Shown here piece after piece: positions 1 through 64,000 of a DNA stretch of 64,000 nt. Source of the stretch: Nodosilinea sp. FACHB-131 (GTDB lineage: Bacteria > Cyanobacteriota > Cyanobacteriia > Phormidesmidales > Phormidesmidaceae); the NCBI RefSeq assembly GCF_014695395.1, contig NZ_JACJOF010000010.1:62001-126000 (forward strand). The letters are read 5' to 3'. The notes below the pieces were generated by a model. That model was not told the origin of the DNA and did not search any database. It saw only the letters and a program-made list of their open reading frames with translations. The number at the start of each line of letters is the position of its first letter. Within the stretch, counting starts at the first letter, position 1. Both the position numbers and the translations under genes were made by a program.

Positions 1-66
1 CAAGGTACAAGGTATCAGGTTCAAGGGCGTGCCCTAAACCTTGAACCTGATACCTTAAACCCTCTT
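1..66. repeat. Intergenic hairpin repeat (AGGTTCA-like family)
   Basis: Positions 9-26 and 39-56 are perfect 18-bp inverted arms (aaggtatcaggttcaagg and its complement) around a 12-nt loop. The element lies immediately after the glnN stop codon, read on the minus strand, so it could act as a transcript end, although no T-run follows. The same vocabulary recurs near 6.36, 9.17, 21.1 and 58.5 kb. Confidence 0.8.
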
Positions 67-83
67 CCATGACGTCTTTGACC

Positions 84-2255
84 CTACTTAATAAACAGCA
101 TCTCCTGGTAGGTGGGCAAAGGCCAGAGGTCATCGGCCACTTCGCCCTCTAGGGCATCGGCATACTCGCGCACCTGGTCCATCAGGGGGCGAATGGTTTG
201 GGCGCAGAACTGCATGTGCTCTTCCACCGACATGAAGTGCTTGGTCAGCATGTCGGCCAGGTCACCCACCGAGGCCATCATAGACTTGGTGAGTTCTGCC
301 ACCTTGGCCACGCTGTCTTTGCCAAACTCAATGCCAATTTCATCGAGGCTGTCGATGGTCTTGGCCAATTCGCCCATATAGCGCACAGCAGCGGGGTAGA
401 TGATGGTCTTGGCTATGCTAATCACCAGCTTGGCTTCGACCTCAATGTGCTGGATGTACTGCTCAGAGTAGGCCTCAAAGCGGCTGCCCAGCTCTACCGG
501 GGTGAGCACATTCTCTTTGGCGAACAGGTCTTCGATGTACTGCTCTCGCAGCACGGGCAGGGCGTCGGCGGTGGTGCGCAGGTTGAGCAACCCGCGCTCG
601 TTGACGGCCATTTCGTGCCACTCGGCGGAGTAGCCATTGCCGTTAAACACCACGGCTCCGTGGTCGCGAATCACGTCGCGCAGAATGTCGTGGATAGCGA
701 CGTTGAGGTCGACGCCGCTGCCCAGTTTGGCCTCAAGCTGATCAGCCATCCAGTCTAACGAGTCGGCCAGGATGGTGTTCATCGCCACCAGCGGCCCAGA
801 GACCGACTGGCCTGAACCCACAGCCCGAAATTCAAAGCGGTTGCCCGTAAAGGCAAAGGGTGAAGTGCGGTTGCGATCGCCTGCATCCTTGGGAAACACC
901 GGCAGGGTCGGCACGCCCAGATCCATGTCGCCTCTCAGTTGGGAGCCGGTGACCTCGCCCGAGGCAATCTGGTCAAACACATCCTGGAGCTGGCTGCCCA
1001 GGTAAATAGAGATGATTGCGGGCGGTGCTTCGTTAGCCCCCAGCCGGTGGTCGTTGCTGGCACTAGCGATCACCGCCCGCATCAGCGGCCCATACTTGTG
1101 CACGCCGCGAATCACCGCCCCGCAAAATACCAGAAACTGTGCGTTGGAGTGGGGTGTGTCGCCTGGGTCGAGCAGGTTGCCCTGGGTGGCGTTGCCCACC
1201 GACCAGTTGACGTGCTTACCCGAGCCGTTGATGCCCGCGAAAGGCTTTTCGTGGAGCAGGCAGACAAAGCCGTGCTTTTTGGCTGTGTTGCGCAGCACCG
1301 TCATAATCAGCTGCTGGTGATCGCTGGCCACGTTAGCCGCTTCAAAGAAGGGGGCAATCTCAAATTGGCCAGGGGCAACCTCGTTGTGACGAGTTTTGGC
1401 CGGAATGCCTAAGCGGTAGAGCTTTTCCTCCACATCCTGCATGAACACCTGCACCCGCTCGGGGATGGCCCCAAAGTAGTGGTCGTCGAACTGCTGGCCC
1501 TTAGCCGGGGCCTTGCCAAACAGGGTGCGGCCCGCCAGCAGCAGGTCGGGGCGGATATTGGCAAAGCTGGCATCTACCAAGAAGTATTCTTGTTCAGCGC
1601 CGCAGCTGGAGTTGACCGGGGCAACTTCGCTGTGGCCCAGCAGCTTGAGCACGCGGGTGGCGGCTTTGCTCATGGCGGCGTTGGAGCGCAGCAGCGGCGT
1701 TTTTTTGTCCAGCGCTTCCCCCGTCCAAGAGACGAACACTGTGGGAATGCAGAGAGTGACGCCGTTCTCGGTCTCCATCACAAAGGCGGGGCTAGTGACA
1801 TCCCAGGCGGTGTAGCCCCGGGCCTCAAAAGTAGAGCGAATGCCGCCGTTGGGGAAGGAAGAACCGTCGGGCTCACCCTGCACCAACACCTTGCCGGAAA
1901 ATTCTGAAATTACCGACCCATCGCTCTGCACGGAGATAAAGCCATCGTGCTTTTCGGCGGTGGCGTTGGTCAGGGGGTAGAACATGTGGGAGTAGTAAAG
2001 CGCCCCCTTGGAAATGGCCCAGTCTTTCATGGCCACGGCTACGACATCAGCCACCGAAACGTCTAGCGGTGCCCCGGTGGTAATCGTCTTTTGCACCGAC
2101 TTAAATACCGACTTGGGCAGGCACTCCTGCATCTTGCTGAGGCTAAAAACGTCCTTGGCCCAAAGATCTTCGAGCCGTCCGGGAGTGCTCACTGCCACCT
2201 TGGGACGGCAGGCGATACTGGCAATAGCCTGGGCCCGCAATTCGTTTCCGCTCAT
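84..2255 (-). CDS. glnN: Glutamine synthetase type III
   Basis: A 723-residue ATP-dependent glutamate-ammonia ligase of the large GSIII class, the alternative ammonium-assimilating enzyme of many cyanobacteria. The length fits GSIII (about 720) rather than GSI (about 470). Visible landmarks are the [10 protein letters not shown] stretch (metal/glutamate-binding strand), the [12 protein letters not shown] segment and [14 protein letters not shown], typical of the GS catalytic barrel. The ATG at 2255 follows a strong Shine-Dalgarno (TAGGAGAC on the minus strand). A textbook NtcA-type promoter lies 530-570 bp upstream on the same strand, consistent with nitrogen-starvation induction known for glnN in this phylum. 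Gene identity is secure; the regulation is inferred from sequence. Confidence 0.97.
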
Positions 2256-3086
2256 AGAAGTCTCCTAGTTGAATGGGAAATTAAGCAAAGCTGTCACTGG
2301 CGCGGGGCAACGCTAAGGCCACAAGTATCAGAAAAGCCCGTCCTGGAAACCATGGTGGATAAATTGGCCCTGGAGCGATCGCCTCCCGCACTAGAAAAGT
2401 CTGAGAGGCTTGACTGCTAGGCATCTTTGAGGAAAATCGCATTGCCGAGACAGAAACTGGCAACCCCGTAACGGGAAGCTTCTGTCTACAATGGCGATCG
2501 CCTAGCAGCCAAAACAAACCTCTCAGACAAACGTGAAGTACCCAAAATGCCAAGGGCAGATGGCTCATAGGCCTAGGCAATATTTTTGACCCATATTCAA
2601 TACCGTCACCCTAAGCAGACATTGGAGAGATAAAATCCTCAGTGTTTAAATCGAAACCAGAGCCAAAACCGCACTTTTCTAGCTAGTTAATATCACCCTG
2701 AAAACTACCAGAGCAACATTATTTCAGTCTTTGGGTTTTGCCAGCGATGGTCTTAAAAAATCCGTAGAAATTTGCATTATGGATAGTAGAGGTAAAGCCT
2801 AAGGGGCTTTTGTAGCTATGAATACCTTTGTCAATCAATTCAGCTTACCTAAAGATTGAGGCCCGATCGCAACTTCAGCTGGGGCAAACTCCAAGTTGAA
2901 GCCTAGCCTCATTCAACCCGGGTGACGGGTTAGGAGCATTAGCGCAGCCATGCCGAAGGCTTTACGGTGTTGCCCCAATGAGTCGAGGCTAACCCAAGAG
3001 GATTCGGCCCCAGGTCCCCGTTCAGCACCGCTCTGGGTCAGAATAGTTAACATTCTGTGTAAACCCACTACAGACCGAGCACGACT
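2256..3086. other. Divergent glnN/asnS intergenic region, 831 bp
   Basis: This region separates divergent glnN and asnS. It holds the NtcA-type promoter at 2783-2825, two HIP1 octamers, and otherwise AT-richer DNA than its neighbours. The open frame at 2281-2580 on the minus strand starts with TTG, has no ribosome-binding site and resembles no family I know. I found no tRNA and no recognisable glutamine-riboswitch core by eye. Confidence 0.6.
2783..2825 (-). promoter_or_regulatory. NtcA-activated promoter (GTAN8TAC plus -10 box)
   Basis: Positions 2812-2825 match the NtcA palindrome GTAN8TAC exactly (GTA GCTATGAA TAC on +). Read on the minus strand, 23 nt separate it from TACTAT (2788-2783), which fits the TAN3T -10 box. 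NtcA-activated cyanobacterial promoters have this layout (GTAN8TAC-N20-24-TAN3T). On the plus strand no TAN3T occurs at the right distance, so the promoter points to glnN. The predicted transcript start near 2776 gives a leader of about 520 nt. Confidence 0.65.
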
Positions 3087-4472
3087 ATGCCGCGCATTCG
3101 AGACATTCTGCACAAAGGCGAACCGGGTCAGAGCACCACCATCCAAGGCTGGGTGCGCACCAAGCGTGAGGCCAAGGGCGTCACCTTTGTGGATGTCAAC
3201 GATGGCTCATCGATGGCGGGCTTACAGGTGGTGCTCAATGCTGACCTGGCAGGCTACGACACCGTCGTCAAAGACCTCACCACCGGCTCGTCGGTGGAAA
3301 TTGGCGGCACTCTGGTGGAATCACCCGGCAAGGGCCAGCGCGTGGAACTGCGGGGCGAAACCATTACGGTCTTCGGCACGGCGGATGGAGAGACCTATCC
3401 ACTGCAGAAAAAGCGGCATTCCTTTGAGTATTTGCGGACGCTGGGGCATCTCAGGTCACGCACCAATACCCTCAGCGCCGTCTTTCGGGTCCGCAACGCC
3501 TGCGCCCAGGCAATCCATCAGTTCTTCAACGAGCGCAGTTTTTTGTGGATTCACACCCCCATCATTACCGCCAGCGACTGCGAGGGCGCAGGCGAAATGT
3601 TTGCGGTCACAGGATTAGATCTGGCCAACCCCCCTAAGAATAAAACCGGCGCGGTGGACTACAGCCAGGATTTCTTCGGCAAACCCGCCTACCTCACCGT
3701 CAGCGGTCAGCTCGAGGCCGAGATTATGGCGATGGCCTTTACCGATGTCTACACCTTTGGCCCCACCTTTCGGGCCGAAAACTCCAACACCTCCCGCCAC
3801 CTGGCCGAGTTTTGGATGGTGGAGCCAGAGATGGCTTTCTGCGACCTGACCGGCAATATGGATCTGGCCGAAGAATTTCTCAAGTACATCTTCCACTCGG
3901 TGCTAGAGCAGTGCCCGGAGGATATGGCCTTCTTCAACGATCGCATCGACAACACAGTGCTGGCCACCGCCGACAATATCATCAACAATACCTTCGAGCG
4001 CATCACCTACACCGATGCGGTGAAGCTGCTAGAAAAGACAGACCGAAAATTCGAATTTCCGGTCGAGTGGGGGATTGATCTGCAATCGGAGCACGAGCGC
4101 TACCTGGCGGAGGAACTGTTCAAAAAGCCGGTAATTGTCACCGACTACCCCACCGGCATCAAAGCCTTTTACATGCGCCTCAATGATGGCGGTGAAACCG
4201 TGGCGGCGATGGACGTGCTGGCCCCCAAGGTGGGTGAGATTATCGGCGGCTCCCAGCGAGAAGAGCGGTTGAATGTGTTAGAGCGTCGCATCGTCGAGGC
4301 GGGGCTAGATCCGGAAACCTACTGGTGGTACCTGGATCTGCGCCGCTTTGGCACCGTGCCCCACGCCGGATTTGGTCTGGGCTTTGAGCGCCTAGTGCAG
4401 TTTATGACCGGCATGGGCAACATCCGCGATGTTATTCCCTTCCCCCGCACCCCAGACAGCATTGAGTTTTAG
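3087..4472 (+). CDS. asnS: Asparagine--tRNA ligase
   Basis: Class IIb aminoacyl-tRNA synthetase that charges tRNA-Asn with asparagine in the cytoplasm; 461 residues, normal for AsnRS. The N-terminal OB-fold anticodon-binding domain covers about residues 15-110 (starting [21 protein letters not shown]). Class II motif 2 is visible as [21 protein letters not shown], and motif 3 as [12 protein letters not shown] near the C-terminus. AsnRS and AspRS are separated by the asparagine-type motif 2 ([14 protein letters not shown]). The ATG at 3087 begins the usual MPRIRDI-like start; the Shine-Dalgarno is weak. Confidence 0.96.
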
Positions 4473-4531
4473 GGCTTTAGAGGATTTGATCAAACCGGCT
4501 GAGGCAGATGGTTTTTAGGGAATTTCTCACC

Positions 4532-5854
4532 TCAAAATACCAGAACTAACTCTATCCACCAGTCCTTGTCCTGGCGCACGATCTGGATGTCGCGGATGAA
4601 TTCACGGAAAAAGAAGCGCCGCTCGGCCTCGGAGAGATCGAGCCAAAACTGAGGAATTGACACCGATTGGGACAGCTCTTGCAGGTTCACCGGGGGCAGC
4701 TGAGCGAGCTGCTGGTGCAGGGCCGAAATTTCGCCCCTCAGCTTGTAGCGGCGTAAAGCAGCGGTTTCAGCATCCAGAATGCCAGATTCTTCTAGGGTGG
4801 GTAGCTGTGCGATCGCGGCCTCTTTGGCGGCGATCGCACCCTGCAAACCGGCGCTAGGAGCAGGAGCACCGGGGGGAATTTTGGCCGTGAATTGGGCCAC
4901 CGCTGGAGGCAACTCCTGACAGATCTGATTCACGATGCGGAGCAGTGCGTCGTCGTAGGGAATGGCTGGGCAGCGGGGAGCCCTGGGACAGCCGCTAGGC
5001 CGCAGGTAAAGATAGCTTTTGGCTTGGCCCCTGGATGTGCTTTTGGGAGCAGTTTTTGAAATGGTCAGCGGTTGACCGCAGGCCTGACAGGTAACGAGGC
5101 CGGCTAGCGATCGCGGTGCTCCCGCCGTCCGGGGCGGCAGGGGCCGGTTGCGGCGCAGCAAGCGATCGATCTGGGCCGCCTCGTCACGGCTGATGATAGC
5201 GGCGTGGGTGTCGCGCAGAACGTTGCCATCCTGGTATTGCAGGTCGCCCCGGTACACCGGGTGAGTGAGCCAGCGCCGCCCCGTAGACACCGAAATTCGC
5301 TTACCCAGCTTGCCCTCGATGAACCGCACCGCACCCCGCAGCGAGCCATAGAGCAAAAATTCGTTGACGAAGGCGGTGACTACTGGGGCCGTGGCGCGAT
5401 CGATCAGGTAGCGGCCCTGGCCCCGGCGGTAGCCGTAGGGCGGCTTGCCTGGGGGCGGCAGCGCCTGTAGGCGACTGCGGGCGTGGCCCTCTCGCAAGCG
5501 GCGGCGGCGCTGATCGTTAGCTAGGTTGGCCCCCTGCAAGATGCTGTCCAAATCAATGGCAGTACTGCTTAAAGAGACAACTTCAGCCCCGGCAGAGGCC
5601 AACGCCTGCACCCAATGGCGAATATCTTCGGGATCGTTGCCCAGGGCAGCGAGGTTGTCCACCAAAACCCGATCGGCAGGATTAGCTTGCAGGTCGGCTA
5701 GCAGGCGATCGCGCTCTGGCCGATACCCTGGCTCCGTCGGCAGCGCTACATCGGTATAAACCCGTTCCACCGCTGCCAACATCTCCTCCCCGAGGGCGTC
5801 AGAGGGGGAAGCGGTTGAGGCCTCATCTCGGTAGCGATAGGCGACAACGCGCAT
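4532..5854 (-). CDS. XisF-like large serine recombinase family protein, catalytic residues apparently lost
   Basis: A 440-residue protein with the layout of large serine recombinases. It has an N-terminal resolvase-like fold (about 1-115), a recombinase domain (about 125-225, from PPYGYRRGQGRY to HPVYRGDLQYQDG), a zinc ribbon starting LVTCQACGQPL with a second Cys cluster, and a C-terminal coiled coil. The core does not look active. Canonical members begin Y-x-R-x-S, whereas here the start is VVAYRYRDE with Asp at the serine position, and the usual R-L-x-R helix reads DNLAALGN. Similar degenerate copies occur, as I recall, as stable single genes in many cyanobacteria, so a non-recombinase role is plausible. 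It starts 3 nt after a small secreted-protein gene and is probably cotranscribed with it. Confidence 0.75.
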   Translation of the reverse strand: MRVVAYRYRDEASTASPSDALGEEMLAAVERVYTDVALPTEPGYRPERDRLLADLQANPADRVLVDNLAALGNDPEDIRHWVQALASAGAEVVSLSSTAIDLDSILQGANLANDQRRRRLREGHARSRLQALPPPGKPPYGYRRGQGRYLIDRATAPVVTAFVNEFLLYGSLRGAVRFIEGKLGKRISVSTGRRWLTHPVYRGDLQYQDGNVLRDTHAAIISRDEAAQIDRLLRRNRPLPPRTAGAPRSLAGLVTCQACGQPLTISKTAPKSTSRGQAKSYLYLRPSGCPRAPRCPAIPYDDALLRIVNQICQELPPAVAQFTAKIPPGAPAPSAGLQGAIAAKEAAIAQLPTLEESGILDAETAALRRYKLRGEISALHQQLAQLPPVNLQELSQSVSIPQFWLDLSEAERRFFFREFIRDIQIVRQDKDWWIELVLVF

Positions 5855-5857
5855 AAC

Positions 5858-6202
5858 CTAGAACGCCTGCTTCAGCGCTTCACGCAGGGCCAGCGCCTGT
5901 TCATCGCTGTCACTGGCTACCACTACCATCACTGTGGTAGTGGCTGGTGGGTTCTCAAGACACACAAACATCGCCGTCGCCGTCTCAGAGCGCCCAGCCA
6001 CGCTGGTGGCATCGTTTTGCACCGGCTCTAGGCCTTGAGATTCTAGCGCTTGTCGAGCCTGGCTCAGACACTGGGCCGTATCGATGCCTAGAACCTGCCA
6101 GGCGTAGTGCATGCCTGGCGGAGCGGCCTGAATAGCAGGAATCGTGGCGACCATGCCCAGCCCCGTCAGCATCGCCGTCAGCAGATAGGTCATTGAAATC
6201 AT
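5858..6202 (-). CDS. Small secreted protein, unknown function
   Basis: A 114-residue protein with a clear Sec signal peptide (TM-like residues 5-26, cleavage after IQAA). The mature part is about 88 residues with two cysteines, in QCLSQARQALESQGL and FVCLENPPA, plausibly a disulfide pair. The alternating pattern VMVVVASDSDEQALALREAL suggests a compact alpha/beta fold. It sits 3 nt upstream of the XisF-like gene in the same direction. I do not recognise a named family. Confidence 0.7.
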   Translation of the reverse strand: MISMTYLLTAMLTGLGMVATIPAIQAAPPGMHYAWQVLGIDTAQCLSQARQALESQGLEPVQNDATSVAGRSETATAMFVCLENPPATTTVMVVVASDSDEQALALREALKQAF

Positions 6203-6350
6203 TGGTGTTTCCTCATCGCCGTGGCTTCTTTGTGGCTCTGGGCAGAGATAACCACCCTGTGTCGATAATACTCTGCGGCTTTAGTTTCATACCGCTGCTC
6301 CGGCCATTGGCTCGGGGTCGTGGCAAGATAAATGGGTGGGAATGGGTTTG

Positions 6351-6420
6351 AGGTCTAAGGTTTAAGGTCTAGGGCTAGACACAGCGCCCTGAACCTTAAA
6401 CCCTAAACCTTAAACCTTGA
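6351..6420. repeat. Intergenic hairpin repeat (AGGTTTA-like family)
   Basis: Arms aaggtttaagg (6357-6367) and ccttaaacctt (6408-6418) are perfect complements, within a longer imperfect stem of repeated CCTAAAC/CCTTAAA heptamer-like words. The element lies just upstream of the RNase Z gene, between two divergent transcription units. Confidence 0.7.
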
Positions 6421-6469
6421 GTCAAAGCTTGCCGACTCCTCCGCGTTGCATTCCTAAGAGGCAGTTTCT

Positions 6470-7432
6470 TTGCAAATTACATTTTTGGGTACCAGTTCTG
6501 GCGTGCCGACTCGCGCCCGCAACGTCTCAAGTGTGGCCCTACGGCTTCCCCAGCGGGCCGAGGTGTGGCTGTTTGACTGTGGCGAGGGTACCCAGCACCA
6601 GTTTTTGCGCAGTGAGTTTAAGTCGAGCCAGATTCGCCGCATCTTTATTACCCATATGCACGGCGACCACATTTTTGGCCTGATGGGGCTGCTGGCTAGC
6701 TGTGGGCTGGCGGGCAACCGGCAGCAGCGCATCGATATCTATGGACCCAAACCTCTCAACGACTATTTGCAGGCTAGTCGCCGCTATTCACAAACCCACT
6801 TTTCGCTGCCGATCAAAATCCACGCCGTAGAGCCGGGGCTGGTGTTTGAGGATGACGACTTTCGGGTGACCTGCGACCTGCTAGAGCACCGGGTGCCTGC
6901 CTACGGCTACCGGATCGAGGAGCGCGATCGCCCCGGTCACTTTGACGTCAAACGGGCCCAGGCCTTGGGCATTCCCTCGGGACCCATTTACGGTCAGCTT
7001 AAGCAGGGGCAGCGGGTCAAGCTCGATGACGGTCGCACCATCAACGGGGCCGACCTTTGCGGGCCAGACCTTGTAGGGCGCAAGCTAGTGTACTGCACCG
7101 ATACGATCTACTGCGATCGCGCCGTTACCCTCGCTACCAACGCCGATGTGCTAATCCACGAGGCCACCTTCTCCCACCGCGACGCTGACCTGGCCTACCA
7201 GCGGCTGCACTCCACCTCGACTATGGCCGCCCAAGTGGCCCTTGGTGCCCAGGCCAAGCAGCTGATCATGACCCACTTCAGCCCCCGCTACGCTCCTGGC
7301 AACGATATTCAGCTGCCCGATCTACTGGCAGAGGCGCGGGCCATTTTCCCCAACACCAATCTGGCCCACGACTTCCTGGTCTACGACATCCCGCGCCACG
7401 ACGAGAAGGTGCTGGCGTCCTCCTCGGTCTAG
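6470..7432 (+). CDS. rnz: Ribonuclease Z (tRNA 3' endonuclease)
   Basis: A 320-residue metallo-beta-lactamase-fold endonuclease that removes 3' trailers from pre-tRNAs. The zinc motif HxHxDH is His62, His64, Asp66, His67 ([10 protein letters not shown]). The N-terminus [14 protein letters not shown] is typical, and a later HEATF and MTHFSPRY supply the remaining ligands. Length matches the short bacterial form. The start is a TTG at 6470 preceded by AAGAGG (6456-6461); no upstream ATG is in frame, and the family N-terminus begins exactly here. It is convergent with the next gene, only 18 bp away. Confidence 0.95.
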
Positions 7433-7450
7433 GTCTGTAAGAAATTAGCC

Positions 7451-7888
7451 CTAGCGATTGGCGGCGGGCTTACCCGGCGCCGTGTTTAACCGCTGTCTCA
7501 GCGCCGTCAAATGGTGCTGGTTATCCACCGCGGTGCGGGGCATGGGAACCTCGGTGTTAGGCCAGGTGGCCAGGTCATTACAGGGGCAGAGCTCCGTCAT
7601 CGTACCGGCCGTGGGAATAACAATCGGCATTTCACAGCGAGCACAGGGGGCCACATCCCAAGCCGGCGACAGCATCGCCGCAATGCTCTGGCTGGTGCCT
7701 TTGAGATAGCAGTCTTGACCGCTGGTCACCATGACGCGGTGCCAGCAGTCTTCAAAGGCTTGGCTGTAGTGACCGTTTTGGAAAATCGGGTCGGGTAGAG
7801 ATTCGCCTCGGCCTTCGGCCAGCACTACTGGTTTGCCCAGCTGAAACCAATGGGCTAAAAAATTTCTAACTTGGTCCTGGGATGCCAT
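7451..7888 (-). CDS. Conserved hypothetical protein with a Cys-rich putative metal site
   Basis: A 145-residue soluble protein with no signal peptide. The C-terminal half contains CARC followed about 15 residues later by CPC, which could form a zinc ribbon (CxxC...CxC). The N-terminal part has a hydrophobic FLAHWFQLGKPVVLAEG segment. The ATG at 7888 is preceded by AGGAGT (minus strand). I believe this is a cyanobacterial conserved hypothetical, but no function is known to me. Confidence 0.75.
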   Translation of the reverse strand: MASQDQVRNFLAHWFQLGKPVVLAEGRGESLPDPIFQNGHYSQAFEDCWHRVMVTSGQDCYLKGTSQSIAAMLSPAWDVAPCARCEMPIVIPTAGTMTELCPCNDLATWPNTEVPMPRTAVDNQHHLTALRQRLNTAPGKPAANR

Positions 7889-8369
7889 GGCTGTGAAACT
7901 CCTAATTACGTTGCCGGGGCTGCTTCAATTTAGACAGGCTAAACAGGCATTAATGACCTGATACAGCGCGCGCTGTCAGTCGGGATGAAGCGTTGCTAAT
8001 GCTCCTTCAAGCAGCCCAGGCCAATGGCTTCATCCTAGCGGCTGCCTGGTTTAGGCTACAGGTATCTACTGATATTCTTCGGAAATTGAATCTGACAAAC
8101 CTGCTCTGGGGTAGGTTATTTCACCTCTCTAGGGCTAGAGAATTCTCTTTATGATTTGCTCGATGTAGTTTTTTACATAGTGAGTAGTTTTTTACATAGT
8201 GAATAGAAAATTTTAGTCGGACAGAGCTAGACCTTGGGACTGACGGCGATCGCTATCCTTGAGCCGCTGCCCCAACCCTTAGACTATGGCCTTTCGTCCT
8301 GCTTAACGAAAGTTTGCAGAGTGCCCTTACCAGCGCTAAAAGTGCCGCGTAACCGGATAAAGTAGCCCT
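7889..8369. other. Intergenic region upstream of the HEAT-repeat gene, 481 bp
   Basis: Divergent spacer between the Cys-rich gene and the HEAT-repeat gene. It contains a perfect 14-bp palindrome acagcgcgcgctgt (7963-7976), the 19-bp tandem duplication listed separately, and a small hairpin ctttcgt/acgaaag (8291-8297 with 8306-8312). No coding potential is evident. Confidence 0.6.
8165..8202. repeat. Perfect 19-bp tandem duplication
   Basis: Two identical adjacent copies of gtagttttttacatagtga, at 8165-8183 and 8184-8202, about 170 bp upstream of the HEAT-repeat gene. The AT-rich repeat could be a duplicated protein-binding or promoter site or a replication-slippage product. Confidence 0.9.
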
Positions 8370-9125
8370 ATGTATGACGACGATCTCTCCACCCTAAACC
8401 CCGACCTGGAGTTTGCCGACCCCCTCGATGCCCTGGGCCCCGTAGACGAGGAACAAGCTCCCCAGTTCGACCCCGAGGCGATGCTGCCCCTGCTAACCTC
8501 CGCTGACCCGCAGCATCGCATGCTGGCGGCGCGGGCCTTTTGCGAAGTAGAAGACGGACGGGCAGTGGGCCCCCTAACCACGCTGCTGCGCGATCCCTGC
8601 CCCCTGGTGCGGGTGAGTGCCGCTTACGCCCTGGGTCGCAACCCCGATCGCTCGGCGGTAGAGCCCATCATTGCCCAGCTAGCCACCGACTGGAATGGCT
8701 ACGTGCGCAAGGGCCTGGTGTGGGCTCTGGGCAATGCCCACGACGCGCGATCGCTGCTGCCGCTGATCGAAGCCCTACGCACCGATGTTGCCGCTGTGCG
8801 GCTGTGGGCAGCCAGCGCCCTGGCTCAAATGGCCCAGGTCAACTACGAGTCGGTAATTGCTGCCATTCCCCCCCTGATCGAAGGGCTACGCCGCGACCCA
8901 GTACCGGCAGTGCGCAGCAACTGCGCCTGGACTGTGGGTCAGCTCTGCCGCGAGCTACCCTCTAATGTGGTCTATCACACGGCGATCGATGCCCTGATCG
9001 AGAGCTTCGCCGAAGAAGATGACCTGGGTGTGCGCGAAGACGCCCGCACCGCGCTGCTTAAAGTGGGCGATACGCGAGGTCTGCAAACCATTGAAGAAAT
9101 CGAGCAGGATGGGTTTTTCTTCTAA
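8370..9125 (+). CDS. HEAT-repeat protein (PBS-lyase HEAT-like), IaiH-like candidate
   Basis: A 251-residue soluble all-helical protein. After an acidic N-terminal segment (about 1-40) it carries at least five HEAT-like helical pairs, for example PHRMLAARAFCEVEDGRAV, CPLVRVSAAYALGRNPD, GYVRKGLVWALGNAHDA and VRSNCAWTVGQLC. The family serves as protein-interaction scaffolds. In cyanobacteria a HEAT protein of this size, IaiH (slr1098 in Synechocystis), binds the iron-sulfur carrier IscA. Bilin lyase subunits of the CpcE/F type also use this fold but are usually encoded near phycobiliprotein genes, which are absent here. IaiH is my preferred but unproven assignment. Confidence 0.85.
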   Translation: MYDDDLSTLNPDLEFADPLDALGPVDEEQAPQFDPEAMLPLLTSADPQHRMLAARAFCEVEDGRAVGPLTTLLRDPCPLVRVSAAYALGRNPDRSAVEPIIAQLATDWNGYVRKGLVWALGNAHDARSLLPLIEALRTDVAAVRLWAASALAQMAQVNYESVIAAIPPLIEGLRRDPVPAVRSNCAWTVGQLCRELPSNVVYHTAIDALIESFAEEDDLGVREDARTALLKVGDTRGLQTIEEIEQDGFFF

Positions 9126-9159
9126 AGCGGCTGGCTCAATGACGAGGGCTGAAGAGAGG

Positions 9160-9226
9160 GTACAAGGTATAGGGTTTCAGGTGTAAGGGTTTGCTCTGAA
9201 CCCTACACCTGAAACCCTATACCCTA
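9160..9226. repeat. Intergenic hairpin repeat, possible bidirectional terminator
   Basis: Arms 9166-9185 (ggtatagggtttcaggtgta) and 9204-9223 are a perfect 20-bp inverted repeat with an 18-nt loop. The element lies between the convergent HEAT-repeat and lptFG genes and abuts the lptFG stop codon (9224-9226). Its vocabulary matches the elements at 1-66, 21.1 kb and 58.5 kb. Confidence 0.85.
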
Positions 9227-10396
9227 TTTAGACGCCCGAAACAGCAAATATAAACCAATCGCCAATCCCAGCAGCGTCGGCAGCCAGGCCGACATAAACG
9301 GCGACAGCACCCCTACCTCGCCCATGGCGTTGGTGATAAACGACAGCAAGTAGTAGCCAAAAATAATCACAATGCTGATGCCAAAGCTGGTGGCGCGGCT
9401 GGTGCGCTGAGGCAGCACTCCGATGGAGGCCCCTACCAGGCCAAACACCACGCACACGAAGGGCAAAGCATACTTCTGCATAATTCGAATTTGCCAGCGG
9501 CGAATCATCTTTTCGTCACCGCTCTGGCGCACCAGCTCTAGCTGCTGGGTGGCCTCGGCAATGTTCATCTCGGTGTCGTTTTTGGTGCGGCCCGCCAGAT
9601 CTAAGGGCGTGCGGGGCAGCTGTAGCTCCTGGGTTTCAAAGGTGATGATATTGCGGAAGGACCCATCGGGGGCAACCACGTAGATGGTGCCGTTGTAGAA
9701 GGTCCAGGCGTTGCTCTCCACATCCCAGTTAGCTGACTCGGCACTGACCACCTGGTTGAGCCCCTTTTGGGAAAAGTCGAGGATAGTCAACCCGTGCATG
9801 GTGGTACCGTCGAAGCGGCGGGCATAGAACTGGCGCTTCAGCTCCTGGGCGGCGGGGTCGTCGCTGGCGGGCTGGAACTCCTGGTAAAAAATATTGCGCT
9901 CCTGAAACGGGGGCCGCTCTGACTTCAGCGCCTGCTCCAGGGTAATGGCGGCTCGGTAGTTGGCAGCGGGGGTAATCAACTCATTGAATACAAAAGTGAG
10001 CCCTGTCACCAGCAGGCTGAGCACCACGGCAGGGGTAATGATGCGGCGAATGCTCACCCCCACCCCCCGCAGGGCAATCAGCTCGCTGTCGCTGGAGAAG
10101 CGGCTGTAGGTCATCATGGTGGCCAACAGCGTTGACATTGGAAAGGCCAGCACAATGAACTCAGGCAGCTTGAGCACGAAGATTTGCACCGCCAAGGTAA
10201 TGGCCAGGCCCGACTCGGTGATGCGGCGAATCAGCTCAAATAGCGCCCCAATGGATATACCAATAGAAGAGAACGCCCCCACCCCAAACAGGAAGGGCAT
10301 GGTCAGCTCTTTGGCGATGTAGCGATCCATCACCGTCAGCAGCGGGGTGCCGGGGCGCGAGCGCGGGGGCGTAAAGGTAGCAGGAGCTGAAGCCAT
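9224..10396 (-). CDS. LptF/LptG family LPS export permease (YjgP/YjgQ)
   Basis: A 390-residue inner-membrane permease of the LptB2FG ABC transporter that extracts lipopolysaccharide from the plasma membrane. Three N-terminal transmembrane helices (about residues 30-130, starting MDRYIAKELTMPFLFGVGAF), a periplasmic jelly-roll (about 150-300) and three C-terminal helices follow the LptF/G pattern. Cyanobacteria usually have one such gene, so F versus G cannot be assigned. It lies downstream of lptB on the same strand with a 110-bp gap. Confidence 0.93.
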   Translation of the reverse strand: MASAPATFTPPRSRPGTPLLTVMDRYIAKELTMPFLFGVGAFSSIGISIGALFELIRRITESGLAITLAVQIFVLKLPEFIVLAFPMSTLLATMMTYSRFSSDSELIALRGVGVSIRRIITPAVVLSLLVTGLTFVFNELITPAANYRAAITLEQALKSERPPFQERNIFYQEFQPASDDPAAQELKRQFYARRFDGTTMHGLTILDFSQKGLNQVVSAESANWDVESNAWTFYNGTIYVVAPDGSFRNIITFETQELQLPRTPLDLAGRTKNDTEMNIAEATQQLELVRQSGDEKMIRRWQIRIMQKYALPFVCVVFGLVGASIGVLPQRTSRATSFGISIVIIFGYYLLSFITNAMGEVGVLSPFMSAWLPTLLGLAIGLYLLFRASK

Positions 10397-10432
10397 GGGA
10401 TAACGTTAAGGGGCCTGACTCTACATTATCGG

Positions 10433-10477
10433 CAATGGGGCTGGGGATGCGTAGTCCCCGTTGCCCATTGAGTTTTT
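10433..10477. terminator. Hairpin between lptB and lptFG
   Basis: CAATGGG (10433-10439) pairs with CCCATTG (10464-10470), enclosing a further gggga/tcccc stem. On the plus strand it is followed by TTTTT (10473-10477), but both flanking genes run on the minus strand. It may limit antisense transcription or attenuate lptFG expression; its role is uncertain. Confidence 0.45.
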
Positions 10478-10506
10478 AAGAACCAGGCAGTCGGAGGGTG
10501 AGGCAG

Positions 10507-11316
10507 CTAAATAGCGAAGTCTTTGCCCAGGTAGTGCTCACGCACCAATGGATTGCTGGAGAGATCGTCAGCGTTGCCCGAGGCCAGAATTTGACCATCG
10601 CTCATGATGTAGGCGCGATCAATAATGCGCAGGGTTTCGCGCACGTTGTGATCGGTGATGAGGATACCCATGTCGCGATCGCGCAGCTTAGCCACAATCT
10701 CCTGAATTTCGTTAACGGCGATCGGGTCAACGCCAGCAAAGGGTTCATCCAAGAACAAAAAGCTGGGGCCTTCGGGGCCAGAGGCCAGAGAGCGGGCCAG
10801 TTCTGTACGCCGCCGTTCTCCCCCTGACACCTGAATGCCCAGGGTGTTGGCTACTTTCTCCAGGCGAAATTCCTTAAGCAGATCTTGGAGGCGATCGCCA
10901 TACTCCTCTGGGGGGACGCGTGTCTGCTGCATTACCAGCAAAATGTTGTCGGCTACCGACAGGTTGCGAAAGATGCTTGGTTCCTGGGCCAAGTAGCCAA
11001 TGCCTAGCCTCGCTCGCTGATGCATAGGCAGGTCAGTAATATCGATCTGGTCAAGGCAAACCTTGCCTGCATCGGGTCGCTCCAGGCCAGTCGCCATATA
11101 AAAGGTTGTGGTTTTACCTGCGCCGTTCGGCCCTAGCAGGCCAACAATCTCGCCCTGGGCCACTGATAAGCTAACCCGGTTTACCACCTGACGCTTGCCG
11201 TAGGTCTTTTGAACGTTGTCAAGTACGATTTTCAAGGGCGCGCCTGGGCCAGTAGAGGTTGATTGAGCTGCGTAAATTGTATCAAAGCTCTTCCCTACTC
11301 TAGGCGGCCCCCCCAT
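10507..11316 (-). CDS. lptB: LPS export ABC transporter ATP-binding protein
   Basis: Cytoplasmic ATPase that powers LPS extraction with LptFG. Walker A GLLGPNGAGKTT, signature VSGGERRRTELARSL and Walker B FLFLDEPFAGVDP are intact; the domain spans about residues 28-269. The open frame gives 269 residues, but family homology starts at LKIVLDNVQKTYG. A TTG at 11235 could be the true start, giving about 242 residues, the usual LptB length. The ATG at 11316 is the annotated alternative. Confidence 0.95.
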   Translation of the reverse strand: MGGPPRVGKSFDTIYAAQSTSTGPGAPLKIVLDNVQKTYGKRQVVNRVSLSVAQGEIVGLLGPNGAGKTTTFYMATGLERPDAGKVCLDQIDITDLPMHQRARLGIGYLAQEPSIFRNLSVADNILLVMQQTRVPPEEYGDRLQDLLKEFRLEKVANTLGIQVSGGERRRTELARSLASGPEGPSFLFLDEPFAGVDPIAVNEIQEIVAKLRDRDMGILITDHNVRETLRIIDRAYIMSDGQILASGNADDLSSNPLVREHYLGKDFAI

Positions 11317-11432
11317 AAGCCAGTTCAGGGCACTTCGCCCAAATTGCTGAGCCGGTAGGCTTTGCCGAGGTGTCCTTGAGAGCCCAGCCCTACAAAACTA
11401 CTGAGGGCCAGGGACAAACCTAGAAAACCCGC

Positions 11433-12680
11433 CTAGCTTTGGCCACTTCCAACGAAAAGCTGGGCCAGATGGGCAGCCTCAAGGTCGATATTGTGCCGCT
11501 GCGCGACTTTTGCCATGCCTGCTTTGCCCATAGTCTCCAGCTCTGCTGGGGAGGTATCGAGGGCAGCGCGCAAAGCCTCCACCAGCGACTCCACCGATCC
11601 GGGTACAACTAGCCAGCCGTTGACGCCAGTTTCGACTAGCTCAGGAATGCCGGCAATAGAGGTAGTAATGACCGGTCGTCCCAAGGCCAAGGCCTCCATA
11701 ATAACGACGGGCAAGCCTTCGGCAAAGCTGGGCAATACCAGCGCCTGAGCTTTAAGTAACTGGGTTTTGACAATTTCGCTGGAGACCCAACCCGTAACCG
11801 AAACGCAGTTTTGCAGTCCGTAGGCAGTAATCAACGCTTCGACCTGCGATCGCATTTCGCCATCGCCCACCAGCACAACTGTAAATCGATAGCCTGTATC
11901 TACAAGCTGCTTAATGGCCTCCAGCAGCAGCAGATGGCCCTTTTGCCCGCTGAGCCGCCCCACACAGACCAGGTGGCGCTGCTCTGGAATAGGTGTAACC
12001 TCTTGGGCTAGAAACTTTTGGTCGAGTCCGCAGTGCACAACGTGGACTTTGGGCCAGTCTTCCAAGTCTGTCCAGCGGTACAGTTGGCTCTTACCAAAGG
12101 AACTAATGGCGACAACAAAGGCAGCGCGCCTGATTTTTTCGGCCAGTGAAATCGCCCTCACCTTGTCAAATTCTTCTGGCCCATGCACCGTAAAGCTGTA
12201 GGGTGGCCCACCCAGAGCATGGCACAGCATAGCTACGGTCGTTGAGTTAGTGCCAAAGTGGGCGTGCACATGGTCGACGTCGGCGACCTCGAACCAAGCC
12301 AGCAGCACGCAGGCTTCGGCCAGGTAGGCCAGGTGATACAGCAGCCCCGATTCATTCTTAAGGCCAAGCTGAAAGGCCAAGCCGAGGGCAGCTATAAACG
12401 CCATGGGGCGCTGTATCACAACCCGGGCGATGGTGAGTAGTAGCTCAGACCAGGGATGGTCTAGCACAATGTGAGTTTTGTTTAGCTCTTCGATGTCGTC
12501 AGGGTCTACCAGTTCATCAGCGCAGGAGCGAATCGAAAACCTAGCCACCGTTAGCCCTTGGGTTTCAAGGGCAGCAATTTCACGGCGAATAAAGCTATGA
12601 CTAACCTTAGGGTACTGATTAACTAGATAGGCTACTGTTCTAGGCTCCGGCTCAGCAGCGTCAAGTTGAGCGATCGACAT
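11433..12680 (-). CDS. Glycosyltransferase family 4
   Basis: A 415-residue GT-B-fold glycosyltransferase. The N-terminal acceptor domain includes VAYLVNQYPKVSHSFIRREI, a start common in colanic-acid/exopolysaccharide GT4 enzymes. The C-terminal nucleotide-sugar domain has CVGRLSGQKGHLLLLEAI and the EX7E motif in EGLPVVIMEALALG. It lies between lptB and the dioxygenase-like gene, all on the minus strand, so it may act in lipopolysaccharide or exopolysaccharide assembly. The sugar and acceptor cannot be told from sequence. Confidence 0.93.
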   Translation of the reverse strand: MSIAQLDAAEPEPRTVAYLVNQYPKVSHSFIRREIAALETQGLTVARFSIRSCADELVDPDDIEELNKTHIVLDHPWSELLLTIARVVIQRPMAFIAALGLAFQLGLKNESGLLYHLAYLAEACVLLAWFEVADVDHVHAHFGTNSTTVAMLCHALGGPPYSFTVHGPEEFDKVRAISLAEKIRRAAFVVAISSFGKSQLYRWTDLEDWPKVHVVHCGLDQKFLAQEVTPIPEQRHLVCVGRLSGQKGHLLLLEAIKQLVDTGYRFTVVLVGDGEMRSQVEALITAYGLQNCVSVTGWVSSEIVKTQLLKAQALVLPSFAEGLPVVIMEALALGRPVITTSIAGIPELVETGVNGWLVVPGSVESLVEALRAALDTSPAELETMGKAGMAKVAQRHNIDLEAAHLAQLFVGSGQS

Positions 12681-12826
12681 CTCTATTCTTTATTCCTAAC
12701 GGATACGCCTTAACGATTGCGGGCAAAAATGATGTTAGCAAACGCCCTATTCTGAAGATTAGTTGAGAATAATACGGTCCAAGCTCCAAAGCATAAAGAT
12801 GCTAAGGAGCACAAACACCACAAACC

Positions 12827-13786
12827 CTAAAAGTACCAGATGCGGTAGGGGGTAATACCAAACTCCAGCTGTAGCAGCAGTCGAGAGTTTTCGATAGGTA
12901 CGGTGCCCTTATGTAGGCAGTAGGGATCTCCCGCAAAGCCTAGTCCGGCAGCACCGGTAACCACCTGAACGCGATCGCGGCCATAGGTTTGAACTAGAGT
13001 TTCGTCATCGATCGCTGCGCAGCGCTGACCTAAGCTCTGGTGGCTAAATTTTCTCGTGCGATGAGTACCCTCCATATAGACGTGGGGGCCTTCGCCCTCG
13101 CCCACCTCAGTAAGGTAAAAGAAAAATTTGATTGTTTTAAAGTCGTTGATATCGCAATGGTAAACCCGCGCCGTTTTGATTTTGTCGGTCAGGGTATTAG
13201 GAGCCGGAAATCCCCATGCTAGCTCGCCCCGGAGATACACCGCTGGGTGATTGAGGTACTCACTCGCGATCGCCAACAAGTAAGGATCATGCTTGATTTT
13301 TTGATAAGCCCAGCACGATTCATGGCGGTCCAAATAGCCAGCCACCAACAGCGGCGCGCCTAGTTCTTGCGCTGTTTTATCCCTGTTTTGAATGTAAAAC
13401 GGCTGGGATGGATTGCGATTGGCATAGCAGGGTGTCGTCTTGGCAAAGGTTAACAACCCCTGCAGAATGCTGGGCTGTAGCGAAAATCCAACATAGTAGC
13501 CATTGGTGCGAATCAGTTGCGCCACCTGGCCTGGGCTCATTAGGGGACAGGCCCCCTCCGCATCGTGAATTACTGTCGCATCAAGCACCGCTGGAGGAAG
13601 ATATTCGCCGCGACGGGCAACCCACTCTCGGATTGCGATAAATCGAGCTAGCCAACTCATTACCAAAAACTTAGGGTCGCCCCGGAAGAGCCGCAGAATA
13701 TTTTCTACTTTCTTGATCGAGCGCTGCACTAACCTGCCGGCAAAAGTTTCCGACAGAAACGGAACGCAAGGAAAATGAGTAAGCAT
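12827..13786 (-). CDS. Phytanoyl-CoA dioxygenase-like Fe(II)/2-oxoglutarate oxygenase
   Basis: A 319-residue protein of the PhyH-like cupin-fold oxygenases. The iron triad is recognisable as His and Asp of YHCDIND (about residues 210 and 212) and His of LHKGT (about 291), followed by an Arg in SRLLLQLEF that would bind 2-oxoglutarate. FYLTEVGEGEGPHVYMEGTHR is the characteristic strand between them. The N-terminal ~90 residues match nothing I recognise. Position next to a GT4 gene suggests modification of a sugar or lipid in envelope assembly, but the substrate is unknown. Confidence 0.8.
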   Translation of the reverse strand: MLTHFPCVPFLSETFAGRLVQRSIKKVENILRLFRGDPKFLVMSWLARFIAIREWVARRGEYLPPAVLDATVIHDAEGACPLMSPGQVAQLIRTNGYYVGFSLQPSILQGLLTFAKTTPCYANRNPSQPFYIQNRDKTAQELGAPLLVAGYLDRHESCWAYQKIKHDPYLLAIASEYLNHPAVYLRGELAWGFPAPNTLTDKIKTARVYHCDINDFKTIKFFFYLTEVGEGEGPHVYMEGTHRTRKFSHQSLGQRCAAIDDETLVQTYGRDRVQVVTGAAGLGFAGDPYCLHKGTVPIENSRLLLQLEFGITPYRIWYF

Positions 13787-14484
13787 GTTTTTTTAAGTCA
13801 AAGAAATACTATGCGCAACGATTCCCAGGAATAAACACAGCTCCTAAAGCAGCTTACAAAAGACGCTAGAGTTGTCTCTAGGGAGATGTACGAATCCCTA
13901 GAACAATAAGACTGCATTAGTCTAAAAAAGTGTCGAGGCACCGCAAATCAACCGATGATAAAAGCAGATTTAGCATCAAGCTAACACCGCAATATCACGT
14001 ACTTAACGGCCTAAAAAAACACAGGTATTTTTCCAGCCTGCGCAACTTCATCAGCGTTTTATTCTGGAGGAATCAACTTGGCTTAGTTAATCGTGCAGTA
14101 ATCTTTAATAATCCAGGGAACACTTAAAGCATAGCCAGTGTTGAACATTGATACCGATCTGACCGATTTGGACAGAGCTGTAATACGAATCTTCTACTGC
14201 GTGTGCTCATACTTATATTAGCTAAGCCGTGGGCAATAACCTGCGATCGCGTGAAAAGGCTTCTCAAACCATCCTCAATTCGTAAGAAATTGATAAAGTT
14301 CAAACAAACAAATTCAGCTTTACGGTATTAAGTAGCTGGTAATCGAAGCTAACTCCAAACAGCTTATCGAGCGTAACATTGTGGTTGTTTGCGTCAAGTG
14401 GGCCAGACCCCTCACCGGCCTAGACGCGGTTTTTGGTAGCGACTTATACTTCCAAAAACCTTCTTAGAGTTAGGAAACAGCGTT
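13787..14484. other. Gene-poor 698-bp gap inside the lpt region
   Basis: AT-richer than its surroundings. The plus-strand open frame at 13930-14127 (65 residues) has no ribosome-binding site or recognisable family. An inverted repeat ggtttttgg (14428-14436)/ccaaaaacc (14452-14460) lies 25 bp beyond the lptA stop and may end that transcript. Nothing else is supported. Confidence 0.5.
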
Positions 14485-15057
14485 TTATTGACTAGGATTT
14501 GAGGGCTGAGCTCCGCCCTCGACGGGGCTAACATCTAGCACCACTGGAGGGCGTGGGGCAGGAGCGCGATCGCCTGTCCCGCCGCTGTTTGATGCTGGCG
14601 CAGGCGGTGACTCAGGCAGAATATAAACCGCCTCAACCTGATCGTTGGGACGAGGGGTGGCCACAAAGCGATCTTCTTCAATTAGATAAGTGACTACCTC
14701 GGCCCGCAGTGTGTTGCCCTTCTGAGTCACGACGACATTGCCGCTGAGCACAATGCGATCCTCATTGCTGAAATAGTCGGCCTGGGCCGACGTAGCCTGG
14801 ATGCCGCGAGTTGGGTAATCGATCTGCACATTGCCCCGAGCGGTAATGATGCCCGTGGCTGCATTGGCCTCTTGAATATCTGAGCGCAGGGTAATGGTGC
14901 CGCCATCCTGGGCCTGGGCTGGTGCCCCTCCCAACGGAGCCAAGTCACCTCCATCTAGGGCTACTGAGGCCCCAGCCACCGCTGCTACTATCCAAACCCA
15001 GCGAGACCTACACGCCATAGCCCAATACCCAATCCTGTTCCGGTTCAATGCTTCCAT
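14485..15057 (-). CDS. lptA: LptA/OstA family LPS bridge protein
   Basis: A 190-residue secreted protein. The signal peptide/anchor covers about residues 15-48 (WVWIVAAVAGASVAL ... APAQAQ). The OstA/LptA beta-jellyroll follows (about 52-140), recognisable by ITLRSDIQEANAATGIITARGNVQIDYP and DRIVLSGNVVVTQKGNTLRAEVVTYLIEEDRF. The C-terminal tail is Pro/Ala-rich. LptA ferries LPS across the periplasm from LptFG to LptD. In other cyanobacteria (for example the alr4067-alr4069 region of Anabaena) lptA, lptB and lptFG are adjacent; here about 3.1 kb separates lptA from lptB. Confidence 0.9.
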   Translation of the reverse strand: MEALNRNRIGYWAMACRSRWVWIVAAVAGASVALDGGDLAPLGGAPAQAQDGGTITLRSDIQEANAATGIITARGNVQIDYPTRGIQATSAQADYFSNEDRIVLSGNVVVTQKGNTLRAEVVTYLIEEDRFVATPRPNDQVEAVYILPESPPAPASNSGGTGDRAPAPRPPVVLDVSPVEGGAQPSNPSQ

Positions 15058-15223
15058 AGCCCCCCAATCTTACTGCATCCCCCTTCTTCTCTTGCCATTC
15101 CTGGTCCACTCCCCCCGCCGTCCACCCGATCGCCTCTAGAGGAGCATTCCCTACATCCCCCTACCCTCCTCATCGCCCCTCACTCCTCACGCTATCCTCA
15201 AAACACCCCCACCCAGCGCCGCC

Positions 15224-16279
15224 ATGCTCACCGCCCCACCAACTACCCGCCCCCTCCAGTTCGCCAGCGACAACTACTCCGGCATCTGTCCCGAAGCTCT
15301 AGACTATCTGCTGCAAGCTAATCAGGGAGATGTGCCTGCCTATGGCGACGACGAATGGACTCAGAAGGCTTCGGATGCCTTTCGCAATGTCTTTGAAGTT
15401 GACTGCGAGGTATTCTTTGTCTTCAACGGCACGGCGGCCAACTCCTTGACCCTAGCGGCGCTGTGCCAGTCTTACCACAGCGTGATTTGCCACGAGCTGG
15501 CCCATGTCGAAACCGATGAGTGCGGCGCCCCTGAATTTGCCAGCAATGGCTCTAAGCTGCTGCTGGCCCAAGGCGACAACGGTAAGCTCGACCCCGCCGA
15601 TGTGGAGCGGCTGATTACCAAGCGCACCGACATTCACTATCCCAAGCCCAAGGTGATTAGCCTCACTCAAGCTACAGAGGTAGGCACTCTCTACACCACC
15701 GACGAGATAGCGGTCCTCAGCGGTCTGGCGCGCCACCATGGGCTAAAGGTGCATATGGATGGGGCGCGCTTTGCCAATGCCCTGGTGGCCTCAGGCAAAA
15801 CCCCGGCTGAGCTGACCTGGAAGGCCGGCGTTGACGTGCTGTGCTGCTGCGGCACCAAAAACGGCATGGGGATAGGCGAGGCGATTCTCTTTTTTGACCG
15901 TAGCTTGGCTGAAGACTTTGCCTACCGCTGCAAGCAGGCGGGGCAGCTGTGCTCAAAGATGCGGTTTATCTCAGCCCCCTGGTTAGGGCTGTTAGAGACG
16001 GGCGTGTGGCTGCGCAATGCCGAGCACGCCAATCGCATGGCTGCCTATCTAGAGCAACAGCTGCGACAAATTCCCGAGCTGAAGATTCTATTTCCGCGCC
16101 AGGCCAATGGGGTGTTTGTGCAAATGCCTCAGCCCCTAGTCGACGAACTTTATCGTCGGGGCTGGAAGTTTTACACCTTCATCGGCAGTGACGGTGCCCG
16201 ACTGATGTGTGGCTGGAACACGACTATTGAGGCGATCGATGAGTTGGTGAGTGACATTAAGGATGCGAATCAGCCCTAA
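15224..16279 (+). CDS. ltaE: Low-specificity L-threonine aldolase
   Basis: A 351-residue PLP-dependent enzyme cleaving L-threonine or L-allo-threonine to glycine and acetaldehyde. Visible features are YGDDEWTQKASDAF (active-site loop), FNGTAANSLTLAAL (PLP phosphate cup), the HMDGARFANAL strand whose Asp contacts the PLP ring, and CCGTKNGMG with the Schiff-base lysine. The ATG at 15224 lies downstream of a long pyrimidine-rich stretch (about 15061-15190) with no clear Shine-Dalgarno. Confidence 0.94.
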   Translation: MLTAPPTTRPLQFASDNYSGICPEALDYLLQANQGDVPAYGDDEWTQKASDAFRNVFEVDCEVFFVFNGTAANSLTLAALCQSYHSVICHELAHVETDECGAPEFASNGSKLLLAQGDNGKLDPADVERLITKRTDIHYPKPKVISLTQATEVGTLYTTDEIAVLSGLARHHGLKVHMDGARFANALVASGKTPAELTWKAGVDVLCCCGTKNGMGIGEAILFFDRSLAEDFAYRCKQAGQLCSKMRFISAPWLGLLETGVWLRNAEHANRMAAYLEQQLRQIPELKILFPRQANGVFVQMPQPLVDELYRRGWKFYTFIGSDGARLMCGWNTTIEAIDELVSDIKDANQP

Positions 16280-16388
16280 ACGCCATTGAGATTGACTGAC
16301 GTCAGCACTTCGGTGGTGAGGCTATTGTCGGTTAACGGCTAATGGCTTTGCCCTTGCTAAGGTTGCCCCACAGGTTGGCGTGGTCTGG

Positions 16389-16697
16389 TCATACTGCAAA
16401 TTCCAGCTGATCGCCATCCATCATGAAAAGCTCGCGATCGCTGATGTCGAGCTCGGCCAGCACTGCATTCCACTGGGCCATGTGGGGTGTTTGGAAGTGA
16501 GCAGCGAGGGCGGCGCGATCGCGCCAGCGCTCGATGATTCGCATAACGGTTGGATCTAAAACATCGATCGAGTAGGCGTAATCAATGCAGCCGTCCTCAG
16601 CCAGACTGGCGTTGATCATGACTGCTATTGCAGGACGAATTCGCTCTAGATCGTCTTGGTGAAAGCGAACTTTTCCAGATACCAAAATCATATTCAA
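16389..16697 (-). CDS. Antibiotic-biosynthesis-monooxygenase-fold protein (YgiN-like)
   Basis: A 102-residue small ferredoxin-like-fold protein of the ABM/quinol-monooxygenase group. Typical landmarks are the N-terminal strand VSGKVRFHQDD, DGCIDYAYSIDVLDP, IIERWRDRAALAAHFQTPHMAQW and the short C-terminal strand. Such proteins act as cofactor-free oxygenases on quinones or as detoxification proteins. It is the last of three minus-strand genes with 26 bp to the preceding one. Confidence 0.88.
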   Translation of the reverse strand: MNMILVSGKVRFHQDDLERIRPAIAVMINASLAEDGCIDYAYSIDVLDPTVMRIIERWRDRAALAAHFQTPHMAQWNAVLAELDISDRELFMMDGDQLEFAV

Positions 16698-16723
16698 AGC
16701 TCTCCTGACAGGTCAGAGTGAAC

Positions 16724-17260
16724 TCAGAGGGATAGCCCCTGCAATCGCTGGTTAGCGGCCGCCAAATCAAACCGTTCAGGGTCGAAATCGTAGCCGACTT
16801 TTTGCCAGAGAGCATCGATTTCATCAGGATCATCGCCATCGCCCAAGCGATCGATCAGGTCAACGTAGTCCCACACACCATTGCAAAACTCCGGCGGGCA
16901 CTGGCGCTCTCCAGCAGTGCAGTGGGGCAGGGGATGGTCGAGGGGGGCGATCGCCTTTAGCGTAACTTTGTGCAGCCAACCCTGGGCAGGGGCATAGTTG
17001 TAGATCAATGCCTCGCCGGGCTGGGTGAGCAGGGTAGAGAGAGCACGATCTTCCCCAGCCTGCAAATCCTTGCCCTGGCCCTTAAACACGTAGTCAGCTT
17101 CCCCTGACCACCCCACTGCCGCCGCCAACACTCGGTGAAGCTCAGATAGGGAGGCATCACCCCGCACAGCGATCTGCCGCCAAATATAGGGGTCGCTGTC
17201 CAGCAGTTCCACATGCAGATGGTAGGTTTCAGTAGTCAGGTCAGGTTCCATGGTGTCCAT
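16724..17260 (-). CDS. Plasmid pRiA4b ORF-3-like family protein
   Basis: A 178-residue protein of the pRiA4b ORF-3-like family, of unknown molecular function and often found in accessory regions. Diagnostic segments are YHLHVELLDSDPYIWRQIAVRGDASLSELH, WSGEADYVF, FIYNYAPAQGW-like sequence and PPEFCNGVWDY. The open frame extends to 17401, but that extension only shadows the upstream gene. ATGs at 17260 and 17251 fit the family start. It overlaps the VOC gene by about 20 bp, suggesting cotranscription. Confidence 0.85.
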   Translation of the reverse strand: MDTMEPDLTTETYHLHVELLDSDPYIWRQIAVRGDASLSELHRVLAAAVGWSGEADYVFKGQGKDLQAGEDRALSTLLTQPGEALIYNYAPAQGWLHKVTLKAIAPLDHPLPHCTAGERQCPPEFCNGVWDYVDLIDRLGDGDDPDEIDALWQKVGYDFDPERFDLAAANQRLQGLSL

Positions 17261-17597
17261 TGGTTTCTTTGCCGCCCTCGACTCGATACTCTGTCCCCGG
17301 CCACGCGGCCTGAATCTCCTCAGCCTGGTGGTGGGCGGCGAAGTGCTCCCAGGTAATGCCGTTGACATCCACCTCGGCGGTAAATGCCTGGGCTTCGTCA
17401 TCTTCCCAGCCCAGGTGGCGTAGCTGCCCTGGCGCTACCTCAGGGGCATGGCGAATGGAGAGATTCAGCGTCTCCGTGCGCCACAAGGCATAGGTGCCCT
17501 CAATTACCAGCGCTGGGCGGCATCCCAAACGGGCAGAGTAATCTGCCACAGAGGCAGCGATATCGTTGGATGAGAGCGCTAGGTGGAGCTTTTTCAT
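17241..17597 (-). CDS. Glyoxalase/bleomycin-resistance (VOC) family protein
   Basis: A 118-residue VOC-fold protein with paired beta-alpha-beta-beta-beta modules: KLHLALSSNDIAASVADYSARLG at the start and QLRHLGWEDDEAQAF toward the middle. It resembles the ArsI/cadmium-inducible type of single-domain VOC proteins in its start but lacks an obvious thiol pair. The ATG at 17597 (MKKLHLALSS) is preferred over the longer frame to 17672. It is first of a three-gene minus-strand group and divergent from the CpcT gene, 77 bp away. Confidence 0.82.
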   Translation of the reverse strand: MKKLHLALSSNDIAASVADYSARLGCRPALVIEGTYALWRTETLNLSIRHAPEVAPGQLRHLGWEDDEAQAFTAEVDVNGITWEHFAAHHQAEEIQAAWPGTEYRVEGGKETNGHHGT

Positions 17598-17674
17598 CGC
17601 GGTCTTTTCTGACGGTCTCTCGTCAAACCTGTAAACTAGGGTCAACCTTACCACGATGATTTCTAAACCCATCC

Positions 17675-18265
17675 ATGACTCACGCCACCGATATTCACAC
17701 CCTGGCCCGCTGGATGGCGGCAGACTTTAGCAACCAGCAGCAAGCTTTCGAAAACCCGCCGCTGTTTGCTCACATTCGCGTCTGTATGCGCCCCCTGCCC
17801 ACCGAAACCCTAGGTGGCCTAGGATTTTACATTGAGCAGGCCTACGACTTTATGATCCAGCAGCCCTACCGCGCCCGAGGCATGAAGCTCAGCGCCCAAG
17901 GCGACCACATTATGATTGAGAACTACACCCTCAAGGACGGCGAAGCCTTCTACGGAGCCTCTCGTAATCTGGAGCAGCTCTCAAAGCTCACCGCCGACCA
18001 CTTTGAGAAAACCCCCGGCTGCGACATGATCGTCCACTGGACAGGCCACAGCTTTAAAGGAGCGGTTCAACCCGGCAAAGCCTGTATGGTCGAGCGCAAC
18101 GGCAAGACCACTTATTTAGATAGCGAGTTTGAAATCGACGCCGACCAGTTCGTCAGCTGGGACCGAGGCCGCGACCCAGAGACCCATGAGCACCTGTGGG
18201 GGTCGCTGGCAGGGCCGTTTGAGTTTAAGCGCCGGGCGAGCTTTGCCGATGAAGTGAAGGGGTAA
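17675..18265 (+). CDS. Chromophore lyase CpcT/CpeT family
   Basis: A 196-residue soluble lyase of the CpcT/CpeT family, which attaches a phycobilin to a cysteine of phycocyanin or phycoerythrin beta subunits (beta-Cys153 for CpcT). Family landmarks are [50 protein letters not shown] and the C-terminal [19 protein letters not shown]. No phycobiliprotein operon is adjacent. CpcT rather than CpeT is likely if the organism lacks phycoerythrin, which cannot be judged here. Confidence 0.92.
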
Positions 18266-18268
18266 CGA

Positions 18269-18356
18269 GGGAAGTTTTGAGTTTTGAGTTCTTAGTTTTG
18301 AGTTTTTGCGGTAGAGCATCAATTCAACACTCAAAATTCAACATTCAAAACTTTCC
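18269..18356. repeat. Intergenic imperfect hairpin of AGTTTTG-like words
   Basis: A run of GTTTTGA/GAGTTCT-like words (18273-18306) faces a complementary run of CTCAAAA/TTCAACA words (18328-18356). Together they can form a long imperfect stem between the CpcT gene and leuS. It uses different heptamer-like words from the AGGTTCA family but the same architecture. Confidence 0.55.
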
Positions 18357-18453
18357 TTCACTCCCCCGCTCCATCACCCCCACTTGCTCCCCCGCCGCCA
18401 CTGATCGCTATGATGGGGAACATCGCACCAGTGCAGCATTAGGAGTCAAGGAC

Positions 18454-21048
18454 GTGGAGTCCAAATATATCCCCGCAGACATCGAGAAGAAGTGGCAGCA
18501 GGCTTGGGCCGAGCAGGGGCTAGATCGGGCGATCGAGAACCCCGATCAGCCTAAGTTCTATGCGCTGTCAATGTTTCCGTACCCGTCGGGGAACCTGCAC
18601 ATGGGCCATGTGCGCAACTACACCATCACCGATGTGGTGGCGCGGGTGCGGCGGATGCAGGGCTACCGAGTGCTGCACCCCATGGGTTGGGATGCTTTTG
18701 GTTTACCGGCGGAAAATGCGGCGATCGATCGCGGCGTTCACCCCGCCCAGTGGACCTACCAAAACATTGACCAGATGCGGGCGCAGCTGCAAGAACTCGG
18801 CCTCTCCTACGACTGGGAACGCGAGGTAGCGACCTGTGCTCCCGATTACTACCGCTGGACCCAGTGGATTTTCATCCAAATGCTGCAAATGGGGCTGGCC
18901 TACCAGAAAGAGGCGGCGGTCAACTGGGACCCCATCGACCAGACGGTGCTGGCCAACGAGCAGGTGGATAGCGAGGGGAAGTCGTGGCGATCGGGGGCGA
19001 GCGTCGAGAAAAAGCTGCTGCGTCAGTGGTTCCTCAAAATTACCGACTACGCTGAAGAGCTGCTGCAAGACCTGGATAAACTGCCCGGCTGGCCCGAGCG
19101 GGTACGCACCATGCAGGCCAACTGGATTGGCAAATCGACCGGCGCACGGGTGGTTTTCAAAACTGAGTCGGGAGAGGCGCTGCCGGTGTTTACCACCCGA
19201 CCCGATACCCTGTGGGGCGCAACCTTCATGGTGCTGTCGCCCGAGCATCCCCTAGTGGAGAAGCTGATTGCGCCCGATCGCGTCGCGGCCATAGACGACT
19301 ACCGCAAGGCCGCTGCCGCCAAGAGCGAGATCGATCGCACCGCCGAAGACCGCGAAAAAACTGGTGTGTGGACCGGCAGCTATGCCGTGAACCCCGTCAA
19401 CGAGGCCAGAATTCCGATCTGGATTGCTGACTACGTACTGATGGGTTACGGCACTGGGGCAATTATGGCGGTGCCCGCCCACGACCAGCGCGACTTTGAG
19501 TTTGCCCGCAAGTTTGGCCTGCCTGTCAAGGTCGTAGTGCAGCCAGTGGGGGAATCTCTCGACGGCGACACCATGACCGCCGCCTGGGCCGGAGAAGGCG
19601 TGATGATCAACTCTGGGCCGCTCAATGACATTCCGGCGGGTAAAGGGGAGGCTGAAAGCGTCCCAGCCGCCATTCACTGGCTGGAAACCAACGATAAAGG
19701 CCACGGTGAGGCCAACTACCGCCTGCGCGACTGGTTGATTTCTCGCCAGCGCTACTGGGGTGTTCCCATCCCCGTGGTGCACTGCCCCGAGTGCGGCATT
19801 GTGTCCGTGCCCGACGAACAGTTGCCGGTGACGCTGCCTGAGGATGTGGAATTTTCGGGGCGGGGAGCCTCTCCCCTGGCGCAGCTAGAGCACTGGGTGA
19901 ATGTGCCCTGCCCCACCTGCAATCGCCCCGCCCAGCGCGAAACCGACACCATGGACACCTTCATCGACTCGTCCTGGTATTTTTTGCGCTACACCGATGC
20001 TCAGAACCCTGAGTCGGCCTTTGCCCAGGCCCAGGCCAACGGCTGGATGCCGGTGGATCAGTATGTAGGCGGCATTGAGCACGCCATTTTGCACCTGCTG
20101 TATTCACGGTTTATTACCAAAGTGCTGCGCGATCGCGGCCTGCTCGCCTGCGATGAACCCTTTGAACGGCTGCTAACCCAGGGCATGGTGCAAAACACCA
20201 CCTACAAAAACCCCAAAACCGGCAAGTACGTCGCCCCAGAGGACGTCGCTGATCCTACAAACCCTGTGGACCCCGACACGGGGGATGCTCTGGAGGTGTT
20301 CTACGAAAAGATGTCGAAGTCGAAGTACAACGGCGTCGACCCCAAATCGGTGCTGGCCAAGTACGGGGCCGATACCGCCCGCATGTTCATTCTCTTCAAA
20401 GCACCCCCCGAAAAAGACCTGGAGTGGGACGATGCCGACGTAGAGGGGCAGTTCCGATTTCTCAACCGCGTCTGGCGTCTAGTCATCGAATACATCGCCA
20501 CTGTAGGGGCGAACGGTGGTTCGCCCGCCGGGGAGGTGGCCGCCGCTGATCTCTCCAAAGATGAGAAAACCCTGCGCCGTGCCATCCACACCGCCATTCA
20601 GGCAATCACCGAAGACATCGACGGCGACTACCAGTTCAACACCGCCGTGTCGGAGCTAATGAAGCTCAGCAACGCGCTCACCGATTCTGCCGCTAAGGAT
20701 TCCCCGGTCTATGCCGAGGGCGTGCGCGCCCTGGTGCTGCTGCTGGCCCCCTTTGCCCCCCATATGGCCGACGAACTGTGGCACCAGTTGGGCAATACCG
20801 ACTCAGTTCACCGCGCTCCCTGGCCCGTGTTTGACCCCGCTGCCCTAGTGGTAGATGAGATCACGTTGGTCATCCAGATTATGGGCAAAACGCGCGGCAC
20901 TCTAGAGGTGCCTGCCGACTCCGACAAAGCCGCCCTGGAGCGGTACGCCCGCGAGTCGGAAGCGGCCCAGCGCTACCTGGAAGGCAAGGAAATCAAGAAG
21001 GTGATCGTGGTGCCGGGCAAGCTGGTGAACTTCGTGGTGGGGGGGTAG
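18454..21048 (+). CDS. leuS: Leucine--tRNA ligase
   Basis: Class Ia synthetase charging tRNA-Leu, 864 residues from the chosen start. The HIGH motif is HMGH (residues 49-52), KMSKS begins near residue 619, and the CP1 editing domain lies between them ([22 protein letters not shown]). The open frame runs back to 18277 through an intergenic repeat. The GTG at 18454 has AGGAG 8 nt upstream (18441-18445) and matches the family N-terminus [14 protein letters not shown], so it is preferred. Confidence 0.96.
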
Positions 21049-21082
21049 AGGATACCTCTAGGGTAATTACACGGTTATGGAG

Positions 21083-21134
21083 AGGGCATAGGGTGTAGGG
21101 TTCAAGGTTCTACCTTAGACCTTGAACCCTAGTT
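21083..21134. repeat. Intergenic hairpin repeat (AGGTTCA-like family)
   Basis: tagggttcaaggt (21096-21108) and accttgaacccta (21119-21131) are perfect 13-bp arms with a 10-nt loop, 48 bp after leuS. It belongs to the same family as 1-66 and 9160-9226. Confidence 0.8.
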
Positions 21135-21179
21135 CTTAAACATCCCAACGCACCGGCCTTCATAGAGCTTGATAAACCT

Positions 21180-21755
21180 ATGCCCATGCTCCGCCTAAAA
21201 CTTCCCCACCACCCTGTTCCTAACGCCCCGCCCGAACTGATCATCGAGGCGGGCAGAAGTGAAGCGCAATACTTTCGCGACCTGTGACGCGGTGGTGCCC
21301 GCTAGCGTGATGATTGTTGGCTTTGTGAACTTTTTAACCTCAGGCCTGATTCTGCTGGAGCTGATGGCTTGGTATCAGCAGGTGCCCTCGGGACAGGTGG
21401 TGACGCTGCCTGTGTTTATGGCGATCGCCTTTGCAGTAGCCATTGGGGCAGGCCTGCGGCTAGCGGGCCTCAATGGGCAGTACCGCGATTTTCGCTACGT
21501 AGTACCGTTTTTGGTGCAGTTTGGCCTTGATCTATCGCCGGTGGGTTTCAGCAGCGCCATCATTCCTAATCACTGGCGGTTGCTCTATTTCTCAAATCTA
21601 TGGCAGGCATAATCCGTGGCGTTCGCTGGATCATTATAGGTGTCGGTTTATCGCTGTACTGGCCGGGCTTTTTGCTGTCGCTGGTGCTGGTGCTGCTGGT
21701 CACCGGAATGCTAAATTTCCGCCGTGGGAAGCATACCTTTGCTGACGTTATATAA
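21180..21755 (+). pseudogene. Decayed ABC-2 polysaccharide export permease (Wzm-like)
   Basis: Three pieces of one permease survive. Frame 1 (21180-21287) starts with ATG and reads to ELIIEAGRSEAQYFRDL then stops, which matches the conserved N-terminus of cyanobacterial Wzm permeases. From about 21288 another frame reads VVPASVMIVGFVNFLTSG ... VPFLVQFGLDLSPVGFSS, the C-terminal half of the permease. From 21600 the first frame resumes with MAGIIRGVRWIIIG ... FADVI, the normal C-terminus. The central membrane core, roughly 90 residues by family length, is missing, and one base appears lost near 21597 (AAT CTATG where AATCCTATG is expected). It directly precedes wzt, its usual partner. Confidence 0.85.
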
Positions 21756-21847
21756 ACCCATGCAACTTTCATAAAGCCTAGGGGCACAATGAGCACAATG
21801 GCGGATGCGCCAGCTAGGTGAACTGCCCCCGTTCCACAGCCCCCTCA

Positions 21848-23182
21848 ATGTCAGACTCAGTTATTCAAGTCGAAAATCTCGGCAAAAAGTATGTTCTTGG
21901 CCAGCAGCAGGGCAACTCTCGTTACGTAGCCCTACGCGACGTAGTTGCCGATGGGGTCAAGTCTTTCAGTCGTCGTCTACGCTATCCTCTTAAGCACAAA
22001 ATTAAACCTCAACACGATGAGTTTTGGGCGCTAAAGGATGTTTCCTTTGAAGTGAACCAGGGCGAGGTTGTGGGCATTATTGGCCGCAATGGGGCGGGCA
22101 AGTCAACACTGCTTAAAATTCTCAGCCGTATCACCGAGCCCACTAAAGGGCGAGTTCGTCTGCGAGGCCGGGTGGCCAGTTTGCTAGAGGTGGGCACCGG
22201 GTTTCATCCCGAGCTAACCGGGCGAGAGAATATCTTTCTCAACGGTGCAATTTTAGGTATGAGCCGGGCCGAGATTAACCGCAGATTTGATGAAATTGTT
22301 GAGTTTGCTGAAGTCTCTCGGTTTTTAGACACGCCAGTCAAGCGGTATTCCAGCGGTATGTATGTGCGGTTGGCCTTTGCCGTTGCTGCTCACCTAGAAC
22401 CTGAGATCTTAGTGGTCGATGAAGTGCTGGCGGTAGGCGATGCCGCTTTTCAAAAGAAGTGCCTCGGCAAGATGGGTGATGTGGCCAAGCAAGAGGGCAG
22501 AACCGTTCTTTTTGTTAGCCACAACATGACCGCAGTGGAGTCACTATGCCAAACGGCCCTGATGCTAAGCGACGGGCAAGTGTCGTTTCGGGGCAATGCC
22601 CGCACTGCGATCGCTAAATACGTATCTGAAACCAATCTTGTTACCTCTGGCCATGTTGATCTATCTACCCGCTTGACGGAACGGTATGGCCCAAAGCAAT
22701 ATGCAACACTAAAAAGCTTCAGCCTTCTAGATATTGACGGTCACTGTGTAACCACCCTTCAGATGGGACAACCGGTCAGCTTCAGAGTTGCGATTGATTT
22801 CAAGGTGTCAAGCGATAGCTACGAGATTGGCATTGCCATTTGTAACCTGCACGGCGTTAGACTGCACTACCTGATTTCTAATTGGGAAAACAATTTGAAT
22901 GTGGCCATTCCAGGCTGTCACACAGTTGAGGCTTTCGTACCAGCTATTCACCTATTTCCAGGAGAATATTCTGTCAATGTCTGGGTGAAAAAACAGGGAG
23001 AAGCTTACGACGATGCCGTCCATGAGGCTACAGGATTTACTGTTCAAGAGTCTCAAATCACCAACCAATACGCTTACTTCGAAAGGTATTCCACCAATAC
23101 ACAGGTTTATACCCCTAGTCGGTGGCAAATTTCTCAAGATGATAACTTAGGCAAAACCATTTTTGCCAAAACAGAACAGTAA
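21848..23182 (+). CDS. wzt: Polysaccharide ABC transporter ATP-binding protein with C-terminal binding domain (Wzt-like)
   Basis: A 444-residue ABC ATPase of the Wzm/Wzt exporter that moves undecaprenyl-linked O-antigen across the inner membrane. The nucleotide-binding domain (about 1-250) has Walker A GRNGAGKST, signature YSSGMYVRL and Walker B EILVVDEVLAVGD. The C-terminal beta-sandwich (about 270-430) is the carbohydrate-binding type that selects terminally modified glycans. The ATG at 21848 (MSDSVIQVENLGKKY) is favoured over the longer frame. Its cognate permease immediately upstream is a pseudogene, so it may be orphaned or pair with a permease elsewhere. Confidence 0.92.
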   Translation: MSDSVIQVENLGKKYVLGQQQGNSRYVALRDVVADGVKSFSRRLRYPLKHKIKPQHDEFWALKDVSFEVNQGEVVGIIGRNGAGKSTLLKILSRITEPTKGRVRLRGRVASLLEVGTGFHPELTGRENIFLNGAILGMSRAEINRRFDEIVEFAEVSRFLDTPVKRYSSGMYVRLAFAVAAHLEPEILVVDEVLAVGDAAFQKKCLGKMGDVAKQEGRTVLFVSHNMTAVESLCQTALMLSDGQVSFRGNARTAIAKYVSETNLVTSGHVDLSTRLTERYGPKQYATLKSFSLLDIDGHCVTTLQMGQPVSFRVAIDFKVSSDSYEIGIAICNLHGVRLHYLISNWENNLNVAIPGCHTVEAFVPAIHLFPGEYSVNVWVKKQGEAYDDAVHEATGFTVQESQITNQYAYFERYSTNTQVYTPSRWQISQDDNLGKTIFAKTEQ

Positions 23183-23215
23183 AACCAAAGACTCGCTACA
23201 TTCAAACTATTTACC

Positions 23216-24232
23216 ATGAAAATTACTGAAGATACATCCATTTTGGTGACTGGCGGCACCGGCTCCTTTGGCAAAAAGTTTGTTGACACCATTCTCAAAA
23301 AATTTCCTAGTATTAAACGGCTCGTCATCTACTCAAGAGATGAGCTAAAGCAGTTCGAGATGGCCCAAGTATTTCCACCATCGAAATATCCCGGCATTCG
23401 ATACTTTATTGGCGATGTGAGAGATCAGCAGCGGCTAATTCGTGCCTTTGAGCGAATTGATATTGTCATCCACGCGGCAGCCCTAAAACAAGTGCCCACT
23501 GCCGAATACAACCCGATGGAGTGCATCAGAACTAATGTTTTAGGTGCTGAAAATGTAATTGAGGCATCCCTTAGTACCCAAGTTAAGAAGGTTGTTGCCC
23601 TCTCCACCGACAAAGCGGCAGCTCCCATTAATCTCTATGGAGCGACTAAACTTTGCTCCGACAAACTATTCATCGCTGCTAATAACATTAAGGGCATACG
23701 CGAGCTTAGTTTCTCCGTTGTTCGCTACGGTAATGTGATGGGCTCTCGGGGGTCGGTTATTCCTTTCTTTCTAGATAAACGCAAGGAGGGTGTTTTGCCG
23801 ATCACAGACCCCACCATGACCCGATTTAACATTTCCCTTGAAGAGGGGGTTGACATGGTGCTTTGGGCAATTAAGCACGGTTGGGGAGGAGAAATTTTTG
23901 TGCCGCGCATTCCGTCTTATCTGATTACTGATGTGGCCAAGGCCATTGGTCCTGACTGTGATTACCCAGTTGTAGGCATTAGGCCAGGCGAAAAAATCCA
24001 CGAAGAGATGATTACGACTTCAGACTCTTACACCACCGTAGATCTTGGCCATTACTATGCTATTTTGCCGATTCAGGGGGCGTACTCAATCGAAGAGTAC
24101 TGCAAGAAAATGGATGCTAAGCCTGTAGAACCAGGATTTAGCTACAACTCGGGGCAAAATGAAAAGTTTCTCAGTGTTGAGGAGCTACAAAACCTCATCA
24201 AATCGCATGTTGACCCTCACTTTTCTGTTTGA
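23216..24232 (+). CDS. pseB: UDP-N-acetylglucosamine 4,6-dehydratase (inverting)
   Basis: First enzyme of pseudaminic acid synthesis: C4,C6 dehydration with C5 epimerisation of UDP-GlcNAc to UDP-2-acetamido-2,6-dideoxy-beta-L-arabino-hexos-4-ulose. A 338-residue extended SDR with Rossmann motif TGGTGSFGKKF, STDKAAAPINLYGATKL containing the YxxxK catalytic pair, and RPGEKIHEEMITTSDSY typical of PseB/FlaA1-type enzymes. Cytoplasmic. It is followed 3 nt later by pseC, so both are likely in one transcript with wzt. Confidence 0.95.
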   Translation: MKITEDTSILVTGGTGSFGKKFVDTILKKFPSIKRLVIYSRDELKQFEMAQVFPPSKYPGIRYFIGDVRDQQRLIRAFERIDIVIHAAALKQVPTAEYNPMECIRTNVLGAENVIEASLSTQVKKVVALSTDKAAAPINLYGATKLCSDKLFIAANNIKGIRELSFSVVRYGNVMGSRGSVIPFFLDKRKEGVLPITDPTMTRFNISLEEGVDMVLWAIKHGWGGEIFVPRIPSYLITDVAKAIGPDCDYPVVGIRPGEKIHEEMITTSDSYTTVDLGHYYAILPIQGAYSIEEYCKKMDAKPVEPGFSYNSGQNEKFLSVEELQNLIKSHVDPHFSV

Positions 24233-24235
24233 TCA

Positions 24236-25402
24236 ATGGCCCCTTTTATCCCCTACGGTCGGCAGAGCATTAGCCAGTCAGATATTGATGCCGTGGTTGC
24301 GGTGTTGAAGTCTGACTGGCTGACCCAAGGACCTGCGATCGCCCAGTTTGAGCAGGCTGTAGCTGACTACTGCGGCGTCAACTACGCTGTGGCTGTCTCT
24401 AGCGCTACCGCCGCGCTCCACATTGCCTGCCTGGCCGCTGAACTCAGCCCCAACACTGCGCTTTGGACATCGCCCAATACCTTTGTGGCCTCGGCCAACT
24501 GTGGTTTGTACTGCGGGGCCACGGTCGATTTTGTGGATATCGATGCTAAGACCTACAACCTCGACGTTGCCCTACTGCAGCAGAAATTGATCCAAGCGCA
24601 GCAAGACAATACACCGCCTAAGGTTGTCGTACCTGTGCATTTTGCGGGGCAATCGTGCGATATGGCGGCGATCGCACCCCTGGCCCAAGAGTACGGCTTC
24701 ACCGTGATTGAAGATGCCTCCCATGCTATCGGCGGGCAGTATCGGTGCAAGCCCGTGGGCTGTTGCGAGTTTTCGGACATGGCGGTGTTTAGCTTTCACC
24801 CAGTCAAAATTATCACCACTGGAGAGGGCGGCATGGTGCTGACTAACCAAAAGCCACTCTACGACAAGCTGGTGCGTCTGCGCAGCCATGGCATTACCCG
24901 TGCCCCCGAACATATGGAGGGTGAAAGCCACGGCCCCTGGTATTACCAGCAGCTAGAGCTGGGGTTTAACTACAGAATGACTGATATTCAAGCAGCTTTG
25001 GGAACCAGCCAAATGCAGCGGCTGCCGGCCTTTGTGCAGCGTCGTCGAATGCTGGCCGATCGCTACTTCGAACTCTTGCAGGGTTTGCCAATCATGCTGC
25101 CCGTTCAACATTTGGATGCGGCCTCTAGCTGGCACCTCTTTGTGATTCGGCTCATGCTCGATACTCTCCAGTTGAGCCATCGGCAGGTGTTTGAAACCCT
25201 GCGAGACAAGGGTATTGGGGTAAACCTGCACTACATTCCTGTGCATACTCAGCCCTACTACCAAAGCCTTGGCTTTCAGCCGGGCGATTTTCCGGAGGCG
25301 GAGCAGTACTACCGTGAGGCCATCAGTCTACCTCTGCACTACGAGATGGGCTTAGACGAGCAAGATTACGTCGTCGATTGTTTGCGAGCGTGCTTAACAT
25401 GA
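24236..25402 (+). CDS. pseC: UDP-4-amino-4,6-dideoxy-N-acetyl-beta-L-altrosamine transaminase
   Basis: A 388-residue PLP aminotransferase of the DegT/DnrJ/EryC1 fold that aminates C4 of the PseB product. Motifs are PYGRQSISQSDIDAVVAVLKSDWLTQGP (PseC-type N-terminus), VSSATAALH, EDASHAIGG, and FSFHPVKIITTGEGG with the Schiff-base lysine. Start at 24236, three bases after pseB. The stop overlaps the next start as ATGA. Assignment as PseC, rather than another sugar aminotransferase, rests on the flanking genes and this N-terminus. Confidence 0.93.
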   Translation: MAPFIPYGRQSISQSDIDAVVAVLKSDWLTQGPAIAQFEQAVADYCGVNYAVAVSSATAALHIACLAAELSPNTALWTSPNTFVASANCGLYCGATVDFVDIDAKTYNLDVALLQQKLIQAQQDNTPPKVVVPVHFAGQSCDMAAIAPLAQEYGFTVIEDASHAIGGQYRCKPVGCCEFSDMAVFSFHPVKIITTGEGGMVLTNQKPLYDKLVRLRSHGITRAPEHMEGESHGPWYYQQLELGFNYRMTDIQAALGTSQMQRLPAFVQRRRMLADRYFELLQGLPIMLPVQHLDAASSWHLFVIRLMLDTLQLSHRQVFETLRDKGIGVNLHYIPVHTQPYYQSLGFQPGDFPEAEQYYREAISLPLHYEMGLDEQDYVVDCLRACLT

Positions 25403-26136
25403 CAATCACAATTATCGTGCAGGCCCGCATGACCTCGACGCGACTGCCCGGCAAGGTGCTCAAACCCGTGCTGGGTAAACCGTTGCTGACGTACCAAATC
25501 GAACGGCTCAAGCGGGTAAAGGCCGCCGACAGCATTGTGATTGCCACCACTGAAAACAGTGCTGATGACCCAATCGTTGAGCTGTGCCAAGCCCTAGCGG
25601 TTGACTATTTTAGGGGCTCTGAGCAGGATGTGTTGTCGCGCTACTACCGGGCCGCCCAGACCGCCCAAGCCGATGTTGTGGTGCGTGTAACCTCAGACTG
25701 TCCGTTGATTGATCCAGAGGTTATCGATGAGGTTATACAGGTTTATATAGCTCAGCGCGATCGCTACGACTATGTCTCCAACTCGCTTCGGCGCAGTTAC
25801 CCACGGGGGCTAGATACTGAAGTATTCTCAGCCCAAGCACTAGAGCAGGCTCACCGCGAGGCCATTGCACAGCCCGACCGCGAGCATGTTACTCCGTTTA
25901 TTTACAACCATCCCAATCGCTATGCGATCGGTCAAGTGACCACTGCTCAAGATCTCAGCCGTCACCGCTGGACGGTGGATACCCCCGAAGATTTCGAACT
26001 GATCAAACGCATGCTGGAAGCGCTGTATCCCCAGGTACCAAACTTCACCCTACAAGACTGCCTAGACTTGCTCAGTCAGCACCCCGACTGGACTGTCATC
26101 AACAGCCATGTTGAGCAAAAGGCCTACGGACAATAG
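25399..26136 (+). CDS. pseF: Cytidylyltransferase (PseF/SpsF-like)
   Basis: A 245-residue nucleotidyltransferase that would activate pseudaminic acid as CMP-Pse. The N-terminus IIVQARMTSTRLPGKVL is the SpsF/cytidylyltransferase signature, followed by VVRVTSDCPLIDPEVID and HRWTVDTPEDFELIK. It is an SpsF-subfamily protein, as in Bacillus, rather than the NeuA-like PseF of Campylobacter, so CMP-Pse synthesis is inferred from context. The start at 25399 overlaps the pseC stop as ATGA. Confidence 0.88.
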   Translation: MTITIIVQARMTSTRLPGKVLKPVLGKPLLTYQIERLKRVKAADSIVIATTENSADDPIVELCQALAVDYFRGSEQDVLSRYYRAAQTAQADVVVRVTSDCPLIDPEVIDEVIQVYIAQRDRYDYVSNSLRRSYPRGLDTEVFSAQALEQAHREAIAQPDREHVTPFIYNHPNRYAIGQVTTAQDLSRHRWTVDTPEDFELIKRMLEALYPQVPNFTLQDCLDLLSQHPDWTVINSHVEQKAYGQ

Positions 26137-26139
26137 CCC

Positions 26140-27654
26140 ATGCACCTTCTTTTTCGAGCGGATGCCTCAACTCAGATAGGAACAGGTCACGTGATGCGCT
26201 GCTTGGCCCTGGCTCAAGCCTGTTTGGCTGAGGGCGGGCAGGCCTATTTTTTGATGGGCAGCGAGGGGGCTAGTCTGGCGCAGCGGGTTCTAGATGAGGG
26301 GGCGCAGGTCAGCTATTTGTCAGCTCAGGGCGGGAGCGAGGGTGATGCTCAACAGGCGATCGCGCTGGCTAAAACATGTCAGGCCGATTGGGTGGTGGTG
26401 GATGGTTACCATTTTGGGGCTGAGTACCAAAAATGGCTAAAGGATGCGGGGCTAAAGGTGCTTGCGATCGACGACTATGGTCATGCGTCGCACTACTGGG
26501 CCGATGCAGTGCTAAACCAAAATATTACTGCCGATGCAGCGCTTTACCCCAGTCGAGAGTCTCACACGCAGTTACTTTTGGGTACTCGCTACGCACTGCT
26601 CAGAAAAGAGTTTTGGCCCTGGCGCACCTGGCAGCGACAGATACCATCTATAGCCTCTAAGGTGTTGGTTACCTTAGGTGGTTCTGATCCAGACAATGTA
26701 ACTCTGCTAGTTATTCAGGCGTTGCAAAAAGCCCAGATTGAGGGCTTGGAGGTTGTTATTATAGTAGGAGGTAGTAACCCCTACTATGAGCAACTTGATC
26801 AGGCAATAAAAAGCTCAGAAGTTTCAATTATCCTGAAGCAAAATGTGACAAACATGCCTGAGCTAATGGCTTGGGCCGATCTAGCGATCACTGCGGGAGG
26901 AAGTACTTGTTGGGAAACTGCATTTATGGGGCTACCAAGTATAGCGATTACATTGGCAGAAAACCAAACTGCAATTGTGAAAAGCCTCTCTGATTTAAGT
27001 GTCGTCATCGGTATTGGCTCTCATAAAGATTTTGCGATCGACTCTCTCGCTCATTGTTTACAAAAGTGCCTCAAGCAGCAGGAATTGCGCTCAAGTCTGT
27101 CGAAAACATCCAGTAGCTTAGTAGATGGGTACGGCTCCGATCGACTGATAATGACTCTGCAAAACAACCCTATCAGGTTTAGGCCTGTTGTTAAAGAGGA
27201 TTGTTCGTTGCTTTGGCATTGGGCCAATGATTCAGTAACGAGAGCTGCTTCATTCTCGTCAGAACCTATTTCTTGGTACGAGCATATTCAATGGTTCGAT
27301 ACCAAGATTAAATCTGAAAGTTGTAGAATGGATATTGCTCTAGATAATCGAGATCGGCCTGTAGGCCTAATTCGATATGACATTGATTTCAAAAATGAAG
27401 CCGTAGCTTCAATCACTATTGCCAGTCAACATAGAGGAAAGGGTTATGCCTTTCCAATCATTGAAAAAACCTCCGAAAAAATATTGAGTGAATCAAAGTT
27501 GCGTCAAATAAACGCATACATTAAACGCGATAATCTGGCATCCATTAAGGCTTTCTTGAAGGCAGGATTTAAGCAAATTGACATGCCGTCTTCAAGGCTT
27601 GACGGCAATGAACCAAATGTAATCCATTTAGCAAAACAAAATTACAGCTTTTAA
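26140..27654 (+). CDS. pseG: PseG-PseH fusion: UDP-sugar hydrolase and N-acetyltransferase
   Basis: A 504-residue bifunctional protein. Residues about 1-340 are PseG, the GT-B-like hydrolase that removes UDP from UDP-2,4-diacetamido-2,4,6-trideoxy-beta-L-altropyranose (FRADASTQIGTGHVMRCLAL, LGGSDPDN, AITAGGSTCWETAFMGLP). Residues about 345-500 form a GNAT acetyltransferase, expected to be PseH acting on the C4 amine, with acetyl-CoA motif QHRGKGYAF. PseH acts before PseG in the pathway, so fusion would channel substrate. From about 26640 to the end the DNA becomes clearly AT-rich with fewer HIP1 sites, unlike the first 500 bp. No separate pseH is seen nearby, supporting the fusion. Confidence 0.9.
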   Translation: MHLLFRADASTQIGTGHVMRCLALAQACLAEGGQAYFLMGSEGASLAQRVLDEGAQVSYLSAQGGSEGDAQQAIALAKTCQADWVVVDGYHFGAEYQKWLKDAGLKVLAIDDYGHASHYWADAVLNQNITADAALYPSRESHTQLLLGTRYALLRKEFWPWRTWQRQIPSIASKVLVTLGGSDPDNVTLLVIQALQKAQIEGLEVVIIVGGSNPYYEQLDQAIKSSEVSIILKQNVTNMPELMAWADLAITAGGSTCWETAFMGLPSIAITLAENQTAIVKSLSDLSVVIGIGSHKDFAIDSLAHCLQKCLKQQELRSSLSKTSSSLVDGYGSDRLIMTLQNNPIRFRPVVKEDCSLLWHWANDSVTRAASFSSEPISWYEHIQWFDTKIKSESCRMDIALDNRDRPVGLIRYDIDFKNEAVASITIASQHRGKGYAFPIIEKTSEKILSESKLRQINAYIKRDNLASIKAFLKAGFKQIDMPSSRLDGNEPNVIHLAKQNYSF

Positions 27655-27666
27655 TTTATCGATTTT

Positions 27667-28719
27667 ATGAAGACAATAAATATTTGCAATTATAGATTGG
27701 ATAATGCTGCCCAGCCATTTATTATTGCCGAGATGTCGGGCAACCATAATCAGTCGTTGGATCGTGCTCTAGAAATTGTGGATGCGGCAGCCAAAGCAGG
27801 GGCACATGGTTTGAAGATCCAGACCTACACTGCTGATACCATGACTCTCGATATCAAAGAGAGGGAATTCTTTATTGAAGATCCTAATAGCCTTTGGAAA
27901 GGCAGTTCGCTTTACAGCTTGTACCAGCAGGCTTACACCCCTTGGGAATGGCATAAACCCATCTTCGATCGCTGCAAAGAGCACGGCATGGTGGGCTTTA
28001 GCAGCCCCTTCGATGCCACTGCCGTCGATTTTCTCGAAACCCTTGACGTGCCTTGCTACAAAATTGCCTCGTTTGAAAATACCGACCTGCCGCTGATTCG
28101 CAAAGTGGCTAGCACCGGCAAACCCATGATTATCTCTACAGGCATGGCCACCATTGCCGAACTTGATGAGGCTGTGCGCGCTGCCCGCGCTGCCGGGTGC
28201 CAAGATTTAGTGCTGCTCAAGTGCACCAGCACCTACCCGGCTAGCCCCGCCAACGCCAACATTATGACCATTCCCCACCTGCGGGATTTGTTTAACGTGC
28301 AGGTGGGCCTATCAGATCACACCCTGGGCATTGGCGTTGCCGTTGCCAGTGTTGCCCTGGGGGCCACTCTGATCGAAAAACACTTCACCCTTAGCCGGGC
28401 CGATGGCGGAGTAGACTCAGCGTTTTCCATGGAACCGGACGAACTGCACCAACTGGTCGTTGAAAGTGAGCGGGCCTGGCAATCGCTGGGTCATGTGAGC
28501 TATGGGGCCACGAAAGATGAAGAAAAATCGGTAAGATTTAGGCGCAGCCTGTATGTGGGGCAACCTATGGAAGCAGGTGAGGTATTCACCGCCGATAGCC
28601 TGCGGATCATTCGGCCTGGGTTTGGTTTGGCCCCAAAATACTACGAGGACTTAATCGGCAAACCCATCAAAAAAGCCACCCCAGCGGGTACTCCTGTTAC
28701 CTGGGATTTGATTTTGTAA
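27667..28719 (+). CDS. pseI: Pseudaminic acid synthase
   Basis: A 350-residue NeuB-family enzyme condensing 2,4-diacetamido-2,4,6-trideoxy-L-altrose with phosphoenolpyruvate to give pseudaminic acid. The TIM barrel begins FIIAEMSGNHNQSLDRAL (PseI reads MSGNHN, where sialic acid synthases read IGINH). LKCTSTYPASPANANI, GLSDHTLGIGVAVASVALGA and IEKHFTLSRADGGVDSAFS follow. The C-terminal SAF/antifreeze-like domain covers about 285-350. It completes the pathway encoded from 23216. Confidence 0.95.
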   Translation: MKTINICNYRLDNAAQPFIIAEMSGNHNQSLDRALEIVDAAAKAGAHGLKIQTYTADTMTLDIKEREFFIEDPNSLWKGSSLYSLYQQAYTPWEWHKPIFDRCKEHGMVGFSSPFDATAVDFLETLDVPCYKIASFENTDLPLIRKVASTGKPMIISTGMATIAELDEAVRAARAAGCQDLVLLKCTSTYPASPANANIMTIPHLRDLFNVQVGLSDHTLGIGVAVASVALGATLIEKHFTLSRADGGVDSAFSMEPDELHQLVVESERAWQSLGHVSYGATKDEEKSVRFRRSLYVGQPMEAGEVFTADSLRIIRPGFGLAPKYYEDLIGKPIKKATPAGTPVTWDLIL

Positions 28720-28744
28720 ACCAGCGGTTTTTGAGCGGATATTT

Positions 28745-30439
28745 ATGGGCTACCCCCCCGACCTAGAGCAGCAGATCAAACGCATTAACGCCTTTGAGAA
28801 AAAATACTCAGCTCCAGAAGCTTATCAGTGCTATGGCTTGGGGAAATGGCTCAAGCGCGATCTGGATTTGCCCGAGGGTATTCCCCTGCATATTCATATG
28901 GATCATGGCGTTCGCATTAGCGAGGCGACGACCAACTGTGATCTGCTGACCACTGAGCCTATCTTTTTCACCAGTGCCGCCCAGCGGGATGAGTACGTTA
29001 GGCAGACTGGTAAACGCGCCTACGTTAGCGGCTCGCCCTTTGTTGCCTGCCGCACCCTCAACCAAATTGAACCAGACGCCGATGCCAGGGGCACCGTCGC
29101 CTTTCCAGTGCATTCCACCCACTTAATTGACGTGGTGATCGACTGGGAAAAGTACGCCGACGACTTGCTGAGCTTACCTGCCAAGTATCAGCCTGTCACC
29201 GTGTGCTTGTACTGGAAAGATCTGCTGGCTGGGCGGCACACCTCATTTCTAGAGCGCGATATGGCCGTGGTTACTACCGGGCACATGGCCGACCCAGACT
29301 TCGCCACTACTTTTTATGCCACTTTGCGGCGGCACCGCTACTGCACCAGCAACATGGTGGGGTCTTACACTTTCTATGCGGTCGAGATGGGGATTCCATT
29401 CTTTATCCACGGCATGCCGCCAGTGTTCAACAATCACGGCCACGACCACAACCGACCGACCGGCACCTACACCGTTGATAACCTGACAGACGATCGCGAA
29501 AAGCGCGATTTCCTTGAATTTCAACGCCTGTTTGAGCTGGATGTGAATGCAGAGGTGACAATTAGCGATCGCACCCGTGCATTGTGCTTGAGCAAGTTGG
29601 GTATTGGCCAAGCCGACAGCAAAGCTACGCTGCGGCGGGTCGTCTACCAAGCCTGGGCTAGCCACTTGGCCCGGTGGCCCATCAACAAAGCCAGTGGCGC
29701 TGCGAAAAAACTGCGGCGGTTAGCCCAGCCGACCAAATCACGGCTTACTCAGGCTCTCACCGGCAATATCCGCCAGCTTGAGGGGGTTAACATTCCCGCC
29801 AGCGAGATGATTTCGCCGCTCATTCGGCAGACCATCAACTCCGGCGTTTACGAATTTGGCGAGATCAGCCTGCTGAAAAAGTACTTAGAAAAGCACGACA
29901 CGGTAATGGAAATTGGCGGCGGCATTGGCTTTTTGTCGGCCTACTGCGCCAAAAAAGTCGGCGACCATCGCGTCTTCACCTACGAGGCCAATCCAGTACT
30001 GAAGGAGGCCATCCAAACGCTGCATGCCAAAAATCGGGTTTGCCCAACGGTGGCGATCGCCATGGTGGCTAACACCGAAGACACCAGCAAAACTGAAAAA
30101 TTTTATGTCACCGACGATTTCTGGAGTTCGTCGCCAGTACAGCCTCTCACCGAGGTTGTGGATCGGGTAATTGAGGTGCCGGTCAGATCCTTCAGGCAAG
30201 AGCTGGAAAAGAATCAGCCCACTCTCCTGGTGGTCGATATTGAGGGTGGCGAATACGACCTGTTTGCCCAGGCAACCCTTGACACTGTGCGCAAGCTCAT
30301 CATCGAGGTACACGCCGTGCTGGGACCAGACAAGCTAGCAGCACTAAAGGCAAACCTGACAGGCTTAGGCTTTAGCCTGGTTGAGGCAATTCCCAACTGC
30401 GACGACCAGGTTTGGTATTTGCAGCGATCGCCCCTTTAG
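28745..30439 (+). CDS. Two-domain protein: glycosyltransferase-like N-terminus and FkbM-type methyltransferase
   Basis: A 564-residue protein. The C-terminal part (about 360-560) is an FkbM-family SAM methyltransferase, with SAM-binding DTVMEIGGGIGFLSAYCA, YEANP and VVDIEGGEYDLF. The N-terminal ~330 residues contain segments such as GTVAFPVHSTHLIDVVIDWEKYADDL and VVTTGHMADPDFATTFYATLRRH. These suggest a GT-B-like glycan-transfer domain, but I cannot name the family. It directly follows pseI, so O-methylation plus transfer of the nonulosonic acid or its neighbours is a reasonable inference. No membrane segment is visible. Confidence 0.75.
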   Translation: MGYPPDLEQQIKRINAFEKKYSAPEAYQCYGLGKWLKRDLDLPEGIPLHIHMDHGVRISEATTNCDLLTTEPIFFTSAAQRDEYVRQTGKRAYVSGSPFVACRTLNQIEPDADARGTVAFPVHSTHLIDVVIDWEKYADDLLSLPAKYQPVTVCLYWKDLLAGRHTSFLERDMAVVTTGHMADPDFATTFYATLRRHRYCTSNMVGSYTFYAVEMGIPFFIHGMPPVFNNHGHDHNRPTGTYTVDNLTDDREKRDFLEFQRLFELDVNAEVTISDRTRALCLSKLGIGQADSKATLRRVVYQAWASHLARWPINKASGAAKKLRRLAQPTKSRLTQALTGNIRQLEGVNIPASEMISPLIRQTINSGVYEFGEISLLKKYLEKHDTVMEIGGGIGFLSAYCAKKVGDHRVFTYEANPVLKEAIQTLHAKNRVCPTVAIAMVANTEDTSKTEKFYVTDDFWSSSPVQPLTEVVDRVIEVPVRSFRQELEKNQPTLLVVDIEGGEYDLFAQATLDTVRKLIIEVHAVLGPDKLAALKANLTGLGFSLVEAIPNCDDQVWYLQRSPL

Positions 30440-30448
30440 GTCATCACC

Positions 30449-32404
30449 ATGATATCGGTCATTATTCCTACTCTGAACCGCGCCGATAGTCTAGCTCTGG
30501 CGCTTGAGTCGCTGACTCGGCAACAGGCTCCAAATACCGACTTTGAGGTTTTAGTAGTAGATAATGGCTCTACCGACCACACCAAAGCGATCGCCGAAAG
30601 CTTTGTAGATCAGCTGCCCTCGGTCCAACTACGCTACATTTTTGAGCCTGAGCCGGGGCTGTTGTCGGGGCGGCACCGGGGTGCCCAGGAGGCCAAGGGC
30701 GATATTCTCTCGTTTCTAGATGATGACGTAGAGCTTGACCCAGGCTGGTTAGCGGCTATTCAAAATGCCTTTGCCGATGCGACAGTTCATCTGGTGGGCG
30801 GGCGCAATCTGCCTCGCTACGAGAGCACACCGCCCCCCTGGCTCCAGTACTTTTGGCAAAAATGTCCCGGTGGGCAGCTCTGCACCGAGTTAAGTCTGCT
30901 CGACTTGGGCGACAAGAGCCACTCTATCGATGCCAACTACGTTTGGGGGCTAAACTTCTCGATTCGCAAACGTACATTGTTTGAGCTGAGCGGATTCCAT
31001 CCCGACTGCATTCCCAAACGGTTGCAGCACCTTCAGGGCGATGGCGAGACGGGCCTAACCTGCCAGGCTAACCAAAAAGGCTACAAAGCCCTCTACGCCC
31101 CCAATGCCCTGCTGCACCACGTAGTGCCCGCTGCCCGCCTGACGCCTGAGTATTTTGAATCGCGCTACTTTTACCAGGGGGTGTGCGATTCCTACACAGC
31201 TATTCGCGATCGCTATCGCAGCCAAGATGCTGGAGCAAACGCCACCGAACAAGCCCAACAGTTAAATCACTACCTCGGTAAGGTCAAAGGAAAATTGGCC
31301 AGTTTGGCTAAGGGTAGCGCCGAGTACCGAACGATTCGGCAACGCTGCAAAGTGGCTTACCAAGCAGGGTTGCAGTTCCATCAACAGCAGGTGGCGCAGC
31401 AGCCAGACCTTTTAGCTTGGGTTCTAAAGGAAGACTATTGGGACTACAAACTGCCCGATATCGTTGTTGCACCCCACGCCGTTCAGCCCTTACCTCTGTC
31501 TACCCCACCTACTATGGCTCCCACCATGCTGAGTCAGCTTAAATCTACCCTATCTGCCCCCCTGGCTAAGGTTATGCAGTCTACTGCCGCCGAGGCGGAA
31601 GCACTCGGTAGCAAGTGCGCCCAAATGCAGCTCTGGCTTCAGTATCGGCAACTGCGGCACCAGCCCAATAGGTTACCCAGCTTTAGCGACACAGGTTTCA
31701 AGGTCTATTCCCAGGCTGATGAAGACGGGCTGCTGCTGTATATCTTTGCCTTAGTTGGCACCACGAACAAATACTGCATTGATATCGCTGCTGGGCACCC
31801 TGTTGGGGCTAACAGCACCAATCTGATTGTTAACTGGGGCTGGCATGGGTTGCTGATCGAGGGCAACCCAGATCTGGTAGCGGCCTCGCGACAGTTTTAT
31901 GCGCAAAATCCTAACACTTTTATCTATCCTCCGCAGGCTGTCAATGCCTGGGTAACGGCTGAGAGCATCAATCAGCTAATTGCCCAGCAAGGGTTTACAG
32001 GCGAAATTGACTTGCTTTCTTTAGACATTGACGGCATCGACTACTGGCTGCTCGACTGCCTAGAGGTGGTCAAACCTAGGGTAATAATGGTTGAGTATCA
32101 GGATATTTTGGGCGGCGATCGCGCCCTGACAGTACCCTACAAGGCCGACTTCAACCGCTTCGACACCCACCCCGATTTCTATGGCGCTTCCCTGCCCGCC
32201 TTTGTCAAGCTGGCTTCAGCTAAAGGCTATCGGCTAGTGGGCTGCAACCAGTACGGCTACAACGCCTTCTTTATCGCCAACGGTTTGGGCGACGACCTGC
32301 TGCCTGAGGTATCGGTGCAGTCTTGCCTCACCCACCCCAAGGTGTTGCAGGGCCAAAAAGAGCGCCTGCCAGCGGTAGAAAAGCTGCCCTGGGTCGAGGT
32401 GTAG
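30449..32404 (+). CDS. GT2 glycosyltransferase fused to a FkbM-like domain
   Basis: A 651-residue protein. Residues 1-290 are a GT-A family 2 glycosyltransferase (MISVIIPTLNRADSLALAL, VVDNGSTDHT, FLDDDVELDPGW as the DxD region). A linker of about 130 residues is followed by a SAM-methyltransferase-like domain (about 415-620: YSQADEDGLLLYIF, DIAAGHPVGANSTNL, GLLIEGNPDLV, LLSLDIDGIDYWLL). The latter resembles the FkbM-like group with an acidic LDIDG motif. It is the second consecutive transferase-methyltransferase fusion in this locus, 9 bp after the first. Confidence 0.85.
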   Translation: MISVIIPTLNRADSLALALESLTRQQAPNTDFEVLVVDNGSTDHTKAIAESFVDQLPSVQLRYIFEPEPGLLSGRHRGAQEAKGDILSFLDDDVELDPGWLAAIQNAFADATVHLVGGRNLPRYESTPPPWLQYFWQKCPGGQLCTELSLLDLGDKSHSIDANYVWGLNFSIRKRTLFELSGFHPDCIPKRLQHLQGDGETGLTCQANQKGYKALYAPNALLHHVVPAARLTPEYFESRYFYQGVCDSYTAIRDRYRSQDAGANATEQAQQLNHYLGKVKGKLASLAKGSAEYRTIRQRCKVAYQAGLQFHQQQVAQQPDLLAWVLKEDYWDYKLPDIVVAPHAVQPLPLSTPPTMAPTMLSQLKSTLSAPLAKVMQSTAAEAEALGSKCAQMQLWLQYRQLRHQPNRLPSFSDTGFKVYSQADEDGLLLYIFALVGTTNKYCIDIAAGHPVGANSTNLIVNWGWHGLLIEGNPDLVAASRQFYAQNPNTFIYPPQAVNAWVTAESINQLIAQQGFTGEIDLLSLDIDGIDYWLLDCLEVVKPRVIMVEYQDILGGDRALTVPYKADFNRFDTHPDFYGASLPAFVKLASAKGYRLVGCNQYGYNAFFIANGLGDDLLPEVSVQSCLTHPKVLQGQKERLPAVEKLPWVEV

Positions 32405-32534
32405 CCCTATCTGTTGATTTAGTTAAACAGGCTACCCGATCGCAACCATCCTGGGCAGACTAAAACTAGCAGGCCGCTTTGCCACTTCAGCAGGCGCTGC
32501 CTCCTTCTGTCCTTTACCCAAAGGCTCTGCCCCC

Positions 32535-33005
32535 ATGCCATCATTCCCTACCGCCACCGCCGCTCAGCTCTCCCCCGTGCAGCAAATTGTCCACAACAGC
32601 GAAATGCTGGCGCTGATTCTCTCTCACCGTTTTGCCGAGCCGGGCATTCACTTCTTTACGCCCAACGAGCTATCGCAGCAGCTCGCCTACATGAAGTACG
32701 ACGCAGGCAAAACCATTCCGGCCCACGTCCACAACCCTGTGCACCGCGACGTGTTCCACACCCAGGAGGTGCTATTCATCAAAAAGGGTAAGCTGCGGGT
32801 CGATTTCTACAGCCAACAGCAGGAGTACCTGGAGAGCCGCGTGCTGGAAGGCGGCGACGTGCTCTTACTGGTGACGGGTGGCCACGGCTTTGAAGTGCTG
32901 GAAGACCTAGAGATGGTCGAGGTCAAGCAAGGCCCCTACATGGGCGATCAGGACAAAACTCGATTTTCTGGGATATCGTCTAGCCAGGCCACCATCGCAG
33001 GCTAG
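32535..33005 (+). CDS. Cupin-domain protein
   Basis: A 156-residue protein with one cupin barrel (about 45-140). AHVHNPVHRDVFHTQEVLFIKKGKLRVDFY holds the first metal motif (His-x-His ... Glu) and LLVTGGHGFEVLEDLEMVEVKQGP the second. Cupins of this size beside DegT aminotransferases often act as sugar isomerases or as non-catalytic partners in nucleotide-sugar pathways. It ends 8 bp before the aminotransferase gene, so the two probably work together. The exact role is unknown. Confidence 0.82.
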   Translation: MPSFPTATAAQLSPVQQIVHNSEMLALILSHRFAEPGIHFFTPNELSQQLAYMKYDAGKTIPAHVHNPVHRDVFHTQEVLFIKKGKLRVDFYSQQQEYLESRVLEGGDVLLLVTGGHGFEVLEDLEMVEVKQGPYMGDQDKTRFSGISSSQATIAG

Positions 33006-33013
33006 GCAACACC

Positions 33014-34129
33014 ATGGCATTTATTCCTGTTAACGAGCCCGCCCTTAACGGCAACGAAAAAAAGTACTTGCTGGAATGCCTGGACACCGGCTGGATTTCG
33101 TCGGAAGGCCCCTTTGTCGATCGCTTTGAGACCGAGTTTGCCCAGCGGGTGAGTCGCCAGCACGGCGTGGCCGTGGCCAACGGCTCTGCTGCCCTCGATG
33201 TCGCGGTGGTCGCCCTGGGTCTGGGGCCAGGTGACGAGGTGATTTTACCCACGTTTACGATTATTTCCTGCGCGGCAGCGATCGTTCGCGCTGGAGCCAA
33301 GCCTGTCGTCGTCGATGCCGACCCTATCACCTGGAACATGAATGTGGGTCAGCTGGAGGCCTGCATCACCCCACAGACCCGGGCAATTATGGTGGTGCAC
33401 ATCTACGGCCTGCCAGTGGATATGGAGCCGCTGCTGGCGATCGCCCAGCGCCACCACCTAGCCATCATTGAAGATGCCGCCGAAATGCACGGCCAGACCT
33501 ATCGGGGGCGGCCCTGCGGTAGCTTTGGCGACCTCAGCACCTTTAGCTTTTACGCCAACAAGCACATCACCACGGGCGAAGGCGGCATGGTGCTCACCGA
33601 CAATGGGGGGCTGGCAGAACGCGTGCGATCGCTGCGTAACCTGTGCTTTCAACCTCAGCAGCGCTTTGTCCACGAAGAACTGGGCTGGAACTTTCGCCTG
33701 GGCAACCTGCAAGCGGCCCTGGGAGTAGCCCAATTAGAACAGCTAGACGGCTTTATTGCGCGCAAGCGAGAGATGGGGCGGCGCTACACCGAAGGATTGG
33801 CGGGGATAGCGGGGCTACAACTGCCGCTAGCCACTACCGACTACGCCGAGAATGTCTACTGGGTTTACGGCCTGGTGCTCGATGACGGGGTGCCTTTCGA
33901 TGCGATCGAGGCCATGCAGCGCCTTAAGGCTAAGGGCATTGGCACCCGCCCCTTTTTCTGGCCCATGCACGAGCAGCCTGTATTCCACAATATGGGGCTA
34001 TTTGAAGGCGAAAAGCACCCCGTAGCCGAACGCATTGCCCGACGCGGCTTCTACCTGCCCAGCGGCCTGGCCCTCACCGACGGGCAAATCGACCAAGTAA
34101 TTAGCGCTGTGCGAGAGGTGATGATGTGA
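33014..34129 (+). CDS. DegT/DnrJ/EryC1 family sugar aminotransferase
   Basis: A 371-residue PLP-dependent aminotransferase acting on a nucleotide-linked keto sugar. Motifs are IPVNEPALNGNEKKYLLECLDTGWISSEGPFVDRFE, VANGSAALDVAVVALGLGPGDEVILP, IIEDAAEMHGQTY, and FYANKHITTGEGG with the catalytic lysine. The GDEVILPTFT strand and N-terminus resemble perosamine synthetases (RfbE/Per). Substrate identity is not fixed by sequence. The downstream methyltransferase overlaps by GTGA. Confidence 0.93.
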   Translation: MAFIPVNEPALNGNEKKYLLECLDTGWISSEGPFVDRFETEFAQRVSRQHGVAVANGSAALDVAVVALGLGPGDEVILPTFTIISCAAAIVRAGAKPVVVDADPITWNMNVGQLEACITPQTRAIMVVHIYGLPVDMEPLLAIAQRHHLAIIEDAAEMHGQTYRGRPCGSFGDLSTFSFYANKHITTGEGGMVLTDNGGLAERVRSLRNLCFQPQQRFVHEELGWNFRLGNLQAALGVAQLEQLDGFIARKREMGRRYTEGLAGIAGLQLPLATTDYAENVYWVYGLVLDDGVPFDAIEAMQRLKAKGIGTRPFFWPMHEQPVFHNMGLFEGEKHPVAERIARRGFYLPSGLALTDGQIDQVISAVREVMM

Positions 34130-34896
34130 GCGTATTTAATGCCTATGCTCAGTACTACGATTTGCTGTACCAGGACAAAGACTACGCCCAAGAGGCCGGT
34201 TTTATTCATCAATTGATTGAGACCCACGCCCCAGCGGCTCAGCATTTGCTGGAGTTGGGCAGCGGCACCGGTCGCCATGCCGAATATTTAGCTGAACGGG
34301 GCTACCAGGTCACTGGGGTCGAGCGCAGCGAGGAGATGCTGGCCCGCTGCGGGCAACGGCAGACCGGACAGTCTAGCCAAATCGCCCAGCGGCTCAAATT
34401 CCTCCAGTGCGATCTGCGAGAAGTGCGGCTGGAGCAAACTTTTGACTGCGTGCTGTCGTTGTTTCACGTGATCAGCTACCAGACCAGCAACGCTGATTTG
34501 GCGGCGGCCTTTACCACCGTAACCCAGCACCTCAAGCCGGGCGGGGTGTTTATTTTTGATGTGTGGTACGGGCCTGCGGTGCTGCAAGACCAGCCCCAGG
34601 TGCGGGTCAAGCGCCTGCAAAACGAGACCCTGGCCATTACCCGCATAGCTGAACCAGTGCTGCACCCTAACGACAACATTGTGGATGTGAACTATCACGT
34701 TTTGCTTCAGCGGTTGGGCAGCGACACCTGGCAAGAGCTGCGTGAACTGCACCGCATGCGCTACCTGTTCAAGCCCGAGCTAGAGCTACTACTCCAACAG
34801 GCGGGGATGGATCTGGTGACCTGCGGTGAGTGGATGAGCGATCGCCCTGCTGGTCTAGATACCTGGGGCGTCTACTTTGTCGCCGTGAAGTTATGA
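34126..34896 (+). CDS. SAM-dependent methyltransferase
   Basis: A 256-residue class I methyltransferase. The SAM motif HLLELGSGTGRHAEYLAERGYQVTGVERSEEML is intact, with CVLSLFHVISY and HLKPGGVFIFDVWYG further on. The GTG start at 34126 overlaps the aminotransferase stop (GTGA), indicating translational coupling. With the cupin and aminotransferase it suggests formation of an N- or O-methylated amino sugar. Confidence 0.9.
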   Translation: MSVFNAYAQYYDLLYQDKDYAQEAGFIHQLIETHAPAAQHLLELGSGTGRHAEYLAERGYQVTGVERSEEMLARCGQRQTGQSSQIAQRLKFLQCDLREVRLEQTFDCVLSLFHVISYQTSNADLAAAFTTVTQHLKPGGVFIFDVWYGPAVLQDQPQVRVKRLQNETLAITRIAEPVLHPNDNIVDVNYHVLLQRLGSDTWQELRELHRMRYLFKPELELLLQQAGMDLVTCGEWMSDRPAGLDTWGVYFVAVKL

Positions 34897-36155
34897 AAGT
34901 TGCCCTACCCGTCTCCGCTGCGTTTCCGTCGGATGGGGGTGGATACACTTTTGAGTCAGAAATCGTGGCGGCTCTGCTCGATCTCGCGCCGGAGACTCGC
35001 CACGAAATCACGATTTTTAGCGCCACGGCGAGCGGTGAACCGGCGGCAGCTGCACACCCCAACCTCACCATTGTTCATCCGCCCAGCCAGCTGATGACGG
35101 GGGCGGTGCGCGGCGTGCTGCGGCGGGGCATGGGGTTAGCCCACAGGGGTCACCCAAAGCTCAGCTCTCAGGCCGACAAGCTCCAGGCTGCTTTTGTCCG
35201 AAACTTCATTGCCAAAAACCACTTTGACTTTAGTTGGGTGCTGGCCCCTGCTGCCCTTATCCAGTGCCCCAAGTACCATACCCCCTACGCCCTGACTATC
35301 TGGGATTTGCAGCATCGGCTTCAGCCCTACTTCCCCGAGGTCAGCCAGGGTCGAGAATGGGGCAAGCGGGAGCAGTTCTATGCCGACAACCTGAAGCGGG
35401 CCACCTACATAGTCACCGGCACCGAGCGGGGCAAGGTTGAGATCGAGCGCTTTTATCAGATTGCGCCCGAACGCATTCGGGTGATTCCGTTTCCGACGCC
35501 GAGGCTAGGGGATGCTATTGCCAATCAAACATCCACGAAAGAGGAATTCTTGGCTCAGCACGGTTTACCCAGTCAATACTTCTTTTACCCAGCCCAGTTC
35601 TGGCCCCACAAAAATCACTACACGCTGCTGAAGGCGTTCAAAGCCCTGGTCGATGAGCATGCTATTGATATATCCCTAGTATTGACAGGGTCTGATAAGG
35701 GCAATGCGGACTATATCAAGCAGCTAATCCACGATTTAGTTCTCACTACCAGGGTTCACATCCTAGGGTTTGTCTCAAGGTCAGATCTGGCTAATCTGTA
35801 TAAGCACGCCCTGGCGCTGGTGTTTCCCACCCACTTTGGGCCAGATAACCTGCCGCCGCTGGAGGCGTTTTCCCTGGGCTGTCCGGTGATTGCCTCCCAG
35901 GTGCCGGGGGCGGCAGAACAGCTAGGCGATGCAGCTTTGCTGGTCGACCAACGGGATGCGGCCCAGATGGCCCAAGCGATGAAATCCGTCTGCGAAGACG
36001 AAGCCCTGCGCCATGACCTGATTCAAAAGGGCTTGACGAGGGCAAAAAGTTGGCAACCCCAAGACTATGCGAAGCGGCTGATCGCGCTTTTGGATGAGTT
36101 TGAGAGCATTCGCTACTGCTGGCCCAACAGCACTAGCCACCCTGGTAATACCTAG
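34893..36155 (+). CDS. Glycosyltransferase family 4
   Basis: A 420-residue GT-B glycosyltransferase. MKVALPVSAAFPSDGGGYTFESEIVAAL starts the acceptor domain, and YFFYPAQFWPHKNHYTLLKAFKAL, ILGFVSRSDLANLYKHALALVFPTHFGPDNLPPLEAFSLGCPVI forms the donor domain. The usual EX7E motif has a Pro/Leu context (DNLPPLEAF) typical of rhamnosyl/mannosyl GT4s. The ATG at 34893 overlaps the methyltransferase stop as ATGA; the frame upstream of it is not used. Confidence 0.92.
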   Translation: MKVALPVSAAFPSDGGGYTFESEIVAALLDLAPETRHEITIFSATASGEPAAAAHPNLTIVHPPSQLMTGAVRGVLRRGMGLAHRGHPKLSSQADKLQAAFVRNFIAKNHFDFSWVLAPAALIQCPKYHTPYALTIWDLQHRLQPYFPEVSQGREWGKREQFYADNLKRATYIVTGTERGKVEIERFYQIAPERIRVIPFPTPRLGDAIANQTSTKEEFLAQHGLPSQYFFYPAQFWPHKNHYTLLKAFKALVDEHAIDISLVLTGSDKGNADYIKQLIHDLVLTTRVHILGFVSRSDLANLYKHALALVFPTHFGPDNLPPLEAFSLGCPVIASQVPGAAEQLGDAALLVDQRDAAQMAQAMKSVCEDEALRHDLIQKGLTRAKSWQPQDYAKRLIALLDEFESIRYCWPNSTSHPGNT

Positions 36156-36162
36156 TGTTCTT

Positions 36163-37068
36163 ATGGATGACAAGGCCTACATTCTAATTCCGGTGCACAA
36201 CCGCAGGGCAATTACCCTGAGCTGTTTGCAGAATCTCGATCGCAACGGCGACCTGACACGCCATCGGGTAGTTGTAATCGACGACGGCTCCACCGATGGT
36301 ACCGGAGCAGCGATCGCCGCCAATTTCCCCACCGTAACTGTGCTGGCGGGCGACGGCAACCTGTGGTGGACGGGGGCGATTCGCTTGGGAATGGAGTATG
36401 CGATCGCCCAGGGCGCAAACTATATTATCTGGCTCAACGACGACTGCCGCCTCGCCCCCGGCACCTTGAATGGATTTGTGCAGTTTTGCAGCGATCATCC
36501 TAGCGCTATCGTTGGGGCCCAGGGGTTTGAGCAGGATGACCGCGATCGCCTCTCCTTTGGCGGCAAGCGCAAGACCTGGCAGGGCTACCGCTTTTTGTCG
36601 CTGCCCCCCGGTCAAACGGTACCCTGCGACCTGCTTAGCGGCAATTTGGTCTGCATACTAAGGGCTGTAGTGGATGCAATCGGCTATCCCGATGTGGTTG
36701 TCAGCCCTCACTATGGCGGTGACTCGCTGTACCTACTGCGCGCCCAAAAGGCCGGATTTCAGCTCTTTGTCGATAGCCGCTATCCAGTCTTTAACCAGGC
36801 CGCCGAGGCGCGGCTCTGCCCCGCCGACTGGCTAATGGCCCCTGGCGACCCTTGGCAGCTGGTGCGGCTGGCCCTTAACCCCTACTCGGGGCTAAGCTGG
36901 CGACTGTGGTGGCGGCTCAACTGGTTAGCCTACGGACCTTGGGGAATGGTGATGTTCCTCAAAAAATACCTCTCCATTCTCCCCATTACCCTGCTGCGGC
37001 TGCTGCCCGTCGCTACCCGCCAGCGGCTGTTTCGGCCGGGACAGGTTTCCTCCAACCAGCCCACATGA
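36163..37068 (+). CDS. Glycosyltransferase family 2 (rhamnosyl/galactofuranosyl type)
   Basis: A 301-residue GT-A enzyme. AYILIPVHNRRAITLSCLQNL, VVIDDGSTDGTGAAIAANFP and WWTGAIRLGMEYAIAQGANYIIWLNDDCRL (donor and metal-binding LNDD) resemble the GT2 subgroup of rhamnosyltransferases (WsaE/RfbN-like). The ATG at 36163 is 8 bp after the GT4 stop. Hydrophobic C-terminal stretches may give membrane association. Confidence 0.9.
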   Translation: MDDKAYILIPVHNRRAITLSCLQNLDRNGDLTRHRVVVIDDGSTDGTGAAIAANFPTVTVLAGDGNLWWTGAIRLGMEYAIAQGANYIIWLNDDCRLAPGTLNGFVQFCSDHPSAIVGAQGFEQDDRDRLSFGGKRKTWQGYRFLSLPPGQTVPCDLLSGNLVCILRAVVDAIGYPDVVVSPHYGGDSLYLLRAQKAGFQLFVDSRYPVFNQAAEARLCPADWLMAPGDPWQLVRLALNPYSGLSWRLWWRLNWLAYGPWGMVMFLKKYLSILPITLLRLLPVATRQRLFRPGQVSSNQPT

Positions 37069-37078
37069 GGGACTATCC

Positions 37079-37999
37079 ATGGCTAAATTACCTACCCTGA
37101 GTGTGGTCATCACCTGCTACCGCGAAGGCGACCTGCTGCTGGAGGCAGTGGAAAGCGTGCGCCAGCAGACCCAGCCGCCCCTAGAGATTGTCATTGTCAA
37201 CGATGCCTCGCCGAGCGATCGCACCAATCAGATTTGTCGCCAGCTAGAGGCTGAGCCGGATATTACTTTAGTGTGGCAGACCGTCAACGGCGGTCCCTCA
37301 GTGGCGCGCAACGCTGGGTTCACCGCTGCCCAGGGGGAGATCCTGGTGCCCCTCGATGCCGATGACCTGCTGCCTGTCGACGCCCTAAGCCACATTCAAC
37401 AGGCGTTTTTAGATCATCCCGACGCCGGGTTTATCTACGGCAGCTATCTGTGCCAGCGCCATCCTGGCGACACCCGCGTGGTCAAAGCAGAGCCCATCTC
37501 ACTGAATTCTCTGCTGCGGGCCAGGCGATTTTCGCTCAGCACCAACTGGACGCTAATTGGCACCGCTCCGTTGCGTAAATCGCTGTGGGAGGCGGTGGGC
37601 CACAGCGACCCACAACTCGGTGCCGAAGACTTGCACGACCTGGAGTTTTGGGTACGGGCCATGGCCTTGCCATGCGGCTATTACGGCACCCCAGCAGTGA
37701 TTTACATCTGGCGTAAATACCTGGGTAGCAACAGCCGCAAAGTTAGCCCGATGTCGTGGTATCGCGTGGCCCAAAAGCACTTTGAGGTCTATCGCCAAAA
37801 TGGGTTGGAATACCGAGCCCACGAACTGCTGCTGCTGGGCAGTAAGTGGAGTAATCAAGTGGAGGAAATTCGCCGTCATCGTCGTGCTCTGCTCACCTGT
37901 GTTACTCACGGAAACTTTCAGCTCTCGTCGCTGATGGCTCTGACAATACCCGCTGCTTTATTTCAGCCCATGGCTCAACTGGCGAAGCGATTTCGCTGA
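37079..37999 (+). CDS. Glycosyltransferase family 2
   Basis: A 306-residue GT-A enzyme, last of the glycan locus. Motifs are LSVVITCYREGDLLLEAVESVRQQT, IVIVNDASPSDRT, GGPSVARNAGF and VPLDADDLLP (DxD). RHPGDTRVVKAEPISLNSLLRARRFSL and the EDLHDLEFWVRAM acceptor-side helix follow. The ATG at 37079 is 11 bp after the previous gene. Confidence 0.92.
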   Translation: MAKLPTLSVVITCYREGDLLLEAVESVRQQTQPPLEIVIVNDASPSDRTNQICRQLEAEPDITLVWQTVNGGPSVARNAGFTAAQGEILVPLDADDLLPVDALSHIQQAFLDHPDAGFIYGSYLCQRHPGDTRVVKAEPISLNSLLRARRFSLSTNWTLIGTAPLRKSLWEAVGHSDPQLGAEDLHDLEFWVRAMALPCGYYGTPAVIYIWRKYLGSNSRKVSPMSWYRVAQKHFEVYRQNGLEYRAHELLLLGSKWSNQVEEIRRHRRALLTCVTHGNFQLSSLMALTIPAALFQPMAQLAKRFR

Positions 38000-38266
38000 G
38001 ACTTATAGCAAACCTCTGAGAGACTTGTGCCAAACCTCCGATCCCAGACCTGTTTGAATATTCTCCTTTTGTAGAAGCACGGTAGGTTCTGTGTATACAA
38101 AGGCCGCGCATAAAAGCGGAATATACGCACAACTACTCCGTCAATAATTCAGTAGTTTTACAGTAGAAATAATTAGCTTCATTCAAGCTTCACGTAGCAT
38201 TTGGAACCTTAACGGCATCAGTAGGGGTCTATTAAAGTGACTCCTTTGCCTATGGATTACACAACA

Positions 38267-38650
38267 ATGAAACAGCGACATGGGGCGTTTAGTCTATTAG
38301 GAGCAACGGCTATTAGCACGCTGGCGCTACCTGTTTTTGCCAACACTGCCACTCAGCAAACTGGCACACAGTCTGCAACTATTGATGGCAGCAATAACCA
38401 AGTGATTCAGGTTATTAATCAGGTCAATATTAGCCATCCTGGCCTGGGTCGAGGTCTAGGCAACAACGATCGCCGGGGCACGGTACAGGGCACTGTGCAA
38501 GACAGTTCCCAGAGCGCCACTGTTGATGGCAACGGCAATAGCGTCTACCAAGAAACCAATCAAATCAATCAGCAGTCATCGGGCCGCGCCGAACCAGGGC
38601 GGGGCAATGGCCGAGGCCAACAGCGAGGACACGATCGCGATCGCAACTGA
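38267..38650 (+). CDS. Small secreted Q/N-repeat protein, curlin-like motif (copy 1)
   Basis: A 127-residue protein from the ATG at 38267 (MKQRHGAF...); upstream ATG 38252 and GTG 38237 are in frame alternatives. The signal peptide covers about 1-26 (cleavage near VFA-NTA). The mature part carries the motif QSATxDGxxNxVxQxxNQxN twice, about residues 34-54 and 81-101, differing at few positions. A basic Gly/Arg/Asn-rich tail (about 107-127) follows. The Gln and Asn spacing recalls curli-subunit repeats (QxGxxNxAxxxQ) and beta-solenoids. The gene has its own spacer from the glycan locus. I do not recognise a named family. Confidence 0.75.
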   Translation: MKQRHGAFSLLGATAISTLALPVFANTATQQTGTQSATIDGSNNQVIQVINQVNISHPGLGRGLGNNDRRGTVQGTVQDSSQSATVDGNGNSVYQETNQINQQSSGRAEPGRGNGRGQQRGHDRDRN

Positions 38651-39209
38651 TTAAACTGCTTTTCAGCTAGCTCCATAGACCTCCTCAGCAATTTTAGTAG
38701 TTGTCAAAGGCGTTGGAAAGATTCCCCCTAGCCCCTGTTTACTCAAGGGGAACAGCATAAGTTTCTGACTGCGGGGGCAGGGGGATCTGACCTACTCCTT
38801 GACTTATCTCACTCGGTCAAGAAGCTCGACTTGCGATCGCTTTTTAGTGCTGTTGTAGAAAGCCTGAAACGGAAAAGCAAAGGGATCTGCAACTTACACC
38901 CGCAAATCACCAGTATTTTTCCAAATCCTCAGGCTTTCTAATAATAAAATTAAATAGCTTTTTCCTCCCTGAATTAATGTTAATTCTAGGAGAATTTTGC
39001 GTTTCTAGATTTTTTATTAGTTATAAAATCACAAAACTTTATTTTTTATTTTCCGGAACCTTTGCGTAATTCTACGGGTCATAAGGGGTGTGAATCGATG
39101 AAAATGGATGCTAATTAAGAAGCATAAAAAACCGCTCTTAAAAATGAATCCTTAATAGTTGAATTCACAAATTCACTCATTTGCACAACTAATCGTTGAG
39201 GACGTTTCA
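38651..39209. other. AT-rich intergenic region between the two Q/N-repeat genes, 559 bp
   Basis: Contains complementary runs near 38725-38738 (ccccctagcccc) and 38777-38788 (gggggcaggggga), a common cyanobacterial intergenic hairpin type. It also has an 11-bp inverted pair agaaagcctga (38857-38867)/tcaggctttct (38929-38939). From about 38930 to 39060 it is strongly AT-rich, a plausible promoter zone for the next gene. No coding potential. Confidence 0.6.
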
Positions 39210-39581
39210 ATGTTGAAGCACATCTCTACTTTGGGTCTACTGGGTTTTGCTGCTCTGGGCTTTGTGGCCATGCCTGCCAGCGCCGACACCGCCGTCGTGC
39301 AGCAGGGCACCCAAGATATCTATATTCAAGGGAATGGCAACGCTACGGTGCAGCGCAGCCAGCAGGTTAACCGGGTTGAAACCCGTGGCCCTGCTGGTCG
39401 CCAGGTAGAAAGCACGGGCATTGTGCAAGACATCTACCAGACCGGCACTGTGGTGGGTGACGACAACGCTGCTTACCAAGAGAGCAACCAGGTCAACGTT
39501 ATTCGCGAAAGCCGTCCTGACAATCGTGGTCACGGCCGGGGTCATGGCCGCGGCGGTGCCCGTATTGACGTTCGGAACTAA
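39210..39581 (+). CDS. Small secreted Q/N-repeat protein, curlin-like motif (copy 2)
   Basis: A 123-residue paralogue of the gene at 38267. The ATG at 39210 is preceded by TTGAGGAC; the longer frame from 39159 would mask the signal peptide. The signal peptide is about 1-25 (AMPASA-DTA). Two copies of the motif are present: TQDIYIQGNGNATVQRSQQV plus Asn, and GTVVGDDNAAYQESNQVN. The tail GHGRGHGRGGARIDVRN is again Gly/Arg/His-rich. A strong terminator follows at 39590-39642. Extracellular or periplasmic fibre or matrix function is an inference from the motif. Confidence 0.8.
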   Translation: MLKHISTLGLLGFAALGFVAMPASADTAVVQQGTQDIYIQGNGNATVQRSQQVNRVETRGPAGRQVESTGIVQDIYQTGTVVGDDNAAYQESNQVNVIRESRPDNRGHGRGHGRGGARIDVRN

Positions 39582-39589
39582 TCCTTGAA

Positions 39590-39642
39590 GGAGCCACCGC
39601 TCGCAGAGTCTTATCTGTGGGCGGTGGCTCCGCCGTATTTTT
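39590..39642 (+). terminator. Rho-independent terminator
   Basis: ggagccaccgc (39590-39600) and gcggtggctcc (39621-39631) form a perfect 11-bp GC-rich stem, followed by gccgtaTTTTT (to 39642). It lies 8 bp after the second Q/N-repeat gene and 24 bp before the next start, so the following three genes may have their own promoter or depend on read-through. Confidence 0.8.
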
Positions 39643-39665
39643 CCTGCTATTGCAAGGAGACGACC

Positions 39666-39998
39666 ATGATGATTTCAACTTTGAGGGTGGGCTTGGTGGG
39701 TACGATTGCCCTCGCCGCCCTAGCCCCCGCTGCGATCGCTAGCTCGATATCTATTAACACCGACCGGGTGCAGCTCCAGGTGGGCAACAACGGGCAGGTC
39801 TACATCAGAACCCTAGCCGACAGCCCGCTAAATCGGTCCCGTCCGGCGATCGCCCCCCAGGCCAACTCACCGCTGCCCAGGGCCAACTTTGCCCCCGGCT
39901 GCACTGCGCGATCGCAGAGTTCCCATGCCACTCGATCGACGCCGGGGGGCAACGTGGTCTATAGCGAAAACCGCAGCACCACGCAGGTGTGCCAGTAG
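39666..39998 (+). CDS. Small secreted protein, unknown function
   Basis: A 110-residue protein with signal peptide (about 1-24, ALAPAAIAS-S) from ATG 39666, preceded by AAGGAGA (39653-39659); a second ATG lies 3 nt downstream. The mature region holds SINTDRVQLQVGNNGQVYIRT, then a Pro/Ala/Ser-rich stretch and a C-terminal pair of cysteines (GC and VCQ) that may form a disulfide. It shares the NNGQV-type words with its neighbours. No named family. Confidence 0.75.
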   Translation: MMISTLRVGLVGTIALAALAPAAIASSISINTDRVQLQVGNNGQVYIRTLADSPLNRSRPAIAPQANSPLPRANFAPGCTARSQSSHATRSTPGGNVVYSENRSTTQVCQ

Positions 39999-40037
39999 CC
40001 TGGGCTTTCCGTCAAACCCCTATCCCCTATCGTAACT

Positions 40038-40409
40038 ATGATTAAACCTCAGCATCTTCTGGGGCTCCTCTGTGCTGGAGCCCTAGTGTCGTTTGCCCCA
40101 GAGGCCTCTGCCCAGTGCGTAGTTGCCGATGTAGCCATTCAGGCCGCCATTCACGGTGGCGACCAGCCGGCCGAGCAGGTCAACGATGTGACCATCGATG
40201 CCGCCGGCCCCTGCGTGGGCAACACCAGCGTCAGCACCAGCCGCCAAATTCAGGTGGGGGGCACCGGCGAGGTGCGCCAGACCCGTCAGAGTCGCCATCA
40301 ACTTAGCAGCTCTGAGCGGCCCAGCCAGGGGGTCTCTGGCCCTACCGTGGCGGTGCCTGTCAATGTACAGGTCGATGTGTATAATCCCGCTGAACGCCTG
40401 CGGCGGTAG
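40038..40409 (+). CDS. Small secreted protein, unknown function
   Basis: A 123-residue protein with signal peptide (about 1-25, APEASA-QCV). Two cysteines (QCVVADV and GPCVGNT) could pair. The middle VSTSRQIQVGGTGEVRQTRQSRH has alternating polar/hydrophobic residues like the neighbouring proteins. A Ser/Pro-rich region and a VAVPVNVQVDVYNP segment follow. It lies 39 bp after the preceding gene on the same strand. No named family. Confidence 0.72.
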   Translation: MIKPQHLLGLLCAGALVSFAPEASAQCVVADVAIQAAIHGGDQPAEQVNDVTIDAAGPCVGNTSVSTSRQIQVGGTGEVRQTRQSRHQLSSSERPSQGVSGPTVAVPVNVQVDVYNPAERLRR

Positions 40410-40599
40410 CGAACGATTATTTGGAAAGGGGAACCTGCTGTCCAGAGACGGTGTCTATCTAGCCTGACTTGGTCAGGGCACCTGCGCTGGTTTTTGAAGG
40501 CTGTCTCGCCTATTTCTAGCCGTGCTACCCTGGGCCGAGCGCCCGCTGCTATGGCTAGCCCTGGTATGCCTTTCCCCTTTTCCTGGAGATGTCATTGTT

Positions 40600-41088
40600 A
40601 TGAAACATCCATCAGCCCTTGGGGTTTCCCTATTGATCTTGGTGGCGGTTACCGCAGCGGTGGGGCCTTCCTCAGCCAACGGTAATCAGTCGTTTGGGGT
40701 CTCCCATCAGGCTCTCAGCGCCATCTTATCTAGGGCCAGCGCAAAGGATGTTATGGATTCATACCAACGTCAAACCAACACGATTAGCCTAGATCGCGCC
40801 AATTTAGATGAGCCCCATCTGCTCTCGGTGAGCATACCAACGGGTTCATCTTTACAGGGCTATATTGAAATCGATGGTCACACTCGGGTGCCCCTAGGTG
40901 CCAATTCAGAATTTATCGACGTTAGCCCCTATCTGAGCGAGGCGATTACCCGCGTCACCATCGTAGGCAGCTACTCACCCCCCTCAGCCTCGGTGGCGAT
41001 CGCCTTCAACGGTCCCAACACGGTGGTGCAGCAGCAGACCGGCGGCACCGGCCGCGTCAACTACCAGCTAAATTTGCTGGTGCAGTAG
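40600..41088 (+). CDS. Small secreted protein, unknown function
   Basis: A 162-residue protein from ATG 40600, preceded by CTGGAGAT (40583-40590); the longer frame from 40522 is not used. The signal peptide is about 1-27 (GPSSANG). The mature part has alternating strand patterns (LLSVSIPTGSSLQGYIEIDGH, RVTIVGSYSPPSASVAIAF) and a C-terminal NTVVQQQTGGTGRVNYQLN that echoes the Q/N-rich words of the cluster. Last of five consecutive secreted proteins; convergent with comEC only 7 bp away. Confidence 0.75.
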   Translation: MKHPSALGVSLLILVAVTAAVGPSSANGNQSFGVSHQALSAILSRASAKDVMDSYQRQTNTISLDRANLDEPHLLSVSIPTGSSLQGYIEIDGHTRVPLGANSEFIDVSPYLSEAITRVTIVGSYSPPSASVAIAFNGPNTVVQQQTGGTGRVNYQLNLLVQ

Positions 41089-41095
41089 CGGTTCT

Positions 41096-43408
41096 TTATT
41101 CCAGTGAGGCAATAGGGTGCGATCGCGTCGCCAGGTAGGCTTGGTAGCCCTGGCGGGGGCTCCAGGTAACCGCTCCGTCGCGCTCGGTGCAGAAAACCTG
41201 AATGCCGCGATCGCGCAACAGCTGCTCGGTGGTCTCATCGATGCGGGGGGCAGAGGCGATCGCCACCTGTGCCCCAATTGCGGTAATCACCTCTGCCGTC
41301 AGGGCTTCTCCATGCCACCACAGCACCTCGCTTTGCAGCCCAGGGTGCGCCGCAATCCAGGGCATTTGCTGCTCGGGCGATAGCTTGGGCAACAACAGCC
41401 AGTTTTGCCGATTCAGCAGATCTAACCGCAGCCCTCGAGCGCCATCCTGCAAGTACTGCACTCGCTGGCGGCTCACCGGCTGCACCTGGCCTGCGGTCAG
41501 TGGGTGAAACTGGTTGACCGCCGGGGCCTCTGCCAGAGCAGAACTAGCTCCGTAGAAATTGTGAATTGGGGTTTTGTCGGCAATGGTGCGCCAGTTGTCG
41601 CGATCGCTGTCGTCACCATGAACCGCGCTAGTGAGCTGGTTAATGCCCGCCTGCCGCAGAAAGGGCACCACGGTGTAAAAGGCAGTTTTGTCGGTGCCGC
41701 TGTTGATCACCAATGGGGAACGCCCGTCCTGCACCACCATCACTGCATCGCTGCCCGCCGCCAGCACCGTTACTTGGGAGAGGGTTGCGCCCCGATATAG
41801 CAACGGCCCCAGGGCCACCACCACAATCAGCAGGGCGACCAGCCCTCGCCTTCGCACCGCGCCCCAGCCCCAAAGCCAAAAGAGCCCATAAAGGCCAAAC
41901 ATCTGCAACAGGGAAATGTGGCCGGTGGCTAGGGCACTGCCCGGCAGGCCCACTTCCCACCGCACCAGGGCAATGAGGAGCTGGGTTGGCAACCACAACG
42001 GCCAGGCTAGCAAGCTCCCCAGCCAGGGCCAGACCGCTGCCGCCAATCCACTGGCCATGCCGCCCAGGCTGATCACCGTCACCAGGGGCGTGGTCACAAT
42101 ATTCAACAAGATGCTGTAGGTGGTGAGGGTGTTGAAGTAATAGAACGCTAAGGGAATTGTCCACAGGTAGGCAGCCAGGGGCACCGCCGCCACCGCCGCC
42201 AGCGTGGTCGGCAGCCACTCCAGCTTCTCTGTAATGGGCGTCACCGCCACCATTAGCCCAAACGTAGCCATGACGCTGAGGCGAAAGCCTAGGTCGTCAA
42301 TCCAGGTTGGGTTAACCAGCAGCAGCAGGGTGACCGCCAGCAGCAAACAGCCCAGGGGTTTGATGCTGCGCTCCAGGGCAATGCCCGCCAACACCCCAGC
42401 CCCCATGACCGCCGCTCGCATGACGCTGGGCTGTACGCCGGTCAGCAGCACAAACACCACCAGCGCTGTTCCCCCGGCGATGACCTTGGTCGTCACCGGG
42501 TAGGGCAGCCGGGAGGCGATCGCCCGATAGCCCATGATCGCCAGCACCACCCCCAAAATCAGCGACACCTGAAACCCGCTAGCCGCCAAGACGTGCGCCA
42601 TGCCAGCTTGCATAAACATATCTTGAATGTCGTAGGGCACATTCACCGCCTGGCGGCCCAGGGCCATGGCGCTGACCAAAGGCCCGATTGGACTACCCAA
42701 TCGTTCTGCTTGGGCGCGAGCAATTCGCTGCCGCAGTCGCCACAGCGCCCACCGGGGCGGCGACTGCCCCTGATCGGGCAGAATGCGATCGCCCGTAAAC
42801 CCCGCAAAACAGCGCTGGCTAGCTAAATACTGACGAAAATTAAACGCATTGGGATTTTTAGGTAGCGCTGGCTCGTAGAGCTTGCCTTGGATCTGCACCC
42901 GCTGCCCCGGAAACAGGCCCTCGCTTAGCTCCACTGGCACGGTGACGTAGAGCCGGCCGCGAGTGATCCCCGGGGGACCGAGGGGATTGTTTTGAGCATC
43001 CAACCGGCGCACCTGGTTAGTAGTCAGCCAAAACTGCTCTCGACCATTGCGGGTCAGGCGAGGCAGCGTTTGCACATTGCCCCAGACGATTTGCTGCGCG
43101 CCAGCCGCCTCGCCCTGGCTCAGCAGGGAACTGATATCGAGCGGGCCAGGGACCGGGTAGCGCAGGCCGTAGTTAAGGGCAGCTAGGAAGGCGATCGCCC
43201 CAGCCCCCAGCCACAGAGCTGCCGTTGGCCCGCGCCGCCAGCGACGGGGCAGTATCAGAGCCGACAAACCTGCCGCACCCAGCGCCCCGATGCCAGCAAC
43301 AGCTACCCCAGCCCAAAGGTTCAACCCCAGATGACGCACCCAAAGACTGACCCAAAGTAACCCAATGCAGTACGCACTGGCCCACAGCAATCCCGCAATC
43401 CTGCCCAT
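41096..43408 (-). CDS. comEC: ComEC/Rec2 family DNA-uptake channel
   Basis: A 770-residue polytopic inner-membrane protein for single-stranded DNA import in natural transformation. N-terminal helices and the OB-like DUF4131 domain (about 1-200; LYVTVPVELSEGLFPGQRVQIQGKLYEP) precede the competence domain (about 230-500; HVLAASGFQVSLILGVVLA, GVQPSVMRAAVMGAGVLAGI). The C-terminal domain occupies the metallo-beta-lactamase position but lacks the HxDxDH signature: where HPDADH is expected it reads HGDDSDRDN. Either the nuclease is lost or it is supplied elsewhere. It faces the SPOR gene divergently. Confidence 0.92.
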   Translation of the reverse strand: MGRIAGLLWASAYCIGLLWVSLWVRHLGLNLWAGVAVAGIGALGAAGLSALILPRRWRRGPTAALWLGAGAIAFLAALNYGLRYPVPGPLDISSLLSQGEAAGAQQIVWGNVQTLPRLTRNGREQFWLTTNQVRRLDAQNNPLGPPGITRGRLYVTVPVELSEGLFPGQRVQIQGKLYEPALPKNPNAFNFRQYLASQRCFAGFTGDRILPDQGQSPPRWALWRLRQRIARAQAERLGSPIGPLVSAMALGRQAVNVPYDIQDMFMQAGMAHVLAASGFQVSLILGVVLAIMGYRAIASRLPYPVTTKVIAGGTALVVFVLLTGVQPSVMRAAVMGAGVLAGIALERSIKPLGCLLLAVTLLLLVNPTWIDDLGFRLSVMATFGLMVAVTPITEKLEWLPTTLAAVAAVPLAAYLWTIPLAFYYFNTLTTYSILLNIVTTPLVTVISLGGMASGLAAAVWPWLGSLLAWPLWLPTQLLIALVRWEVGLPGSALATGHISLLQMFGLYGLFWLWGWGAVRRRGLVALLIVVVALGPLLYRGATLSQVTVLAAGSDAVMVVQDGRSPLVINSGTDKTAFYTVVPFLRQAGINQLTSAVHGDDSDRDNWRTIADKTPIHNFYGASSALAEAPAVNQFHPLTAGQVQPVSRQRVQYLQDGARGLRLDLLNRQNWLLLPKLSPEQQMPWIAAHPGLQSEVLWWHGEALTAEVITAIGAQVAIASAPRIDETTEQLLRDRGIQVFCTERDGAVTWSPRQGYQAYLATRSHPIASLE

Positions 43409-43620
43409 AGAAATTTCTTTGCACCCTGCACCCGGTTGTTACGTTTAGAAAGCCCGAACCCGAGCCCTGACTCACAGCACCACAGGCCTTACGCGATAGC
43501 CAGTTCCAGTCATCGCTTTAGCCGTGGGAAACGCCATAGGTTGCTTTTTCCAATTTTTAGTTGCCAACTTTTGAGAAATCAGTAGTATTAATCAGTGCTA
43601 CATCCAGGGAGATGAGAACC

Positions 43621-45024
43621 ATGACGCAATTGCCCTCTGGTCTATCCACCAGACCCGAGACTTTTGCCCCCGCCAGCGAGTCGAACCTTCGCCTGCAGCG
43701 GGCGGTAGAGAGTCTCAACCTCAACCTGGATGACGAGCTGCACCGCTACCGGCAAGCCCGCTCGGGTCAGGTTACTCCCACCCCGGCTCGCCTACAGCTG
43801 CGGCCCAACCGCAAGCCCATTGACCTGATCACTGTCAAATCCACAGCGGCCCCAGCAACGGCGGCAGCCGCCGCTCCGCCCCCACCCTCCAACGCGCGTC
43901 TGCAAGAAATTTTGGGGCAGTCGTCAGTGCCCAACGTGCAGGCCTACCCGCCACAGGCCACCGCTCACCAGGTGCGCATGAGCCACGGCGGTACCCTAAC
44001 CACCTATCGCCCCTCCCCAGAAGACTACCTAGAAAGTACTGAGGCCCTTTTGGGCAGTCTGCCCAACGCCCGCCAACAGCGCCACGAACCAGCATACGTG
44101 CCCTCTTTAGGGCGCCAGCTAACCACACCTCTGGGGGTCGGCGCTCTGCTACTGCTGCTGGTAACTAGTGCTGGTTTTGGCTACCTGGTCACCTCCCCTC
44201 AGGCCATACAGCACCTAACTGACAATGCCATTACCCGCCGCCTCAAGGGTGACCCCATTCCAGCGGATAATCAGGCCGACTCCGTAGCCTTAGACGGTCT
44301 CGATAATCAGGCCGAATCAGACTTCAAACCCCTTGGCCCCGACCTGTCAGAAAAGGAGTTTGCCTCCCTCGATCTGAACAATATCAGCACTCTGCCCTCC
44401 GCCAATTCGTCCAAGTCACCTGCCCCAGCTGCAGGCTTGCCAGGGACTACTTCACCCACGATGGTTGGGGGGCAGCCCTTGCCTACCAACGGACAGCGCC
44501 CTGGTGAGCCCAGAACCACAGGCCCTCGGCCCGGTGTGCTTACCCCGGCGGGAGGCAGTGGTGGGGTACTGCGCGCCAACATTGTGACCGCGCCTAGAGC
44601 CGCAGTCAGCCCTAGACCGGCCGCAACCGCTGCCCCGCCGCGATCGGCCCCTGCCCCTGTCACCGCGCCTCCCGCTGTCCGGGTAGCGCCCCCTGCCGCC
44701 AATGCTCAGCCCCCGCGACCTCTGGCCGCAAACCGAGCCCCAGCGGCGCCCGCGACGCCCGCAGCTCCTCCGGCTGTAGCGCCTCCCGCCCCCATTACCC
44801 AGGCTCCACCCCAGGCGGCAGCGCCTAGCTACTACGTGGTGACCGACTACAGCGGCACCCAGTCGCTAGAGTCGGCCCGCGGCGCAGTGGGTGATGCCTA
44901 CGTACGCAATTTTTCCAACGGCACCCGCATTCAGATGGGTGCATTTTCTCAAGAGTCATCGGCCCAAAACCTAGTGAATGAGCTCCAGGGGCAGGGGATT
45001 CCGGCGCAGGTGATTTCGCCCTAG
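43621..45024 (+). CDS. SPOR-domain single-pass membrane protein
   Basis: A 467-residue protein from ATG 43621 (Shine-Dalgarno GGGAG at 43607-43611). A cytoplasmic N-terminal region of about 165 residues with Pro/Ala-rich stretches precedes a single transmembrane helix (about 167-190, PLGVGALLLLLVTSAGFGYLV). A long Pro/Ala/Thr-rich periplasmic linker (about 280-400) ends in a SPOR domain (about 403-467; YYVVTDYSGTQSLESA ... IQMGAFSQESSAQNLVNEL). SPOR domains bind denuded peptidoglycan at the septum, so a role in division or cell-wall remodelling is likely. Low-complexity linkers are common in this class. Confidence 0.88.
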   Translation: MTQLPSGLSTRPETFAPASESNLRLQRAVESLNLNLDDELHRYRQARSGQVTPTPARLQLRPNRKPIDLITVKSTAAPATAAAAAPPPPSNARLQEILGQSSVPNVQAYPPQATAHQVRMSHGGTLTTYRPSPEDYLESTEALLGSLPNARQQRHEPAYVPSLGRQLTTPLGVGALLLLLVTSAGFGYLVTSPQAIQHLTDNAITRRLKGDPIPADNQADSVALDGLDNQAESDFKPLGPDLSEKEFASLDLNNISTLPSANSSKSPAPAAGLPGTTSPTMVGGQPLPTNGQRPGEPRTTGPRPGVLTPAGGSGGVLRANIVTAPRAAVSPRPAATAAPPRSAPAPVTAPPAVRVAPPAANAQPPRPLAANRAPAAPATPAAPPAVAPPAPITQAPPQAAAPSYYVVTDYSGTQSLESARGAVGDAYVRNFSNGTRIQMGAFSQESSAQNLVNELQGQGIPAQVISP

Positions 45025-45026
45025 GG

Positions 45027-45192
45027 AAGCCGAGCCGGGAAGGGAGATCAGGAAGGTGAGGGAGGTGAGGGAGATGAGGGGAATGAGAAGATAGGCGAGT
45101 TGTAGATCTACAGGATTTGGGGACGTTTGAACTTTCCAAAGCTGATCGTTCTGACCTGCCTCACCTCTCCGACCTCATCACCTTCCTGATTT
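45027..45192. repeat. Purine/pyrimidine inverted repeat between SPOR gene and pspA
   Basis: atcaggaaggtga (45047-45059) pairs perfectly with tcaccttcctgat (45178-45190), and the GAGGTGAGG-rich run 45055-45090 faces CCTCACCTC (45159-45167). Similar CCCTCATCACC-type runs occur at 52995-53065 and 15061-15190 without a partner. Confidence 0.65.
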
Positions 45193-45250
45193 CGCCACCC
45201 CTCTACTCGCCTGTTATGCTGAATCAAATCACCGTTGTGGGAGAGACTCG

Positions 45251-45946
45251 ATGGGGTTGTTTGATCGGTTATGGCGACTTCTGCGGGGTAATCTAAGTAG
45301 CGCCGTCAACCAGGCCGAAGACCCCGAAAGGGTGCTGGAACAGGCGATGGCCGATATGCAGGCCAATCTGATTCAGCTGCGCCAGGCGGTGGCCCAGGCG
45401 ATCGCCACCCAAAAACGCACCGAGCGCCAGAGTTCCCAGGCTAAATCGACCGCCCAGGAGTGGTATAACCGCGCCGAGCTAGCCATTCAAAAAGGCGAAG
45501 AAGACCTAGCCCGCCAGGCCCTGACCCGCCGTCAAACCTACCTGCAATCGGCCCAGGCCATGGATGCTCAGCTCGACCAGCAGCGCGACGTGGTCAACGG
45601 TCTCAAGGACAACATGCGGCGACTAGAGGCCAAAATTTCCGACGCCCGCACTAAGAAAGACCTATACATCGCTCGCGCCCGCTCCGCCGAGGCCTCCCAG
45701 CGCATTCAAGACATGTTGGGGCAGACAGGCACGGGCGGTTCGCTCGCCGCCTTTGAGCGCATGGAGGAGCGAGTGATGGAGCTAGAGGCCAAATCTGAAG
45801 CCCTCGAAGAACTCAGCGGCGATCCCTTGGAGCGCCAGTTTGCTGCCCTTGAGGGCGGATCGACTACGGTAGACAATGAGCTAGCGGCGATGAAAAATCG
45901 TTTGGCAGGTCAGGGGGGCACCCCAGGTCTGCCGCCAGGTCCCTAG
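45251..45946 (+). CDS. PspA/IM30 family protein
   Basis: A 231-residue ESCRT-III-like coiled-coil protein that assembles on membranes. The N-terminus MGLFDRLWRLLRGNLSSAVNQAEDPERVLEQAMADMQ is the membrane-binding amphipathic helix plus hairpin; the coiled coil spans about 25-190. It ends near residue 231 with LPPGP and lacks the extra C-terminal helix that distinguishes Vipp1 (about 260 residues), so it is closer to PspA. It could protect the plasma membrane under stress. Confidence 0.9.
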   Translation: MGLFDRLWRLLRGNLSSAVNQAEDPERVLEQAMADMQANLIQLRQAVAQAIATQKRTERQSSQAKSTAQEWYNRAELAIQKGEEDLARQALTRRQTYLQSAQAMDAQLDQQRDVVNGLKDNMRRLEAKISDARTKKDLYIARARSAEASQRIQDMLGQTGTGGSLAAFERMEERVMELEAKSEALEELSGDPLERQFAALEGGSTTVDNELAAMKNRLAGQGGTPGLPPGP

Positions 45947-46148
45947 GCAATGCTGTGTCAGACATCACATCTCACAATCTTAGGGATTGACCTGAACTGA
46001 GCAAAGATACTTCTTCGGCTTCTAATCTCTGCGAATTTTGCTTATCCAGCAGACGGTCAGCCATTACGGCTGGTTGAATGTTCTTCAAAATACTGTTTGC
46101 GCTTTGGACTGTACCTACAATGCGGCCCAAAGCGCTTTTTTAACCCCC

Positions 46149-47444
46149 ATGTCTACCACCACCGAACCCTCCCTTGTTCACAAAGGCAGCGTCAACGAAG
46201 ACTATCCCCTCGAACCGGTTCCCCAGGCGGCTCGCCGGTCATTTGTTTCTCTGGCGGCCATTTTAGTAGGCTTTACGCTGTACTCCGGCACGCTGTTTGC
46301 AGGCGGGTTGATTGGCCCTTCGTTTCGATTTTGGCCCGACCTGGTTAGCCTAATTGTGATTGGCAACCTGATTTTGGGACTGTACGCGGCGCTGCTAGGC
46401 TACATTGCAGGCGAAACGGGGCTAACAACGGTGCTGATGGCGCGGTTTAGCTTTGGCAATGTAGGTTCGCGCTGGGTCGATTTTATTTTGGGGTTTACGC
46501 AGATTGGTTGGTATGCCTGGGGCTCGGCGCTGATGGCGCAGTTGTTTAACAGCCTGGCTGGGGTACCAGAGTCTTGGAACTGGCTGATTATTTTGTTTTT
46601 CACCTACGCCTTTTGCTCCACCGCCTACTTTGGCTATACGGCGATGGACTGGCTGAGCCGGGTGGCGGTGCCGGCCATGGTGCTGCTGATGGCGATCAGT
46701 CTATCGGTGGCTTCGCGGGATGTAGGTGGATTTGTGGGGTTGCAGGAGCTGGCGATCGCAGATCCCCTACCCCTAGGGGCCGCCGTCACCATCATCGTCG
46801 GCACGTTTGTCTCAGGCGGCACCCAGGCCACCAACTGGAGCCGATTCTCTAAAAATGGGAAGGTCGGCTTTGTAGCCACGCTGATCGCGTTCTTTTTAGG
46901 CAACGGTCTATTGATTTTTTCGGGAGCTTTTTGTGCCAAAGTCTATGGTGAGCCCGATATCGTCAAGGTGATGGCTCAGCAGGGGCTGGTGGTAGGTGGT
47001 CTGGTGCTATTTTTGCTGAATATGTGGACCACCCAAGACAACACCATTTACGCCTTTTCCATTGCTGGGTCAAATATGTTTCGCTCCAGTCGCCGCACCC
47101 TATTTGTGCTGGGAGGCGCAACCCTGGCTCTGCTTATGGCCTGGGGCGGCATTTACGAAGGGCTAGTGCAATATTTAATTCTGCTAGGCACCTTTATTCC
47201 GCCCATTGGCGGCATTATTATGGCCGACTACTGGGTCAACCGGCGGCGGCAGTTTCCCGATTTGGCAGCCCCGCAGCCGGCTTTTAACTGGGCGGGGGTG
47301 ATTGCCTACGTAGGGGCATCTGCGATCGCCTACATCACTGGTCAGATCGGCTGGGGCATTGTGCCCATCAACGGCATCGTGTCAGCCTTAGCGATCTACA
47401 TCGTGCTGAGCCGGGTATTGCCGTCGTCGCGATCGGCTGCTTAG
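46149..47444 (+). CDS. NCS1-family purine/cytosine permease
   Basis: A 431-residue polytopic membrane transporter of the NCS1 family (CodB-like). About 12 hydrophobic segments are visible, with the family patterns GGLIGPSFRFWPDLVSLIVIGN, GLTTVLMARFSFGNVGSRW and DFILGFTQIGWYAWGSALMAQLF. Substrate is probably cytosine or a related nucleobase, but no deaminase gene is adjacent, so this is unproven. The ATG at 46149 is preferred over the longer frame from 46038. Confidence 0.9.
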   Translation: MSTTTEPSLVHKGSVNEDYPLEPVPQAARRSFVSLAAILVGFTLYSGTLFAGGLIGPSFRFWPDLVSLIVIGNLILGLYAALLGYIAGETGLTTVLMARFSFGNVGSRWVDFILGFTQIGWYAWGSALMAQLFNSLAGVPESWNWLIILFFTYAFCSTAYFGYTAMDWLSRVAVPAMVLLMAISLSVASRDVGGFVGLQELAIADPLPLGAAVTIIVGTFVSGGTQATNWSRFSKNGKVGFVATLIAFFLGNGLLIFSGAFCAKVYGEPDIVKVMAQQGLVVGGLVLFLLNMWTTQDNTIYAFSIAGSNMFRSSRRTLFVLGGATLALLMAWGGIYEGLVQYLILLGTFIPPIGGIIMADYWVNRRRQFPDLAAPQPAFNWAGVIAYVGASAIAYITGQIGWGIVPINGIVSALAIYIVLSRVLPSSRSAA

Positions 47445-47555
47445 TCAATTGCGGCTAAAGCGTCTACGGCCGTAGGGCTGTTCCTCCGGATAGAGATAAC
47501 AAATGCGGCTAAATGACTATGCTGGGAGCTTAGTGTCGTCACGGTAACAATTGCG

Positions 47556-48878
47556 ATGCCTACCTCGCCCGAAGACTCAGACTCTGATGGAGAGCCTCCG
47601 CCTGTGTGGCTGTGGTGGTTAGGGGTTGGGCTGATGCTGCTGGTGCTAGTGCTGGTCAGCTATGGGTATCTCAGGGGCAGCTTTCGCCAAGCCTCTACCT
47701 GCACGATTGACAACGTACCTAGCCTAGATGACCCCTGTTTTGCTCTCAGTCTAGAAGGGTTGGCTAACTCCGCAGACACTACTGGACACCTGGTTGGTTT
47801 TTGGAGCGAGATAGACGATGTCTACGCCGCTCGTAACACCGCCATGGCTGGCGCCAAGCATCTAATTCAGTATGAAACCTATTTTATGACGCCGGGTCGC
47901 CGGGCCGATGCCTTTGCCGAAGTGGTTGCCGATCGCGCCATGGCAGGCGTTACGGTGCAGCTCCTGCTCGACCACCAGGGCACCAAGGCCATGCCCGCAA
48001 AATACTGGCGGCGGCTGAGAAACGTTGGGGCCGAAATTCAGTTCTTTCGGCCGCTCGACTGGCGCGCGCCGCTGGAGTACAACTCGCGATCGCACCGCAA
48101 ACTGCTGATTGTCGACGGTCGCCGGGTGTTTATTGGTGGGGCCGGCGTATCCGACTTTTGGGATGGGGTCGCCTTTGAGCACGATGATGGCCCCTGGCTC
48201 GACTTTGAAGTGGCCTACGAAGGCGAAGTGGTGAGCCTGCTCCAGGGCAAATTTCTGCAAAACTGGTCCTGCGCTGGGGGGTGCATCGACCTCAAGCAAG
48301 GCCTGCATTCGGTACAGAAGCATGGGTCTACGCCGCTTTACATTACCGACAACACCTCTAGCCTCAACGAATCTTCCATGCGGCTGTTAATGCAGCTCCA
48401 CATTCTGGCGGCCAAAAAGCGGCTATGGATCGGCAGCCCCTACCTGGTGCCCGACGATGACACCGCCCAAGCTCTAATCTGCGCCTGCAAAAAAGGCGTG
48501 GATGTTCGTATTCTCACCATGGGGGCAGCCACCGACAAAACAATGGTGCATCTGGCCAGTCGCGGTCTGTATGGCCCCCTACTCGAGGCCGGCGTCAAAA
48601 TTTGTGAGTACCAGCCCAGCATGATGCACGCCAAGTTTGTGCTGGTGGATGACGATTGGGTCAGCACCGGCAGCGCCAACTTTGACCCCCGCAGCTATTT
48701 CCACAACGACGAGCTAAATATCTCAGGTGCCTATCCAGAGCTGGCTCGCCAGGTCGAGCAGTTTTTTATCGATGCCATGGCCAACAGCTACTGCATCAGC
48801 TACCTCGATTGGCAAAACCGCCCTACCCCCGAAAAGATCAAGGGCCAAATGGCGCTGCTGTTTAGACAATTGCTCTAG
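47556..48878 (+). CDS. Phospholipase D-like / cardiolipin synthase-type protein
   Basis: A 440-residue membrane-anchored enzyme. One N-terminal helix (about 18-42) precedes two HKD domains: HRKLLIVDGRRVFIGG (about residue 178) and MHAKFVLVDDDWVSTGSANFDPRS (about 355), both complete HxKx4D motifs. Such enzymes form phosphatidic acid or cardiolipin by phosphatidyl transfer. The length matches cardiolipin synthase-like (Cls-type) proteins. The ATG at 47556 follows the CodB-like gene by about 110 bp. Confidence 0.9.
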   Translation: MPTSPEDSDSDGEPPPVWLWWLGVGLMLLVLVLVSYGYLRGSFRQASTCTIDNVPSLDDPCFALSLEGLANSADTTGHLVGFWSEIDDVYAARNTAMAGAKHLIQYETYFMTPGRRADAFAEVVADRAMAGVTVQLLLDHQGTKAMPAKYWRRLRNVGAEIQFFRPLDWRAPLEYNSRSHRKLLIVDGRRVFIGGAGVSDFWDGVAFEHDDGPWLDFEVAYEGEVVSLLQGKFLQNWSCAGGCIDLKQGLHSVQKHGSTPLYITDNTSSLNESSMRLLMQLHILAAKKRLWIGSPYLVPDDDTAQALICACKKGVDVRILTMGAATDKTMVHLASRGLYGPLLEAGVKICEYQPSMMHAKFVLVDDDWVSTGSANFDPRSYFHNDELNISGAYPELARQVEQFFIDAMANSYCISYLDWQNRPTPEKIKGQMALLFRQLL

Positions 48879-49151
48879 GGTCTGAGCGATCGCGATCGCC
48901 AACCTCTGAGCCCCAGCTCTATAGGCTTTCTCCAAAACTCAGGCTATTCTAAGCAATCGGATGTAGTATCTTGTAGCATAAGCTGTAAGCGTTACAGCCT
49001 AGAGCTGTGACGGGGGCTAATTCTACCTTAGTCACCCTGTTCAAACTCAATCGTCTCCGGCAGGCAAACCTTTTGCCCTATATGGATTTGAGGGGACAGC
49101 AGAATTGGGCAATAGCAGCTACCTATACCCTTGCAAAACCTGAGATTTTGA

Positions 49152-49622
49152 ATGATTCGCCCTACTATAGCCGCTGACGCCAGCACTCTGATATCCCTAG
49201 CTGACGCAACCGGACTGTTTGAACCCCACCAGCTCAAGGAGTTGAGCACCCTGTTGGCCAACTCCCTTAACGACACCACAGCTAGCAAGGCATTTTGGCT
49301 AACCGACGACGACAGTGGGCCCGTAGGGGTTGCCTATTGCGAGCTAGAACGAATGACCGATCAGACCTGGAATCTACAGCTGATTGCTGTCCACCCTAGC
49401 CGGCAAGGGGAAGGGCGGGGAACAGCGCTATTGCGCCACGTCGAGCAAACGCTAGCGGCACAAGGCGGACGCCTGCTAATAGTTGAAACCTCCGGTTCCC
49501 CTGACTTTGAGCGCGTACGCACGTTTTATGCCAACTGCGGCTATCAAGAGGAAGGGCGGATCCGCGACTTCTACGCAACGGGCTACGACAAAGTAGTGTT
49601 TCGCAAAGTTTTAGAGGGATGA
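49152..49622 (+). CDS. GNAT-family N-acetyltransferase
   Basis: A 156-residue acetyltransferase. Acetyl-CoA-binding motif A is LIAVHPSRQGEGRGTALLRHVEQTL (R/QxxGxG/A), followed by GRLLIVETSGSPDFERVRTFYANCGYQEEGRI. Substrate unknown. It is convergent with ilvE, 10 bp apart. Confidence 0.9.
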   Translation: MIRPTIAADASTLISLADATGLFEPHQLKELSTLLANSLNDTTASKAFWLTDDDSGPVGVAYCELERMTDQTWNLQLIAVHPSRQGEGRGTALLRHVEQTLAAQGGRLLIVETSGSPDFERVRTFYANCGYQEEGRIRDFYATGYDKVVFRKVLEG

Positions 49623-49632
49623 GCTGGGGAAT

Positions 49633-50547
49633 CTACCCCAAATCGATCGCAAATATCCAGTCTTGATACTCATCGTCACGCCCTTCGGTGATGGCGGTGA
49701 GTTTTTCACGCAGGCGATCGGTGATGGGGCGGCTGGTGGGCAGGTTATACGACTCCACCTTGCGGACTGGGGTAATTTTAGCCGCCGTGCCGCTGAGAAA
49801 TACCTCATCGGCAATCAGCAGCTCTGACTTATCGACCGGGCGCTCGACCACCTCAATGCCCAAGTTGCGAGCGACGGTGAGAATGCTGTCGCGGGTAATG
49901 CCTTCGAGAATATCTTGCTCGTAGCCGGGGGTGATGAGCTTGCCATGGCGCACGATGAAGACGTTCATACCCGAGGCTTCGCTGACCTTGCCCTGGGAAT
50001 TCATCAAAATCGATTCGTCAAAGCCCGACTCAACGGCCTCGGTTTTGGCTAGCGACGAGGTGATGTAGGCCCCGCTGATTTTGCCACGCAGAGGCAGGCT
50101 GCGGTCTTCTTGCCGATACCAGGAGCTAAACCGGCAGGTGACACCCTCGGGCGAGAGATAGTCGCCCAGTTCTAGTCCGTAAACAAAAAAGCTTTTCTCG
50201 ACGTTGTGCAGCCGGGGCGAAATGCCCAGGTCTGAGGTATAGACAAAGGGCCGAATATAGAAAGATTTGTCGGGGCTATTTTTGCGAACGAAATCTTCGA
50301 TTACCGCCTGAATTTTGTCGGCGGGCAGGTCGTAGTTGAGCAGCCGGGCGCTGGTGCTGAGGCGCTGGCAGTGGCGATCGAGGCGAAAGAGCAAAATGCG
50401 CCCATTCCCCGCCGGGTCAGGAATGCCGCGCAGACCGCCAAAAGCCCCGGTGCCGTAGTGCAGGGCGTGGGTGGCAATGGAAAGTTTAGCGTCGCTAAAG
50501 TCACAAAACTGGCCTTCAAAGTAGGCGACGGGCAAAAAGTTGTGCAT
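49633..50547 (-). CDS. ilvE: Branched-chain amino acid aminotransferase
   Basis: A 304-residue class IV (D-amino-acid-aminotransferase-fold) PLP enzyme converting branched-chain 2-oxo acids to Val, Leu and Ile. Landmarks: THALHYGTGAFGGLRG, the PLP-lysine region LPLRGKISGAYITSSLAKTEA, VSEASGMNVFIV and the C-terminal EVFLSGTAAKITPV. The ATG at 50547 (MHNFLPVAYFEG) matches the usual start; the longer frame to 50592 is not supported. Confidence 0.93.
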   Translation of the reverse strand: MHNFLPVAYFEGQFCDFSDAKLSIATHALHYGTGAFGGLRGIPDPAGNGRILLFRLDRHCQRLSTSARLLNYDLPADKIQAVIEDFVRKNSPDKSFYIRPFVYTSDLGISPRLHNVEKSFFVYGLELGDYLSPEGVTCRFSSWYRQEDRSLPLRGKISGAYITSSLAKTEAVESGFDESILMNSQGKVSEASGMNVFIVRHGKLITPGYEQDILEGITRDSILTVARNLGIEVVERPVDKSELLIADEVFLSGTAAKITPVRKVESYNLPTSRPITDRLREKLTAITEGRDDEYQDWIFAIDLG

Positions 50548-50852
50548 GGCTACGGCTGGGCAAAATTCGGCATCTCTCAAGAATAGACCCAATCCACAGC
50601 CTTATTAAACTAACGCGCAGCGACTTGCCCCAATGAAATTGGGCCTAGCAATGCCTTGAATTGAGCGTCTACACCGCTCAGGTCGGGCAAGGGGTGCTTC
50701 CTAATCGGGTGTAACCCGCGAAGCAGCAGAGGGCGACGGCAGAGCGACTCATTTCAGTGCGAAGAATTATTGAGGTATCAGGCATCACACCGCTTTCCCT
50801 GGGCATCTTTGGAGAGAACCCATCCAGGCCGCACGTCGCGCCTTTATCTGCC
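50548..50852. other. Intergenic region upstream of the phycobilisome-like gene, 305 bp
   Basis: Contains a small hairpin cccaat/attggg with loop gaa (about 50633-50647) and a possible promoter-length spacer between divergent genes. No coding potential beyond an in-frame extension of the next gene. Confidence 0.45.
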
Positions 50853-51320
50853 ATGAATAATGCCCTGCTTGCCTCTGTCCGTGAAGCCGACGGTCGCTAC
50901 CTGAGTGATGTTGAGCTGCGCCCCTTCGAACAAATGATGGAGGCCTTTCAAACCCGGGTGAATCTCTACAACCACGTTAGAGACCACAGCAAAGATCTAG
51001 TGCTCAATACCCTGCGGCGGCTCATGCAGACCCCCCATCGCCAGGTCGTACAAGAGCACGCCCAACAGTGCCAGCGCGATATGACCTATACCCTGGAGTA
51101 CGTCGCCAAAGGCGTTTTGCTCCACGACGAAGATGGCTTTATGGAAGAGTATCTGGTGTGGATGCAGAATATTATCCGCGCCTTCCATCGTCAGACAGCC
51201 TGTGTGGTGGCCTACCGTCTGCTCAAAGAAGAAGTGCGCACTACGCTCCCCAGCGACCAGAGCAATCTCATGATGATGTATCTCGACAAGCTGACTGAGG
51301 CACTCGAGAGCGGCATTTAG
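50853..51320 (+). CDS. Phycobilisome-fold (phycobiliprotein-like) protein with conserved bilin cysteine
   Basis: A 155-residue all-alpha protein with the phycobiliprotein globin fold. READGRYLSDVELRPFEQMM is the typical start. Cys73-Gln-Arg75-Asp76 (CQRDMTYTLEYV) matches the invariant C84-x-R86-D87 of phycobiliproteins, whose Cys holds the bilin. The C-terminal FHRQTACVVAYRLLKEEV and MMMYLDKLTEAL match the last helices. It is shorter and more diverged than CpcA/B or ApcA/B and lies alone, without linker or lyase genes. The ATG at 50853 is chosen; the frame extends to 50757. It may be a minor allophycocyanin-like or a regulatory, bilin-binding protein. Confidence 0.85.
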   Translation: MNNALLASVREADGRYLSDVELRPFEQMMEAFQTRVNLYNHVRDHSKDLVLNTLRRLMQTPHRQVVQEHAQQCQRDMTYTLEYVAKGVLLHDEDGFMEEYLVWMQNIIRAFHRQTACVVAYRLLKEEVRTTLPSDQSNLMMMYLDKLTEALESGI

Positions 51321-51534
51321 CGCGATGATCAAAGACCAGCTCAAGAGGGCGTTGGCGCAGCTTCTCTAAAGGAGAATCGCATCCTCCGGGCGGCTACCCA
51401 GCCACTGATCTGCGAGAGGGTCGGCTACCGCCCGAGTAACAATTCCTTGCTAGAAACCATTTGACTCCCCAGGTGCCCGGTTTGAAATTAGACTAGGGTC
51501 AATCCCGTTTATTGATTTCTTGCAGAGCATCTCC

Positions 51535-51720
51535 ATGGGAAAGTCTCGCCTTAGTCCCCGTCAGCGGTCCTACGAAGCTGACCTGATCAACCGCCTGTCG
51601 GACAACCACCAGCTCAACCAGGCCCAGCAACGGGTCAGTGGCCTCAGCGACAAAGACCGCGATCTGGTGTCTGAGCGCCTCAGCGGTCGCACCCGAGGAC
51701 GTTTGCGGCAGAACTACTAG
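51535..51720 (+). CDS. Small basic protein, unknown function
   Basis: A 61-residue protein from ATG 51535 (MGKSRLSPRQRSYEADLINRLS). It is highly charged, probably helical, and begins and ends with basic residues (GRTRGRLRQNY), so nucleic-acid binding is possible. No conserved motif is known to me; the frame has a codon usage like the neighbouring genes. Confidence 0.55.
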   Translation: MGKSRLSPRQRSYEADLINRLSDNHQLNQAQQRVSGLSDKDRDLVSERLSGRTRGRLRQNY

Positions 51721-51732
51721 CATTCCAAACAA

Positions 51733-51760
51733 AGCGGCGGTCTGTAAACAAGCCGCCGCT
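51733..51760. terminator. GC-rich hairpin after the small basic protein
   Basis: agcggcgg (51733-51740) and ccgccgct (51753-51760) form an 8-bp stem with a 12-nt loop, 13 bp after the stop at 51720. No T-run follows, so it is only a terminator-like hairpin between convergent genes. Confidence 0.45.
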
Positions 51761-51836
51761 GCTCTAAAGCGGTTCAACTACCGCACACCTATTCTTACTG
51801 AGAAAAATGGGCTAGTTAGGTGCTGTCTTGGCTGCC

Positions 51837-52073
51837 CTAGAGTTTGGCGTGGCTCCCATCACAGAAGGGCGCATTTTGCGTGTACTTGCAGGCGCACAGC
51901 GCCACCTGCTGCTTCTCCTCTAGGGTAAATTTCATCGGTGTAAACTCGGTGCCAGCGTGGGCACCGTTGCAGAAGGGTTGGTTAGTTGACTGGCCGCAGG
52001 TGCACCAAAAATAGTCACCGGCCTCCAGCTGCATTACTACGGGCTTAGTATCGGCAATTACAGGCTCAGCCAT
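51837..52073 (-). CDS. Double CDGSH-type [2Fe-2S] protein
   Basis: A 78-residue protein with two CDGSH iron-sulfur motifs. The first is Cys24, Cys26, Cys35, His39 (CTCGQSTNQPFCNGAH) and the second Cys60, Cys62, Cys71, His75 (CACKYTQNAPFCDGSH). Each fits CxCx8CxxxH and binds a redox-active [2Fe-2S] cluster with three Cys and one His. This is the small bacterial tandem MitoNEET form. Possible roles are electron or cluster transfer. It lies downstream of pirin on the same strand. Confidence 0.93.
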   Translation of the reverse strand: MAEPVIADTKPVVMQLEAGDYFWCTCGQSTNQPFCNGAHAGTEFTPMKFTLEEKQQVALCACKYTQNAPFCDGSHAKL

Positions 52074-52118
52074 CGGTTTTTCCTCTCATTACGATCACCG
52101 TCTTGTCACGGACATTCA

Positions 52119-52150
52119 GCGGCAGCAGGGGAAACTTCCCCTGCTGCCGC
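52119..52150. terminator. Strong hairpin downstream of pirin
   Basis: gcggcagcagggga (52119-52132) and tcccctgctgccgc (52137-52150) are perfect 14-bp arms, with an extra A-T pair inside, leaving a very short loop. It begins 8 nt after the pirin stop, read on the minus strand. There is no following U-tract. It probably ends or stabilises the pirin transcript and separates it from the CDGSH gene. Confidence 0.65.
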
Positions 52151-52157
52151 AAGTTTG

Positions 52158-52871
52158 TTAGGCGGCCATATCAAACAGCAGCACCTCGGCCTCATCGGCA
52201 GCCCCAGTCAGAGTTAGGGTGTTGAGGTCACTGACGGCGGCCCCATCCCCAGCGGTGAGGTCATGGCCGTTGAGGTTGACTGCGCCACGGGCCACCTGCA
52301 CCCAGGCCACTCGACTGGGGGCCAGGGTATGGTCTACGCGATCGCCCTCGGTCAGCGTAGTGGCGTATAAGCTCACATCTTGATGGATAGTGACGGAGCC
52401 ATCGCGGCCGTCGCGGGAACCTACCAGGCGCAGCTGACCCTGCTTGGCGGCAGGTGCGATCGAGATCTGTTCGTAGCCAGGGTCAATGCCCTCAGTCTCA
52501 GGCAAAATCCAAATTTGCAGAAAATGCACTGGGTTAGTGTCTGAAGCGTTGAACTCGCTGTGGCGAATGCCCGTGCCCGCCGACATCCGCTGCACATCTC
52601 CAGGGCGAATGACGGAGCCGGTGCCGAGGCTGTCTTTGTGCTCCAGTGCGCCATCCAACACGTAGGTGATGATTTCCATGTCGCGGTGGCCGTGGGTGCC
52701 AAAACCTTGGCTCGGCGTCACCTTGTCTTCGTTGATCACCCGTAGGCTGGCAAAGCCCATGTGCTTAGGGTCGTAGTAGTTGCCGAAGGAGAAGGTGTGG
52801 TGAGAATCGAGCCAGCCAAAGTTGGCGGCACCGCGTTCATTAGCAGGACGAACCGTAATCATTAGAGACAC
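52158..52871 (-). CDS. Pirin family cupin (YhhW-like)
   Basis: A 237-residue bicupin. The N-terminal metal site is recognisable from HGHRDMEIITYV (two His) and RHSEFNAS (His and Glu), the pirin metal quartet. GWLDSHHTFSFGNYYDP is the diagnostic N-terminal stretch. Bacterial YhhW-type pirins show quercetinase activity; others act as regulators. The gene is divergent from the LysR regulator, 196 bp apart, so control by that protein is likely. Confidence 0.93.
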   Translation of the reverse strand: MSLMITVRPANERGAANFGWLDSHHTFSFGNYYDPKHMGFASLRVINEDKVTPSQGFGTHGHRDMEIITYVLDGALEHKDSLGTGSVIRPGDVQRMSAGTGIRHSEFNASDTNPVHFLQIWILPETEGIDPGYEQISIAPAAKQGQLRLVGSRDGRDGSVTIHQDVSLYATTLTEGDRVDHTLAPSRVAWVQVARGAVNLNGHDLTAGDGAAVSDLNTLTLTGAADEAEVLLFDMAA

Positions 52872-53067
52872 CTCCTAATTAGCGTCAATGGATTGGAAAC
52901 ATCCGAATAAATTAAAGATAAACTGAATCCAATCAATAGACAATACGCAATTTTGTAAACGCATTGTCAACCAAAAAGAGACAAACATCTGTTGTGTTGT
53001 CCTAGAAGATCTCCCTACCCCACCTCCCTCATCACCCTCACCGTCCTTATCTCCCTCATTCCTCAAA

Positions 53068-53946
53068 ATGGACAAACTCGAAAGCATGCGTGCCTTTACC
53101 CAAGTCGTCGAAGCAGGCGGTTTCGCTGCCGCTGCCCGCCAAATGAATCTCTCGCGATCGCAGGTCAACAAGCTGGTAATCAATCTAGAAGAGCACTTGC
53201 AAACCCAGCTCTTGCAGCGCACCACCCGCAAAGTCTCCCCTACCGACGCGGGTCGCGCCTACTACGATCGCTGCCTTGCTATCCTCACTGACCTTGAAGA
53301 AGCCGAGCTGGCCCTCACTCGCCTGCACCAGGAGCCGCGCGGCAGCCTGCGCATCAACGCGCCAATGACCTTTGGCACGCTGCACTTGGCCCCGCTGATA
53401 GTAGAGTTTATGGCTCAGTACCCCGACCTCTACGTAGAGCTGGTGCTCAACGATCGCCGCATCGACCCGATTGAAGAAGGCTTTGATATCACCATTCGCA
53501 TTGCCGCCCAGCCGCCCGGCCCAGGGTTGATCGCGCACACCCTAGCTCCCTGCCCGCTGGTGGTGTGCGCCACTCCCGGCTATCTACAGCAGCGCGGCAT
53601 CCCAGCTCACCCAGACGATCTCAAACAGCACGACTGTCTACACTACGGCCACCGTGCCCAAGACAACAGCTGGACTTTGGTGGGCGATGAACCCCACACG
53701 GTCACGATCAATGGGCCGCTGTGCTGCAACAACGGCGAGGTGCTGCGGGCCGCTGCCCTAGAGGGCTTAGGCATCGTAATGCTGCCTGACTTTATTGTAG
53801 AAAAGGATCTGAAGGCAGAACGCTTACGCCCTGTTCTCAATGATTATCCACCCCCGCCAATCAACATCTACGCGCTGTACCCAGTGAATCGCCACCTATC
53901 GGCGAAGGTAACTCGGCTGGTAGAGTTTTTAGCAGAGAAAATTTAG
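53068..53946 (+). CDS. LysR-family transcriptional regulator
   Basis: A 292-residue regulator with N-terminal winged helix-turn-helix (about 1-60; MDKLESMRAFTQVVEAGGFAAAARQMNLSRSQVNKLVINLEEHLQTQLL) and a C-terminal periplasmic-binding-like effector domain (about 90-290). The long effector domain and AFTQVVEAGGF start resemble the CrgA/DsdC-like branch. Divergent from pirin with the shared promoter region at 52872-53067, so the pirin gene is the likely target. Effector unknown. Confidence 0.92.
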   Translation: MDKLESMRAFTQVVEAGGFAAAARQMNLSRSQVNKLVINLEEHLQTQLLQRTTRKVSPTDAGRAYYDRCLAILTDLEEAELALTRLHQEPRGSLRINAPMTFGTLHLAPLIVEFMAQYPDLYVELVLNDRRIDPIEEGFDITIRIAAQPPGPGLIAHTLAPCPLVVCATPGYLQQRGIPAHPDDLKQHDCLHYGHRAQDNSWTLVGDEPHTVTINGPLCCNNGEVLRAAALEGLGIVMLPDFIVEKDLKAERLRPVLNDYPPPPINIYALYPVNRHLSAKVTRLVEFLAEKI

Positions 53947-54062
53947 GGCTTCGTCAAGCTTGGCTGTTCAGGATATGGTGCAGCCTAAAGAATCATTACC
54001 ATCTTTAGGATTTTAGCTGAAGGGGTTGAAGTAATGATCATTTGGACAGTTGAGGTGGAGTG

Positions 54063-54578
54063 ATGTTAGCCTCTCAGCAGCATTGGCTCAAACGCTTCGG
54101 AGCAGGTGCTTTTTTGAGTTTAGTAGTTAGCGGTGCGGGTCTATTTTTGGCTCCAAACATAGAGCCTGTCATGGCCCTCACGAATGAAGAAATAGCCGCG
54201 CGGGTGGCAAGTTTTCGCCAGTCGAATGAACGCTGGTTCCAAATTGATCTGTCAAGCCAGCGGTTGACCGCTTGGGAGGGAGACACTCCGGTCTATGCGG
54301 TCATTGTCTCGACGGGGAAGCGCTCAACGCCAACGGTAACGGGGGTGTTTGAAGTTCAGTCGATGCATCGAACGACCAGAATGCGGGGCGCAGATTATGA
54401 CGTGCCCGATGTACCGTGGACAATGTATTTTTACCGGGGCTACGCAATTCATGGAGCTTACTGGCACCACAATTTTGGTACGCCCGTGAGCCATGGCTGC
54501 GTGAACGTTGCGGTTGACCATGCCCAGTGGTTGTACAACTGGGCCGATCTGGGAACACCAGTGGTTGTGCAACATTGA
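54063..54578 (+). CDS. L,D-transpeptidase (YkuD family)
   Basis: A 171-residue secreted enzyme with a signal anchor (about 10-35). It has the YkuD catalytic motif [19 protein letters not shown] (His ... Ser-His-Gly-Cys, Cys about 146), which acts on peptidoglycan stem peptides. [20 protein letters not shown] is the typical N-terminal strand. The ATG at 54063 has GAGG at a 7-nt spacing; the GTG at 54060 is an alternative. Substrates are probably 3-3 crosslinks or cell-wall-linked proteins. Confidence 0.9.
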
Positions 54579-54762
54579 ACCGCTAATTCAGGGCTGATGC
54601 TGAACGAAGTTTTGTTTGCAAGAACATCACGCTCTTCTGCACTAAATTGGTGTTGAAAAGCTAGCGCGATCGCCGTAGGGATACTTCTTCCAAGACAGTA
54701 GCCGTTCCGTCTGAAATGGTTTCACCCTTGTGGGGTTTGTCACACAGGGCGATGACATAACC

Positions 54763-54849
54763 CTACTTCGCGCGGCTAAAGGCGATCGCCGCCGCAATGA
54801 TTAAGCTGAGTAATGCCAGAGGCACCCAGAGGTCATTTGCCATCATCAT
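54763..54849 (-). CDS. Possible 28-residue single-TM peptide
   Basis: Frame MMMANDLWVPLALLSLIIAA continues to a basic end (FSRAK), giving one hydrophobic helix with a positive C-terminus. Such tiny membrane peptides are common near photosynthetic complexes but this one matches none I recognise. Three consecutive ATGs (54841-54849) and no clear Shine-Dalgarno leave it uncertain. Confidence 0.3.
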   Translation of the reverse strand: MMMANDLWVPLALLSLIIAAAIAFSRAK

Positions 54850-54883
54850 GGGGCTACACCGTGTAGAGCGTGGGTGAACTGCC

Positions 54884-57400
54884 ATGACTGTATCCGACCG
54901 GGTGATCTTTTTACAGGAGCGCACCCCCCTCAGCGTGCTGCCCGAGCCTACTCTAGAGCCCTTAGCTCAAGCCATTCAGACCATAACTGTGACCGCTGGG
55001 GAAACCGTTGTTGAAGCCGGCCAACCTCCCCAGGGTCTCTATATTCTCTGGGAAGGCAAGCTCGGCACCGAGGCCACCCTTGGCGGGGCCAGCTTCTTGC
55101 CCGGTGCGGTGTTGAACCTGGAGCCCCTGCTGCTCGACCAACCGGTTGAGCAAACCATTCAAACCCTCTGCGACAGCACCCTCTGGTTTATCGATCGCGA
55201 CCCGTTCCAGGCGCTGGTGCAGCAGTACCCCGACATTTTGCAAACCTTTACCCGGCAGCTGGTCGACGTAGTTAAGCGTCTGTCATCTGAGGCTGAGCTA
55301 GAGCAAGAGCGCCAGGCTATTCTGCGCCCCTACCTGGTAGCCAAGGCCCGGCGGGGAGTAATTGGCCGCAGCCGCTATGCCAATCGGCTGCGGGTCCAGC
55401 TGCGGGAAGCAGCGGGCGATCGCAAATCAGTGCTCATCTTTGGCGAACCGGGCCTAGAGAAAGACAACCTGGCGGCGCTAATTCACTTTGGCTCTGAACA
55501 GCGGCGGCTACCCATTATCAAAGTCAACTGCGGCCAGCTCCAGGCCAGCGGGGCCGATCTGTTTGGCCGGGCGGGGGGTCGCATGGGGCTACTGGCGGCT
55601 TTGGGCGCGGGCACCCTGGTGCTCAACAACCCCCGAGAACTGGGGGCTGATCTGGCTGAGGCGATCGCCGAGCTGCTAGAGACCGGGCAATATCGCCCCG
55701 TCAGCCGCGATGGCGAAACCGCCTCGCCCGTCACTGCCGAGGCTCGGATTATCTTGCTGGCTGAGCAAGCCGTGCCAGTGCTGGACGATCGCGTGGGCGA
55801 GACCATCAAGGTGCCTCCCCTGCGAGTGCGCAAAGCCGACATCGAAGACTGGGTCAACTATTACCTCTCACTGATCAGCCGCCGGCGCAGCACTGGGCGG
55901 CTGACGCTGACCCCAGAGGCCGTCCGCCGCTTGCAGTCCTACGACTTTCCTGACAATCTGCGCGAGCTAGAGAATCTGGTCGAGCGGGCAGCGGCTCAGC
56001 TCTCCGGCGGCGGCCTGATCACCGAGGAGATCATCTGGCCCGCCCAGAGCAAAAAGAAACAGCTGCGGCTCAACCTGCTCAACCGCTACCCCAATCTGCG
56101 GCGGTTCTTGCGCAGCCCCTGGTGGCCCGATCGCATCAACTACGGCATTACCCTCACCTTGTTCGCCGTCGTCATCGCTGTGCTCTGGTTTGGCCCCCAG
56201 CAGCGCCATGAGAATGTGGCGCTAACCGTGTTTTGGGCCTGGTGGTGGCCCTTGGTGCTGCTGAGCTTTCCCTTTGTGGGGCGGCTGTGGTGCGCCGTCT
56301 GCCCCTTTATGATCTACGGCGAAGTCACCCAGTGGATCTCGCAAAAGCTGTTCCCCGGTAGGCTCAAACGCTGGCCCCGCGAGGCGGCCGAGCACTGGGG
56401 GGGCTGGTTTCTCTTTAGCCTGTTCACCCTGATTTTGGTGTGGGAAGAGGTGTGGCACCTGGAGGATGCCGCCTACCTCTCCGCTTGCCTGCTGCTGCTG
56501 ATTACCGCCGGGGCGATGATCTTCTCGGCCCTGTTTGAGCGGCGGTTTTGGTGCCGCTACCTGTGCCCCATCGGCGGCATGAACGGCATGTTCGCCAAAC
56601 TCTCGATGACCGAGCTGCGGGCGCAACAGGGCACCTGCTCGGCAGAGTGCACCACCTACCAGTGCTACAAGGGCGGCCCTCAAAAAGGGGAGGGCCAGGA
56701 AACCAACGGCTGCCCCCTGTATTCTCACCCGGCCCAGCTCGAAGACAACCGCGACTGCGTCCTCTGCATGACCTGCCTTAAGGCCTGCCCCCACCGCTCC
56801 GTCGAGCTAAACCTGCGGCCCCCCGGCATTGAGCTGTGGACGACGCACCGGCCTAGAGCGTCTGAGGTGGCGCTGATGTTTCTGCTGCTGGGGGCGGTGT
56901 ACCTGCACCGCCTGCCCGAGCTGGAGACGCGCTTAGGCATTCAGCTGCCGATCGACACGGTAATCGGGCACAGCCTAGTGGCCTTTGGGGTGCTGGCGCT
57001 GCCCGCCCTGCTGCCGCTCACGGTCGAAGGCGTGCACTGGCTCTGGCGCAAAACCCAGGGGCTACCCCGACGGCCGGCGGTACGGCTGGCCTACGGCTAC
57101 CTGCCCCTGGTGTGGGCTGCCAACCTGGCCCACTACCTGCGCCTGGGTCTAGGGGAGGGCGGCCGCATTTTGCCCGTGTCTTTGGCCACTTTTGGGGCCT
57201 CGGGAGTAAATCTGCCGGTCTGGGTTGCCCACCCCGCAGTGGTAGCCTTTCTCCAGGGGGTAACGCTGCTGTTGGGCATGGCGTTGTCGGTTTGGCTAAC
57301 GGTCAAAATCTGTCGCCAGTCTGGCCCTCAGCGGTGGATTCAGCACACCTGCACCGGGCTGCTGGGGCTCAGCCTATGGTGGCTAATTCCAGGATTTTAA
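54884..57400 (+). CDS. Fusion: cyclic-nucleotide-binding, sigma54-type AAA and membrane polyferredoxin
   Basis: An 838-residue protein. Residues 1-135 form a cNMP-binding domain (VEAGQPPQGLYILWEGKLG). Residues about 150-400 resemble the AAA core of sigma54-dependent activators, but the motifs are weak: P-loop GEPGLEKDN (near 186) instead of GETGTGKE, no GAFTGA, and GTLVLNNPREL (near 247) where GTLFLDEI is expected. Residues about 410-838 are a NosR/NapH-like membrane iron-sulfur module with LWCAVCP (468), WCRYLCP (555) and CVLCMTCLKACP (about 624), plus several transmembrane segments. No helix-turn-helix follows, and cyanobacteria lack sigma54, so it is not a classical activator. A redox-sensing or electron-transfer role is likely. 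Confidence 0.85.
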   Translation: MTVSDRVIFLQERTPLSVLPEPTLEPLAQAIQTITVTAGETVVEAGQPPQGLYILWEGKLGTEATLGGASFLPGAVLNLEPLLLDQPVEQTIQTLCDSTLWFIDRDPFQALVQQYPDILQTFTRQLVDVVKRLSSEAELEQERQAILRPYLVAKARRGVIGRSRYANRLRVQLREAAGDRKSVLIFGEPGLEKDNLAALIHFGSEQRRLPIIKVNCGQLQASGADLFGRAGGRMGLLAALGAGTLVLNNPRELGADLAEAIAELLETGQYRPVSRDGETASPVTAEARIILLAEQAVPVLDDRVGETIKVPPLRVRKADIEDWVNYYLSLISRRRSTGRLTLTPEAVRRLQSYDFPDNLRELENLVERAAAQLSGGGLITEEIIWPAQSKKKQLRLNLLNRYPNLRRFLRSPWWPDRINYGITLTLFAVVIAVLWFGPQQRHENVALTVFWAWWWPLVLLSFPFVGRLWCAVCPFMIYGEVTQWISQKLFPGRLKRWPREAAEHWGGWFLFSLFTLILVWEEVWHLEDAAYLSACLLLLITAGAMIFSALFERRFWCRYLCPIGGMNGMFAKLSMTELRAQQGTCSAECTTYQCYKGGPQKGEGQETNGCPLYSHPAQLEDNRDCVLCMTCLKACPHRSVELNLRPPGIELWTTHRPRASEVALMFLLLGAVYLHRLPELETRLGIQLPIDTVIGHSLVAFGVLALPALLPLTVEGVHWLWRKTQGLPRRPAVRLAYGYLPLVWAANLAHYLRLGLGEGGRILPVSLATFGASGVNLPVWVAHPAVVAFLQGVTLLLGMALSVWLTVKICRQSGPQRWIQHTCTGLLGLSLWWLIPGF

Positions 57401-57620
57401 GTAGATTAAGTTAGGGCGGTAGCCCCTGTCGAGTTGGTCGCGTCCGCCATGTAAAGTTCAGTGTAGAATCCCTTCTAGGTAGTGCCACCCACAGTCACCC
57501 CCCGGCCAAGCCTGGTAGGGTACTGCTACCTCAAGCACACGCATCTAAACCCTAGTCCACCTGTCGGTCGTTCCCTCCAGGTCGTCACCTTGCCCCGAGT
57601 TCCTCTTCATCGGTTTCGCC

Positions 57621-58478
57621 ATGTTCCAGGAAAGTTCGCTGGACTTCAAGCTGGTGCAGCGCGTCTGTTTGTTGCAGCAGGCCCTTGACCAAGCCAGAGA
57701 GTCTATAGAAGAGATGCAGGAGCAGGTGGTGAACCACCAGATGCTCCAGGCCCACCTTGCTCAGACCGAAGAATATTCAAACGTTCAGCAAAAGATCATT
57801 GTCAACCTCAAGCAGCAGCTGGATGCCAAAGATGAGTGGCAACATCAGGTGTTTGAACAGCTGTTGGTGGGAGTTAAGGAGCTGGTAGTGGACCAGCAGC
57901 TTGAGCTAGAGCGGCTGCGATCGCGCATTCACCAAGGCCAAGCCGAGGTGCAGGACTACCTAGTGCGGCTGAAGAACTACTACCAGAGTTTGGCCATGGG
58001 CCGCGCCCCCGGCCAAGACCTAGACTTAAATTCTGAGGTGATGATCGCGCGATCGCTCACCGTCAGCTTGAGCAGCCAGCTCCAGGCGGCCCAGCAGCAC
58101 ATTCAGCACCTCGACAACACCCTCACCCGCCATCAGGTAACCCTGGCCCGCATGCAGGCCTATGCCAAAGGCGGTAGTCAGAGCATGGGCGAGCCCATTG
58201 AGTCTTCCAGCGAGCCCCTCGCCCTGCCACCAGCCGCCGAGGCGCTAGATGACGACCCCATTGCCCTCAAAGCCATTGTTGAAGCCCAGCGGCAAAAAAT
58301 TGCCGAGCTGAGCAGCCAGCTCGGCCAGCAGTTTCACCAGCAAACCAGCCTCAAGTACCGTTGCCAAGAGATCGCCGCCGAACGCGACGGCCTCAAGCAG
58401 CGAGCCGTCGCCCTCAAACTGGAGAACGAAGCGCTACAGGAGCAGCTCTGGCAGCAGAACCTGGATAGCGTAGGGTGA
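57621..58478 (+). CDS. Coiled-coil protein, unknown function
   Basis: A 285-residue soluble protein, almost entirely helical with heptad patterns across about 10-110, 140-180 and 215-275, rich in Gln/Glu/Leu. It begins MFQESSLDFKLVQRVCLLQQALDQARESIEEMQ. A Ser/Pro-rich linker lies at about 190-210. No enzymatic motif. Scaffold or cytoskeletal-type roles are possible. It is 220 bp downstream of the 838-residue fusion protein on the same strand. Confidence 0.8.
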   Translation: MFQESSLDFKLVQRVCLLQQALDQARESIEEMQEQVVNHQMLQAHLAQTEEYSNVQQKIIVNLKQQLDAKDEWQHQVFEQLLVGVKELVVDQQLELERLRSRIHQGQAEVQDYLVRLKNYYQSLAMGRAPGQDLDLNSEVMIARSLTVSLSSQLQAAQQHIQHLDNTLTRHQVTLARMQAYAKGGSQSMGEPIESSSEPLALPPAAEALDDDPIALKAIVEAQRQKIAELSSQLGQQFHQQTSLKYRCQEIAAERDGLKQRAVALKLENEALQEQLWQQNLDSVG

Positions 58479-58481
58479 ACA

Positions 58482-58595
58482 GGGTATAGGGTATACGGTG
58501 TGGGGTTTAAGGCAGTCCTTTAGACCCTTACACTTGAACCCTATACCCTAATCAAAGGCTATCCCTTAGACCTTGCACCTTGAACCCTATACCCG
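58482..58595. repeat. Intergenic hairpin repeat (AGGTTCA-like family), longer form
   Basis: gggtatagggt (58482-58492) pairs perfectly with accctataccc (58538-58548), and the same words appear a second time in the CACCTTGAACCCTATACCC run (58576-58594). It lies between the convergent coiled-coil and antiporter genes and belongs to the family at 1-66, 9.17 and 21.1 kb. Confidence 0.75.
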
Positions 58596-58596
58596 A

Positions 58597-60210
58597 TCAA
58601 TGCGCTTCCCCTAGGCGATCGGGCAGCACCCCTTCCAACAGCGGCGTCAGGGTGTCTTTGAGCTGTCCAGCGCGAATGAACTCAGCGTAGGTGTCCGACT
58701 CGATCGCTAGCAGTTCTTCCATCAGCTGCTCGGAGGCATAGTCGCGAATGCTGTCGTTTTGCTGCTCGAGGGTGGCCAGCTTTTCTTTGACTTCATTGAG
58801 CTGCCCTTGCACCAGGGCCATCTGGTAGCCGACGAATTCAGGGTCAAACTCTTCATTGACCTTCATCTCCTCTAGGCGCTGCATGACGCGGGTGAGGGCA
58901 ACGCGGTGGGCAGACATTTGGCTATACTCTACCCGCATGGGCTGGTCGCCCAGCAGACCCAGATACTCCAGCAGGGGTTTGGTGGTCAGCCCCTGCACCA
59001 GCAGAGTAAAGAGCATGACGCCAAAGACGATGGAGATGATTTCTTGGCGATCGCCCAGCACGGCAGGCACGCTCAGGGCTAGGGCCACCGAGACCGATCC
59101 GCGCAGGCCGCCCCACCAGAGCACCGTCTGCCCCTTGAGCGGCAGATCCATTTCGGGGCCGGTGATGGCGTTGCTGACGAAGCCCAAACCGTAGACGCTG
59201 ATGGCGCGGGCAATGATCATCAAGACGATGGCGATCGCAATTTTATCTAGCTCGTCAATCAGTTCGGCAAAGTTGGCCTGGTCGCCAATCAGCAAAAACA
59301 CAATCGAGTTAATAAAGAACGACAAGAACTCCCAGAACTCAGACACCACCAGGCGGGTGCGGGGGTTCATGCCAATGCGCGAGCCAAAGTTGCCGAGAAT
59401 CAGCCCCGTGGTTACTACCGCGATTACGCCGGAGCCACCGAGTTCTTCAGCGACCAGGTAGGTGCCGTAGGCCGAGACCAGCGTGAGGGATTGCTCCACC
59501 AGGGGAATGTCGAACCGCTGGGTGAGAAACGAGATGCCGAAGCCGATCAGCCCGCCGATGCTGATGCCGATTCCGGCGAATACCAAAAAGCGCGCTACCG
59601 TCACCGAGACGTCAAACTGCTCTAGCCCTAGGGCAATGCCCAGCAGCAGGTTAAAGGCCACCACCGCCACGCCGTCGTTAAACAGGCTTTCGCCCTCCAT
59701 CACGGTGGTGAGTTTTTTATCGACCCCCAGCTCGCGGAATAGGGCCACTACCGATACCGGATCGGTGGCCGACAAACTTGCCCCCACCAGCAGTGCCGTC
59801 GCCAAGGATGCCCCAGCGAAGGTCTGCAAGCCCCACACTAGGCTAGCGACGCAGATCACCACGCCGACGATCGCATACAGCACCACAGGCACCGCGTACT
59901 GCTTCAGGCTTTTCCAGTTGAGGTTCCAGGCGGCCTCAAACAGCAGCGGCGGCAAAAAGATAAACAAAATTAGCTGGGGCGACAGGTTAATCAGCCGCAC
60001 ATCCAGCACCGCTAGGCCCAGACCCACCAGCAGCAGCAGCAGGGTGTAGGGAATGTTGCGCAGCACGCTAAACACCCGCGACAGCGTAGCCACACCCAGC
60101 GATACCGACAGCACCAGGCAAAACTGGCGCAGATGCTCCTCAATGGCAGGGTCTTCTATCAGTAGAGACGGATCCTCTAGAAGGGGTTCGACAGTAAGGA
60201 GAAAATCCAT
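58597..60210 (-). CDS. Monovalent cation/proton antiporter CPA1 (NhaP-like)
   Basis: A 537-residue protein. About twelve transmembrane helices (roughly 25-420) are followed by a cytoplasmic C-terminal coiled-coil tail (about 440-530). The ion-binding region includes GASLSATDPVSVVALFRELGVDKKLTTVMEGESLFNDGVAVVAFNL. Expected to exchange Na+ or K+ for H+ and support pH and salt homeostasis. The ATG at 60210 (MDFLLTVEPLLED) is preferred to the TTG at 60225. Confidence 0.93.
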   Translation of the reverse strand: MDFLLTVEPLLEDPSLLIEDPAIEEHLRQFCLVLSVSLGVATLSRVFSVLRNIPYTLLLLLVGLGLAVLDVRLINLSPQLILFIFLPPLLFEAAWNLNWKSLKQYAVPVVLYAIVGVVICVASLVWGLQTFAGASLATALLVGASLSATDPVSVVALFRELGVDKKLTTVMEGESLFNDGVAVVAFNLLLGIALGLEQFDVSVTVARFLVFAGIGISIGGLIGFGISFLTQRFDIPLVEQSLTLVSAYGTYLVAEELGGSGVIAVVTTGLILGNFGSRIGMNPRTRLVVSEFWEFLSFFINSIVFLLIGDQANFAELIDELDKIAIAIVLMIIARAISVYGLGFVSNAITGPEMDLPLKGQTVLWWGGLRGSVSVALALSVPAVLGDRQEIISIVFGVMLFTLLVQGLTTKPLLEYLGLLGDQPMRVEYSQMSAHRVALTRVMQRLEEMKVNEEFDPEFVGYQMALVQGQLNEVKEKLATLEQQNDSIRDYASEQLMEELLAIESDTYAEFIRAGQLKDTLTPLLEGVLPDRLGEAH

Positions 60211-60358
60211 AACGACTAGCCCCAATCTTTAGAACGCGACGGCTTGAGGCTAAATTTTCGACTACGAAAGCAAAGTCTGACTCAGACCTAACAGTGATTT
60301 AAGACTATCCCTATTGAGAGACTTGAAACGTTTGGCCGTTCCACAGCAACGTCAATGA

Positions 60359-62089
60359 TTACAGCTTTTCGCGAATGCTGTCGGCCTGGGACAACAGCGC
60401 CTCGGCAAAGGAGAGGGACTGCTGATGTGACTCGCCCCCGGCTAGCTGGGCCAGTTCTTCGCGGCGATCGCTCGGCGACAGCGGCAGCACCCGCACCACC
60501 GTGCGCTCGGCCTCCCCCGCTTTGGCTCCCTTGGCCAGAACGGCTTCAACTACCTGTTTGCCGACTCGAAAGTGGGCATCGGCCAGGGCCGCCACCATGG
60601 GCTGGTGGGTGACGCAGAGCACCTGGTGCTGGCGACCGAGCTGGTAGAGCTTTTCGGCGATCGCCTGGGCCACTCGCCCCGACACCCCCACATCGATCTC
60701 GTCAAACACCAGCGTTCCCACCGGGTCTACTTGCGAAAAACAGGCCTTCAGCGCCAGCAAAAATCGGCTCATCTCACCACCCGAGGCGGTCTCGGCCAGG
60801 GGTTGCAGCGGCTCGCCTGGGTTGGGGCTAAACAAAAACCGAATGCCGTCGGCTCCGGTAGCGGTGGGGGTAATGGGCTTGAGTTCGACCTCGAACTGCA
60901 CTCGATCCATGGCCAGAGGTTTGAGTTCGCTGACTAGGCGCGTCTCTAGCTTCTGGGCCACGCCCTGACGCAGCTGGGTGAGTTTGGCGCAGGCCTCCGT
61001 CAAGGCGGTCTGGGTCTTCTCGACCTCGGCCTCTAGGGCTTCGATGGATTGGCCTTCGCCCGAGAGTTCGGCGAGGGCTTGGTTGACCTCGTCGCGGTAG
61101 GCCACCAGCTCGGGCAGGGTGCGGCTAAAGCGGCGGCACAGGGCCTTGAGCTGGCGCATGCGTTCTTCGACTTCTTCGAGCCGCTGGGGGTCGGCCTCGA
61201 CGCTAGCCCCGTAGGCGTTGATGGCGCGCCCGGCTTCCTCGATTTGGGTGAGGGCTTCGCTGACCATGCCCAAAATCGAGGTGATGGCCGGGTCGTAGCG
61301 CTCCATGTCGATCAAAAGGGCTTCGGCTTTGCCCAGCAGGTCGGCGCAGGCGCTCTCCCCCGCATCGCTTTCGTAGAGAATTTGGTAGGCCGCGTAGCTG
61401 TTTTGTTGCAGGTCAACGCTGTGGTTGAGGCGATCGTGCTCCTGGGCAAGGGTTTCGAGTTCTTGGGGGTCGTCGAGCTGGGCCTGCTCTAGATCTTGGC
61501 GGTGCATGCGCAGCAGGTCGAGCTGGTCGCGGCGCTGCTGGTCGGCCTTGCGGCGGGTTTCTAACCGTTTTTTGGCCTGGGCGGCGGCCTCGTAGGCGGC
61601 GGCGACCCGCTGGCGCTGGGTGACGAGGGGGGCACCGCCAAAGCCATCGAGCCATTCGCGCTGGCGATCGGGGGAGCCGAGCTGCACGGTCTGCCCCTGG
61701 GCGGTAATTTCGACCAGCTTTTGCCGCAGCCCCTCTAGCTGGGGTCGGGTGGCGGGGCTGCCGTTGAGAAAGGATCGGCTGCGCAGGGTTTTACCCAGGG
61801 TCAGCTCTCGCCGCAGCACTAGGGCACCGTCAGCAGCGGGGAACTCCTGCTCGGCTAGCCAGGTGTGGATTTCTTTGGGTACGTCAAAGGAGGCTTCTAC
61901 CAATGCTTTTTGGCTGCCCGATCGCACCAGTCGCTGGTTGGCTTTGCCCCCTAGTGCCGCGTCAATGGCGTCGAGAATGATTGATTTGCCCGCTCCGGTT
62001 TCGCCCGTGAGCACATTTAACCCGGCCTCTAGCCGCAGATCGAGATGATCGATCAGGGCAAAGTTCTCGATGTGCAGGGCATTTAGCAT
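60359..62089 (-). CDS. recN: DNA repair protein RecN
   Basis: A 576-residue SMC-like ATPase. Walker A GETGAGKSIILDAI is near residue 30, the long coiled coil covers about 160-400, and the C-terminal ATPase half carries ETASGGEMSRFLLALK and LVFDEIDVGVSG. RecN holds broken DNA ends together for recombination repair. The ATG at 62089 starts MLNALHIENFALIDHLDL, normal for the family. Confidence 0.95.
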   Translation of the reverse strand: MLNALHIENFALIDHLDLRLEAGLNVLTGETGAGKSIILDAIDAALGGKANQRLVRSGSQKALVEASFDVPKEIHTWLAEQEFPAADGALVLRRELTLGKTLRSRSFLNGSPATRPQLEGLRQKLVEITAQGQTVQLGSPDRQREWLDGFGGAPLVTQRQRVAAAYEAAAQAKKRLETRRKADQQRRDQLDLLRMHRQDLEQAQLDDPQELETLAQEHDRLNHSVDLQQNSYAAYQILYESDAGESACADLLGKAEALLIDMERYDPAITSILGMVSEALTQIEEAGRAINAYGASVEADPQRLEEVEERMRQLKALCRRFSRTLPELVAYRDEVNQALAELSGEGQSIEALEAEVEKTQTALTEACAKLTQLRQGVAQKLETRLVSELKPLAMDRVQFEVELKPITPTATGADGIRFLFSPNPGEPLQPLAETASGGEMSRFLLALKACFSQVDPVGTLVFDEIDVGVSGRVAQAIAEKLYQLGRQHQVLCVTHQPMVAALADAHFRVGKQVVEAVLAKGAKAGEAERTVVRVLPLSPSDRREELAQLAGGESHQQSLSFAEALLSQADSIREKL

Positions 62090-62204
62090 AGGGGCAATGG
62101 TCTAGTACCTACGTATTTTAATGGGAAGCCCTACGGATACGCTGCTGAAAATGCGTAAGCCTTTAAAAGGCTCGCCGTTTTGCAGGTAGAGAATCAGGTA
62201 ATGC

Positions 62205-62226
62205 CAAAAGCATCGCGATGCTTTTG
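62205..62226. repeat. Perfect 22-bp palindrome upstream of recN
   Basis: caaaagcatcgcgatgcttttg (62205-62226; uninterrupted core aaaagcatcgcgatgctttt, 62206-62225) lies 116 bp upstream of the recN start. It could be an operator or a repeat remnant; no SOS-box-like sequence is apparent in it. Confidence 0.7.
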
Positions 62227-62436
62227 ATGGGCTGGTGACCGCCAGGGGCGAGCATGCCTGTTGCCGCCTGCTACGACATTATTGGCCAGCACTGGCTTTG
62301 GCTAGAGCCTGCGATCTGATTTTTGTAGGTAGCGCAGCATAACCCAACGCGGCTGATTTGTGTCTAGAGCAGTAGTTCCACTTATTCACCCGCTGTAACT
62401 TTGAAGAGCATGTCTGCCTTACCAGCAGCGATCGCC

Positions 62437-62466
62437 GTAGGGTGCATTCGCGCAGCAATGCACCAC
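62437..62466. repeat. REP-type inverted end of a RAYT element (left)
   Basis: Thirty bases match the reverse complement of 63154-63183 exactly. The copy is itself a hairpin: ggtgcatt (62441-62448) and aatgcacc (62457-62464) pair around cgcgcagc. Together with the right copy it flanks the RAYT-like pseudogene. Confidence 0.85.
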
Positions 62467-62492
62467 TCCCCAGGCAACACCGAGCACCATTT

Positions 62493-62978
62493 CTATTCCC
62501 GCAAATATCGATGCACACTCGAATACGCCCAATCCCTCGGATTCTTCACCAACCCATGCTTCACAGGGTTGGAATGAATGTACTCACAATGGTGCACAAA
62601 ATCTCGCTCATCCCGAATAGCATGCTCCCAATAGCGCCGCTGCCATAAATTCCCCTCCCCCCGCCGTTCTCCCGATGCGCTTTTCTCCAACGGCAACGCC
62701 AGATCCTTGGCGCAGGCTTTTGTCACCATGAGCTTGATCAATCACCAACGTTTGGCATAGTCAGCATCAATTTCTGGCAGCGTTAAAATGCAGTGAAAAT
62801 GATCAGGCAACAGCACAAAGGCGTCGATCGCGAAGGGATATTTTCGGCGCACGGCAATGATGGCTTCTCGTAATGCTTGTCGGCCAAGCTCAGTGCAAAG
62901 CCAGGGGTGGCGCTTATAAGTAACGTGAGTAAAAAAATAGCTACCGCCAGATCGGTATAGGCGTTGGTAATTGGGCAT
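62493..62978 (-). pseudogene. REP-associated tyrosine transposase (RAYT), interrupted by a nonsense codon
   Basis: Start 62978. Residues 1-78 (MPNYQRLYRSGGSYFFTHVTY ... FVLLPDHFHCILTLPEIDADYAKRW) give the TnpA-REP/Y1 fold with the HFH motif in PDHFHC. The codon at 62744-62742 is TGA. The reading continues in the same frame for 82 residues (LIKLMVTKACAK ... RRYWEHAIRDERDFVHHCEYIHSNPVKHGLV ... RYLRE), which is the normal second half. Family members have Arg (CGA) where the stop stands (KRWRLIK), so a single C-to-T change explains it. The missing function is likely, unless stop readthrough or a second copy exists. Confidence 0.88.
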
Positions 62979-63153
62979 TAACGTGGGGCAAAGAATTTCG
63001 CTTAGGGTGCCCGTGTTGTAGTCTTGGGGCGGGGGTGGGTTGTGTATTACTGGGAGTTGGAGTCGTACCTCAGCGCAATGGGCATTATCGGAGGCGATCG
63101 CACCAAATTTGGGTGATTTTGTCTGCGGGGGAGATTGGTAGGTGGCGGGAGTG

Positions 63154-63183
63154 GTGGTGCATTGCTGCGCGAATGCACCCTAC
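63154..63183. repeat. REP-type inverted end of a RAYT element (right)
   Basis: The exact reverse complement of 62437-62466 over 30 bp. Hairpin ggtgcatt (63156-63163) with aatgcacc (63172-63179). The two ends enclose about 747 bp holding the RAYT pseudogene, typical of a REP-transposase unit. Confidence 0.85.
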
Positions 63184-63243
63184 TCAATAAAAAATCAGGT
63201 CTTTGGGCAAAGTTTGATTTATCTTGCGATCGCATGGGTAAAA

Positions 63244-63260
63244 GGTGGGCAGTGCCCACC
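63244..63260. repeat. Short palindromic repeat GGTGGGC-AGT-GCCCACC
   Basis: A 7-bp perfect stem with a 3-nt loop, followed by CTAC. This type of GTGGGCACTGCCCACC element is a frequent dispersed repeat in cyanobacterial intergenic DNA. It shares the CCCTAC edge with the RAYT-flanking repeats. Confidence 0.7.
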
Positions 63261-63307
63261 CTACAGATTGATACCTAGGCAGAGCATGGGCACCAGACGC
63301 GCGAAGT

Positions 63308-63433
63308 AATCGCGCCCTGGTAACAAGCAATCGCGCTCCGGTAACAAACAATCGCACTCCGGTAACAAGCAATCGCGCTCCGGTAACAAACAATCGCACT
63401 CCGGTAACAGGCGATTGCACTTTGGTAACAGGT
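63308..63433. repeat. Six 21-bp tandem repeats
   Basis: Six adjacent units of the form aatcgcNctccggtaacaaN, exactly 21 bp each: 63308-63328, 63329-63349, 63350-63370, 63371-63391, 63392-63412 and 63413-63433. The first and last differ most, and units 2 and 4 are identical. Spacers are absent, so this is not a CRISPR array. The minus frame across it would read LLPERDC-type repeats, but no real gene is supported. Confidence 0.9.
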
Positions 63434-63641
63434 AAGTACGGGGGTAGCTATGCTTCACCCTCATCGCCACTTCATTCAGCAGCGCCTGTCCATATCGTTT
63501 CCATAAAACTGCGCCGATTTTTCCGGGTCGGCGATCGCAGTGGGCACATTGCCCTGAGCGACAGGCGAGACTCCCCAGCCCTAACCGCCAACCCGATATT
63601 TTAACCACCCTTTTGTATTGCCATTAAGGAGCATTACACCC

Positions 63642-64000
63642 ATGCCCAGTACCGATACCACCCGCCGTTTGCGGCCCGACTATCTCGACCAGGATGTCGT
63701 TTCCCTGCGCGGTGCGCGCACCATCGCTGGCTACACCTCCGCCCGCCCTGAGACCACCATCGAAGGGCTCCAGAGCAGCTACGCCGAGATGATTGCTGCC
63801 CAGGATGAAGAGACTGCGATCATGGTGCGCGCCAAAGCCGCTGCCGACAGAGCCCGCCAAGCCGAGTGGCAGTTCCACCAAAACGTCCTGGCCATGAAAG
63901 AACTGGTGCGGGGGGTCTACGGCTCCGACAGCAACGAGGCCCAGGCCATCGGCTACAAGAAAAAGTCTGAGCGCAAGCGCCCTCGGCGATCGGCTGCGTA
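63642..64000 (+). CDS. Hypothetical protein, truncated by the window end
   Basis: An ATG at 63642 with AAGGAG at 63626-63631 opens a frame that runs to the window edge (119 codons plus 2 nt, TA). It reads MPSTDTTRRLRPDYLDQDVV, then an Ala/Glu-rich helical middle (ADRARQAEWQFHQNVLAMK) and ends AIGYKKKSERKRPRRSAA, so the stop is probably the next base. The C-terminal LGYKKKSERKRPRR-type tail occurs in short cyanobacterial hypothetical proteins of unknown role. No domain is assigned. Confidence 0.7.
   Translation, partial: MPSTDTTRRLRPDYLDQDVVSLRGARTIAGYTSARPETTIEGLQSSYAEMIAAQDEETAIMVRAKAAADRARQAEWQFHQNVLAMKELVRGVYGSDSNEAQAIGYKKKSERKRPRRSAA

Follow-up and report, generated by a model that had tools for sequence, protein, structure and literature searches.

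A conserved cyanobacterial cluster of five secreted-type genes as a candidate system for an extracellular structural polymer

A conserved set of five genes for secreted-type proteins was analysed in a 64,000-nucleotide stretch of DNA (the window) from a Nodosilinea-group cyanobacterium, where g1–g5 lie consecutively on the plus strand at 38267–41088 (window coordinates). The set is conserved in content and order, its first two products (the CUR family) carry a repeat in which each strand is conserved on one face, and purifying selection acts on all five genes. This agrees with the initial annotation, which had described an unnamed set of secreted-type proteins, two of them with a curlin-like repeat, lacking curli export genes. 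We put at about even the chance that the set is a self-contained cyanobacterial cluster for an extracellular structural polymer. Each gene was found at the place claimed for it, with all coordinates agreeing; the features are as follows.

38267..38650, plus strand: g1, first paralogue of the CUR family, with a signal peptide (by eye), two Q/N beta-arch-type repeats and an R/G/D-rich tail
38342..38434, plus strand: repeat 1 of g1, residues ~26–56, GSNN turn at 41–44, from the sequence
38486..38578, plus strand: repeat 2 of g1, residues ~74–104, GNGN turn at 88–91, from the sequence
39210..39581, plus strand: g2, second paralogue of the CUR family
39590..39631, plus strand: hairpin between g2 and g3, 18 pairs, terminator-like in the window
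39666..39998, plus strand: g3 family, small secreted-type protein, two invariant cysteines in 15/15 aligned members
40038..40409, plus strand: g4 family, small secreted-type protein, two invariant cysteines in 20/20 aligned members
40600..41088, plus strand: g5 family, secreted-type protein, predicted nine-strand beta-sandwich at residues 58–162

The N-termini of g1–g5 were judged by eye to be signal-peptide-like, ending in A-x-A-type sites. The start of g1 at 38267 is likely, because a stop codon lies inside the upstream extension in 3 of 12 relatives. Pfam and NCBIfam gave no match above chance for any of the five proteins, and Rfam gave none at gathering scores between 37000 and 42000. Purifying selection was found on all five genes, with dN/dS values of 0.02–0.28 where measurable (0.02–0.16 for g2 against ten relatives); comparisons of g1 with L036, L045 and L046 were left out, because translation had been started at an upstream stop, and those with L047 were saturated for g1, g3 and g5. 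Such strong selection, rather than rapid change, argues against a reading without structural role, in which the products are stress or envelope proteins of the periplasm or outer membrane, or else secreted peptides of small size such as competition factors, as does the lack of a Pfam or NCBIfam match above chance to this or any other kind. We consider that reading unlikely, even though small size, Sec-type signals and tandem copies speak for it, together with one plasmid-borne cluster and the regulators that adjoin some clusters.

The g1 and g2 proteins are paralogues, and the motif noted initially occurs twice in each. When one half of each protein was aligned with the other, the score was 83 for g1 (2000 shuffles: 28.1 ± 5.5, maximum 59) and 55 for g2 (shuffles: 23.9 ± 4.9, maximum 50), both above the shuffle maxima, so the repeated motif is real. 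The family was extended by similarity to 41 members, of 89–154 residues in the alignment used, and 85 repeat instances from 40 of them yielded the consensus VQxSxQxAx[VI]xG[DN][GN]NxVxQxSxQxN, which includes the earlier motif. These instances, a few of which fall in tails, were picked by the turn G, N at +3 and one of Q+7/Q+11, with the other columns free. Two or more copies of the pattern G-x2-N-x3-Q-x3-Q are present in 29 of the 41 members (shuffles: mean 0.00, maximum 1); by motif count, 28 members have only two repeats and six have one or none. Across the 85 instances conservation alternates on both sides of the turn, at 1.48 versus 0.88 bits before it and 1.72 versus 0.56 bits after it.

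Fold prediction for g1 placed strands at residues 30–40 and 45–54 (repeat 1) and 77–87 and 92–101 (repeat 2), flanking each G-x-x-N turn, with low confidence (pLDDT 52.8, pTM 0.25). Foldseek with this low-confidence model returned no matches, and the CUR profile gave 47 weak matches to solved structures (best E 0.13), mostly stretches of influenza haemagglutinin, which were taken as chance. The tails are charged, R/G/D-rich and variable in length; the basic Arg/Gly tail described initially is present in g2, but that of g1 has mixed charge here and runs of Asp in about 10 of 12 relatives. Variable, charged R/G/D-rich tails and the lack of a confident fold in the g1 model would suit non-polymerising secreted proteins of the matrix or sheath, their repeats binding polysaccharide or metal at the cell surface and their tails crosslinking the sheath. 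This reading is possible but somewhat doubtful, since a packed beta-arch would require the alternating one-face conservation of Q, N and V that both strands show, and the layout of subunits plus helpers is conserved.

Canonical curli was rejected as an identity, as the defining sequence features that were tested were not found. The PF07012 curlin repeat was detected in none of 368 cyanobacterial genomes, had no match in this genome (none for g1 or g2 at E ≤ 10) and was absent for the 41 CUR members at E ≤ 1 among the matches listed (25 of 27 families). The absence of CsgG, CsgE and CsgF, claimed for the window, extends to the whole genome, in which no match was obtained; the control search finds each of them in E. 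coli. Comparison of CUR with E. coli K-12 CsgA and CsgB by hhalign gave probabilities of 1.5% and 1.9% (single sequences), and two or more copies of Q-x-G-x2-N occur in just 3 of 41 members, a count that shuffles reach (average 0.41, maximum 3). With respect to the published description (PMC10192328), the likeness consists of two homologous small secreted repeat subunits, the G-x-x-N turn, alternating conserved residues and Q/N-richness. The CUR repeat shares the turn of curli but not the places of the conserved glutamines, which lie on longer arms: at −10, −6, +7 and +11 from the turn glycine in CUR, compared with −2 and +9 as derived from the curli motif of that source. CUR proteins also have mostly two repeats, as against the four or more given there for curli subunits (PMC10192328), and the CUR cluster differs from curli in lacking a match to PF07012, CsgG, CsgE or CsgF and in its neighbouring genes. 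A divergent canonical curli system might be suggested by the two paralogous subunits, which are small, of secreted type and rich in Q, N and G, and whose repeats have a G-x-x-N turn. It is nevertheless most improbable, given PF07012 in 0/368 cyanobacterial genomes, CsgA/CsgB probabilities below 2%, a Q-x-G-x-x-N pair in 3/41 members only, at the level of shuffles, and the lack of a CsgG, CsgE or CsgF match in the genome.

Two further fibre systems were compared by their published descriptions. Fap resembles CUR in its imperfect repeats with linkers between them, its G-x-g-N element and its two homologous subunits, FapB and FapC, clustered with other genes, FapA, FapD, FapE and FapF (PMC12392863). 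According to the motif published there, however, its repeats measure 38–39 residues versus ~27 in CUR and its q/Q stand at +4/+5, whereas those of CUR stand at +7/+11; CUR proteins, at 89–154 residues, are also shorter than the Fap lengths given (PMC12392863). No Fap model appeared among the matches listed, for profiles drawn from Pfam and NCBIfam. EbfG1–4 of Synechococcus elongatus are described as small matrix-related proteins from one operon, EbfG1–3 being reported to form amyloid (PMC9981879), and they share with CUR that they are small cyanobacterial proteins encoded together. That description sets them apart by a double-glycine secretion motif and a transporter of the C39-peptidase family (PMC9981879), whereas the CUR cluster has Sec-type signal peptides, by eye; no double-glycine leader was seen in the N-termini of g1–g5 on the same inspection. 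No description of the cluster was found in the open-licence literature, as judged from titles and the starts of abstracts among the matches listed.

Within the class, CUR was found in at least 36, g4 in at least 43 and g5 in at least 43 of 388 Cyanobacteriia genomes (E ≤ 0.001), counts that are lower bounds because only the best first-look candidates, about ten per genome, were scored. CUR lies within 3 kb of g4 on one strand in all 33 genomes with both, the nearest CUR being upstream in 29, and the association that the annotation had left to be checked is therefore conserved. The g5 gene follows g4 in 32 of the 33 genomes, two of these g4 genes being remnants, and the usual order is CUR-(CUR)-g3-g4-g5. 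Because some of the loci behind the g4 and g5 profiles had themselves been located by means of CUR, adjacency in unused genomes is the fairer test: in 15 of 16 extra-genus genomes whose g4 was outside the profile, a same-strand CUR gene precedes g4, separated from it by one g3 gene or none, and in the sixteenth, G114, the contig begins just before g4. Some CUR matches in unused genomes are weak, for example E 9e-6 (G191) and 4e-5 (G261). Hypergeometric P values are 1.6e-35 for CUR with g4 and 3.6e-30 for g4 with g5; they assume independent genomes, and relatedness among these inflates them. CUR was seen without a detected g4 in three of 36 genomes (G031, where the contig ends, G130 and G262), and G052, G320 and G079 have g5 and CUR-like genes without g4. 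Within the class as sampled, the gene set turned up in ten family groups. A plasmid search gave one match with g4 and none with g2; one cluster lies on a plasmid.

The genes around the cluster vary between lineages, which places the glycan locus outside the conserved unit. Its position beside the cluster, as first noted, is correct for the window, but it is absent beside distant relatives among the loci listed. The adjoining locus counts for the non-polymerising sheath proteins considered above, and the fact that glycan genes are not conserved neighbours among those loci counts against them. Functional ties to the glycan locus and to ComEC were both rejected, as flanks differ in the distant loci among those listed. 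Recurrent neighbours of no more than a few clusters are caspase-domain, sigma-factor, DUF1822, CHASE2-kinase and response-regulator genes. No constant outer-membrane exporter was seen as a neighbour of the clusters; an outer-membrane efflux protein adjoins the G052 cluster only.

Of the remaining genes, g4 is the best marker of the cluster. Words common to g3–g5, initially read as reuse, are present, but when the profiles of CUR and g4, and those of g4 and g3, were compared, signal peptides alone aligned; therefore no kinship among CUR, g3 and g4 is shown, and common ancestry of either pair was rejected. The beta-sandwich of g5 is confidently predicted (88 of 162 residues at pLDDT ≥ 90). Its best fold matches (Foldseek E 6.6e-3; Z 6.8, to MmpS5) are below the tool's meaningful level and support only a predicted beta-sandwich of Ig-like arrangement, while four weak sequence matches to solved structures (best E 0.55) were taken as chance. 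Comparison of the g5 profile with E. coli CsgC, by sequence profile only, gave a probability of 0.45%, and CsgC was not among the fold matches listed, a list that excludes nothing. In 9 of 23 loci found by BLAST, g5 has no CUR genes beside it, so it may have a separate job; in five Nodosilinea-group genomes (L033, L034, L040, L041 and L043) such a g5 lies next to a ComEC-like gene. The g2–g3 hairpin was found in all 12 intervals scanned, and 8 of 23 predicted pairs have changed on both sides across nine alignable intervals, pairing being kept in relatives. Hairpins of similar strength occur in some g1–g2 and g4–g5 intervals, which are longer.

As no known family was matched, the CUR cluster may be an undescribed extracellular fibre system. 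In the polymer model, g1–g5 would be exported from the cytoplasm through the general Sec pathway, as their signal peptides, assigned by eye, suggest, and the CUR paralogues would be the structural subunits. Each repeat may form a strand-turn-strand arch about the G-x-x-N turn, with the conserved glutamines and small residues on one strand face, and the arches of one subunit could stack on each other and on those of neighbouring subunits, building a beta-rich fibre or matrix at the cell surface. The g2 protein, slower evolving and followed by a strong hairpin, is probably the bulk subunit, and g1 would be a nucleator or co-subunit. The two-cysteine proteins g3 and g4 and the beta-sandwich protein g5 are putative periplasmic or outer-membrane helpers with a chaperone, anchoring or capping role. 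The unit has no recognised outer-membrane channel of its own, and export may therefore use a housekeeping or an unrecognised channel. Counting against the model are the low confidence of the g1 prediction and its lack of Foldseek matches, the small number of repeats compared with curli subunits, the want of a constant exporter beside the clusters, the loci in which g5 or CUR stands without its partners, and the similar hairpins in other intervals. More tentatively, with odds that we set at roughly one in three, the cluster would represent a third class of functional amyloid in bacteria, confined to cyanobacteria and characterised by long-armed beta-arches with facing glutamine ladders Q-6/Q+7 and Q-10/Q+11, by two secreted paralogues and three dedicated helpers, and by the lack of an outer-membrane channel dedicated to it.

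Apart from type IV pili and EbfG, little is known, to our knowledge, of the proteins that hold cyanobacterial mats and sheaths together, and a defined, conserved gene set offers testable subunits and helpers. If it forms fibres, the system would stand beside curli and Fap as a parallel one, whose zipper register differs and for which no channel of its own is recognised; this would bear on the evolution of such fibres and on their route out of the cell.

Five genes, g1–g5, lie on the plus strand at 38267–41088 in a genome (G000) of 6.16 Mb and 45 contigs, and all five products carry, by eye, an N-terminal hydrophobic leader with an A-x-A-type end site. The paralogues g1 and g2 (40% identity across residues 7–128 of the longer g1 reading) are the only members in G000 of the curlin-like repeat family, hereafter CUR; a third match reached E 0.97. 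Searches against Pfam and NCBIfam returned nothing beyond chance for any of the five, and wider sets of 41 CUR (Pfam and NCBIfam), 23 g5, 20 g4 (Pfam) and 15 g3 (Pfam) sequences were likewise without a match above chance. A few CUR members reached E of about 1e-3 at best, to scattered unrelated families, none of which was matched by more than 8 of the 41. The nearest named records of g5 are 99–91% identical (Nodosilinea, Phormidium tenue, Leptolyngbya and Tildeniella). Purifying selection acts on each of the five genes (dN/dS 0.02–0.28 where measurable), with lower values for g2 than for g1 in all six comparisons valid for both.

Both g1 and g2 contain two copies of one unit, with half-versus-half scores above all 2000 shuffles in each gene. 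The CUR consensus, VQxSxQxAx[VI]xG[DN][GN]NxVxQxSxQxN, was derived from 85 instances (about 51 effective) in 40 of the 41 members. By motif count, 28 members have two repeats, seven have three or four (the tails contribute to some of these numbers) and six have one or none. Conservation alternates from position to position before the turn (1.48 versus 0.88 bits) and after it (1.72 versus 0.56), with glutamines at −10, −6, +7 and +11 from the turn glycine. The core-facing positions of curli follow, as described in part of PMC10192328, an N-x-hydrophobic-x-hydrophobic-x-Q pattern in both arms around an X-G-X-X arc; compared with that description, the CUR repeat retains the arc, with its glutamines placed instead at −6/+7 and −10/+11. 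If the CUR arms pair as in curli, Q−6/Q+7 and Q−10/Q+11 would be face to face. An AlphaFold2 model of g1 places strands at 30–40, 45–54, 77–87 and 92–101, flanking both turns; given its pLDDT of 52.8 and pTM of 0.25, this strand-turn-strand layout is a hint and no more.

Identity with curli was rejected: the curlin repeat PF07012 was found neither in G000 nor in any of 368 cyanobacterial genomes, G000 gave no match to CsgG, CsgE or CsgF, and Escherichia coli K-12 CsgA, CsgB and CsgC gave no meaningful alignment. With Fap, as far as the relevant portion of PMC12392863 describes it, CUR has a G-x-g-N element in common, but neither the register nor the length of the repeat. The amyloid candidates known from cyanobacteria, EbfG1–3, are characterised, in an excerpt of PMC9981879, by a double-glycine motif combined with a dedicated transporter, unlike the g1–g5 set.

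Among relatives, g5 was found in 25 of 57 genomes (22 of 26 within the genus). By BLAST, all five genes occur in the same order at 11 of 23 loci, and g5 occurs without CUR genes at nine; two of the 23 are cut by contig ends. Two of those nine genomes (G015 and G029) carry CUR genes elsewhere, together with g3 and g4, and a locus from another genus (L051) has all five families, g3 being recognised by profile. Across the class, CUR was detected in 36 of 388 genomes (24 of 159 genera), g4 in 43 (25 genera) and g5 in 43 (21 genera), with clusters in family groups f1, f6, f15, f23, f24, f26, f31, f32, f35 and f37. In a phylum-wide draw, g4 was found in 21 of 386 genomes, all 21 within the same class, the draw's share from other classes not being given.

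CUR and g4 lie on the same strand less than 3 kb apart in all 33 genomes that have both, with the nearest CUR gene upstream in 29. g4 and g5 also co-occur in 33 genomes, two of which (G008 and G011) have g4 reduced to its last 35 residues; g5 follows g4 by at most 564 bases in 32 and lies elsewhere in G015. Ten of the 43 g4 genomes lacked CUR at the first threshold. A wider profile recovered an adjoining CUR gene in six (G158, G162, G191, G261, G221 and G272), and the other four comprise two contig edges (G005 and G114) and the g4 remnants of G008 and G011. Of 16 genomes outside the genus whose g4 sequences were unused in building the g4 profile, 15 have a CUR gene upstream of g4, either directly or with only g3 intervening; the contig of G114 begins there. 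Flanking genes vary among the lineages compared, and the conserved unit is therefore CUR-(CUR)-g3-g4-g5.

In G011 (L033, 10370–10703) and G008 (L034), g5 is 98–99% identical to that of the window; g1–g3 and most of g4 are missing, and about 35 last residues of g4 precede the intact g5, as if by a single deletion. A 28,534-base contig of G017 (C376) bears two inverted cluster copies with identical scores near both ends, perhaps an assembly artefact. Beside a single g4 or g5, L155 (G273) has five tandem CUR-like matches, three of them weak, and L165 (G320) two nearly identical tandem CUR-like genes, which suggests that the subunit gene has duplicated locally more than once. In Rippkaea orientalis PCC 8801, three tandem genes of plasmid pP880101 (L172/L173) encode one identical 97-residue CUR protein, accompanied by a protein of 358 residues whose N-terminus is CUR-like and then by caspase-domain, sigma-factor and DUF1822 genes. 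The CUR-cluster members there are annotated "hypothetical protein", and their gene places are as in contig C1 of G355.

Around the 61 loci searched, caspase-domain matches were found at seven and a sigma factor with a DUF1822 protein at three. This link to the cluster may be incidental, because, according to part of PMC8195603, many neighbourhoods of caspase systems themselves contain DUF1822 as well as an ECF sigma factor. A CHASE2 histidine kinase lies near three of the 61 (G030 and G031 of the same family, G052 of another); at L051, L100 and L164 the kinase comes with a response regulator, and also with a small protein of secreted type, possibly a set of control genes. An additional secreted-type family lies near eight of the 61 (L117, L152, L153, L154, L157, L158, L159 and L161). 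Its proteins, of about 150–190 residues, have a conserved NTEN...NTLDASNVTV...PGR stretch and after it an end that by eye is coiled-coil-like; the one member scanned had no Pfam match, and that of L117 weakly matches the CUR profile. Within the unit itself, two cysteines are invariant in g3 and two in g4, and g5 is confidently predicted as a nine-strand beta-sandwich (residues 58–162) whose structural matches are common Ig-like arrangements, with no clear relative among them.

One RNA feature recurs within the unit:

39590–39631: hairpin of 18 pairs, between g2 and g3

All 12 g2–g3 intervals scanned (the window and 11 loci) are predicted to hold, within 50 bases, a hairpin with a folding energy of −21 kcal/mol or lower, with interval folding z-scores against shuffles of −2.4 to −8.5. 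Strong hairpins also occur in some longer g1–g2 and g4–g5 intervals (to −32.0 and −34.8), and strength alone is therefore no mark of the g2–g3 hairpin. Across nine alignable intervals, 8 of the 23 predicted pairs have changed on both sides without loss of pairing, and all eight belong to the main hairpin; these changes represent few events, because several separate the same two sequence groups. A T-run 3′ of the hairpin is present in the window and three relatives and absent in the other five, so the label "terminator" suits some of these hairpins and not others. The hairpin could plausibly increase g2 levels relative to those of g3–g5. Just 5′ of g3, at 39640–39660 of the window, a short hairpin pairs the Shine-Dalgarno-like AAGGAG with TCCT and might limit g3 translation; its pairs show one-sided changes only among nine aligned relatives.

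Among the literature matches listed, mainly open-licence with few subscription journals or preprints, no paper describes the CUR-g3-g4-g5 cluster. Because paralogous repeat proteins, conservation on one face and small secreted partners are kept across several families of the class, the simplest reading of the cluster from its sequences is a secreted structural polymer, whose CUR proteins would form the fibre.
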